Assembly: GCA_030693295.1 (NCBI GenBank)
Contig: JAUYAT010000061.1
Location: 1 to 36,455 of the forward strand
Direction: 5' to 3'
Source of the DNA: a bacterium
GTDB lineage: Bacteria; Patescibacteriota; Patescibacteriia; Patescibacteriales; VMTK01
Length of the DNA: 36,455 nucleotides
The first letter of the stretch is position 1; every line of letters begins with the position of its first letter. Position numbers and translations under genes: made by a program. Below are positions 1 to 36,455 of the stretch, piece after piece. A model generated the notes under the pieces. It made no database searches. It was given only the letters and a program-made list of their open reading frames with translations, and was not told the DNA's origin.

Positions 1-1
1 C

Positions 2-322
2 GGCGCTTTTCCGGTATGGCTGTCGCCGGCGCAGGTGAAAATAATTTCAGTCGGCGCCGGGCATATTGAATATTGCCGTAAACTGGCGCGAGAATTAAAA
101 GAGCGGGATATCAGGGTTGAAGTGGACGATGCCAATGAAACAGTCGGAAATAAAATAAGAAAAGCGGCCAAGGAAAAAATTCCCTATGTTTTAGTGATAG
201 GGGATAAAGAGACGGGTTCGGATAAATTGGCTGTTCGCGACAGGGGAGGCGATAGTGTCAGAGAAATCGGCAAAGATGAGTTTATTAAGGAGATTGAAGA
301 GAAAATAAGAAATAAAAAATAA
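2..322 (+). CDS. thrS: Threonyl-tRNA synthetase, C-terminal end (partial)
   Basis: The reading frame is open from the first bases of the window and reads GAFPVWLSPAQVKIISVG, the usual entry into the anticodon-binding domain of class II threonyl-tRNA synthetase. The rest (about 95 residues from the GTG at 35) has the alpha/beta pattern of that domain, including the conserved IPYVLVIGDKE stretch. The domain recognises tRNA-Thr during charging; the catalytic part lies outside the window. The GTG at 35 is internal, not a start, because conserved sequence continues upstream. The gene ends at a TAA and is followed by a dispersed inverted repeat. Confidence 0.93.
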   Translation, partial: GAFPVWLSPAQVKIISVGAGHIEYCRKLARELKERDIRVEVDDANETVGNKIRKAAKEKIPYVLVIGDKETGSDKLAVRDRGGDSVREIGKDEFIKEIEEKIRNKK

Positions 323-341
323 GAAACGAATTTATACTTGC

Positions 342-455
342 TGTCATTCCCGCCCGCTTCGCCGGAGCTTCAGCGAGGCGAGCGAAAGCGGGAATCCAGG
401 GGAAATACAATTAACTCCTGGATTCCCGATAGGCCTTCGGCCTTCGGGAATGACA
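342..455. repeat. Dispersed inverted repeat, TGTCATTCCCG family, copy 1
   Basis: The outer arms TGTCATTCCCG and CGGGAATGACA (11 bp) bracket GC-rich inner arms built on GCTTCAGCGAGGCGAGCG and GGGAATCCAGG. It lies between the convergent ends of thrS and gyrB. Two further copies occur at 7056-7299 and 11277-11401. No ORF or transposase is associated, so it is a REP/MITE-like element. Confidence 0.85.
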
Positions 456-462
456 GATTGAT

Positions 463-2481
463 TTATATATCCAAATTTTCCACCTTCTTGGCATAGGTTT
501 GGATAAAATGCTTGCGGGGCGCGACATCGCCGCCCATCAGTATCTCAAAGGTTTCATTCGCTTTGGCCACGTCTTCAATCGTAACTTGTTTAACAATGCG
601 CTTTTCCGGATTCATGGTGGTTTCCCAAAGCTGTTCCGGGTTCATTTCGCCCAAACCTTTATAGCGCTGGATATTGATGCGCGCGACCCTGACCGCTTCT
701 CGGCCTTTTTTATTTTCTTCGGCTTCCTCCTCGGTTGTTTCCTCCGCCTCTTCGCCATCATCGGCGGCTTCAACCGCGATGCCGCCCAATTCTTTTATAA
801 TTTTTTCTTTTTCTTCATCCGAGTAAGCGTATCTGGCGGTAGCGCCTTTTTTAATTTGGTAAAGCGGCGGCTGGGCAATATATAAATTGCCGTTAGCCAC
901 AAGAGGATTGAAATGCCTGTAAAATAAAGTTAAAAGCAAAGTCCTGATATGCGCGCCGTCAACATCGGCGTCAGTCATAATTATAATTCGGTGATAGCGC
1001 AGTTTTTCCAAATCAAATTGTTCGTCAATATTGGTGCCCAAAGCGATTACCAAGTTTTTTATTTCATTGTTGGCCAGCATTTTATCCAAGCGCGCCCGTT
1101 CAACATTTAAAATTTTGCCGCGCAAAGGCAGAATGGCCTGGAATTTCCTGTCACGGCCCTGCTTGGCGCTTCCTCCGGCGCTGTCGCCTTCAACAACATA
1201 CAATTCGCATTCTTCCGGCTTGCGGCTTGAGCAATCAGCCAGCTTTCCGGGCAATGTCATACCCTCCAGGGCGCCTTTCCTTAAAATAGCGGAGCGGGCG
1301 GTGCGAGCCGCGATTCTGGCCTGGGCGGACAAGCAACATTTGCCGATTATCGCTTCGGCTTCTTTCGGATGCTCTTCCAGAAAAGTCGAAAAAGCTTCGC
1401 CGAATATCTGTTCAACATAAGTTTTTATTTCCGGATTGCCTAATTTGCCTTTGGTTTGGCCTTCAAACTGCGGATCGGTAAGCTTAACGCTGATAATCGC
1501 GGTTAAGCCTTCGCGGACATCGTCGCCGGTCAAATTTTCCTCTTTTTCTTTTAATAAATTTTTCCCCCTGGCATAGCTGTTTAAAGTTCTGGTTAAAGCG
1601 GTCCTGAAGCCGATTAAATGCATGCCGCCGTCAGGATTGATAATATTATTGGCGAAAGCCAAGACCGTTTCATTAAAGCCGTCATTATATTGCAAAGCCA
1701 CTTCAACCTTGGAATCATTAATTTCCTTTTCAATATAAAAAATAGTTTCATTTTTGACTGTCTGATTATGGTTTAACGCTTTTACATAAGCTTTAACGCC
1801 GCCGTCAAAATAAAATTGATAATCTTTTTGCCGGTGGCCTTTGCGGCGATCGGCTATTTTTATGGTAACGGCCTTTGTTAAATAAGCCTGTTGGCGCATG
1901 CGGTCCAAGATTTTGCCCCAGTTAAATTCCAGTTCGGAAAAAATCTGCGTGTCCGGCTTAAAAGTTATTACAGTGCCGGTTTTTTTAGTGGCGCCGACCG
2001 GCTTAGCTTTTTTTACCGGATTGCCGCGCTTATATTCCTGCATCCACATTTTACCGTCGCGATGCACCTCGGCTTTCAAGTATTCCGATAAGGCGTTTAC
2101 CACGCTTACGCCAACGCCGTGCAAGCCGCCGGAAACTTTATAGCCGCCTCCGCCGAATTTTCCTCCGGCGTGCAATTTAGTCATAACGGTTTCCAGGGCG
2201 GAAACTCCGGTAGCTTTATGAATGCCGACAGGAATCCCGCGTCCGTTGTCAGTAACTTCCACCATGCCGTTATCCAATAAAATAACCGTAATTTCCGTGG
2301 CAAAGCCGGCCATTGCCTCGTCAATGCCGTTGTCAACCACTTCCCAGATTAAGTGGTGCAGTCCGGTGTTTCCGGTTGAGCCGATATACATTCCAGGCCT
2401 TTTTCTTACCGGTTCAAGGCCTTCCAGCACTGTTATTGATTCCGCGCCGTAATCTGAAATTTTATTTATTTTTTTTGCCAT
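463..2481 (-). CDS. gyrB: DNA gyrase subunit B
   Basis: This is the ATPase subunit of type IIA topoisomerase, which with GyrA adds negative supercoils. At 672 residues it is near the usual short GyrB length. In order it shows the GHKL ATPase (DNGRGIPVGIH, then the ATP-lid GGGYKVSGGLHGVG), the transducer domain, the TOPRIM domain (EGDSAGGSAKQGRDR, MTDADVDGAHI) and the C-terminal QRYKGLGEMNPEQLWETT block. An acidic insert rich in Glu (near residues 575-600) lies between TOPRIM and the C-terminal block. ParE is the main alternative; the QTKGKLGN and tail motifs fit either, and GyrB is preferred by default. gyrA is not in the window. An imperfect hairpin lies upstream (2531-2562). Confidence 0.93.
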   Translation of the reverse strand: MAKKINKISDYGAESITVLEGLEPVRKRPGMYIGSTGNTGLHHLIWEVVDNGIDEAMAGFATEITVILLDNGMVEVTDNGRGIPVGIHKATGVSALETVMTKLHAGGKFGGGGYKVSGGLHGVGVSVVNALSEYLKAEVHRDGKMWMQEYKRGNPVKKAKPVGATKKTGTVITFKPDTQIFSELEFNWGKILDRMRQQAYLTKAVTIKIADRRKGHRQKDYQFYFDGGVKAYVKALNHNQTVKNETIFYIEKEINDSKVEVALQYNDGFNETVLAFANNIINPDGGMHLIGFRTALTRTLNSYARGKNLLKEKEENLTGDDVREGLTAIISVKLTDPQFEGQTKGKLGNPEIKTYVEQIFGEAFSTFLEEHPKEAEAIIGKCCLSAQARIAARTARSAILRKGALEGMTLPGKLADCSSRKPEECELYVVEGDSAGGSAKQGRDRKFQAILPLRGKILNVERARLDKMLANNEIKNLVIALGTNIDEQFDLEKLRYHRIIIMTDADVDGAHIRTLLLTLFYRHFNPLVANGNLYIAQPPLYQIKKGATARYAYSDEEKEKIIKELGGIAVEAADDGEEAEETTEEEAEENKKGREAVRVARINIQRYKGLGEMNPEQLWETTMNPEKRIVKQVTIEDVAKANETFEILMGGDVAPRKHFIQTYAKKVENLDI

Positions 2482-2530
2482 AAAATTTGAGTATTATGTC
2501 TTAATATGACTAATTTTAGTTATTTTACAT

Positions 2531-2562
2531 AAAAAACACCCCCTCTTCGCAGGGTCTTTTTT
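2531..2562. terminator. Hairpin upstream of gyrB (attenuator or terminator)
   Basis: The arms AAAAAACACCC and GGGTCTTTTTT pair over 11 bp with one mismatch around a 10-base loop. Read on the minus strand it would sit in the gyrB leader and end in a T-run about 50 bases before the start codon, so it could attenuate gyrB. Read on the plus strand there is no gene for it to serve. Confidence 0.5.
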
Positions 2563-2622
2563 ATATTAATATTTTAGCAAAAAGATAGCGGTTTGGCAAG
2601 CCGAAATTCATGCAACACTCTT

Positions 2623-2746
2623 TGTCATCCTGAGCGTAGCGAAGGATCTCTGGTTAGACGAAAATATTCATTGATAATGTATGGTGGTTTAATCTTATTC
2701 CTTCCGTTTTACCAGAGATTCTTCGCCCCGCGGGCTCAGAATGACA
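2623..2746. repeat. Inverted repeat, TGTCATCCTGAGC family
   Basis: The outer arms TGTCATCCTGAGC and GCTCAGAATGACA and the inner arms GGATCTCTGGT and ACCAGAGATTC frame a 124-base element in the gap between gyrB and the gene at 2859. The family resembles, but is distinct from, the TGTCATTCCCG repeats. The rest of the 2482-2858 gap is AT-rich and I see no gene in it. Confidence 0.75.
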
Positions 2747-2858
2747 GTGATGCGCGGTTATTTAGAATAATATATCGCATTCAAAGTTATTAAAACACTC
2801 CTTTTTATTTCACGTAAACTGTGTTAAAATAAATAATAATCATCTAATATCCAATTTT

Positions 2859-3806
2859 ATGCGAAATAATGATATTAAAACCGATAATGAAAGTAAAATG
2901 AAAGAAGAAGTGGAGAGATACAAGGATGTTGAAGGTCTGTCAACTAAGAAGTTGAATTTTGGGCTGTGGTATGTTGAGCATCGCGAGCAGTTTAAAAAGA
3001 TTTTAATCGGCTTTTTAACAGCGGTCGCGGTTGTTTCTTGGCTTTATACTTTGTACGGCTTTTTCTATTATGCTATCTGGGGCATGAAGCAGGACCGGCT
3101 GTCGGCGTATGAGATGGTAAAAATCAATGCCATAGGGCATGATTATATAGCGCAAATTTCCGCGAAAGATTTGCAAATTTCCGCGACTGAAGTTTTGAAA
3201 TCCTCCGACCGGAAATATGACTTTATAGCCAAAATTAAAAACCCCAACCAAAAATGGCGGTCGGAATTCAGCTATTATTTTTATTCAGGCGACAAGCGGA
3301 CAGAAACGCTGCAAGGATTTATTTTGCCGGGCGAAGAAAAATATTTGGTTATTTTTAACCAAGATTTCAGCGGCGGTTCCGCCGTCCGCTTGGCGATAGA
3401 AAACATCGGCTGGAGCCGCATCAATCAGCATAAAATTCCGGATTGGGCGAGTTTTAGCAGCGACCATTTGAATATTGTTGTTAAAGATATAATATTCACG
3501 CCGGCAAACAAGAGCGGCTTGACGGATAAAATCAATCTTAATCAATTGGGCTTTGCCGCGATTAATAAAACGGCTTATAATTACAGAGAAGTTGATTTTG
3601 TTGTTTTGCTCTATGGCGGCAGCGCCGTTATCGGCGTTAATAAATATAAGTTAAAAGATTTTATGTCCGGTGAAGAGCGTCAAATTCAAGCCAATTGGCC
3701 CGGCGCCTTGGGGCGAGTAAGCAAAGTAGAAGTAATTCCGGAAGTCAATATAATGGATGATGGCGCGTATTTGAAGTTTGAAGGGGGAGTGGGGGAGATA
3801 AAATAG
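2859..3806 (+). CDS. Single-pass membrane protein of unknown function
   Basis: This 315-residue protein has a charged N-terminal cytoplasmic segment (about residues 1-45), one hydrophobic helix near 46-73 (ILIGFLTAVAVVSWLYTLYG), and a long extracytoplasmic domain of alternating beta-like segments. I recognise no catalytic motif. Its stop codon abuts the start codon of the RodA/FtsW gene, so the two are very likely co-transcribed and it may be an accessory factor of envelope growth. That is inference from position only. Confidence 0.8.
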   Translation: MRNNDIKTDNESKMKEEVERYKDVEGLSTKKLNFGLWYVEHREQFKKILIGFLTAVAVVSWLYTLYGFFYYAIWGMKQDRLSAYEMVKINAIGHDYIAQISAKDLQISATEVLKSSDRKYDFIAKIKNPNQKWRSEFSYYFYSGDKRTETLQGFILPGEEKYLVIFNQDFSGGSAVRLAIENIGWSRINQHKIPDWASFSSDHLNIVVKDIIFTPANKSGLTDKINLNQLGFAAINKTAYNYREVDFVVLLYGGSAVIGVNKYKLKDFMSGEERQIQANWPGALGRVSKVEVIPEVNIMDDGAYLKFEGGVGEIK

Positions 3807-4913
3807 ATGTTCAATAAAATCACGCTTTATTTAAAAAATTTTGACTGGATTTTATTCGCCTCCGTATTGCTGTTAATTTGTTTCGGCTTAGTTGAAATAT
3901 ACAGCATAGCGCTGGGGCAGAATGAGATAGATTTGCTTAATTTTAAAAAGCAGATTTTTTTTATCGCGCTCGGCATGATATTGCTGTTTGTTTTCGCTTT
4001 TTTGGATTACCATAATTTGCGCAGCTACAGCAACTATTTGTATTTGCTGGGGATTTTATTGCTTGTTGCCGTTTTATTTTTCGGAGTGAAAATCCGCGGC
4101 ACCAGGGGCTGGTTCAATGTCGCCGGCTTCAGCCTCCAGCCGGTTGAGTTTATTAAATTTATACTGATTTTATTTTTAGCCCGCTATTTTTCTTCCACAT
4201 CTCTTAAAATCAACCCTTTAAAGCATTTGATCATTACCGGCGGAGGAGCGTTTATATTTATAGTTCTTGTCCTGTTACAGCCCGATTTCGGCTCGGCCTT
4301 GCTTTTACTTCTGCTTTGGCTGGCAATGATCGCTTTAGCCGGCTTTAAAAGAAAATATTTTATTGTTTTGGCGCTGATTTTCGCCGTTGTCGCCGGCGCC
4401 GGCTGGACTTTTATGTTTAAAGATTACCAAAAACAAAGAGTTTTTATTTTTTTAAATCCCTCGTTCAATCCGCTGGAACAGGGGTATAACGTAAGCCAGG
4501 CCATTATCGCCGTTGGCGCCGGCGGATTGTCAGGCAGGGGCCTGGGTTTCGGCTCGCAATCCCAGCTTAAATTTTTACCGGAAGCCCAAACTGATTTTGT
4601 TTTTGCCGTTATTGCCGAAGAATCGGGGTTTTTAGGCGTTGCTTTGGTGCTCACGTTTTTTTCCATCTTTTTTTACAGATGTTTGGTAAATTTAAAAAAA
4701 ATCAATAATGATTTCGGCGTTTTTTTCATTATCGGCGGCTTATGCTTGATTTTTATTGAAATGTTTATTAATATAAGTATGAACATCGGGCTTTTGCCCG
4801 TTATAGGCATATCCCTGCCTTTATTAAGTTATGGCGGAAGCGCTATGGTTTCCAACTTAATGCTGATTGGGGTTATTGAGAGTATTATTATAAGGTCTAA
4901 AATTAATTACTAA
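3807..4913 (+). CDS. rodA: SEDS-family peptidoglycan glycosyltransferase (RodA/FtsW type)
   Basis: SEDS proteins polymerise lipid II into glycan strands at the membrane, together with a class B penicillin-binding protein. The 368 residues form about ten hydrophobic helices and carry the family signatures: QPDFGSALLLLLLWLAM, the long extracellular loop around GYNVSQAIIAVGAGGLSGRGLG, FLPEAQTDFVFAVIAEESGF, and the C-terminal GISLPLLSYGGSAMVSNL. The start ATG directly follows the upstream stop TAG, indicating translational coupling. No PBP2 partner lies nearby. RodA is preferred over FtsW because no fts genes are close, but the choice is not certain. Confidence 0.9.
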   Translation: MFNKITLYLKNFDWILFASVLLLICFGLVEIYSIALGQNEIDLLNFKKQIFFIALGMILLFVFAFLDYHNLRSYSNYLYLLGILLLVAVLFFGVKIRGTRGWFNVAGFSLQPVEFIKFILILFLARYFSSTSLKINPLKHLIITGGGAFIFIVLVLLQPDFGSALLLLLLWLAMIALAGFKRKYFIVLALIFAVVAGAGWTFMFKDYQKQRVFIFLNPSFNPLEQGYNVSQAIIAVGAGGLSGRGLGFGSQSQLKFLPEAQTDFVFAVIAEESGFLGVALVLTFFSIFFYRCLVNLKKINNDFGVFFIIGGLCLIFIEMFINISMNIGLLPVIGISLPLLSYGGSAMVSNLMLIGVIESIIIRSKINY

Positions 4914-4925
4914 CTATATATATTT

Positions 4926-5609
4926 ATGACAAATGAATTAAAATTAGCGGCTGAAATCCGCGCGGAAAAAAACGGCAAAGCGAAAAAAGTTTTAGCCGCA
5001 GGGTATATTCCCGCGGTTATTTACGGCTCAGGCATGGAGAACATGAATTTGAAAATCAAAAAACATGATCTTGAACGCGCTTACGAAATCGCCGGAGAAT
5101 CAAGTTTAATTAAATTGGCGGTTGAAGGCGAAGAGCCGATGAAAGTTATTATCAAGGAAATTCAAAGAAGCGGCGTAAAAAGCAGTATTATTCACGCTGA
5201 TTTTTATAAAGTGGATATGAAAAAGAAAATTTTCGTTGAAATCCCCTTGAATTTTATGGGCGAAGCAAAAGCCGTCAAGGAATTGGGCGGCACTTTGGTA
5301 AAAAATTTGGATGCCGTTGAGGTGGAATGCCTGCCCGGAGATATTATCAAGGAAATAGAAGTTGATTTAACCAAATTGGAAACTTTTGACGATGTGATTA
5401 AATTAAGCGATTTGAAAATGCCGGCGGATATTGAATTGGTCAGCCAAGACGATTTAGTTGTCGCGAGCGTGCTGGAGCAACGGGCAGAAGAGGAAGTCAA
5501 GGAAGAGGCGCCGGCGCCGGCGGAAGCCGTTCCGGTCAAGGAAGGCGAGAAGGAGGAAGGGAAGGAAAAAGGCAAGGAAGAAGGAAAGAGAGAAGGAAAA
5601 GGTAAATAG
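4926..5609 (+). CDS. rplY: 50S ribosomal protein bL25 (CTC form)
   Basis: The protein binds 5S rRNA in the large subunit. Residues about 1-92 form the L25 domain (KLAAEIRAEKNGKAKKVLAAG, IPAVIYGSGMEN) and about 95-185 the TL5/CTC beta domain (VEIPLNFMGEAKAVKELGG, ELVSQDDLVVASV). The last 40 or so residues are a low-complexity Glu/Lys/Pro/Ala tail, common in CTC proteins but long here; the DNA under it is nearly pure purine. It follows rodA by 12 bases and precedes the DUF3048 gene by 27. Confidence 0.93.
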   Translation: MTNELKLAAEIRAEKNGKAKKVLAAGYIPAVIYGSGMENMNLKIKKHDLERAYEIAGESSLIKLAVEGEEPMKVIIKEIQRSGVKSSIIHADFYKVDMKKKIFVEIPLNFMGEAKAVKELGGTLVKNLDAVEVECLPGDIIKEIEVDLTKLETFDDVIKLSDLKMPADIELVSQDDLVVASVLEQRAEEEVKEEAPAPAEAVPVKEGEKEEGKEKGKEEGKREGKGK

Positions 5610-5636
5610 TTTTTAATTTCAAAATCCAAATGACAA

Positions 5637-6788
5637 ATGTCAAATCAAGCCCAAAATTCAAATGTCAAAAGCAAAAAAATAATATGGATAATTATTATTT
5701 GTTTTTTTGCCGTCCTTTCCCCTGTTTTGGGCTGGGTTGCTTTTAAAAGCATCACGAATTCCGGCTCTTTTGTTTTAAGCGATGTAAAAAATGAGGCGGC
5801 GAATATATTAAAGAAGCCCTTCAGCGAGAACAAGAGCGAAAGCAAGAATGAAACAGAAACATGCTCTAATCTCAAAGGGACAAGTCCCAAAGGGATAAAT
5901 TGCGCAAGGCGGAATATAGACGGGGTTTATGTCGAGCCGGGCCAAGAAAATTTTTATCCCATTGCCGCGATTATTGAAAATCATATTGACGCCCAGCCGC
6001 CTTCGGCTCTCTCGCGCGCCAATTTGGTCATTGAAGCCGAAGCCGAAGGAGGCATCACCAGATTTTTGGCGGTTTACGCGGACGGAAGCGAAATAAAAGA
6101 GATTGGCCCGATAAGAAGCGCGCGGCCGTATTTTGTTGATTGGGCGCGGGAACTGTCCGCTCTTTTTATCCATTGCGGCGGCAGTCCCGAGGCCTTGGTT
6201 AAAATCGCGCGAGAGAATGTTTTTGACCTTAATGAATTTTACAATGGAACCTATTTTTGGCGCGGCAAGAGCAGGCCGGCTCCCCACAATGTTTATACTT
6301 CAACTGAAAATTTAAACGGATATTTGGAAAACAAAAAAGCCGGCGAGGGAAAATATTTAAGCTGGCAGTTTAAAGACGACGCGGCATTGCCTGAAGGCGA
6401 AATCGGCAAGAATGTGAAAATAAAATTTAAAACTCCCGATTATTATGTTGACTGGGTTTACGACAGAGAGAGCAACGGCTATATCCGTTATTTGGCGGGG
6501 CAGATGCATAAAGACGCTGACGGAACGGAAATAACGGCTAAAAATGTGGCAGTTATGTATGTTAAAGCCGAGGTGATTGATGACGAATCGCGGCTGAAGA
6601 TGCAGCATATCGGCTCTGGCAAAGCGATAGTTTGTTTGGACGGCAAATGCGAAGAGGGAAGATGGGAGAAGAAAAGCGGTTCGGCAAGAATCCGTTTTTA
6701 CGCCGGCGATAATGAAGAATTTAAGTTTAACGCCGGCGCGGCTTGGATAGAGGCGGTAAGGCCGGAGAGGGAGGTTGTTGTTGAGTAA
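5637..6788 (+). CDS. DUF3048 (YerB-like) anchored extracytoplasmic protein
   Basis: The N-terminus has a short basic stretch and one hydrophobic helix (residues about 15-37), making it a membrane-anchored, secreted-side protein. From about residue 95 it matches the DUF3048/YerB pattern: YPIAAIIENHIDAQPPSALS, EAEGGITRFLAVY, IGPIRSARPYFVDWARE, FIHCGGSPEAL and RPAPHNVYTS. The molecular function of the family is not established. Residues about 77-90 (KGTSPKGINCARR) derive from DNA with a GGGACAAGTCCC palindrome and look like repeat-derived filler. The first codons lie in degenerate CAAAATTC-like repeat sequence, so the exact start is less certain. Confidence 0.85.
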   Translation: MSNQAQNSNVKSKKIIWIIIICFFAVLSPVLGWVAFKSITNSGSFVLSDVKNEAANILKKPFSENKSESKNETETCSNLKGTSPKGINCARRNIDGVYVEPGQENFYPIAAIIENHIDAQPPSALSRANLVIEAEAEGGITRFLAVYADGSEIKEIGPIRSARPYFVDWARELSALFIHCGGSPEALVKIARENVFDLNEFYNGTYFWRGKSRPAPHNVYTSTENLNGYLENKKAGEGKYLSWQFKDDAALPEGEIGKNVKIKFKTPDYYVDWVYDRESNGYIRYLAGQMHKDADGTEITAKNVAVMYVKAEVIDDESRLKMQHIGSGKAIVCLDGKCEEGRWEKKSGSARIRFYAGDNEEFKFNAGAAWIEAVRPEREVVVE

Positions 6789-6794
6789 ATAGCC

Positions 6795-6818
6795 CCCTCC
6801 TCTTTTACAAGAGGAGGG
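6795..6818. repeat. Short palindrome, CCCTCCTCTT family, copy 1
   Basis: A 10-bp perfect stem (CCCTCCTCTT / AAGAGGAGGG) with a TTAC loop sits 6 bases after the DUF3048 stop. The identical stem recurs at 14727-14750, and a close relative lies inside the diaphorase gene at 16380-16402. It could act as a terminator for the upstream genes but no clean T-run follows. Confidence 0.7.
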
Positions 6819-6870
6819 TTGGGGTGGAGTTGATGAATATTTTTTTCAAATCTGCTATAATAAAATTAAA

Positions 6871-6957
<87 letters not shown>

Positions 6958-6998
6958 ACGGCTCTTGCTAATTTTTTATTTTTATAAATTTTTCATTT

Positions 6999-7024
6999 AA
7001 ACACTGCTTTTAGCAGTGTTTTTT
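6999..7024 (+). terminator. Rho-independent terminator
   Basis: A perfect 10-bp stem (AAACACTGCT / AGCAGTGTTT) with a three-base loop is followed by a T-run. It closes the short unit that holds the GA microsatellite. Confidence 0.8.
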
Positions 7025-7055
7025 GTTTGTTTTAAATTGCGCGATGCCATTTTAC

Positions 7056-7299
7056 TGTCATTCCCGCCCGCTTCGCCAAAGCTCCAGCCCGCTTCGCCAA
7101 AGCTTCAGCCCGCTTCGCCAAAGCTTCAGCGAGGCGAGCGAGGCGAGCGAGGCGAGCGAAAGCGGGAATCCAGGAGTGAACCGTAAAAATGTGAATAATT
7201 AATAAAAAGTTTTAAAACATTATAAGATTTTTAACACTTCTGTCTATTTTCTTATTCATACCGCTAACCCCTGGATTCCCGATCAAGTCGGGAATGACA
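7056..7299. repeat. Dispersed inverted repeat, TGTCATTCCCG family, copy 2, with internal tandem expansion
   Basis: The same outer arms as copies 1 and 3. The left inner arm holds about three tandem copies of a 21-base unit (CCCGCTTCGCCAAAGCTTCAG with small variations), followed by three repeats of CGAGGCGAG, so this copy has expanded to about twice the size of the others. The rest of the 6789-7358 gap holds the short palindrome, the microsatellite unit and AT-rich spacer. Confidence 0.85.
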
Positions 7300-7358
7300 A
7301 AAAGAGAAAAATGACAACAGAGGAAGTGGTAATTTAATTATTAAACAAGTCTAAAACT

Positions 7359-8702
7359 ATGTTTGAAAAATACAAACCGGCGATAATAACATTATCCATA
7401 ATAGTGCTAATCGTGGCTGGTATTGTTAACTATGTTAAAGATTTAATTGGTCAGCCGCAAGAATCCGCGCCGGAGCATTTGCAAGTAAAAGCGCCAACGG
7501 AGAAAATATTGCACAGCCAAAAAATCAAAGATGAGCAAGGCAATGATATTGTAAAGTATTTGTATGCGTCAGAAACAGAAGCGCCGGCTGAAACAATTAA
7601 AATAGACGAGCAGGAGATTAAGGAAGACATAAGCAAAAGAACCAAAAACGCCCAGTTTTTTAAAAAGAGAGGGCTCCATAGTCCCGAAGGGCTGTGGAGC
7701 CAAGATGCGGATACGCAAGAGGGCTCCACAGCCTCGCTTCGCTCGGACTATGGAGCCGACGGCGAGGTTGCGGCCGGAGACGATGGAGCCGTTGCCGCAA
7801 GTGAGAGTGAAAAAGAAGTTTGGGTTGGCAGGTTTTACGCCGGAGAGCCGTTTTACAAAGATGCGGCTGAAAATAAATGGTACCAGACTGAAACCGCCAC
7901 GACCACGGCTGAAGAATTTAGCAAGCAAACAAAGCCAAATTTCTTAGCTAAGCTGAAAGCTTTTTTTAATATGAATGCTTTGGCTGATACCGGGAGTTAT
8001 TATGCCGGGGCCGGGGATGGGGAAATAGATGGGGTCTATCCTGGTGGGGCAACAGCCTTGCTTGCTTGGAACAAAGTGCGAGACCCTGTTTTTTCGCTTT
8101 TAACAAAATACGGTACTGCCGCTTCGCGGAATTTTTATACTTATATGGATTATTTCATTTCTTATACAGCATATGTGCAAAGAGTATTTTTGCCAATTAA
8201 TACTTCCGGAATAGCAAGTGATGCTAATATAACTAATGCCGCTTTATATTTTTATGGAACTACAAAATATAGCATGGATGATGATGGACAAGATTATATC
8301 GCAGTCGTTCAGACTACTCAAGCTTCAACCGATTCTCTGATAACCGCTGATTTTTGGCAATGTGGAACTAATAATAATCCTACTCAAGGCGGAAGCAAGG
8401 ATTTAGGATTAATGGCATCCGATTCTTATAATTCAGTAACTCTTAATGCTACAGGGATATCATGGATAAATAAAGGGGTAGGAGCTTGGACAAAGTTAGG
8501 GTTGAGAGAAGGACACGATTGCGAAAATGCTATTATAGGAACGGGGCTAGTTAATGGTTTTTTGGCAGTTTATTTCTCCGAACAAACCGGCACATCCCAA
8601 GACCCATATCTTGAAGTAACTTACACAGCGCCGGCCGCGCCTGCTAAATTCAGGTTTGACGGCGGACAGATGAAAATTAAGGGAAAGGTGAAGTTTGAAT
8701 AA
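7359..8702 (+). CDS. Membrane-anchored surface protein with a DNRLRE-like C-terminal domain
   Basis: This 447-residue protein has an N-terminal membrane helix (residues about 8-30), a charged linker, and a C-terminal beta-rich region from about 225. That region (VQRVFLPINTSG, ITNAALYFYGT, SWINKGVGAWTKLGLREG, DPYLEVTY) resembles DNRLRE-type domains of cell-surface proteins, usually stalk or adhesin parts. It is probably anchored outside the cell; the ligand is unknown. Residues about 105-133 are encoded by a nested palindrome (7672-7757) and have biased composition, so they look inserted. Repeats flank the gene upstream and it has no operon partner. Confidence 0.8.
   Translation: MFEKYKPAIITLSIIVLIVAGIVNYVKDLIGQPQESAPEHLQVKAPTEKILHSQKIKDEQGNDIVKYLYASETEAPAETIKIDEQEIKEDISKRTKNAQFFKKRGLHSPEGLWSQDADTQEGSTASLRSDYGADGEVAAGDDGAVAASESEKEVWVGRFYAGEPFYKDAAENKWYQTETATTTAEEFSKQTKPNFLAKLKAFFNMNALADTGSYYAGAGDGEIDGVYPGGATALLAWNKVRDPVFSLLTKYGTAASRNFYTYMDYFISYTAYVQRVFLPINTSGIASDANITNAALYFYGTTKYSMDDDGQDYIAVVQTTQASTDSLITADFWQCGTNNNPTQGGSKDLGLMASDSYNSVTLNATGISWINKGVGAWTKLGLREGHDCENAIIGTGLVNGFLAVYFSEQTGTSQDPYLEVTYTAPAAPAKFRFDGGQMKIKGKVKFE
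7672..7757. repeat. Nested palindrome inside the surface-protein gene
   Basis: Outer arms GGCTCCATAGTCC / GGACTATGGAGCC (13 bp) and inner arms GGCTGTGGAGCC / GGCTCCACAGCC (12 bp) form a cloverleaf-capable element. It is in frame, adding about 29 residues without a stop codon. Confidence 0.85.
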
Positions 8703-8750
8703 AAAACAGCCAACTCGCGTTGCCTGTTAAAAATAAAAAAATTTCTATTT

Positions 8751-8990
8751 TTATCCCTTGCCCCCTTTTCTCATTTGATTAAATTCATCAACAGTAAGTT
8801 TAGCCCTCTTAATTTGAGCGGCAAGCAATCCGGGCGCTAATTCTTTGTGATTTGGAATGCAGAGCGGGGGATATCCCTGCTGGTCATTATACAAAATCAT
8901 ATGGCTTCCTTGCTGATGGTCAAGATAATAACCAATTTTCTTAAAAACTTTTACGGCTTCTTTGCCAGAAGTGTTGCTCAGAATGCCTAT
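8751..8990 (-). CDS. hicA: HicA-family mRNA interferase toxin, no canonical start codon
   Basis: Immediately after the HicB stop, in the same frame, the minus strand encodes GILSNTSGKEAVKVFKKIGY, then QQGSHMILYN and IPNHKELAPGLLAAQIKRAKLTVDEF, the full HicA/YcfA double-stranded RNA-binding fold of about 79 residues with the catalytic His in GSH. HicA toxins cleave mRNA and are neutralised by HicB. There is no ATG, GTG or TTG before the conserved region; the best-placed codon is ATA at 8990, with ATT and CTG just after. Either a rare start is used, expression depends on HicB termination-reinitiation, or the toxin is disabled by loss of its start. Otherwise the frame is intact. Confidence 0.65.
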   Translation of the reverse strand: MGILSNTSGKEAVKVFKKIGYYLDHQQGSHMILYNDQQGYPPLCIPNHKELAPGLLAAQIKRAKLTVDEFNQMRKGGKG

Positions 8991-8993
8991 AGA

Positions 8994-9212
8994 TTAAATT
9001 TTTAATTCTACATAAGCAGGAACTATTACTTCAAGAGGAGCGGTTTGATGATGTTTTTTAAGGACTTTAACATAGCCGCGAATAGCTTCCCGAATATTCT
9101 TTAATGCCTCTTTTCTGGTTTTTCCTTGAGACATGCACCCCGGCAAGGCGGGACAATCGGCAACAAAGCCACTGTATTCAAAATCATATTGTAGATTAAT
9201 TAATAATTTCAT
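8994..9212 (-). CDS. hicB: HicB-family antitoxin
   Basis: The 72-residue protein has the HicB N-terminal fold: YDFEYSGFVADCPALPGCMSQGKTRKEALKNIREAI is the family hallmark, split here only by spacing. It would bind and inhibit the HicA encoded directly downstream (8751-8990). There is no C-terminal DNA-binding domain, so self-repression, common in longer HicB proteins, is not evident. The order is antitoxin first, toxin second. Confidence 0.88.
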   Translation of the reverse strand: MKLLINLQYDFEYSGFVADCPALPGCMSQGKTRKEALKNIREAIRGYVKVLKKHHQTAPLEVIVPAYVELKI

Positions 9213-9261
9213 ACTTACATAATAGTTTATTTAACAATTTATGTCAAATTCAGAAAAACAA

Positions 9262-10203
9262 CTAATCCTGCCGCAAGTTTATAGAGCAAATAACCATTCT
9301 GTTTAGGCCCCGCAGGTCTTTTTTTATTTGTATTTGAGAGCTTAGAAGTTCTTTATTAATAAGCTGTTTTATTTTAGTTGTTTGAGACGGATCTATTTCG
9401 CATAACACGAAACATGGAACACGAAACATGGAACACGAAACATTTTTTATCTGTTTAAATAATTTACGGTAGTACTTCAACCCGTCCGCGCCTGCGGACA
9501 AGGCAAGCTTCGGTTCGTATTTAATGGAAGGCGAATTTTTTATTTGAGCGGGGGTGAGGTAAGGGAGGTTGGCAGTTATTATTAATTTTGAATTTTGAAT
9601 TTTGCCTGCCCCGCTGCGCGGTGCGCGGCCGGGGAATTTTGAAAAATTATTAATAATTGGTTTAAGTAAATCTCCTTGGAAAAACTTAATGTCTTTATGG
9701 ACATTGTGCAGTTTGGCGTTTTTGCGGGCGATTGCGAGAACTGGTTTAGAGATGTCGGTGGCAAAGAATTTTGAATTTTGAATTTTGAATTTTGAATTAA
9801 GGTTTTTTGCCAGAGTAATAATAATACAGCCGCTGCCAGTTCCAATATCAATAATTGTTCCTTGTTCCTTGTTCCTTGTTCCTTGTTCCATGATTTCATC
9901 TACCATTAGTTCCGTTTCCTGGCGGGGTATTAAAACATTTTTGTCAACAAAAAAATCCAGGCCGTAAAATTCTTTATGGCCGGTTATATAGGCGACTGGC
10001 TCGCCCTTTAATCTTCTTGAAACTTGAAACTTGAAACTTGAAACTTGTTTTTGAGTGAGTTTTTTTTCAGGATGGGCAAGCAGATATTCCCGCGGTTTTT
10101 TAATTATATGCGATAGTAAAATTTCCGCGTCTAAATGTGCCGATAAAATTTTTTTATTGCTTAATTTTTTTATTGCTTCTTCAAGAATTTGATTTATTAT
10201 CAT
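9262..10203 (-). CDS. prmC: Release factor glutamine methyltransferase
   Basis: PrmC methylates the Gln of the GGQ motif in release factors. The 313-residue protein has the N-terminal helical substrate domain, PVAYITGHKEFYGLDFFV, VLIPRQETELMVDEI, the SAM-binding IIDIGTGSGCIIITLAKN and the catalytic NLPY (family NPPY). prfA, its substrate's gene, lies just upstream on the same strand, a widespread pairing. The gene is unusual in holding five separate short tandem repeats with periods of 7 or 14 bases, which add peptides such as VSSFKFQVS, EQGTRNKEQGT and SKFKIQNSKF within otherwise conserved sequence. The frame remains open through all of them. Confidence 0.93.
   Translation of the reverse strand: MIINQILEEAIKKLSNKKILSAHLDAEILLSHIIKKPREYLLAHPEKKLTQKQVSSFKFQVSRRLKGEPVAYITGHKEFYGLDFFVDKNVLIPRQETELMVDEIMEQGTRNKEQGTIIDIGTGSGCIIITLAKNLNSKFKIQNSKFFATDISKPVLAIARKNAKLHNVHKDIKFFQGDLLKPIINNFSKFPGRAPRSGAGKIQNSKLIITANLPYLTPAQIKNSPSIKYEPKLALSAGADGLKYYRKLFKQIKNVSCSMFRVPCFVLCEIDPSQTTKIKQLINKELLSSQIQIKKDLRGLNRMVICSINLRQD
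9405..9443. repeat. 14-base tandem repeat in prmC
   Basis: The unit ACACGAAACATGGA (two related heptamers) occurs 2.8 times near the 3' end of prmC and encodes NVSCSMFRVPCFV on the minus strand. Confidence 0.9.
9584..9604. repeat. Heptamer AATTTTG x3 in prmC
   Basis: Three exact copies of AATTTTG lie within prmC. The same heptamer forms a longer array at 9767-9798, and its complement is seen in the intergenic array at 16003-16022. Confidence 0.9.
9767..9798. repeat. Heptamer AATTTTG x4.6 in prmC
   Basis: Four full copies plus AATT. On the coding strand it gives the peptide NSKFKIQNSKF just after the SAM-binding motif region. Confidence 0.9.
9855..9889. repeat. Heptamer TTGTTCC x5 in prmC
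   Basis: Five exact copies of TTGTTCC encode EQGTRNKEQGT directly before the SAM-binding IIDIGTGSG strand. Gain or loss of one unit would shift the frame. Confidence 0.92.
10017..10047. repeat. Heptamer TTGAAAC x4.4 in prmC
   Basis: Four copies plus TTG. Its complement, GTTTCAA, forms the array inside cca at 24083-24109. Both encode VSSFKFQVS in their host proteins. Confidence 0.92.
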
Positions 10204-10216
10204 TTTGCGTTATGAG

Positions 10217-11251
10217 TTATGCGTTATGCGATTTTAACTCTTCAATAATCTCCCCGACTCCTCCCTCCATTATTTTATCAATACCGTGCCAGTTCATTTT
10301 GATTCTGTGGTCGGTAACTCTATCTTGAGGAAAATTGTAAGTCCTGATTTTATCGCTGCGGTCGCCCGAGCCGACCATCTCTTTTCTTTCCGCCGATTCC
10401 CTTCTCCTTTTTTCTTCTTCAACTTGCGCAAGCAGGCGGGAGCGCAGGATTTTCATAGCTTTTTCCTTATTTTGGTGCTGTGATTTTTGGTCCTGGCAGC
10501 TTGCTACCAATCCGGTTGCCAGATGGGTAATCCTTACGGCCGAGTAAGTGGTGTTAACGCTTTGGCCGCCGGGTCCGGACGAACAGAAAGTGTCTATCCT
10601 GATGTCTTGCGGTTTAATTTCCAAATCAACTTCTTTCGCTTCGGGAAAAACCGCCACAGTCGCGGCTGAAGTATGGACGCGGCCCTGCTTTTCCGTTTCC
10701 GGCACTCTTTGCACCCGGTGCGTGCCTCTTTCAAATTTCAATTTGCCGTAAACGCCGCTTCCTTTGACTTCAAAAATTATCTCTTTAAAGCCGCCGATGC
10801 CGATGCGGCTTGAATTTAAAACATTCAATTTCCAGCCCAAGCGCTCGGCAAAGCGGGAATACATGCGGAATAAATCAGCCGCGAATAAAGCTGACTCGTC
10901 TCCGCCCGCGCCGGCGCGGATTTCCACGATTACATTTTTTTTGTCGTTGGGGTCTGCCGGATGCAGTTCCTCTTCTATTTTTTTGCCCAGTTCGCCTTTT
11001 TGCCTTTCAAGTTCAATCAATTCCTCTTCCGCCATTGCTTTTAATTCCCCCTCTTTTTCTTTTTCCATAATTTCCTTGTTCTGCTTAATGTTGTTTTCAA
11101 TTTTTTCCAATATTAAAATCATCCCAACTACATTCTTGAGTTCGGCGTGCTGGCCGGAAATTTCTTTTAATTTTTCATGATTGCCGATGATGGAAGGGTC
11201 GGCTAATTGTTTTTCCAGGCCGTTAAATTTTTGTTTAATATCATTGTACAT
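10217..11251 (-). CDS. prfA: Peptide chain release factor 1
   Basis: RF1 reads UAA and UAG and triggers release of the finished peptide. Visible motifs are the codon-recognition PxT tripeptide (as PET, in HRVQRVPETEKQGRVHTS), the catalytic GGQ (SSGPGGQSVNTT), and the conserved GSGDRSDKIRTYNFPQDRVTDHR. I place the start at the ATG giving MYNDIKQKFNGLEKQL; an in-frame ATG at 11275 would add eight residues that do not look conserved. It is upstream of prmC, 13 bases apart, so the pair is probably one operon. Confidence 0.95.
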   Translation of the reverse strand: MYNDIKQKFNGLEKQLADPSIIGNHEKLKEISGQHAELKNVVGMILILEKIENNIKQNKEIMEKEKEGELKAMAEEELIELERQKGELGKKIEEELHPADPNDKKNVIVEIRAGAGGDESALFAADLFRMYSRFAERLGWKLNVLNSSRIGIGGFKEIIFEVKGSGVYGKLKFERGTHRVQRVPETEKQGRVHTSAATVAVFPEAKEVDLEIKPQDIRIDTFCSSGPGGQSVNTTYSAVRITHLATGLVASCQDQKSQHQNKEKAMKILRSRLLAQVEEEKRRRESAERKEMVGSGDRSDKIRTYNFPQDRVTDHRIKMNWHGIDKIMEGGVGEIIEELKSHNA

Positions 11252-11276
11252 AGTAATAAAAATTAGACGTTTCACT

Positions 11277-11401
11277 TGTCATTCCCGCGGCCTTTAGCAC
11301 TCGCGAAAGCGGGTGGGGAATCCAGGGGTTAAGCGAGTAAAATCTGGATTCCCGCTTTCGCTCGCCTCGCTGAAGCTCCGGCGAAGCGGGCGGGAATGAC
11401 A
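11277..11401. repeat. Dispersed inverted repeat, TGTCATTCCCG family, copy 3
   Basis: The same outer arms as copies 1 and 2, with an inner pair built on AGCGGGTGGGGAATCCAGG and CTGGATTCCCGCTTTCG. It lies just upstream of prfA. Confidence 0.85.
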
Positions 11402-11427
11402 GAAGTGAGTTATTCAATATTAATTAA

Positions 11428-11487
11428 AAAAACAGTTATTTTGTTTTATGTATAATAATTATACCACAAAACAAAATAACTGTTTTT
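11428..11487 (-). terminator. Long perfect hairpin downstream of rpmE
   Basis: Two perfectly complementary 20-base arms, containing AACAGTTATTTTG and its complement, surround a 20-base AT-rich loop. It begins 8 bases past the rpmE stop and ends in T residues in both directions, so it could also stop transcription entering from the plus strand. Confidence 0.8.
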
Positions 11488-11494
11488 ACGGCAG

Positions 11495-11818
11495 CTATTT
11501 TTTGCCGGTTTTTTTGGCTGTCTTTTTTACCGCGGTTTTCGCGGATGATTTGGCTTTAACAACCGCGCGGGCGATTCGTTTAGCCTTTTTGCCTTTGCGG
11601 ACAGTGGAAAATTTCTCTTTGGCTTCCATTCTGGCCTGGAATTTTTCAACGCGGCGCGAAGTGTCCATAAGCTTTTGCTTGCCGGTATAAAAAGGATGGC
11701 AAGCTGAACATAGCTCAATTTTTAATTCTTCTTGGGTTGAGCCGGTGGTAAAAGTGTTGCCGCAGGCGCAAATTGCCTTTGCGTTCGGATAATATGCCGG
11801 GTGGATGTCTTTTTTCAT
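11495..11818 (-). CDS. rpmE: 50S ribosomal protein bL31
   Basis: The protein begins [20 protein letters not shown] and has the zinc-binding form's Cys pattern (CACG near residue 17, then CSAC near 38) plus the HPFYTGKQK core. It bridges the large subunit to the small-subunit head. At 107 residues it is longer than the usual 70 or so; the extra C-terminus is a Lys/Ala/Arg-rich tail, probably a disordered rRNA-binding extension. It stands alone between a terminator and the divergent rpsB unit. Confidence 0.94.
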
Positions 11819-11885
11819 AATAAAGTATAATGTGAATAATTATTATATTTGTGATATTAACATAGAATTAAAACTTTTGCAATAG

Positions 11886-11912
11886 TTGACAGAAAGCAAA
11901 TAATATTATAGT
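11886..11912 (+). promoter_or_regulatory. Candidate promoter for rpsB-tsf
   Basis: TTGACA at 11886-11891 and TATAGT at 11907-11912 with a 15-base spacer, in the AT-rich gap between rpmE and rpsB. The spacer is short, so the -10 assignment is tentative. A small hairpin CTCCGG/CCGGAG at 12001-12016 lies in the leader. Confidence 0.45.
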
Positions 11913-12049
11913 CTTTATTATAGTTTTAATAAATCTAAATAATCCAAGAAATTAACAAATTAATAAACCAATAAACTCTCATACTCCTAAAATTTTCCTT
12001 CTCCGGCGAGCCGGAGCAAACGGAGTAGAGGATTAAAGGAAAAAACATT

Positions 12050-12787
12050 ATGAAAATTCCAACTATTGAGGAGATGCTTAAGGCAGGGATGCATTTTGGG
12101 CATCGCACAAGCAAATGGCACCCAAAAATGGCGCCTTTTATTTTTACTTCAAGAAATGGCGTACATATTATTAATTTAGCCAGGACGCGCGAAAAATTAA
12201 CCGACGCCTTGGATTATATGAAGCAGTTAGCCGGCCAAGGCAAGATAATATTGTTTGTCGGCACCAAGACGCAAGTTAAGAAGACTCTTAAAAACATCGC
12301 CCAAGAGTCGGGCATGCCTTATATAAGCGAACGATGGCCCGGCGGATGCTTGACCAATTTTTTTATTATTAAGCATTCAATCAAAAAATATAAGGATTTG
12401 TTGGAAAAAAAGCAGGCCGGCAAACTGGATAAATACACAAAAAAGGAAAGGCAGGAATTTGACAAAAAAATCGCCAAATTGGAAATAATGGTGGGAGGAT
12501 TGGTTAATTTAACGAAATTTCCCGACGCTATGTTTATTTGGGATATTAAAAAAGAAAAAACCGCTTTTGCCGAAGCAAAAAAGAAAAACATCCCCGTGAT
12601 CGCGGTTTGCGACACCAATGTTAATCCGACCGAAGTTGATTATGTAATTCCCGCCAATGATGACGCCACTAAAGCGATTAAACTGGTATTGAATTCTGTC
12701 AAGGAGGCGATAGAGGAAGGGAAAAAAGAAGCGAGTAACAAGGCGGCAGCAAACAGTAAAGAGATATTACCTCAAACAGCGGTTTAA
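12050..12787 (+). CDS. rpsB: 30S ribosomal protein uS2
   Basis: The protein opens with the S2 signatures MLKAGMHFGHRTSKWHPKMAPFIF, split here by position, and continues with GKIILFVGTKTQVKK, SERWPGGCLTNF, FPDAMFIWDIKKE and PVIAVCDTNVNPTEVDYVIPANDDA. It binds the 30S head-body junction. It has 245 residues, the normal length, and forms the classic rpsB-tsf pair with the next gene 35 bases downstream. An AAAGGA stretch precedes the ATG. Confidence 0.96.
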   Translation: MKIPTIEEMLKAGMHFGHRTSKWHPKMAPFIFTSRNGVHIINLARTREKLTDALDYMKQLAGQGKIILFVGTKTQVKKTLKNIAQESGMPYISERWPGGCLTNFFIIKHSIKKYKDLLEKKQAGKLDKYTKKERQEFDKKIAKLEIMVGGLVNLTKFPDAMFIWDIKKEKTAFAEAKKKNIPVIAVCDTNVNPTEVDYVIPANDDATKAIKLVLNSVKEAIEEGKKEASNKAAANSKEILPQTAV

Positions 12788-12822
12788 TTTTCAATTTTAA
12801 ATTTCTAATTTTCAAAAAATAT

Positions 12823-13617
12823 ATGGAATTAATAAAAGAATTAAGAAATAAAACCGGGGCCGGAATCGTTGACTGCAAAAAAGCCCTTGAAGAAGCGGGC
12901 GGCGACCTTGAAAAAGCCGTGGAAATTTTAAGAAAGAAAGGCATTGCCAAAGCCGCCAAGCGGAGCGATCGCGAAGCCAAGGAAGGCGTTATTAAAATCG
13001 CCGTTAATGAAGCGGGCGATGAGGGCTATATCGCGGAAGTTAACGCGGAAACCGATTTTGTGGCGCGAAATGAGCAGTTTCAAGGTTTTGCGGAAAAAGT
13101 TTTGGATATTATAAGAAGCAAAAAACCGGCCGGCAGAGAAGAGTTGATGAATTTAGAAATGGACAACGGAACCGTTAAAGACAATTTGGAAAATTTAAGC
13201 GGCACCATCGGAGAAAAATTAGATATCAAAAGGTTTGATATTGTTTCCGGCGGCACAGTGGCGGCTTATTCGCATATGGGAGGAAAAATCGGCGTATTGG
13301 CCGCCTTGGACAAGCCGGACAAAAGCGAATTGGCCCGGGAAATTGCCATGCAGATAGCGGCGGCTGATCCGAAATATATTTATCCGGAAGATGTTCCGGC
13401 GGAAGAAATTGGAAAAGAAAAGGAAATTTATCGCGCGCAGCTTATCAAGGAAGGCAAGCCGGAGCAAATTATTGATAAAATTTTGCAGGGGAAGATAAAT
13501 AAATATTTTGAAGAAGTCTGCTTGGTTAAGCAGGAGTATATAAAAGACGACAAAAAGCATGTTCAGGATATGTTGGGTAATGTGAAGGTGGAGAGGTTTG
13601 TGAGATACAGTTTATAG
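12823..13617 (+). CDS. tsf: Translation elongation factor Ts
   Basis: EF-Ts regenerates EF-Tu-GTP. The N-terminal UBA-like domain is clear (KELRNKTGAGIVDCKKALEE), as is the TDFVARNE core of the nucleotide-exchange site, followed by the HMGGKIGVLAAL and MQIAAADPKYI dimerisation blocks. 264 residues, with both core subdomains. It pairs with rpsB. The gene ends before an AT-rich inverted-repeat stretch. Confidence 0.96.
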   Translation: MELIKELRNKTGAGIVDCKKALEEAGGDLEKAVEILRKKGIAKAAKRSDREAKEGVIKIAVNEAGDEGYIAEVNAETDFVARNEQFQGFAEKVLDIIRSKKPAGREELMNLEMDNGTVKDNLENLSGTIGEKLDIKRFDIVSGGTVAAYSHMGGKIGVLAALDKPDKSELAREIAMQIAAADPKYIYPEDVPAEEIGKEKEIYRAQLIKEGKPEQIIDKILQGKINKYFEEVCLVKQEYIKDDKKHVQDMLGNVKVERFVRYSL

Positions 13618-13681
13618 TTTACCATGCTAATTATAAGAACTTTTAGCGCAGTTATAGTTAATGATAATAATAACAAGATAA

Positions 13682-13790
13682 AAACCAAATACCAAAAATT
13701 AAAAACCAAAAATAAATATGAAAAATATAAAAATTTTTGTATTTTTAAGTATTTGTATTTGGTTTTTGGTATTTAATTTTTAATTTTAAT
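13682..13790. repeat. AT-rich imperfect inverted repeat (ACCAAAAA/TTTTTGGT)
   Basis: Multiple copies of ACCAAATACCAAAAA-like sequence on the left face ATTTGGTTTTTGGTATTT on the right, so the stretch between tsf and the PSP1 gene can fold into a long hairpin. It may stop tsf transcription. No gene is evident in the 13618-13843 gap. Confidence 0.55.
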
Positions 13791-13843
13791 AGCTGTCTAT
13801 TTTTATTAATAGCTACTTTGTTGTTTATATCAGTTGTTTTTAT

Positions 13844-14710
13844 ATGAAAACAATACAAATCCAGTTTACTCCCTGGGATAAAATATATAATTTTGATCCG
13901 GGCGACTCCTTTTTGCTGATAGGAGATTATGTTGTCGTTAAGACGGAACTCGGCGTTGAGATAGGCAAGGTTATCGGTTTTAAAGATTTGCCTGCCTGTC
14001 CGGCAGGCAAGCCCGCCGGCAGGCAAGCCGACAGGGAAGAATCAAGCGCCGGGGAAGAAAGCGAAATTAAGGAAATAAAGCCGATATTAAGAAAGGCCAC
14101 TACGGTTGATATGGAAAAAATGCCTGATGAAAAGCAAAAAATGAAAACCATAGAAGATTGCAGAAAGATAATCGTCAAATATAATCTATCAATGAAGCTG
14201 GTTGACGCGCACCATTCTTTTGACGGCTCGCGCATAACTTTCGCTTTTATCGCTGACGGCAGAGTTGATTTTCGCGAATTGGTTAAGGATTTGACCCGCC
14301 ATTTCAGCCGCACTATCCGGCTCCAGCAGATCGGCATTCGCGACGAAGCCAAGCTGATGGGCGATTTCGGCCATTGCGGCTGTTCGCTGTGCTGCAAGAG
14401 ATTTTTACCCGGCCTTTCTTCAATTACTTCGGAAATGGCGGAAATTCAGCAGATTGCCCATCGCGGCAGCGAGCGGCTTTCCGGAATATGCGGCCGCTTG
14501 ATGTGCTGCCTGGCTTACGAGCAGAACGGTTATAAATGTTCGGCCGAAAAGCTTCCGCCAATCGGCGCTAAGGTTAATGTTGACGGCAAAAGAGGAATTG
14601 TAGTCGGCCACCATGTTTTAAAGCAGTCGGTTGACGTTGAGTTTGCGCCTGAAAACGGCAGCGATGGAAGAACCGTGGTTGAGGTGGATTTGAACAGGAA
14701 GAAGAAATAG
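13844..14710 (+). CDS. PSP1-domain protein (RicT/YaaT-like)
   Basis: Family hallmarks are the Cys-rich GDFGHCGCSLCCKRFLPG and SGICGRLMCCLAYEQNGYK, with YNLSMKLVDAHHSFDGSRITFAFIADGRVDFRELVKDL before them, broken here by position. In Bacillus the homologue acts with YmcA/YlbF in an Fe-S complex that modulates RNase Y; no such partners lie nearby, so the role here is inferred only. Residues about 50-64 (ACPAGKPAGRQADRE) are encoded by a CCTGCC/GGCAGG palindrome (13991-14035) and interrupt an otherwise regular N-terminal domain. Confidence 0.87.
   Translation: MKTIQIQFTPWDKIYNFDPGDSFLLIGDYVVVKTELGVEIGKVIGFKDLPACPAGKPAGRQADREESSAGEESEIKEIKPILRKATTVDMEKMPDEKQKMKTIEDCRKIIVKYNLSMKLVDAHHSFDGSRITFAFIADGRVDFRELVKDLTRHFSRTIRLQQIGIRDEAKLMGDFGHCGCSLCCKRFLPGLSSITSEMAEIQQIAHRGSERLSGICGRLMCCLAYEQNGYKCSAEKLPPIGAKVNVDGKRGIVVGHHVLKQSVDVEFAPENGSDGRTVVEVDLNRKKK
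13991..14035. repeat. CCTGCC/GGCAGG palindromic element inside the PSP1 gene
   Basis: The stretch holds TGCCTGTCCGGCAGGCA followed by a second GCCGGCAGGCAAGCC palindrome. It is GC-rich unlike its surroundings and in frame. A related CCTGCCC/GGGCAGG element lies in the gap at 27548-27581. Confidence 0.75.
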
Positions 14711-14726
14711 GATAACTCCGCCCTAA

Positions 14727-14750
14727 CCCTCCTCTTATACAAGAGGAGGG
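14727..14750. repeat. Short palindrome, CCCTCCTCTT family, copy 2
   Basis: The stem is identical to the one at 6795-6818, with loop ATAC instead of TTAC, and an outer CGCC/GGCG pair. It lies 16 bases after the PSP1 gene. Confidence 0.7.
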
Positions 14751-14765
14751 AAGGCGGATATTAGG

Positions 14766-14789
14766 AACAGTCCTGAACGGGCTGTTTTT
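14766..14789 (+). terminator. Terminator after the PSP1 gene
   Basis: AACAGTCC pairs with GGGCTGTT (one G-U pair) around TGAAC and runs into TTTTTG. A TATAAT at 14808-14813 directly after it is a plausible -10 element for the gap gene. Confidence 0.7.
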
Positions 14790-14847
14790 GTTTTTGTTTA
14801 AATATGTTATAATAATTTTATTACTAATTTTAAAATTTATTAAACAT

Positions 14848-15891
14848 ATGAACATCGCAATCAACGGCTTCGGCCGGATCGGGAGAGCCGCTTTCAAAGC
14901 GTTTTTAAGTGATGCGCGCGTACGCGCCGCTGTTGCGTCGCGTCCGCTCTGTCCGTTTAATATCGTCGCCATAAACGATTTGACCGACACGAAAACTTTG
15001 GCGCATTTGTTAAAGTATGATTCCTGCTACGGAATTTACGACAAAAAAGTCGACTTTACAGCCGATAGTTTAGTTATTGCCGGCAAAAAATATAAAGTTT
15101 TGGCCGAAAGAGATCCGAGCCAATTGCCTTGGCGCGAAATGGAAGTTGATATCGTGTTGGAATGCACAGGCAGATTTACCGATAAAGAGGGCGCCGGCGC
15201 GCATATAAAAGCCGGAGCGAAGAAAGTGATAATTTCCGCGCCTGCAAAATCTGATAATATAAAAACGATTGTGTTGGGCGTGAATGAAGATAAAATCGCT
15301 AAAAACGATAAAATATTATCAATGGCTTCCTGCACGACAAATTGCTTGGCGCCGGTTACGGAAATTTTCAGGCAGAATTTCGGCATAAAAAAAGCGATTA
15401 TGACAACCGTCCATTCCTATACCGCGGATCAGAACATTGTTGACGGTCCGCATAAGGATTTGCGCCGGGCGCGGGCCGCGGCCGTAAATATCGTGCCGAC
15501 AACGACAGGAGCGGCTATTGCCGCCACCAAAACAATACCTCAGTTAAAAGGCAGATTTGACGGCATGGCAATCCGCGTTCCCACTCTGGTCGGCTCTTTA
15601 TGCGATATAGTTTTTATTTCCGGCAAGAAAACGGATGAAAAAGCGGTGAACAAAGCTTTTAAGCAGGCGGCCGAAAGCGCGCGTTTTAAAGGGATACTGG
15701 AAGCGACCGAAGAGCTGATTGTTTCCACCGATATTATCGGCAATCCGGCCAGCGCCATTGTGGATTTGTCCTTGACGAAAGTAATTGAGGGAGATTTGGT
15801 GAAAGTTATCGCGTGGTATGATAATGAATGGGGATATAGTAATCGGTTAGTGGATCTTTGTGAATATATTGGAAGAAGAAAATTAGTTTAA
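14848..15891 (+). CDS. gap: Glyceraldehyde-3-phosphate dehydrogenase
   Basis: GAPDH oxidises glyceraldehyde-3-phosphate and reduces NAD(P)+ in glycolysis. It has the Rossmann start MNIAINGFGRIGRAAFKAFL, the active site ASCTTNCLAP with catalytic Cys about 162, the phosphate loop HSYTADQNIVDGPHKDLRR, and the C-terminal WYDNEWGYSNR. I choose the ATG at 14848; an upstream frame extension is hydrophobic and AT-rich and would not belong. Residues 21-36 (SDARVRAAVASRPLCP) are extra relative to family members and come from a GC-rich stretch containing GCGCGTACGCGC, so they look inserted between the first helix and strand 2. The gene precedes the hydrogenase locus, which would consume its NADH. Confidence 0.95.
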   Translation: MNIAINGFGRIGRAAFKAFLSDARVRAAVASRPLCPFNIVAINDLTDTKTLAHLLKYDSCYGIYDKKVDFTADSLVIAGKKYKVLAERDPSQLPWREMEVDIVLECTGRFTDKEGAGAHIKAGAKKVIISAPAKSDNIKTIVLGVNEDKIAKNDKILSMASCTTNCLAPVTEIFRQNFGIKKAIMTTVHSYTADQNIVDGPHKDLRRARAAAVNIVPTTTGAAIAATKTIPQLKGRFDGMAIRVPTLVGSLCDIVFISGKKTDEKAVNKAFKQAAESARFKGILEATEELIVSTDIIGNPASAIVDLSLTKVIEGDLVKVIAWYDNEWGYSNRLVDLCEYIGRRKLV

Positions 15892-15916
15892 GCCAATAAA
15901 TTTTTCTAGTTAAAAA

Positions 15917-16022
15917 TTTTTAATTTTTAATTTTTAATTTTTAAACAATTTTTAATTATCTAATTTTTAAACATTCAAAATTAAAGCATTAAACATTCAA
16001 TCAAAATTCAAAATTCAAAATT
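15917..16022. repeat. Two heptamer arrays between gap and the hydrogenase genes
   Basis: TTTTTAA x4 at 15917-15944 and AAAATTC x2.9 at 16003-16022, with degenerate copies of CATTCAAA between them. The period is 7 bases, as in the arrays inside prmC and cca. No promoter is obvious in the gap. Confidence 0.85.
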
Positions 16023-16034
16023 GGAAATTAATGT

Positions 16035-17105
16035 ATGGATATTCTTCAAAAAATTAAAAAAGCCGGATTGGTCGGTAGAGGCGGCGCCTGCTTTCCAACT
16101 GCCACAAAATGGGAGATGGTTAAAAATGCGGCCGGGGAGAAAAAATATATAGTGTGCAACGCGTCTGAAGGCGAGCCCGGAGTTAAAAAGGACGGCTATA
16201 TTTTAGAGCATTTTCCGGAAAAAGTGATTGACGGCATGAAAATCGCCGTTGATTTTTTGTCTTTAGGCAATAAAGGCAAAAAAACAGTTGATGTTAAAGG
16301 CTATATTTATATAAATCCCGAGTATTATAAAAAGTTCGCTCAAAAATTGGAAAGTATAATAAGGAAGACCTCACCCCAGCCCTCTCCTTCGCAAGGAGAG
16401 GGGGCGGCGCCAATTGAAATATTCAAGAAGCCGGAAAGCGCCGGCTATATCGGCGGCGAGGAAACATCGGCGCTTAACGCGATAGAAGGCAAGCGGATTG
16501 AGCCGCGCTTAAGGCCGCCTTTTCCGACCACTAACGGCTTATGGAATTGCCCCACGATAATTAATAACGTGGAAACTTTGTATAATGTAAGCTTAGCCGC
16601 TTCAGGCGAATATAAAAATAAAAGATTTTACACGATTAACGGCGATTGCCTTTGGACAGGAGTTTATGAATTTTCCGAAGACTGGACGATTGAAAAAATT
16701 TTAAAAGAAACAAAGAATTATCCAAACTTTGATTTTTTCGCGCAGATCGGCGGCGACGGCTCGGGAGAAGTTTTAAACAGCAAACAGCTAAACATTCAGG
16801 CAACAGGCGCCGGCTCAATCACGGTATTCAGCGTTTTAAAGCACAAGCCTTTGGATTTAATCAAAAAGTGGCTTGATTTTTTTATCAGCGAGTCCTGCGG
16901 CCAGTGCACTCCCTGCCGCGAAGGAATTTACCGCCTGCTGGAAATTATAAAATCGCCAAAACCGGATTGGCAGCTGTTCGGAGAGCTATTAAACAATTTA
17001 AGCGAAACCGCTTTTTGCGGCCTTGGCTGCGTCGTGCCGGTGCCGATAAAATCGTATTTTGAAAATGTTTTGGCGAATATGCCGGGAAATGAAATTGATT
17101 TATGA
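16035..17105 (+). CDS. hydB: NuoF-like NADH-binding subunit of the [FeFe]-hydrogenase (HydB type)
   Basis: The subunit should oxidise NADH through FMN and pass electrons to HydA. It carries the nucleotide-binding GRGGACFPTATKW (family GRGGAGFPTG, Gly to Cys here), NASEGEPGV, YIGGEETSALNAIEGKR and PPFPTTNGLWNCPTIINNVET split by position, and the [4Fe-4S] ligands C288, C291, C294 (ESCGQCTPC) with C328 as likely fourth. At 356 residues it lacks the N-terminal thioredoxin-like [2Fe-2S] domain and the C-terminal ferredoxin domain of large HydB subunits. Residues about 111-126 (TSPQPSPSQGEGAAP) come from an in-frame palindrome. Its stop overlaps the hydA start by four bases (ATGA). No HydC/NuoE partner is in the window. 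Confidence 0.88.
   Translation: MDILQKIKKAGLVGRGGACFPTATKWEMVKNAAGEKKYIVCNASEGEPGVKKDGYILEHFPEKVIDGMKIAVDFLSLGNKGKKTVDVKGYIYINPEYYKKFAQKLESIIRKTSPQPSPSQGEGAAPIEIFKKPESAGYIGGEETSALNAIEGKRIEPRLRPPFPTTNGLWNCPTIINNVETLYNVSLAASGEYKNKRFYTINGDCLWTGVYEFSEDWTIEKILKETKNYPNFDFFAQIGGDGSGEVLNSKQLNIQATGAGSITVFSVLKHKPLDLIKKWLDFFISESCGQCTPCREGIYRLLEIIKSPKPDWQLFGELLNNLSETAFCGLGCVVPVPIKSYFENVLANMPGNEIDL
16380..16402. repeat. Palindrome CCCTCTCCTT/AAGGAGAGGG inside hydB
   Basis: A 10-bp perfect stem with a CGC loop, related to the CCCTCCTCTT palindromes at 6795 and 14727. It is preserved in frame and encodes Ser/Pro/Gln-rich filler. Confidence 0.8.
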
Positions 17106-18904
17106 AAAATATTAAAATAAAAATAAACGGGCAAGAAATAATTTGTTCGCCTGATAAGAATATTTACAAGGCTGCCAAAGAAAACGGGATTTTCATTCCC
17201 GGGCTTTGCGGCCACCCCGATTTTCCGGCAAAGGGCAATTGCCGCGTTTGCGTCGTGGAAATAAAAGGAAGAAAAAATTTGGTTACATCATGCTCCACGA
17301 AAGTTGAAGCCGGCATGGAGATTGTTACTGACAGCGAGCGGGTGAAAAAAGCGCGCAATTTGAATATTGAATTGATTTTTGCCGAACACATTGAAAAATG
17401 CCCGACTTGCATTTGGCGTTTTAATTGTCCTTTATTGAATTTTGCCGACAGATACAAGATTGAAATTACCCGTTTTCCGGACAGAAAAGGCAAAAGGGAT
17501 ATTTATAAATTCGCCAACGCGGTGGAAATTGACGGCACCCAGTGCATTGACTGCCGCAACTGCCTTGATTCCTGCTCAATGCTGCAAAAAATTAATTATC
17601 TTGAATTAAAAGGCAAGGGGCATAATCAGGAAATCGTCCCCGCAAGCGATAAAAAGGTTGATTGCATTTATTGCGGCCAGTGCGCCGTCCATTGTCCGGT
17701 CGGCGCGGCGCAGGAGCAGACGCATTGGGATATGGCGGAGAAAGCGATAGAGGACGGGAAAGAGAAACCAGGAATTTTTTCAAAAATATTATCCGCCGCT
17801 CCATCACGCAACCAAGGTAAATCAGCGCCGGCGGATAGGGCCGGCCATAAAAGTAAAATTATTATCGCCCAATTCGCTCCTTCAATCCGCGTAAGCATCG
17901 GGGAAGAGTTCGGCCTGCCTCACGGCAAGATTGTTACAGGGCAAGCCATTGCCGCTTTGAAAAAATTGGGCTTTGATTATGTTTTTGACGTTAATTTCGG
18001 CGCGGATGTTACGACTATGGTAGAAGCGGAGGAACTTTTGGAGAGAATTAAAAATAAAGCCGTTATGCCGATGATGACGTCTTGCTGTCCGGCCTGGGTT
18101 AAATACGTTGAATTTTATTGTCCGGAATTGATTCCCAATTTAACAACTTCCAGATCGCCTCATATCCATAGCGGGGCGATAATTAAAACTTTTTGGGCGC
18201 AAAAAATGAATATAAACCCCAAAAATATAATTGTGGTTTCGGTAATGCCCTGCACGGCTAAAAAGTTTGAGGCGTCAAGAAAAGAACTGAAAGTTGACGG
18301 GCAATGGCCGGTTGATTATGTTATTACCACGAGGGAGTTTGCATGGATGATAAAGAAAAACAATATTGATTTCGCCAAATTAAAGTCCGCGCCTGCCGAC
18401 GATTTATTGGGCGAGTATAGCGGCGCGGCCGCGATTTACGGAGCGAGCGGGGGAGTTATGGAATCCGCTTTGCGCACAGCCCAGTTTTTGGCCTGCAAAG
18501 GCAAACGAAAAGGAAGCTTGTGCGATGCGAGAATTGATTACAAAGATGTTCGCGGGATTGCCGGCATTAAAGAAGCGGTCGTGGATGTGGCAGGCAAAAA
18601 ATTAAGAGTGGCGGTGGTTAACGGCATCGGCAATATTGAGCCGGTTTTAAAAAGATTAAACGATTATGATTACATTGAAGTTATGGCTTGTCCGGGCGGC
18701 TGTATCGGCGGCGGCGGCCAGCCGATTCCAACTACTCCGGAGATTAGGCAAAAGAGAATGGATGCTTTGTATAAATTGGATAAAAGCATGAAAACAAGAA
18801 AAGCGCATGAGAATAAGGGGGTGTTGGAAGCGTTAAAATGGCTGAAAGGCCAAGGCAAGCTGGAGCATAAAATTTTACATACTAATTATAAAAAAAGAAA
18901 TTAA
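17102..18904 (+). CDS. hydA: [FeFe]-hydrogenase catalytic subunit
   Basis: The enzyme reduces protons to H2 or the reverse. Modules in order: a plant-type [2Fe-2S] domain (C36, C47, C50, C64), the His-Cys3 [4Fe-4S] motif (H96, C100, C103, C109), two ferredoxin-type clusters (C148 to C158; C188 to C198), then the H-cluster domain. The latter has TSCCPAW (proton-relay C328, ligand C329), MPCTAKKFE (C384) and MACPGGCIGGGGQP (C530, C534), and ends with the small-subunit helix region. All H-cluster ligands are present, so it should be active. About 600 residues, the M3-type layout. Residues 223-240 (SAAPSRNQGKSAPADRAG) look like an inserted linker. Co-transcribed with hydB. Confidence 0.96.
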   Translation: MKNIKIKINGQEIICSPDKNIYKAAKENGIFIPGLCGHPDFPAKGNCRVCVVEIKGRKNLVTSCSTKVEAGMEIVTDSERVKKARNLNIELIFAEHIEKCPTCIWRFNCPLLNFADRYKIEITRFPDRKGKRDIYKFANAVEIDGTQCIDCRNCLDSCSMLQKINYLELKGKGHNQEIVPASDKKVDCIYCGQCAVHCPVGAAQEQTHWDMAEKAIEDGKEKPGIFSKILSAAPSRNQGKSAPADRAGHKSKIIIAQFAPSIRVSIGEEFGLPHGKIVTGQAIAALKKLGFDYVFDVNFGADVTTMVEAEELLERIKNKAVMPMMTSCCPAWVKYVEFYCPELIPNLTTSRSPHIHSGAIIKTFWAQKMNINPKNIIVVSVMPCTAKKFEASRKELKVDGQWPVDYVITTREFAWMIKKNNIDFAKLKSAPADDLLGEYSGAAAIYGASGGVMESALRTAQFLACKGKRKGSLCDARIDYKDVRGIAGIKEAVVDVAGKKLRVAVVNGIGNIEPVLKRLNDYDYIEVMACPGGCIGGGGQPIPTTPEIRQKRMDALYKLDKSMKTRKAHENKGVLEALKWLKGQGKLEHKILHTNYKKRN

Positions 18905-18919
18905 GAAAATTAATTCTAC

Positions 18920-18996
18920 CCGGCTTCAGCCGGCTCTTAAAAATTGTTGTATTATTTACGGCGGCAGAGACCCCCTGCGGCGGGTAGTCTCTGCCG
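18920..18996 (+). promoter_or_regulatory. Two hairpins in the hydA-hydG gap
   Basis: CCGGCT/AGCCGG at 18920-18933 and a 10-bp CGGCAGAGAC/GTCTCTGCCG stem at 18962-18996, without a following T-run. They may stabilise or process mRNA between the structural and maturation genes, or be dispersed palindromes. Confidence 0.45.
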
Positions 18997-19021
18997 GAGC
19001 AAAAAGTTGTTTAATTATATT

Positions 19022-20392
19022 ATGATGAAAATTATTAATGAAGATGAAATTCAAGAGTTAATGACATTACGAGCTAGCCGTTCGGAAGTCAGAGAAATTT
19101 TGCAAAAAGGCGAGGAAATGAAAGGATTAGGTTTAGATGATTGCGCCAAACTGCTTTCCATCCAGGATTCTGAATTATTAGAAATGCTTTTTGCGAGCGC
19201 AAAAAAAATAAAAATTGCTATTTATGGCCCGCGCATAGTTTTATTCGCTCCTTTGTATTGCAGCAACTTTTGCGTTAATGATTGCGAATACTGCGCTTTT
19301 CATGTTCGCAATCAAGCGCCCCGTAAAAAATTAACTTTAAAAGAAGTGCGCGAACAAGTAGAGATTTTAGAAGCAATGGGGCATAAACGTTTGCTTTTAG
19401 AGTTTGGCGAACATCCGATTGAAAATTCTATTGATTATGTAGTAGATGTGATTAAAACAATTTATGCCACCAAGGAAGGACAAGGTGAAATCAGGCGAGT
19501 GAATGTCAATATTGCCGCTACTACGGTGGAAAATTACAGGCGATTAAAAGAAGCCGGCATTGGCACTTATCAGCTTTTTCAGGAAACTTACCATAAGCCC
19601 ACTTATAAAAAAATGCACAATGGGCCAAAAGCTGATTATGAAAGGCAAATTACAGCATTGCTTAAGGCTTTTGAAGCAGGAATTGATGATTTAGGCATTG
19701 GGGTTCTGTTTGGTTTATACGACTTTCGCTTTGAAGTTTTAGCATTGGTTCAATACGCCCAATTTATGGATAAAATTTTGGGCGTCGGGCCTCATACTAT
19801 TTCTGTTCCGCGTTTTCAGCCGGCTCATACAGTTAATTTTGATTTGAAACATCAAGTTAGCGATCAAGATTTTTTAAAGCTTATCGCTGTTTTACGTTTA
19901 GCAGTGCCTTATACCGGCATGATTATTTCCACGCGCGAAAGACCGGAAATTCGGCGCCAGGCGTTTGCTGTCGGCATTTCTCAAGCAAGCGCGGCTTCTA
20001 GAACAGAACCCGGCGGCTATTCAGGAAAGAAGGAACAATCCGCGGAGGGTCAGTTTAACCTTAATGACCATCGCAGTCTGGACGAGGTTGTTCAAGATAT
20101 TTGCAGATTGGGGTATCTGCCCAGCTTTTGCACCACTTGCTATCGCGTTGGCCGCACCGGCGATGTTTTTATGAAATTAGCTAAGGCAGGCAAGATTCAT
20201 CAGATGTGCCAGCCAAATGCCCTGCTTACTTTTAAGGAATATTTATTGGATTACGCGACACCGGCAACCCGTCAAATTGGCGAGAGAAGTATTTTAAACC
20301 ATCTTAATGCAATAGAAAATTTAGAAGCAAAAGATACGCTTGTTAGAAATTTAAAAAATTTAGAACAGGGTGAAAGGGATTTGTATATTTAA
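19022..20392 (+). CDS. hydG: [FeFe]-hydrogenase maturase HydG (tyrosine lyase)
   Basis: HydG is a radical SAM enzyme that cleaves tyrosine to make the CO and CN ligands of the H-cluster. The radical SAM cluster motif CX3CX2C is C84, C88, C91 (CVNDCEYC). The family's second cluster motif CX2CX22C is C370, C373, C396 (FCTTCYRVGRTGDVFMKLA), with exact spacing, which separates HydG from ThiH. The start is the ATG at 19022 (a second ATG follows directly); an upstream TTG frame extension encodes implausible palindrome-derived sequence. It heads a tight G-E-F run. Confidence 0.95.
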   Translation: MMKIINEDEIQELMTLRASRSEVREILQKGEEMKGLGLDDCAKLLSIQDSELLEMLFASAKKIKIAIYGPRIVLFAPLYCSNFCVNDCEYCAFHVRNQAPRKKLTLKEVREQVEILEAMGHKRLLLEFGEHPIENSIDYVVDVIKTIYATKEGQGEIRRVNVNIAATTVENYRRLKEAGIGTYQLFQETYHKPTYKKMHNGPKADYERQITALLKAFEAGIDDLGIGVLFGLYDFRFEVLALVQYAQFMDKILGVGPHTISVPRFQPAHTVNFDLKHQVSDQDFLKLIAVLRLAVPYTGMIISTRERPEIRRQAFAVGISQASAASRTEPGGYSGKKEQSAEGQFNLNDHRSLDEVVQDICRLGYLPSFCTTCYRVGRTGDVFMKLAKAGKIHQMCQPNALLTFKEYLLDYATPATRQIGERSILNHLNAIENLEAKDTLVRNLKNLEQGERDLYI

Positions 20393-20393
20393 T

Positions 20394-21470
20394 ATGCTAA
20401 AAAGAAGACTACAAAACTTTGATCAAAAAACCTTAATTAGATATCTTCAAGCAGAAGATGAGTTGCAACAAGAACTTTTCCAGCTGGCTCGGCAAGCCAA
20501 AGAAAAAGTTTTTGGCAAACAAATCTGGCTTCGCGGCATTATTGAGTTTTCTAATATCTGCCAAAATAATTGCTTTTATTGCGGCATTAGAAAAGGCAAT
20601 CAGAAACAAAAACGATTTCAAATGAATACTAAAGAAATTTTAGATTGCTTGAAATTTATTGATAAAGCGAATTACGGATCGGTTGTTTATCAGAGCGGCG
20701 AAGCAACCACAGATTATTTTAAAGATTATTTACTAAACATTGTTGGAATTACGCATAAAAAATATCCGCAATTAGGAATTACCATTTCCTGCGGAGAGCA
20801 GGATTTTGATTTTTTAAAACAGCTTAAACAAGCCGGCGCCGATCGTTACTTATTAAGAATAGAAACCGCAAATCCAAAATTGTACGCAAAACTTCATCCC
20901 AAAGAGATGTCTTGGCAAAAAAGATTCAGGTGCTTAAAAAATCTGCAAAAATTAAATTACCAAGTCGGCACAGGCGTGATGGTCGGACTGCCGGGACAAA
21001 CAATGGAAGACTTAATAAATGATTTAAAATTTTTTGTTGACAATAAATTTGATATGTTTGGCATCGGGCCTTATGTTATTCACAAGGATACTCCCCTGGG
21101 GCGCGATCCAAAAATTCAAAAATGGTGGCAAAAAAATAAAGAGAAAAATTTTAATATATTTTTAAATTTTTTAGCGATTTTGCGCGTTTTATTGCCAAAT
21201 GTAAACATTGCGGCTGCTACAGCCTGTGATGTCTTTAATCCGCTTGGACGGATAAAAGTTTTGCGGATTGCCGGCAATGTAATAATGCCGTCAGTTACGC
21301 CAAAAGATTATCGCGATAAATATTTGCTTTATGAGAATAAGCCCAATATTGATGAAGGCGCTGATAAAAGTTTTACAGATATCGTGAATAAAATTAAACA
21401 AGCCGGTTTAGAGCCGATTTTTGGCGAGCAAGGGAATTCCCCGTTTTATTATAAAAGAATTTATGGCTAA
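20394..21470 (+). CDS. hydE: [FeFe]-hydrogenase maturase HydE
   Basis: HydE is a radical SAM enzyme acting in assembly of the di-iron centre and its dithiomethylamine bridge. CX3CX2C is C56, C60, C63 ([14 protein letters not shown]). Other family blocks are [58 protein letters not shown] and [15 protein letters not shown]. The start at 20394 lies two bases after the hydG stop. BioB or PylB homologues are the alternatives; the position between hydG and hydF settles it. Confidence 0.93.
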
Positions 21471-22746
21471 GCGAAAAGAATATTCTATTATCTCTTTTGT
21501 CGGTCGAGTAAATGTCGGCAAGTCTTCCCTTTTTAATCTATTAAGCGGACAAAAGGATTTTGCCATTGTGGACGCGCGTCCCGGCACAACAGCCGACACT
21601 GTAGCGGCGCGAATGGAAATTCATGGTTTAGGACCGGTAAAAGTTTTGGATACGGCTGGAATAGATGAATATTCTAAGCTGGGAGAGAAAAAAAGAAAAA
21701 AGACTTATGAAGCAATAGAAGAAGCCGATCTGACTTTAATTGTTATTGATTTAGCAAACAATACAAAGGATAGAGATTTTGCTCTTGAAAAAGAAGTCGC
21801 CGCAAGAGCTTTAAAATATAATAAACAAGTATTAATTATTTATAATATTTTTTCAACTAAAAAATCTTTAGAACAAACAAAGAAGTTTAAGAATCTGTTT
21901 AATAAAAAGTTAGGTCTAAATTTGCCAAGTATTTGTCTGGATGCTTTAAATAGCAAAGAACAAAAAAAATTTATTAAATTCATTAGCATCCATTTTAAAA
22001 AAGAAAGTCTTGATATTGACTTAATTCCTTTGCCTCAAGGAAAAGGGTATGTACTTTTAAATATTCCTATGGATGAAGAAACTCCGGCTTTAAGGATTTT
22101 GCGGCCGCAAGATATGGCAGTAGAAAGGCTTTTGCGCAAATATTTAATTCCCGTGCTTTTCAGGTTGGATTTAAAAAAAGCGCGGGCTAATGATGAAACT
22201 GAAAAAAAGCGATTTTTGGCCCTGCTTAAACATTTGCATAATTCTTCGGAAGGGTTGAAATTGATTATTACTGATAGCCAAGCAATGGATATTTTAGATC
22301 ATTGGACGCCCTCGGATATTCCTCTGACTACTTTTTCTGTGATGATGGCGAATTATATGAGTTGCGGCAATTTAGATTTGTTCGTTAAAGGATTGGAGGC
22401 ATTTTCTTTTTTAAGGAATGGTGATAAAATTTTAATTATGGAAAGCTGTAATCATAATAGAAAGTGCGATGATATCGGAACCAAGCAGATCCCTCGTTTA
22501 ATTAAAGAAAAATTAGGATTAAAGCCAAAGATAGATTTTTCTTTTGGACGAGTTATGCCCGATGATTTAAGCCGGTATAAGTTAGCTATTCATTGCGGAG
22601 GATGTATGGCTGACCGCCAAAAATACGGACGAAGAATTATTAAATTAAAAGAAGCCGGCATTCCAATAACTAATTATGGACTTTTTTTATCTTGGATACA
22701 TAATCCTAAAGCAGTAAAGAGAGTTTGTAAAATTTTTAGAATTTAA
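21463..22746 (+). CDS. hydF: [FeFe]-hydrogenase maturation GTPase HydF
   Basis: HydF is the scaffold that loads the assembled di-iron subcluster into HydA. It has the P-loop [10 protein letters not shown], the switch region [18 protein letters not shown], a middle dimerisation domain, and the C-terminal [4Fe-4S] site CNH (C329, H331) with CGGC (C378, C381). The start ATG overlaps the hydE stop by eight bases, implying translational coupling. The usual fourth GTPase motif NKxD is replaced by a region reading YNIFSTKKS, so guanine recognition may be altered. Confidence 0.93.
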
Positions 22747-22755
22747 AAAATATTT

Positions 22756-23022
22756 ATGTCCAATAAAAAACAACTCGCGGCAATTACGATTTTAGTTAAA
22801 GACAGGCAGAAGCATTCCAATGAAGTTCAGCGAATTTTGACCGATAACGGCCATATAATTATGGCGCGCTTGGGAGTGAATCTGCAAAGAGCGTGCGTGG
22901 AAAACTGCACCGGCTTGATAACCGTGGCGGTGGAAGCGACAAAAAAGGAGATAAATGATTTGACGAAAAAGCTTAATAAGCTTTACGGCATTGTCGCGAA
23001 GAACAATATAATGACGGAATAA
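22756..23022 (+). CDS. TM1266-type small protein of [FeFe]-hydrogenase loci
   Basis: The 88-residue protein has the ACT/NikR-like beta-alpha-beta pattern of the TM1266 family, often called iron-only hydrogenase system regulator: AITILVKDRQKHSNEVQRIL, then MARLGVNLQRACVENCTGLITVAVEA, split here. Its biochemical role is not established. It follows hydF by nine bases, in line with the family's habit of clustering with hydEFG. Confidence 0.85.
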   Translation: MSNKKQLAAITILVKDRQKHSNEVQRILTDNGHIIMARLGVNLQRACVENCTGLITVAVEATKKEINDLTKKLNKLYGIVAKNNIMTE

Positions 23023-23047
23023 TTATAACAATAATATTTATAAATCT

Positions 23048-23587
23048 ATGCTTTTAAAAGAAAAAATCATTGAGCAAGTCAATGTTCGCGCTTTAATTCA
23101 ATTTTTGGGATTGGCCGGCATCGCGACATTTTTGCCTTTTGTCGTCCATGTGCAATGGCTCACAGGCCCGATTGTCAACGCTATTTTGATTTTGGCTTTA
23201 TTTCTGGCCGGCATCAGAAGCGCGCTGACGCTCTGCCTTATTCCCAGCTTGATGGCTTTGTCCGGCGGATTATTGCCGGCTGTTTTAGCTCCGGTTGTGC
23301 CGTTTATTATGATCAGCAACGTGATTTTGGTATTAACAGTGGACTATTTCGCCAATTTACGGCAAACAACGGCAAACAGCGCCAAAAGTTATTGGCCAGG
23401 CGTAATAATCGGAGCCGGATTGAAGTTTTTGTTTTTGTTTTTGAGCGCCAATGTAATCGCCAAATTGCTGATTAAGCAGGAATTGGCGGTAAAGGTTGCT
23501 CAAATGATGAGCTGGCCGCAGTTCGCGACGGCTGTTACGGGAGGTTTAATCGCTTGGGTAATATTGAAGCGGTTGGGGCGTGTTTAA
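23048..23587 (+). CDS. Multi-pass membrane protein of the hydrogenase locus
   Basis: The 179 residues form five or six hydrophobic helices (ALIQFLGLAGIATFLPF, AILILALFLAGI, GLLPAVLAPVVPFIMI and others). The small size and helix pattern resemble an S-component of an ECF vitamin/metal transporter, though I see no diagnostic motif. Its place as last gene before the operon terminator suggests service to the hydrogenase, for example supply of a metal or cofactor. That is inference. Confidence 0.75.
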   Translation: MLLKEKIIEQVNVRALIQFLGLAGIATFLPFVVHVQWLTGPIVNAILILALFLAGIRSALTLCLIPSLMALSGGLLPAVLAPVVPFIMISNVILVLTVDYFANLRQTTANSAKSYWPGVIIGAGLKFLFLFLSANVIAKLLIKQELAVKVAQMMSWPQFATAVTGGLIAWVILKRLGRV

Positions 23588-23613
23588 CTAAATTAATCTA
23601 TCGTTAAAATAAA

Positions 23614-23641
23614 GGCGGCATATTTTTTTATGCCGTTTTTT
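23614..23641 (+). terminator. Terminator ending the hydrogenase operon
   Basis: CGGCAT pairs with ATGCCG (23616-23621 with 23630-23635), followed by TTTTTT. It separates the operon from cca. Confidence 0.85.
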
Positions 23642-23674
23642 GACTTTAATTAGCAAGTATTGTATAGTTTTAAT

Positions 23675-25192
23675 ATGAAAATTCCGGAATATGTAAAAAA
23701 TATAATAGAAAAGCTGGAACAAGCCGGTTTTGAGGCCTATATCGTGGGCGGATGCGTGCGCGATTTGTTGTCCGAAAGAGAGCCAAGGGATTGGGATGTT
23801 ACCACCAATGCCAAGCCTGAGGAAATATTAGCGGTTTTCCCGGAAGGAAAATATGAAAATGCCTTTGGCACGGTATTGGCGCTGGTCAAGAATAAGAAGG
23901 GTGAAACCGAGAATGTGGTTGAAATAACGACATACAGGTCCGAGCAGGGCTACAGCGACAGGAGGCGGCCGGATCAAGTGATGTTTGAGGATGAGCTGGA
24001 CAAAGATTTAAGCAGGCGGGATTTTACAATAAATGCTCTGGCCATGAAAAGCGTGAAATCTAAAATTCCATTACCTGAAAATGTTTCAAGTTTCAAGTTT
24101 CAAGTTTCAGGATACCATGTTATTGATTTATTCGGCGGGCAAAAGGATTTGAAGAAAAAAATAATCAGGGCGGTGGGTGAGCCGACAGACAGGTTTAAAG
24201 AAGACGCTTTGCGCATGATGCGGGCGATACGTTTGGCTTCTGAATTGAATTTTGAAATTGAGCCGAAAACTTCGCGCGCCATAACTAAAATGGCGGGCGG
24301 CATAAAATTCATCGCCAATGAAAGGATTAAAGACGAGCTGATTAAAATATTGCAATCGGATAAGCCGTATGGCGGCATAATGCTTCTGCATGAAACAAAG
24401 CTTTTGCAATATATTTTGCCGGAATTGGAAAGGGGAGTGGGAGTTGAACAGAATCGCCACCATATCCATACCGTCTTTGTCCATTCCGTGCTGTCGTTAA
24501 AGAATTGCCCGAGCAAGGATTGGCGGGTGCGATTTGCCGCCTTGCTCCATGATATTGCCAAACCGCAGACCAAGAAGTTTATCGGCGAAGACCCCACTAC
24601 GGGCTCGGGGCAAGTCGCGACTTTTTATAATCACGACATAGTGGGCGCCAAGGTCGCGGGGAAAATTATGCGGCGGCTTAAGTTTTCCAACGAAGATGTT
24701 GAAAAAACAACGACTTTAATCCGCAACCATATGTTTTATTACAATGTCGGCGAGGTAACGGAATCATCGGTGCGCCGCTTAGTCCGCAAGGTGGGCGAGG
24801 AGAATTTAAAGGATTTGATTGATTTGCGCATAGCCGACCGCCTGGGTTCGGGCGTGCCCAAAGCCAAGCCCTATAAATTAAGGCATTTGGAATATATGAT
24901 GGAAAAAACGCGCCATGACGCGGTTTCGGTTAAAATGCTGAAAATCAACGGCGACGATTTAATAAAAAATTTAAAGATTGAGCCCAGCCCCAAAATCGGC
25001 GCGATATTGGACGTATTGCTTTCCGAGGCGATTGAAGATTCAGGTTTAAATAATAAAAAATATTTGGAAAAGCGAAGCGAGGAATTGAATAAAATGGATT
25101 TAGCCGAGTTGCGCGAAAAAGCGAAGGGAAAAATTGAGGAAAAGAAAATGGAAGATGATATGGAGCTGAAGAAAGAGTTTTGGGTAAAATAA
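23675..25192 (+). CDS. cca: CCA-adding tRNA nucleotidyltransferase with HD domain
   Basis: The enzyme adds or repairs the 3' CCA of tRNAs. The head shows GGCVRDLL and the metal-binding DWDVTT, then RRDFTINALAM and GEPTDRFKEDALRMMRAIRLA; an HD phosphohydrolase domain follows (LLHDIAKPQ, NHD, IRNH). 505 residues. Two short insertions are visible: residues 137-146 (VSSFKFQVS), from a GTTTCAA array, and about 306-314 (DPTTGSGQV), from a CCCC...GGGG palindrome just after the HD motif. Two tRNA genes without encoded CCA follow directly, matching the need for this enzyme. Confidence 0.95.
   Translation: MKIPEYVKNIIEKLEQAGFEAYIVGGCVRDLLSEREPRDWDVTTNAKPEEILAVFPEGKYENAFGTVLALVKNKKGETENVVEITTYRSEQGYSDRRRPDQVMFEDELDKDLSRRDFTINALAMKSVKSKIPLPENVSSFKFQVSGYHVIDLFGGQKDLKKKIIRAVGEPTDRFKEDALRMMRAIRLASELNFEIEPKTSRAITKMAGGIKFIANERIKDELIKILQSDKPYGGIMLLHETKLLQYILPELERGVGVEQNRHHIHTVFVHSVLSLKNCPSKDWRVRFAALLHDIAKPQTKKFIGEDPTTGSGQVATFYNHDIVGAKVAGKIMRRLKFSNEDVEKTTTLIRNHMFYYNVGEVTESSVRRLVRKVGEENLKDLIDLRIADRLGSGVPKAKPYKLRHLEYMMEKTRHDAVSVKMLKINGDDLIKNLKIEPSPKIGAILDVLLSEAIEDSGLNNKKYLEKRSEELNKMDLAELREKAKGKIEEKKMEDDMELKKEFWVK
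24083..24109. repeat. Heptamer GTTTCAA x3.9 inside cca
   Basis: The array is the complement of the TTGAAAC array in prmC (10017-10047) and encodes the same nine residues, VSSFKFQVS, in this unrelated protein. Confidence 0.93.
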
Positions 25193-25195
25193 TAC

Positions 25196-25266
25196 GGGGA
25201 TATAGTAAAATGGTATTACGTGGCATTCGCATTGCCAAGGTCCGGGTTCGACTCCCGGTATCTCCA
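25196..25266 (+). tRNA. tRNA-Ala (anticodon CGC)
   Basis: Cloverleaf: acceptor GGGGATA/TATCTCC with the G3-U70 pair diagnostic of alanine, D stem GTAA/TTAC with a short seven-base loop, anticodon stem TGGCA/TGCCA with loop TTCGCAT, T arm CCGGG-TTCGACT-CCCGG, discriminator A. CCA is not encoded (ACCG follows). It starts four bases after cca. Confidence 0.85.
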
Positions 25267-25289
25267 CCGGATAATTTAATTTAAATTTT

Positions 25290-25363
25290 CGGGGTGTGGC
25301 CTAGTGGCTTAGGGCGCAGCGTTCGGGACGCTGAGGTCGGAGGTTCAAATCCTCTCACCCCGA
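25290..25363 (+). tRNA. tRNA-Pro (anticodon CGG)
   Basis: Acceptor CGGGGTG/CACCCCG with C1-G72 typical of bacterial tRNA-Pro, D stem GCC/GGC, anticodon stem CAGCG/CGCTG with loop TTCGGGA (CGG followed by G37), T arm GGAGG-TTCAAAT-CCTCT, discriminator A. CCA is not encoded. Confidence 0.9.
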
Positions 25364-25386
25364 CTATTATTAAAATTTAAATTTTT

Positions 25387-26706
25387 ATGGAAAAAATTAT
25401 GACAAACATAAAATCAGATTCATTCAACTTTAATAACCTGGGGATTGCGCCAAAGATTCTTGATATTCTGCAAGAATGGGGCTTTAATCAGCCGACGCCA
25501 ATCCAGTCCAAATCAATTCCCAGCGCCATTAAGGGCAATGACCTTGTCGGCATCGCCCAAACCGGAACCGGCAAGACCTTGGCTTACGGCATTCCGATGA
25601 TTCAGCGCTTGGGCCAAATCGGCGGCCGCGGCTTGGTGCTTTTGCCGACGCGCGAACTTGCCAGCCAGATTAACATGAGCTTGAAAAATATCAGCGCCCG
25701 GCTTGGCTTGCGGACCGCGGTATTGATCGGCGGCGAACCGAAAAATATCCAGTTAAGGATTCTCCGGCAAAAACCGCATATTATCATCGCCACCCCCGGA
25801 CGGTTGATTGACCACATTAAGAGCCGTTCAATCAACCTTAGCGATATCAAAATCTTGGTTTTAGACGAAGCCGATATGATGTTTGACATCGGCTTCGCGC
25901 CGCAGATTGATGAAATTTTAAAATCGGTTCCGGCCCAAAGGCAGACGATGCTGTTTTCGGCGACGATGCCGCCGGCCATCATGGCGTTAGTGGCGAAGCA
26001 TATGAGGTTTCCGGTCAATATTGAAGTGGCGCCGTCAGGCACTCCGGCGGAAAATGTAAATCATGAGATGATTGTTATAAAGAAGGAAGACCGCCTTGCC
26101 CAATTGGGAAAAATATTGGCGTCATACCACGGCTCCATTTTAGTTTTTTGCCGCACCAAGCATGCCGTAAAAAAAATAACGGTAAGCGTCAGGCAGATGG
26201 GCCATACCGCCGCCGAGATCCACTCAAATCGCTCGCTAAGCCAGCGCAGCAGCGCCTTAAAAGCTTTTAAAAACGGCCAAGTAAGGATATTGGTCGCCAC
26301 CGACATTGCCGCCCGCGGCCTTGATGTCAAGGGCATTGAGCTGGTTTTAAACTTTGATTTGCCGGAAAACGCCGAGGATTACGTCCATCGGATCGGCCGA
26401 ACCGGACGCGCCGGCAGCGCGGGCCAAGCCGTAAGCTTCGTGTCTCCGACCGAGATGCGCGCGGTGGAAAAAATTGAGCATATTATCAAGAAAACAATTC
26501 CGTTGACCAAATTGGCGGAGCCCGAATACGGCTTTCGCGGCCCAACGCGCCGCGGCCGGAATAAGAGCTCTTTCGGCCGTTATGCCGGAAGAAGCCGCGG
26601 TTTAGCGCGCGGTTCCGGCCGCGGCAGTTGGGATAAAAAAGGACAAAGCCGAAAGTTCGCGGGAGACAGGAAATTCAGCGCGAAGAGCAGCCAAAAAAGC
26701 TATTAA
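25387..26706 (+). CDS. DEAD-box ATP-dependent RNA helicase
   Basis: The protein unwinds RNA duplexes, typically in ribosome assembly, mRNA decay or cold adaptation. The whole motif series is visible: Q-motif (PTPIQSKSIP), I (AQTGTGKT), Ia (PTRELA), Ib (TPGR), II (DEAD), III (SAT), IV-V (VATDIAARGLD) and VI (HRIGRTGRAG). The last 55 residues are Arg/Gly/Ser-rich and basic, as in RNA-binding tails. The tail's final codons overlap, in another frame, the start of a radC remnant, so the C-terminus may have been reshaped by a deletion. Preceded by two tRNA genes. Confidence 0.94.
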   Translation: MEKIMTNIKSDSFNFNNLGIAPKILDILQEWGFNQPTPIQSKSIPSAIKGNDLVGIAQTGTGKTLAYGIPMIQRLGQIGGRGLVLLPTRELASQINMSLKNISARLGLRTAVLIGGEPKNIQLRILRQKPHIIIATPGRLIDHIKSRSINLSDIKILVLDEADMMFDIGFAPQIDEILKSVPAQRQTMLFSATMPPAIMALVAKHMRFPVNIEVAPSGTPAENVNHEMIVIKKEDRLAQLGKILASYHGSILVFCRTKHAVKKITVSVRQMGHTAAEIHSNRSLSQRSSALKAFKNGQVRILVATDIAARGLDVKGIELVLNFDLPENAEDYVHRIGRTGRAGSAGQAVSFVSPTEMRAVEKIEHIIKKTIPLTKLAEPEYGFRGPTRRGRNKSSFGRYAGRSRGLARGSGRGSWDKKGQSRKFAGDRKFSAKSSQKSY

Positions 26707-26893
26707 AAATAAAGTCGCGTCGGTTATATTCGTACACAACCACCCTTCCGGCGATCCCGAACCGTCAGAAGACGATCTGGCAATTACAAAAAGATTGGTA
26801 GAGACCGGCAAGATTTTGGGGATTGAAATTATTGACCACATTATTGTCGTTAAAAATGGATTTTTAAGTTTCAAAGAGAGGGGATTGGTGTAG
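26699..26893 (+). pseudogene. radC: RadC C-terminal fragment (JAB domain remnant)
   Basis: Frame +2 relative to the helicase reads AIKNKVASVIFVHNHPSGDP, then EPSEDDLAITKRL, GIEIIDHIIV and FLSFKERGLV before TAG. This is the end of RadC, including the JAMM metal motif HNHPSGD...D. The first two thirds of RadC, including its HhH region, are missing and there is no start codon. The fragment begins where the helicase gene ends, so a deletion joined the two. Intact RadC's role is itself unsettled. Confidence 0.82.
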
Positions 26894-26894
26894 T

Positions 26895-26928
26895 TTGACT
26901 TTGATTGCTGTGTACGCTATAATGTACA
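26895..26928 (+). promoter_or_regulatory. Promoter and operator of the Phd/RelE pair
   Basis: TTGACT (26895-26900), 17-base spacer, TATAAT (26918-26923). The inverted pair TGTAC/GTACA (26911-26915, 26924-26928) brackets the -10 box, a fitting place for autorepression by the antitoxin complex. Confidence 0.75.
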
Positions 26929-26950
26929 TATAATAACATAATCAAAAACT

Positions 26951-27310
26951 ATGAATATTAAAACAACAATTTCAATAACAGAAGCCCGCAAACGTATTTT
27001 TGATATCGCCGAGGAAGTGCAGATACCGAACAGAGTTTATACTTTAACTTCCGGCGGCAAGCCAAAAGCGGTGATTATGTCCGCCGAAGAATATGAGTCA
27101 ATGGTTGAAACCATAGAGGTGGAGAAAATTTTTCCCGATTTGGACAAAGATATTAAAGAAACGAAAAGAGCCTTTAAGACCGGCGAATACAAAAAATGGC
27201 CGACACTCGGCGATCTTAAAAAAGATTGGGGATTTGCCGCGGCTGAAAAACCAAAGAAAAAATATGGCATTCGTTCTGGAAATAAAACCAAAGGCAAGAA
27301 AAGATCTTGA
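26951..27310 (+). CDS. Phd/YefM-family antitoxin
   Basis: The 119-residue protein has the Phd/YefM DNA-binding N-terminus (TTISITEARKRIFDIAEEV, YTLTSGGKPKAVIMSAEEYES, separated by position) and a charged, probably flexible C-terminus that would wrap the toxin. It overlaps the RelE-type toxin start by 47 bases and ends in TGA. A 17-base-spaced promoter with an inverted repeat over the -10 box lies directly upstream. Confidence 0.87.
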   Translation: MNIKTTISITEARKRIFDIAEEVQIPNRVYTLTSGGKPKAVIMSAEEYESMVETIEVEKIFPDLDKDIKETKRAFKTGEYKKWPTLGDLKKDWGFAAAEKPKKKYGIRSGNKTKGKKRS

Positions 27311-27515
27311 TAAAATTCCGGAAAATTATCGCGCGCGGATAATAGCGGCGCTGGACGAGATTGTTCGGGATCCTTTTTCCGGCAAGAAATTATCCGGAAA
27401 GAAAAAGGGATTATTTTCTTTCCGAGTCTGGCCATACCGGATTATTTACGCGATTCTTGGGAAAGAATTGGTTGTTTTAGTCATCAGCATCGGCCATCGG
27501 CAAGGGGTTTATTAA
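27264..27515 (+). CDS. RelE/ParE-family toxin
   Basis: 83 residues with the RelE-fold pattern: FVLEIKPKARKDLDKIPENY, ALDEIVRDPF, LSGKKKGLFSFRVWPYRIIYAI and a final ISIGHRQGVY, the usual conserved Arg/His tail. RelE members cleave mRNA on the ribosome; ParE members target gyrase. RVWPYRIIY and GHR fit RelE. I start it at MAFVLEIK (27264) because the upstream extension overlaps the antitoxin's basic tail without toxin similarity. Confidence 0.87.
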   Translation: MAFVLEIKPKARKDLDKIPENYRARIIAALDEIVRDPFSGKKLSGKKKGLFSFRVWPYRIIYAILGKELVVLVISIGHRQGVY

Positions 27516-27547
27516 TAAAATTTCAATAAAAAAATTGAGTTTTAAGG

Positions 27548-27581
27548 CCTGCCCCGCAGTGAACCGAGCCTGTCGGGCAGG
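27548..27581. repeat. CCTGCCC/GGGCAGG palindromic element
   Basis: Seven-base arms around GCAGTGAACCGAGCCTGT, between the RelE gene and the hsdS fragment. It is GC-rich against AT-rich surroundings and related in its ends to the element inside the PSP1 gene. Confidence 0.6.
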
Positions 27582-27675
27582 AGTGGAAATAAAATTAATT
27601 ATTTTTAGATAAATATCTTGAAAATAAATTATTAATAATTAAGAAAAAATAATATGGCGCAAAACATAACGCCTT

Positions 27676-28137
27676 TTGAACCGGCCGCGAATTTGTTTCG
27701 TATTACTCAAACAGACGAGCAGATACACTTTAACTGATGGAGATTTATTAATGGCTCGAACAGGTGCTTCTGCTGGCAACTTATTATTATTTGAAGGTGA
27801 TGAAAAAGCAGTATTTGCTTCATATCTCATTAGAATGAAGTTCAAAAAAGAAATTTTAAGCAAGCTGTATTGGTATTTTTCAAAATCGAAGCTTTATTGG
27901 GATCAAGTTGGACAACTATCTGCTGGTTCGGCTCAACCCCAATTTAATGGTGGTGCGTTAAAACAGATTATTTTGCCATTTCCAAAATCTCTCTCCGAGC
28001 AAAAATCTATTGTCAAAAGACTTGACGCGCTTTCCGGTGAAACGAAAAGACTGGAGGGGATTTATAAGCAAAAATTATCAGATTTGGAAGAGTTGAAGAA
28101 ATCGGTTTTGAAATCCGCCTTCGCTGGGAAATATTAA
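27676..28137 (+). pseudogene. hsdS: Type I restriction specificity subunit HsdS, C-terminal fragment
   Basis: From YTLTDGDLLMARTGASAGNLLLF the frame matches a target-recognition domain, continues through LSAGSAQPQFNGGALKQIILPFP, and ends in the coiled-coil KRLEGIYKQKLSDLEELKKSVLKSAFAGKY, split here by position, that is typical of the HsdS C-terminus. One recognition domain is present instead of two. Upstream, a different frame (ATG at 27654) codes 27 residues of unknown origin ending in TGA, so the gene start is scrambled. No hsdM is in the window. Confidence 0.8.
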
Positions 28138-28196
28138 AAGCTACGGCGAGACAAGGAAGGCGTTTAACGGGGAATTGCAGACTTTGTATATATTGC

Positions 28197-28231
28197 TTGA
28201 CCCAATAGATACAAACCGCTATACTTTGTAT
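28197..28231 (+). promoter_or_regulatory. Promoter and operator of the Fic gene
   Basis: TTGACC (28197-28202), 17-base spacer, TATACT (28220-28225). ATACAAA (28209-28215) and TTTGTAT (28225-28231) form an inverted repeat over the -10 region, and further GATACAA and TTTGTAT copies flank it. This suggests repression by a dimeric regulator, possibly Fic's own C-terminal winged helix. Confidence 0.65.
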
Positions 28232-28258
28232 ACATTACAAATAAGATAGATACAAGTT

Positions 28259-29413
28259 ATGCCAAAAATAGAAATAGGAAAAAATATTCAACAGAAAGAA
28301 GGCTTTAAGGCCTTTGTCCCCAACCCTTTCCCGCCAAAAGAGGGTTTTGACTTTGATTCTAAAATTTTAAAAAAGAATAATGAGGCTACCCATCTTTTGG
28401 GCAAACTTGATGGTATTACAAAACTTCTCCCTGATGCAGACTTTTTTCTGCTTATGTATTTAAGAAAAGACGCTACTTCTTCCAGCCAAATTGAAGGAAC
28501 AACGGCAACTATGATTGACGCGATAGAAGCAGAAGTAAAAGTTAACGACAACATACCAGAAGACGTTGATGACATTTTGCATTACATAAAAGCTCTTAAT
28601 TATGGAATAAAAAGAATCACAACAGATAATTTTCCAATGGCATTAAGATTTGTTAAAGAGCTTCATAAAAAGCTAATGCAAAAAGCTCGCGCAACACATT
28701 TTTCCGATCCGGGAGAATTTCGAAAAAGTCAAAATTGGATAGGTGGCACTCGCCCTGATAATGCTCGTTTTGTTCCTCCGCCCGTGGAAGAAATGCATAA
28801 AGCATTAAATGATTTTGAGCTATTCTTTAATAAAGAGGATTCAACTCCTACTGTAATAAAAGCGGGTATTATCCATGCTCAATTTGAAACTATTCACCCG
28901 TTTTTAGACGGCAATGGAAGAACAGGAAGAATGTTGATCACTTTCTATTTGTGGAAAGAAGGATTCTTGGAAAAACCGGTTTTGTTTCTGTCTTCATACT
29001 TTAAAAAATATCAAAAAATTTACTATGAAAAATTAGCTTCTTATCAAAGTGAAGAAGCAGAAGTTTCAGAATGGATAGAATTTTTCTTGGATGGTGTAAT
29101 TGAAATAGCAAATGAAGCCATAGATATTGTCGGTAAGATTACAGTCTTGCGTGAAGAAGATATGAGAAAAATTCAAGCGCTTGGCAAAAGAGCTTCGGAA
29201 AGCGCAATAATGGTTTTACCAAAACTCTATGGTCAACCGATTATAAACAATGCCATTGTGCAAAAATGGACTGGATTTACTCGCGCAGGAGCGCAAACTG
29301 TTATTGATCGATTTATAAAAAAGGGAATTCTTACTCCAAAAGATAAAGATAAGAAATATGGTCAATCTTATGTATATAAAAAATATCTAGATATTTTTTT
29401 AGATAAAAACTAA
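28259..29413 (+). CDS. Fic-family AMP transferase
   Basis: Fic proteins transfer AMP (or another nucleotide part) to hydroxyl groups of target proteins. The core motif HPFLDGNGRTGR is complete, with the catalytic His. The N-terminal SSQIEGT is the class II inhibitory helix motif (S/T)xxxE(G/N), so the enzyme can self-inhibit. The C-terminal third looks like a winged helix (INNAIVQKWTGFTRAGAQTV). 384 residues, the common size of free-standing Fic proteins. It sits between hsdS and hsdR remnants; Fic genes often travel in type I restriction loci. Confidence 0.92.
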   Translation: MPKIEIGKNIQQKEGFKAFVPNPFPPKEGFDFDSKILKKNNEATHLLGKLDGITKLLPDADFFLLMYLRKDATSSSQIEGTTATMIDAIEAEVKVNDNIPEDVDDILHYIKALNYGIKRITTDNFPMALRFVKELHKKLMQKARATHFSDPGEFRKSQNWIGGTRPDNARFVPPPVEEMHKALNDFELFFNKEDSTPTVIKAGIIHAQFETIHPFLDGNGRTGRMLITFYLWKEGFLEKPVLFLSSYFKKYQKIYYEKLASYQSEEAEVSEWIEFFLDGVIEIANEAIDIVGKITVLREEDMRKIQALGKRASESAIMVLPKLYGQPIINNAIVQKWTGFTRAGAQTVIDRFIKKGILTPKDKDKKYGQSYVYKKYLDIFLDKN

Positions 29414-29417
29414 ACTT

Positions 29418-29942
29418 ATGAACGAATCAGAAACAAGAGCCGAATATATTGACCCAAAATTGAAAGCGAGCGGCTGGGGTGAGGTGGAAGAATCAAAGGT
29501 TGAGAAAGATAGAGAAGAATGGAAATTGAAGATAAAAAGATGGAATGAGAAAATACAGAAAGACAAAGAAGAAATAGAGAAAATATCTAAACAAAAATCA
29601 ATGGGATTTCCTTGGTTGGCAGAGGCATATGCTAAATTTTTAAATGAAAATAAACTTAGACCGATATTTTTTACTTCAACAAGTCTGTCTGATAAAGCAA
29701 AGGAAATGGCAAACGCATTAAGTGTTGAAATAATAGAAAATGAGCCAATCGGTGAATTTCCAAGAATTAAGTGTAATATAAATAATGACGAATTTGGTTC
29801 ACAAACAAGAATATATCATTTACCAATAGATCAACAATACGACAGAACAATAATTGGCAATCGCATGGGAGAGTTTTATGCCTTTACTGTTAAAGAAGCA
29901 GAAGATGCTGGTTTTAGAAGGGCATTTAAACATAGATATTAA
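29418..29942 (+). CDS. Chimera: HsdR-like start fused to a nuclease-family C-terminus
   Basis: The first 25 residues, MNESETRAEYIDPKLKASGW, match the opening of type I restriction HsdR subunits. The sequence then changes to a Lys/Glu coiled-coil, GFPWLAEAYAKFLNE, and a tail (IIENEPIGEFPRIKCNI, IYHLPIDQQYDRTIIG, FYAFTVKEAEDAGFRRAF) that resembles the C-terminus of restriction-endonuclease-like proteins. The central nuclease domain appears deleted; the PD-(D/E)XK residues cannot be found. It begins four bases after the Fic gene. Likely a recombination product; function doubtful. Confidence 0.7.
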   Translation: MNESETRAEYIDPKLKASGWGEVEESKVEKDREEWKLKIKRWNEKIQKDKEEIEKISKQKSMGFPWLAEAYAKFLNENKLRPIFFTSTSLSDKAKEMANALSVEIIENEPIGEFPRIKCNINNDEFGSQTRIYHLPIDQQYDRTIIGNRMGEFYAFTVKEAEDAGFRRAFKHRY

Positions 29943-29984
29943 AAAATTGGATATGGCAGAGAAGAGTTAGAAACATTGCAAAAA

Positions 29985-30836
29985 ATGATTAAAAAGGCAA
30001 AGATAATTTTGTTGATTTTAGGAATAGCGGCCGCGATAGCCGTTATTCCTGTTTTCTGGCTTTTTTATAATCCGAGCGGCGATTTGGAAGTTGATTTTTT
30101 AGATGTCGGCCAGGGGGACGCGATTTTAATTAAAACTCCTTTTGGCCAAAATATTTTAATTGACGGCGGCCCGGACAACGCCGTACTTAGCGAATTGGCA
30201 AAAAATCTGCCCTGGTGGGACAGGCGGATTGATTTAATGATTTTAACGCATCCGCATGATGACCATGTTGCCGGCTTGATAGATGTAATGAAAAGATATA
30301 ATGTCAAAAAAATCTTATACACCGGGGTAGTCCATAGCGCGCCGAATTATCTGGCTTGGCTTGAATTGATAAAAGAAAATAAAGTCCCCTTGGTTATTAT
30401 TGACAGGCCGCAGACGGTAAAATTGGGTGAGGATTGCGAACTGCGGATTATTTATCCCCGATTAAGCTTGCTGGGCAAAGCGGTGGATAATTTAAACAAC
30501 AGTTCGCTTGTGATAAAATTAATATACGGCCGGACCGGATTTTTATTAACAGGGGATATAGAAACCGAGGTTGAGCGGGAATTGGTAAAAAGCGGCGCTG
30601 ATTTAAGCGCCGATGTTTTAAAAGTAAGCCATCATGGTTCCGACGCTTCAAACAGCCAAGAGTTTTTGGAAAAAGTTAAAGCGAAAATCGTTGTTATACA
30701 GGTTGGCAAAGACAATGATTTCGGGCATCCCAGCCTTAGGGTAATAAAAAGACTGGAAAAAACAGGAGCGCGGGTATTCCGCGTTGATTTGGACGGGACG
30801 GTTAAATTATTCAGCGACGGAGAAAATATTAAATAA
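29985..30836 (+). CDS. ComEC/Rec2-like metallo-beta-lactamase-fold protein
   Basis: An N-terminal membrane helix (residues about 4-24) is followed by the hydrolase domain: LEVDFLDVGQGDAILIKTP, ILIDGGPD, the metal site THPHDDHVAGL, LTGDIE and VSHHGSDASN. The sequence matches the C-terminal domain of ComEC, which helps DNA pass the membrane in competence, but the competence channel domain is absent. Many such free-standing proteins exist with unknown substrate. Start at the ATG 29985; the TTG at 29976 would add three residues. Confidence 0.88.
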   Translation: MIKKAKIILLILGIAAAIAVIPVFWLFYNPSGDLEVDFLDVGQGDAILIKTPFGQNILIDGGPDNAVLSELAKNLPWWDRRIDLMILTHPHDDHVAGLIDVMKRYNVKKILYTGVVHSAPNYLAWLELIKENKVPLVIIDRPQTVKLGEDCELRIIYPRLSLLGKAVDNLNNSSLVIKLIYGRTGFLLTGDIETEVERELVKSGADLSADVLKVSHHGSDASNSQEFLEKVKAKIVVIQVGKDNDFGHPSLRVIKRLEKTGARVFRVDLDGTVKLFSDGENIK

Positions 30837-30840
30837 CTGC

Positions 30841-30868
30841 TTGCTAATTTTTGTTGAAATGGTATAAT
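30841..30868 (+). promoter_or_regulatory. Promoter of the response-regulator gene
   Basis: TTGCTA (30841-30846), 16-base spacer, TATAAT (30863-30868), 32 bases ahead of the start codon. Confidence 0.6.
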
Positions 30869-30900
30869 AAGAGTGTAGAAAAATAATAATAAATATCATT

Positions 30901-31278
30901 ATGCCGAAAGACAAGGTTAAAATTTTGTTGGTTGAAGACGACGAGATGCTTATTTCAATGTACAAAATAAAGCTTGAAAGCGTCGGTTATGAGATGGTAA
31001 TCGCTAAAAACGGCGTTGACGGCGTTAAATTGGCCAAAGAAGAAAAGCCGGATTTGGTTATGCTTGACGTAATCCTGCCCCAATTAGACGGCTTTTCCGT
31101 CCTTGAGGCGCTAAAAAAGGATAAAGCGACCAAAAGCATTCCGATAGTCATGCTTACGAATTTAGGCACCGAAGAAGACAAGCAAAAGGGCAAAGCATTG
31201 GGCGCGAAAGATTATTTGGTCAAAGCGAATTTAACTCCGACGCAATTCAGCGACAAGGTTAAAGAGTATTTGAAATAA
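30901..31278 (+). CDS. Stand-alone receiver-domain response regulator
   Basis: 125 residues, just a CheY-like receiver: acidic pocket VEDDE, the phospho-acceptor Asp in LVMLDVILPQLDGF, the Thr switch in IPIVMLTN and the Lys in AKDYLVKANL. There is no output domain and no histidine kinase nearby, so it must act by protein contact in a phosphorelay or with a distant kinase. Own promoter and terminator. Confidence 0.92.
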   Translation: MPKDKVKILLVEDDEMLISMYKIKLESVGYEMVIAKNGVDGVKLAKEEKPDLVMLDVILPQLDGFSVLEALKKDKATKSIPIVMLTNLGTEEDKQKGKALGAKDYLVKANLTPTQFSDKVKEYLK

Positions 31279-31304
31279 GCGTTTTAATAATTTTAATAAT
31301 TATG

Positions 31305-31327
31305 AATTCCGAATATTCGGAATTTTT
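31305..31327 (+). terminator. Palindromic terminator
   Basis: A 20-base perfect palindrome (AATTCCGAAT followed by its mirror) and TTT directly after. It separates the receiver gene from ndk. A perfect palindrome has almost no loop, so a protein-binding site is an alternative. Confidence 0.6.
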
Positions 31328-31343
31328 GTTAAGTTTAAATTAT

Positions 31344-31949
31344 ATGGCGCATCCTAAAAAAGAAAGAACTTTAGTGATTGTAAAGCCGGACGGCGTACAG
31401 CGCTCGTTAACCGGGGAAATCATCAAAAGGTTTGAAAGAATAGGATTAAAGATAGTTGGATTAAAAATGACTATTCCGACAGAGGACCATATAGAAAAAT
31501 TTTATACGCTTGATCCAAATTGGAGAAAAGTTACCGGCGAAAAGACCATTAAAAGCTACAAAGACAAGGGCTTGACTCCGCCGTCGGAAGATCCCTTGAA
31601 GATTACGGCGGTAATTTTAGAAAATTTAAAGAAATATATAACAAGCGGCCCGGTAGTATTAATGGTTTTGCAGGGAGCCCATGCTGTTAAAATTGTCAGG
31701 AAATTAATAGGCGGCACCGAACCGCTTACATCCGATGTCGGCACGATCAGAGGCGATTTTGTCTTGGATTCATACCAGATGTCAGACGGCGATAACAGGT
31801 CGGTAAGAAATTTAATCCACGCTTCCGGCTCGGTTGAAGAAGCGGAAAATGAGATCGCGCATTGTTTTGATGAAAGCGAGATTATCGGCTATCGTCTGGC
31901 GCAAGAACAAATTTTATACGATGTTAATTTAGACGGTATAAAAGAATAA
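31344..31949 (+). CDS. ndk: Nucleoside diphosphate kinase, long form
   Basis: NDK balances nucleoside triphosphates by phosphate transfer through a histidine. Clear blocks: ERTLVIVKPDGVQRSLTGEI, SGPVVLMVLQGAHAV, GTIRGDFVLD, and the active-site NLIHASGSVEEAENEIA. At 201 residues it exceeds the usual 135-150. Extra segments lie at about 47-82 (between the second strand and TSGPVV), a dozen residues (YQMSDGDNRSV) before the catalytic NLIHAS, and a C-terminal extension. The start at MAHPKKERT (31344) is chosen because the upstream ATG at 31302 falls within the terminator palindrome. Confidence 0.93.
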   Translation: MAHPKKERTLVIVKPDGVQRSLTGEIIKRFERIGLKIVGLKMTIPTEDHIEKFYTLDPNWRKVTGEKTIKSYKDKGLTPPSEDPLKITAVILENLKKYITSGPVVLMVLQGAHAVKIVRKLIGGTEPLTSDVGTIRGDFVLDSYQMSDGDNRSVRNLIHASGSVEEAENEIAHCFDESEIIGYRLAQEQILYDVNLDGIKE

Positions 31950-32010
31950 TTGTGTATAAAATATAAAAAATTAAATATTTTTATTGTAATATTAGCTAAA
32001 ATTATAAATC

Positions 32011-32038
32011 TTGACATAAATAGATATTGCTTTATAAT
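32011..32038 (+). promoter_or_regulatory. Near-perfect sigma-70 promoter
   Basis: TTGACA (32011-32016), 16-base spacer, TATAAT (32033-32038): both boxes match consensus exactly. The expected start of transcription (about 32045) is only about three bases before the ATG at 32048, so the mRNA would be leaderless. Confidence 0.85.
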
Positions 32039-32047
32039 ATAAGAAGT

Positions 32048-32152
32048 ATGCAAAAAGTCATTCAAACAATTCAACCAATTATGTTAACCGCCGTTTTTGT
32101 TTTGCCGGGCATTATTTTGATTTTGGTTGAACTTTGGGCGGCTAAATTATAG
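32048..32152 (+). CDS. 34-residue single-helix membrane peptide
   Basis: The ORF encodes MQKVIQTIQPIMLTAVFVLP then GIILILVELWAAKL. Residues 11-29 form one uninterrupted hydrophobic helix with a charged end on either side. The promoter is consensus and the terminator at 32179-32210 is strong, so the unit is probably expressed. No Shine-Dalgarno sequence fits, in line with a leaderless mRNA. Function unknown; small peptides of this build are often toxins of type I systems or subunits of membrane complexes. Confidence 0.55.
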   Translation: MQKVIQTIQPIMLTAVFVLPGIILILVELWAAKL

Positions 32153-32178
32153 ATTATCGCGAAATCAGATAAAATACA

Positions 32179-32210
32179 AAAGCCGCCCAAGAAAAACCAA
32201 GGGCGGTTTT
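32179..32210 (+). terminator. Rho-independent terminator
   Basis: AAAGCCGCCC pairs with GGGCGGTTTT (10 bp with one G-U) around AAGAAAAACCAA, closing the unit of the 34-residue peptide. Confidence 0.8.
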
Positions 32211-32237
32211 AAAATTACTAAAAAAAGGGGGGAAACA

Positions 32238-32387
32238 ATGTGCAGAAAAAAAGACGAGTGCAATCGGTTGCGAGGCAGCAGGAGGTGCAAAAAGAAGATT
32301 GAAGCAGGGGAATGCCCCGAGCTTCATAAAAAGCCAGCTCTTTTTTTAAAAGAATCCAGCTTGAAGGAAAAAAAGAATGAAATTTGA
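32238..32387 (+). CDS. Basic Cys-containing 49-residue protein
   Basis: The ATG follows the run AAAGGGGGGAAACA, a strong ribosome-binding stretch. The product has four Cys at positions 2, 8, 17 and 26 in a Lys/Arg-rich context (MCRKKDECNRLRGSRRCKKK), suggestive of metal binding or a small nucleic-acid-binding knuckle, and then a Lys/Glu-rich tail. An alternative in-frame upstream start at 32127 would run through the terminator hairpin and is rejected. Two hairpins follow. No relative is recognised. Confidence 0.5.
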   Translation: MCRKKDECNRLRGSRRCKKKIEAGECPELHKKPALFLKESSLKEKKNEI

Positions 32388-32455
32388 AAAAGGGCCATAA
32401 GCCACTTTTTCTTCCACGGGGGGAAGCGCAATCCGCATCCCCCTTCCATTTTTTC
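32386..32455 (+). terminator. Tandem hairpins after the 49-residue gene
   Basis: First hairpin 32386-32411 (GAAAAAGGGC with GCCACTTTTTC, bulged A). Second 32419-32443 (GGGGGA-A-GCG with CGC-A-TCCCCC, loop CAATC), followed by TTCCATTTTTT. Confidence 0.7.
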
Positions 32456-32476
32456 AATTATTGAGTTTATATATTG

Positions 32477-32505
32477 TTGACTTATTTTTAATTTGATTTT
32501 AAAAT
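32477..32505 (+). promoter_or_regulatory. Upstream promoter P1 of the zinc-ribbon leader
   Basis: TTGACT (32477-32482), 17-base spacer, TAAAAT (32500-32505). It would feed the same transcript as P2 at 32550 and pass through both DnaA boxes. Confidence 0.5.
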
Positions 32506-32535
32506 CAGCCCCTTTTTTATTTTATTAAAGAAACC

Positions 32536-32585
32536 TGTGGATAAAAAAGTTGACTTTCTCGGTAGGTTTGCTATAATTATCCACA
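32536..32585 (+). promoter_or_regulatory. Promoter P2 flanked by two inverted DnaA boxes
   Basis: TTGACT (32550-32555), 16-base spacer, TATAAT (32572-32577). TGTGGATAA (32536-32544) lies just upstream of the -35 and TTATCCACA (32577-32585) overlaps the end of the -10 and the expected start site. Each is an exact match to the classic DnaA box; with two extra bases they form the inverted pair CCTGTGGATAA / TTATCCACAGG. DnaA bound at both boxes should block RNA polymerase. Control by DnaA is inference. Confidence 0.75.
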
Positions 32586-32760
32586 GGTAGTATTATTTAT
32601 ATTTTATGATAAAAACACTGCAAAAAATCGGTTTTTTCTTTTTCAGCTTCTTCTTTGGCTCCTTGAGGAGACCGGTTTTTTGTGGTGTTTTAACATTCTA
32701 AGTTAAAACTCACTAGGGAAAACAAAAATCGGCCTCCTTGCTCGGGGGCCGATTTTATTT
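32584..32760 (+). ncRNA. Structured leader or small RNA with three hairpins
   Basis: Starting at P2, the transcript contains hairpin H1 (arms 32612-32632 and 32671-32691, 21 pairs including three G-U, with an inner CTCC-TTGA-GGAG hairpin in the loop), H2 (GTTTTAAC 32687-32694 with GTTAAAAC 32702-32709) and H3 (AAAATCGGCC 32725-32734 with GGCCGATTTT 32747-32756, then a T-rich tail). H1 and H2 share five bases and exclude each other at that point. H3 is a terminator 30 bases ahead of the next gene's ribosome-binding site. Either a free ncRNA or an attenuating 5' leader. The remaining 32456-32535 stretch is AT-rich with no ORF. Confidence 0.5.
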
Positions 32761-32806
32761 TGTTTTATTTTGTTCTTTAAAATAATTTAAGGGAGGAGGG
32801 AAGAGA

Positions 32807-33064
32807 ATGAAAAAAGGTACTTTTGTAAGAAAAGGGAATGCTGGTTTTGCCGGCCTGACTAAAACAAAGAAAAAGCTGGAAATGGGAAGGACTTTAATTG
32901 TTTGCCAGCATTGTGGAGGCGATGTCGCGCAAGATAAAGATGAGAAATTTGTTTGTAAGAAATGCGGCAAAGAAAGCAAGCCGCATTATAAGGCTGACAG
33001 AGATAAAGCAAAAGCGGCATCGGAGGAAAGTTTGTTCAATCAGGGTTCAATTGGGCTTGCATAA
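32807..33064 (+). CDS. Zinc-ribbon small protein
   Basis: 85 residues with two Cys pairs, CQHCGG and CKKCG, spaced as a zinc ribbon (residues about 33-52), between a basic N-terminus (MKKGTFVRKGNAGF) and a charged tail. The ATG follows GGGAGGAGGG, a very strong ribosome-binding site. It is the first gene after the DnaA-boxed promoter and structured leader, and its own terminator follows. I recognise no family; RNA or DNA binding is a guess from the basic zinc ribbon. Confidence 0.65.
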   Translation: MKKGTFVRKGNAGFAGLTKTKKKLEMGRTLIVCQHCGGDVAQDKDEKFVCKKCGKESKPHYKADRDKAKAASEESLFNQGSIGLA

Positions 33065-33108
33065 GTCCAAAAAAACAAAAATCAGTAAAAGGCGGTATAA
33101 TTTTTAAA

Positions 33109-33141
33109 GGGCAAACGCGAAGAACGCGTTTGCCCTTTTTT
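33109..33141 (+). terminator. Terminator after the zinc-ribbon gene
   Basis: A perfect 11-bp stem (GGGCAAACGCG / CGCGTTTGCCC) with an AAGAA loop, then TTTTTTATTTT. The remaining gap to 33257 holds no gene. Confidence 0.92.
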
Positions 33142-33257
33142 ATTTTAATTAGTCGCAATTACTGAACGCCTGCCCGCCCATGGAGGGTTATTGACGCGCC
33201 GCTTTGTTTGTTTAAATATTATAAAGTTAGTCAAAATTTTTCAATAACAATAAAAAC

Positions 33258-33317
33258 TTGACAATAAATTTTCAATTTAGTATTATATCAATATAAACTA
33301 TATCAATTATAATTGAT
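33258..33317 (+). promoter_or_regulatory. Promoter and ArsR operator
   Basis: TTGACA (33258-33263), 17-base spacer, TATTAT (33281-33286). The perfect palindrome ATCAATTATAATTGAT (33302-33317) and a related ATATCAATAT just upstream lie over the start site and right before arsR, as expected of an ArsR/SmtB operator. Confidence 0.8.
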
Positions 33318-33325
33318 TAAAAAAT

Positions 33326-33664
33326 ATGAAACCAAAATGTTGTAAAAATAAGAAATCTGCCGATGAATTGCTAAAAACAGCCGAGTTTTTAAAAATCATT
33401 GCCGAGGAAAACAGATTAAAAATTCTTTGTATTTTGAGAGACGGCGAAAAATGCGTTTGCGATATATGGCAATATTTGGAACTTCCGCAAAATTTAACCT
33501 CTCATCATCTCAAAATTTTAAAAGATTTTGACCTTATTTCTTCAAAAAAAGACGGCCTCAAAGTTTTTTATTCATTAAATAAAAATATCATTAGCAAATA
33601 TTCAAAATTATTAAATAAATTTTTTCCGCCAAAGGCGGATCCGCCTTTGGCGGAAAATTCATAA
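33326..33664 (+). CDS. arsR: ArsR/SmtB-family metalloregulator
   Basis: 112 residues, winged helix-turn-helix with the helix-3 metal motif CVCD (C43, C45 in EKCVCDIWQYL), where As(III) or another thiophilic metal binds and releases DNA. An extra N-terminal C5-C6 pair could add a ligand. Recognition helix around QNLTSHHLKILKDFDLI. The final residues (FPPKADPPLAENS) are coded by a 36-base perfect palindrome (33622-33657) and are probably not part of the ancestral protein. First gene of the operon, behind its own operator. Confidence 0.93.
   Translation: MKPKCCKNKKSADELLKTAEFLKIIAEENRLKILCILRDGEKCVCDIWQYLELPQNLTSHHLKILKDFDLISSKKDGLKVFYSLNKNIISKYSKLLNKFFPPKADPPLAENS
33622..33657. repeat. Perfect 36-base palindrome at the end of arsR
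   Basis: TTTTCCGCCAAAGGCGGA plus its mirror. It forms an 18-bp stem in the mRNA and sits across the arsR 3' end, so it may reduce transcription into the downstream genes as well as code for the ArsR tail. Confidence 0.92.
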
Positions 33665-33681
33665 TTCTAATGTAAAAAACT

Positions 33682-33921
33682 ATGCAAATTCAAGTCTTGG
33701 GTTCGGGTTGTCCGACCTGCAAAAAATTATTTGAGCTGACAAAACAAGTGGTTGAGGAACTGGGTTTGAAAATAGAGGTGGAATATATCACCGATATTCA
33801 AAGAATTGTTGAAATGGGCGTAATGTCCAGCCCTGTTTTGGCAATTGACGGAAAGCCGGCCATAACCGGATTTTTGCCCGATGCGGGAAAAATAAAAGTA
33901 ACTATTAAAAAATTTATTTAA
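33682..33921 (+). CDS. Small redox-active disulfide (thioredoxin-like) protein, ArsE-like
   Basis: 79 residues with a minimal thioredoxin fold: MQIQVLGSGCPTCKK (active-site C10 and C13), then SSPVLAIDGKPAITG with the conserved cis-Pro. It has no signal, so it is cytoplasmic. Proteins of this type (redox-active disulfide protein 2 group) are encoded next to ArsP-like permeases, and the arsE product of arsEFG loci is of this kind. It probably passes electrons or arsenic thiolates to the permease or ArsG. Confidence 0.88.
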   Translation: MQIQVLGSGCPTCKKLFELTKQVVEELGLKIEVEYITDIQRIVEMGVMSSPVLAIDGKPAITGFLPDAGKIKVTIKKFI

Positions 33922-33928
33922 TTTTACT

Positions 33929-34897
33929 ATGGATATTTTTTGCCCTGTAAAAATTTTTGCCGATTGGATTGTTTATGCTGTTTTTGGTTTAGCGCCAAAA
34001 ACAATTTTTGGCGAAGCAATAAATTTTTTTATTTACGACACGATAAAAATTTTTATTTTACTCTCGGTTATTATTTTCACTGTTTCTATAATCCGCTCAT
34101 TTCTTCCGCCAGAAAAAATTCGCAATATTTTATCCCGAAAAAATAAGTTTTTCGGGCATTTTTTCGCCGGAACTTTCGGCATTATCACTCCTTTTTGCTC
34201 TTGTTCAGCCGTGCCTTTGTTTTTGGGATTTATTGAGGCGGGCGTTCCTTTGGGAATAACTTTCTCTTTTTTGGTCGCTTCGCCGATGATAAATGAAGTC
34301 GCTCTTGTTATGCTCTTGGGAATGTTCGGACTGAAAGTCGCTTTAATTTACATTATTAGCGGCTTTATTATTGCGATTTTGTCAGGCATTGTTATTGGCA
34401 AATTAAAAGTTGAGGATTTAGTTGAAAGTTTTGTTTTCAACAACAAAATCATAAATTCGGAAAACGGTGTAAAAATGGAATGGAAAGACAGAATAAGCTA
34501 CGCGAAAAAATATACCGCCAATATTATTAAAAAAGTTTGGCTTTATATTTTAATCGGAATTGGCCTGGGAGCGTGGATACACGGTTATGTTCCGGCTGAT
34601 TTTTTGGCGCAATACGCCAGCGCCGATAAATGGTATGCCGTGCCTCTCGCTACTCTTGTCGGCATTCCGCTTTATTCCAATGCCGCGGGTGTTATTCCGC
34701 TGGTTAGCGCGCTTACCGAAAAGGGGGTGGCTTTGGGAACGACCTTAGCTTTTATGATGGCGGTAACCGGCCTTTCGCTTCCCGAATTTTTGATTTTAAA
34801 AAGAGTAATGAAAACAAAACTTATTGTTATTTTTGCTTCTATCGTTGGAGTAGGAATAATTTTTACAGGTTATCTTTTTAATTTAATTTTGAAATAA
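33929..34897 (+). CDS. ArsP-type permease (DUF318 family)
   Basis: 322 residues with about eight membrane helices. The family signature GIITPFCSCSAVPLFLGF holds C90 and C92, followed by PLGITFSFLVASPMINEVAL; a second related half contains PLATLVGIPLYSNAAGVIPL and VTGLSLPEFLIL. ArsP exports trivalent organoarsenicals such as methylarsenite; other members have unknown cargo. It lies seven bases after the small thioredoxin gene, five before arsF. Confidence 0.88.
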   Translation: MDIFCPVKIFADWIVYAVFGLAPKTIFGEAINFFIYDTIKIFILLSVIIFTVSIIRSFLPPEKIRNILSRKNKFFGHFFAGTFGIITPFCSCSAVPLFLGFIEAGVPLGITFSFLVASPMINEVALVMLLGMFGLKVALIYIISGFIIAILSGIVIGKLKVEDLVESFVFNNKIINSENGVKMEWKDRISYAKKYTANIIKKVWLYILIGIGLGAWIHGYVPADFLAQYASADKWYAVPLATLVGIPLYSNAAGVIPLVSALTEKGVALGTTLAFMMAVTGLSLPEFLILKRVMKTKLIVIFASIVGVGIIFTGYLFNLILK

Positions 34898-34902
34898 AAA
34901 TT

Positions 34903-35382
34903 ATGCAAAAGAAAATTATTATTTTTATCGTTGGGGTTGCCATTATTGGAACATCGTTTTTAATTCTTAAAAACGGCAATAAACCCACGGAAGCGCAAAG
35001 CCCAAAAAATTTAGCTGCTCAAAATAAGAGCGAAGAAGAAAAGCAAAAAACTGATAAGGTGGAAGTTTTTGTTTTTCACGCCACGCAACGCTGTATTTCT
35101 TGTATAACTATCGGTAAATATGCCGGAGAGACGGTTAATGAATATTTTCAACCGGAATTGAGAGACGGAAAAATTGAATTTAGAGAAATAAATGTTGACT
35201 TGCCGGAGAATAAAGAGCTATCGCATAAATTTCAAGCCGGCGGTTCATCGCTTTATATCAACGCTGTTATTAACGGCCAAGACAATATCGCCGAAGATGT
35301 CGCAGTTTGGCGGCTGGTAAATAACGAGGTTCAATTTAAAAACTACCTGAAAAATAAATTGGATAATTTATTCGGCAAATAA
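34903..35382 (+). CDS. arsF: ArsF-like membrane-anchored thioredoxin-fold protein
   Basis: One N-terminal helix (residues 4-22) anchors it, followed by a hydrophilic linker and a domain with a CxxC pair (C64, C67 in ATQRCISCITIG), which should face outside. FREINVDLPENKELSHKF and SSLYINAVING are further family blocks. It matches the ArsF group named for reduction of nitrophenyl arsenicals in arsEFG operons. The neighbouring ArsG-like protein has membrane cysteines that could recharge it. Confidence 0.82.
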   Translation: MQKKIIIFIVGVAIIGTSFLILKNGNKPTEAQSPKNLAAQNKSEEEKQKTDKVEVFVFHATQRCISCITIGKYAGETVNEYFQPELRDGKIEFREINVDLPENKELSHKFQAGGSSLYINAVINGQDNIAEDVAVWRLVNNEVQFKNYLKNKLDNLFGK

Positions 35383-35383
35383 T

Positions 35384-36109
35384 ATGGCTGAAATTATCAA
35401 TTCCTTGATCGACAACTGCAACATTCCCATTCTTATCGCTTTTCTTTTGGGTATTTTGACTTCAATCAGCCCTTGTCCGCTCGCCACCAACATTACCGCC
35501 ATTGCTTACATCTCAAAAAGAATCAAAACTGCCAAACATACTTTGCTCAACGGAATTTTTTACACGCTTGGACGCGGAGCAAGTTATACCATTTTAGCCA
35601 CTTTGATTTATTTCGGTTTGTCCGCTTTTCAAATTTCAAGCATTTTTCAGGGCTGGGGCGACAAAGTTTTGGGCCCGGTTTTAATAATTATCGGCTTAAT
35701 AATGTTTGGGGTAATAAAAATAAATTTCGGCAAGGGTGGAGAAAAGATCGAAAAAATAAAAATTTGGCTTTCGCAAAAAGGTTTTATCGGTTCTTTTCTT
35801 TTGGGTATGCTTTTTGCTTTAGTGTTCTGTCCTTACAGTGGAGTTTTGTTTTTTGGCGCGCTCATTCCTTTGGTTTTGAAATCAACCGAAAGTCTATTAT
35901 TACCACCGCTGTTCGCTTTGGGCACAGGCTTGCCTGTGATTTTGTTTTCGTTTTTGATCGCTTTTTCCATTCAAAAGTTAGGGCAAGTTTTTCAGATTAT
36001 GCAAAAAATTGAAAAAATAATGCGTTATTCCGTGGCAACAATTTTTCTCGGAGCCGGCGCATATTATACGCAATATCTTGTAAAATTTTTAATTAACATC
36101 AACCAATAA
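35384..36109 (+). CDS. arsG: ArsG-like permease (CcdA/DsbD-related)
   Basis: 241 residues, six or so helices. SISPCPLATN (C31) and LVFCPYSGVLFFGALIPL (C149) are the paired membrane cysteines seen in CcdA/DsbD proteins, which move reducing power across the membrane. It also matches the ArsG efflux permeases of aromatic aminoarsenicals. The start follows arsF by one base. Transport of arsenicals is known for the family; here the paired cysteines also allow a role as electron conduit from the cytoplasmic CPTC protein to ArsF. Confidence 0.85.
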   Translation: MAEIINSLIDNCNIPILIAFLLGILTSISPCPLATNITAIAYISKRIKTAKHTLLNGIFYTLGRGASYTILATLIYFGLSAFQISSIFQGWGDKVLGPVLIIIGLIMFGVIKINFGKGGEKIEKIKIWLSQKGFIGSFLLGMLFALVFCPYSGVLFFGALIPLVLKSTESLLLPPLFALGTGLPVILFSFLIAFSIQKLGQVFQIMQKIEKIMRYSVATIFLGAGAYYTQYLVKFLININQ

Positions 36110-36161
36110 AATTTATGTCTTGTTCATACACTTTTTACCACATTGCCTAAAAAGTTTAATT

Positions 36162-36236
36162 TGGTCGGAGCGCCGGGAATTGAACCCGGTTCACAGGACC
36201 CCCAGCCCTGCGTAATAACCGTTATACCACGCTCCG
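36162..36236 (-). tRNA. tRNA-Pro (anticodon GGG), CCA encoded
   Basis: On the minus strand: acceptor CGGAGCG/CGCTCCG with C1-G72, D stem GTAT/ATTAC, anticodon stem CAGGG/TCCTG with loop CTGGGGG, T arm CCGGG-TTCAATT-CCCGG, discriminator A, then CCA. Unlike the two tRNAs at 25 kb, the CCA is encoded. Confidence 0.9.
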
Positions 36237-36331
36237 TTTATGTTATTATATAAATAATAAAATTATTTAGCAAATAATATTTATTTTATTACAGTTGCAA
36301 GGCAAAAAGCGAGCCGTGTCAAATCATTTAA

Positions 36332-36454
36332 TCATGACACCGAAACCTTTTCTTTGGACATCCTAGAAAATGACACCAAAGAAGGAATTAATTTGTTAGT
36401 TAAATTGATATTTTCTCGACCTTTTTTTTGCTGATAAATTTTGTAAAGATTATC
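36332..36454 (-). CDS. C-terminal end of an unidentified protein (partial)
   Basis: The minus strand is open from the window edge for 40 residues (DNLYKIYQQKKG, then INLTNKLIPSLVSFSRMSKE) to a TGA at 36332-36334. The composition is coding-like but the fragment is too short for assignment. It lies downstream of the tRNA-Pro on the opposite side of an AT-rich gap. Confidence 0.35.
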   Translation of the reverse strand, partial: DNLYKIYQQKKGRENINLTNKLIPSLVSFSRMSKEKVSVS

Positions 36455-36455
36455 C

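Follow-up and report, generated by a model that had tools for sequence, protein, structure and literature searches.

A promoter and two tandem attenuators

The stretch of DNA analysed here, referred to throughout as the window, comprises 36,455 nucleotides of a 1.06-Mb genome assembled in 62 contigs (G000), and the features of interest, which lie on the plus strand unless stated otherwise, are found toward its right end. A promoter of the form TTGACT-16-TATAAT (32550-32577) has its -35 hexamer at 32550-32555, a 16-nt spacer, and an extended -10 element, TGCTATAAT, in which TG precedes the TATAAT at 32572-32577. This promoter is flanked by two DnaA boxes, TTATCCACA, one on the minus strand upstream (32536-32544, reading TGTGGATAA on the plus strand) and the other on the plus strand at the start site (32577-32585), whose first T is shared with the -10. 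A preliminary description of the locus had reported both boxes, and both 9-mers are indeed exact and lie at the coordinates it gave. It had also placed one box over the start site and the other in contact with the -35; the downstream box does overlap the start site, the expected start point falling about 7 nt past the extended -10 and inside the span of the box, whereas the upstream box stops 5 nt short of the -35 without touching it. A consensus box thus occupies a place where contact with RNA polymerase is possible, as at DnaA-regulated promoters. The gap between the boxes is 32 bp, and the box-to-box distance in two-box loci is 40-41 bp, near four helical turns. No other exact match to TTATCCACA occurs in the window, and the pair belongs to an inverted repeat with perfectly matching 11-bp arms (CCTGTGGATAA at 32534-32544 and TTATCCACAGG at 32577-32587); the CC/GG extension that lengthens the repeat to 11 bp was considered as a conserved element and rejected, since it is not kept even in G001. 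As the preliminary description had noted, dnaA is not nearby; it resides on another contig (C8).

Downstream of the promoter lies an open frame for a 31-residue leader peptide, MIKTLQKIGFFFFSFFFGSLRRPVFCGVLTF* (32606-32701), which contains 9 Phe residues, ends at a stop codon located after arm 2 of the attenuator, and remains open in relatives. Three hairpins can be drawn in the leader RNA: hairpin 1:2 (32612-32691; arm 1 at 32612-32638, arm 2 at 32665-32691), delineated by folding and a family-swap test; antiterminator 2:3 (32665-32739), in which about 32665-32694 pairs with 32702-32739 and whose inner part is the near-invariant GTTAAAACTCACTAGGGAAAAC; and intrinsic terminator 3:4 (32725-32766), with a stem at 32725-32756 followed by a T-rich tract. 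The gene next in line, preceded by a strong Shine-Dalgarno sequence, encodes an 85-aa zinc-ribbon-like protein (CQHC...CKKC; 32807-33064) that matches no Pfam family above cut-off and serves here as the attenuator's cargo. Behind it, a cluster at 33326-36109 specifies an ArsR-type regulator, a thioredoxin-like protein, an ArsP-type permease, and further membrane proteins.

A second attenuator lies upstream (32011-32211), with a promoter TTGACA-16-TATAAT (32011-32038), an I/L/V-rich leader MQKVIQTIQPIMLTAVFVLPGIILILVELWAAKL* (32048-32152), an antiterminator formed by CTTTGGGCGGCT/AGCCGCCCAAG, and a terminator at about 32178-32210, and no exact DnaA box is present within it. Because this unit precedes a 49-aa Cys-containing small ORF (32238-32387), the window has two tandem attenuators, each before a small Cys protein. 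Leu-rich leaders with terminators are also found ahead of 2-isopropylmalate synthase-like (leuA-like) genes in the same order (L112, L107, L106, and L102), again with no DnaA box, and leader-peptide attenuation seems to be common in this order.

The Phe-type leader RNA and its cargo genes

The preliminary description had proposed a structured RNA behind the window promoter. Such a structure is real (folding z = -7.8 against shuffles), although it is not free-standing, being instead a Phe-rich leader-peptide attenuator with alternative 1:2, 2:3, and 3:4 hairpins; the locus would therefore sense aminoacyl-tRNA supply. By its predicted anatomy, which combines a leader ORF bearing Phe codons with mutually exclusive hairpins and an intrinsic terminator, the window RNA is a ribosome-mediated transcription attenuator that follows pheA-type logic. 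Each of five sequences bearing the box pair translates to a short F/Y/W-rich open frame ending VFxGVLT, and the consensus structure includes 10 pairs with two-sided changes. A covariance model built from five sequences matched 49 genomes in an order sample of 111, with 42 matches at E <= 1e-8 within the fetched loci; judging by its genome sizes (0.6-1.7 Mb), the order probably falls within the Patescibacteria (CPR). Across 42 leaders, F accounts for 18% of the composition and F+Y+W for 25%, Tyr and Trp codons also being present in other leaders; in the leader frames of relatives the aromatic residues are retained and much of the remainder is variable.

The hairpins were further evaluated at 37 loci by a family-swap test, in which an arm's own partner beat most partners from other families for 1:2 in 37/37, for 2:3 in 33/37, and for 3:4 in 36/37 loci. 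When the leader was masked up to the Phe codons, arm 1 included, and arm 4 was left unmade, arm 3 was held by arm 2 as the antiterminator in 36/37 loci, as compared with 14/37 without stalling; with the ribosome past arm 2, folding yielded the terminator in 38 of 39 cases. When the stalled RNA was folded at full length and at equilibrium, the terminator was still preferred and the switch did not show; the switch must therefore be kinetic. Outside the order, a search of 381 genomes of the class returned one weak, boxless match, L179 (G139, from another order of the class), where an aromatic leader and terminator lie before a small Cys-rich ORF and no DnaA box is present. Within family f15, two loci (L157 and L158) keep the promoter block TATAATTATCCACA and a GGGAAAACAAAAACCGGCC terminator, the aromatic leader being gone, and resemble attenuator remnants.

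In many relatives the genes behind the attenuator are those expected of a Phe attenuator, as judged for seven proteins by Pfam and for the rest by sequence resemblance. They encode ADH-synthase-like aldolases (G001, G029), DAHP synthase (G034, G004, G023, G032, G039), prephenate dehydratase (G022, G011), or chorismate mutase together with prephenate dehydratase and prephenate dehydrogenase, TyrA (G017, G046, G040). Prephenate dehydratase was found in 19 genomes of the order, and 9 of these 19 have it no more than about 2.5 kb downstream of the attenuator. None was found in the window's genome, which is 90% complete, and there a zinc ribbon follows instead; in genomes without this enzyme, the window's included, the attenuator is followed by genes for small proteins, several of which have cysteines of a zinc-ribbon-like pattern.

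The preliminary description had regarded the zinc-ribbon gene as a target of control and had suggested scanning related genomes for the box pair upstream of it. This part did not survive: the gene's few distant relatives are located on contigs other than the attenuator's, and the cargo elsewhere consists of genes for aromatic biosynthesis or for different small proteins. As a conserved partner the gene was rejected, no attenuator-linked homologue having been found in 60 relatives, and a comparison with named genomes returned only a distant deltaproteobacterial match. The zinc-ribbon gene is thus, as judged from these comparisons, a lineage-specific cargo; with its relatives unlinked and the cargo differing among genomes, the attenuator cargo is therefore exchangeable. 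Many small cargo proteins that are otherwise unlike share an FV(R/K/H) motif (MKKGTFVRKGNAGF, MKESSSFVKNGNVSF, SPYFVK, TFVRKPWL, SAFFVH), and ORFs with this motif lie behind attenuators at, for example, window position 32807 and loci L085, L074, L078, and L110.

The start-site box and its candidate binder

The exact box is enriched in the window's own genome, as the preliminary description had suggested be determined by a genome-wide count: 23 copies, mostly intergenic, are present, as compared with 5 for a mirrored control pattern. The paired arrangement is rare, the pattern TGTGGATAAN{22,40}TTATCCACA being present in just 6/111 order genomes, and in five of these six it encloses the same leader-RNA promoter. 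Given the genomic enrichment of the box and the rarity of the pair pattern outside this promoter, the pair exceeds chance. Its conservation in relatives that share the paired promoter was borne out as well, both boxes being invariant between the window and four paired counterparts while most of the intervening and surrounding sequence has diverged.

A wider comparison separates the two boxes. Among the 37 strongest attenuator loci (E <= 3.4e-12), which represent ten families, 34 carry the start-site box, 31 as exact TTATCCACA and 3 as the one-mismatch ATATCCACA, always at the same promoter position. This 34/37 is the unbiased figure, since a box-anchored alignment itself fixes the box letters, and relatedness lowers the number of independent cases from 37 loci to roughly ten families; given own-genome density, chance would place a box on the relevant strand and inside 300 bp at an estimated 0.1 or so of 37 loci. 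In the alignment, the TTG of the -35 is invariant and TGnTATAAT is conserved, and beyond base nine of the box conservation falls at once. Because the box is fixed against the -10 while its spacing from the leader ATG is anything between 0 and >100 nt depending on the locus, it is a DNA element and not an RNA element. Such retention at an orthologous promoter is a further feature of DnaA-regulated promoters. An exact upstream box is found in G000, G001, G022, G034, G042, and G027, and in three f3 genomes (G053, G003, G048) the upstream box reads TGTGGACAA (= TTGTCCACA), another accepted DnaA box variant; it lies 4-5 nt from the -35 among the loci carrying it, and it is absent from all families other than f1 (the window's family), f3, and a single f9 genome (G027), which has kept the upstream box and lost the downstream one. 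Of the bracketing pair first described, then, the start-site box is conserved in ten families, whereas the pair is not general, and its restriction to f1, f3, and one f9 genome makes it a lineage-specific elaboration. As far as these alignments tell, the conserved part is the single start-site box and the lineage-specific part is the pair.

The genome's own DnaA (C8:24198-25553, minus strand) aligns over its length with Bacillus subtilis DnaA (8btg), and its domain IV aligns with that of Escherichia coli DnaA (chain 1j1v), GGRDHTT being kept. The flanks of the dnaA gene have one-mismatch boxes only, exact copies of TTATCCACA being absent from them. Contig C8 has its GC-skew minimum at about 23.9 kb, in dnaN/dnaA and 10 kb from a tandem cluster of three TTATCCACA boxes with AGTCTACA dyads (C8:14316-14354; L030). 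Both findings weigh against DnaA as the binder, TTATCCACA being the putative working box of this DnaA. At L161 (1250-1500), too, tandem TTATCCACA boxes are enclosed by AGTCTACA...TGTAGACT (or AGTCTAGA) dyads, and a similar layout occurs in G019; both the C8 and L161 arrays adjoin a tRNA gene and are possibly an origin or another DnaA structure. The window pair itself was considered as a replication origin and rejected, consisting as it does of just a pair of boxes that flank a promoter with 32 bp between them, and dnaA being elsewhere; the locus lacks a closely spaced box cluster near dnaA or the skew minimum, of the kind associated with oriC, datA, or DARS. Elsewhere in the genome, a type IV pilin promoter (C26:10100) has the box directly against its -10, in the same place and in reversed orientation, and at the corA promoter (C27:23412) the box lies just behind the -10, about a turn further down. 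The corA promoter did not hold up as another box-carrying promoter with strong conservation, an exact box near the start being found in only 6/30 sampled corA genes (own included), and a wider DnaA regulon is, on these sequences, not clearly conserved.

DnaA control of the attenuator promoter, which the preliminary description had proposed, is plausible because GGRDHTT is kept in the genome's own DnaA and the box is enriched (23 vs 5), and DnaA is the most likely binder of the start-site box. By analogy, the E. coli record would count against such control: ChIP-seq showed that DnaA binds only 13/32 exact single boxes, and the bound sites are mostly box pairs 2-3 bp apart, as compared with the 32-bp gap here (PMC11317965).

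The binder might instead be another dedicated regulator, for example an aromatic amino-acid sensor, whose operator shares the DnaA consensus by coincidence, a reading that we consider unlikely. In other systems aromatic operons are indeed served by repressors of their own, TrpR and TyrR for example; 27 of the 40 exact TATAATTATCCACA blocks in the order are at attenuators, usually one per genome, and the Leu-type attenuators of the order have no box. Yet the site matches the DnaA consensus in 9/9 letters, the f3 upstream variant TTGTCCACA is also a DnaA box, the same 9-mer recurs at the corA and pilin promoters and in the tandem cluster, and an unsystematic look identified no co-inherited regulator gene. 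It also seems unlikely that the TATAATTATCCACA block is only an optimised core promoter, comprising the discriminator and start region, with no protein site. The block is fixed relative to the -10 and -35 and spans both discriminator and start point, as this explanation would have it; other strong window promoters (32011, 33258), however, do without the block, which is found about once per genome, and its conservation stops precisely where the nine-base DnaA box does. In addition, f3 retains the box despite a degenerate -10, and the genome's own pilin promoter bears the box reversed in the same place, a reversal that a core element is not expected to tolerate. Taken together, the pilin and corA promoters, the cluster, and the boxless Leu leaders would argue for DnaA rather than a plain promoter element and, less strongly, rather than another regulator. 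We give very little credence to the view that the boxes are datA-like DnaA titration sites whose promoter placement is secondary: exact boxes are indeed enriched, most of them in intergenic DNA, but in ten families the box is tied to a single orthologous cassette promoter and not to a chromosomal place, and one or two single boxes would form a weak sink.

A proposed mechanism and its relation to known systems

We favour a model, which we regard as probable, wherein the locus is an aromatic (Phe) attenuation cassette whose conserved start-site box is bound by DnaA as a steric repressor. When Phe-tRNA is plentiful, the ribosome would reach the leader stop and cover arm 2, and the terminator would halt RNA polymerase; under a shortage of Phe-tRNA the ribosome would stall on the Phe codons, arm 2 would pair with arm 3, and the downstream gene would be read. 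The anatomy, the partner-swap tests, and the gene context support this attenuation scheme at the sequence level. DnaA at the start-site box would sterically repress initiation, such that expression would require little DnaA on the box plus low aminoacyl-tRNA. In f1 and f3, the second inverted box upstream of the -35, whether added or kept, may strengthen repression or loop it, and in this genome the cassette presumably drives the zinc-ribbon protein. A broader version, which we put forward tentatively as a serious possibility, holds that throughout the order DnaA directly controls the aromatic attenuation cassette via its start site, integrating replication state with Phe-tRNA charging, with the f1/f3 two-box version possibly forming a loop. 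If DnaA does act on the aromatic promoter, this would represent a conserved direct wire from the replication initiator to amino-acid supply. Attenuation itself is widespread in this order, serving aromatic amino acids and, it appears, leucine as well; among the papers searched none joined leader peptide, attenuation, and Patescibacteria, and leader-peptide attenuation seems to be undescribed so far for this probable parent group of the order.

The closest known counterparts of the RNA are the E. coli pheA and pheST leaders (Rfam Phe_leader, RF01859), which likewise have a Phe-rich leader, alternative 1:2, 2:3, and 3:4 hairpins, and an intrinsic terminator, and which control Phe biosynthesis genes, as the attenuator does in many relatives of the window. 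The leader described here differs in being longer (about 31 aa), in having its stop after arm 2, and in its near-invariant inner antiterminator segment; the start is often almost leaderless, and a DnaA box sits on the promoter. The window gave 26.8 bits against a gathering cut-off of 55 for Phe_leader in a permissive Rfam scan with only sub-cut-off matches, the scan at gathering cut-off returning tRNAs only. The DnaA-repressed E. coli promoters (dnaA, mioC, guaB, uvrB, rpoH) are similar in that consensus boxes are placed to block RNA polymerase, although the boxes here are single or 32 bp apart and those are 2-3 bp apart, and the E. coli DnaA target list has no aromatic amino-acid operon (PMC11317965). 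What is new at this locus is the combination, a leader-peptide attenuator with a conserved DnaA box on its promoter, both kinds of component being already known. A near precedent for such a layered arrangement is the E. coli trp operon, in which the TrpR operator lies over the promoter and the trpL attenuator lies behind it. Both arrangements have two layers, a promoter-covering protein site and leader-peptide attenuation; in the trp operon, however, TrpR is a dedicated amino-acid sensor, whereas the site here is a DnaA box.
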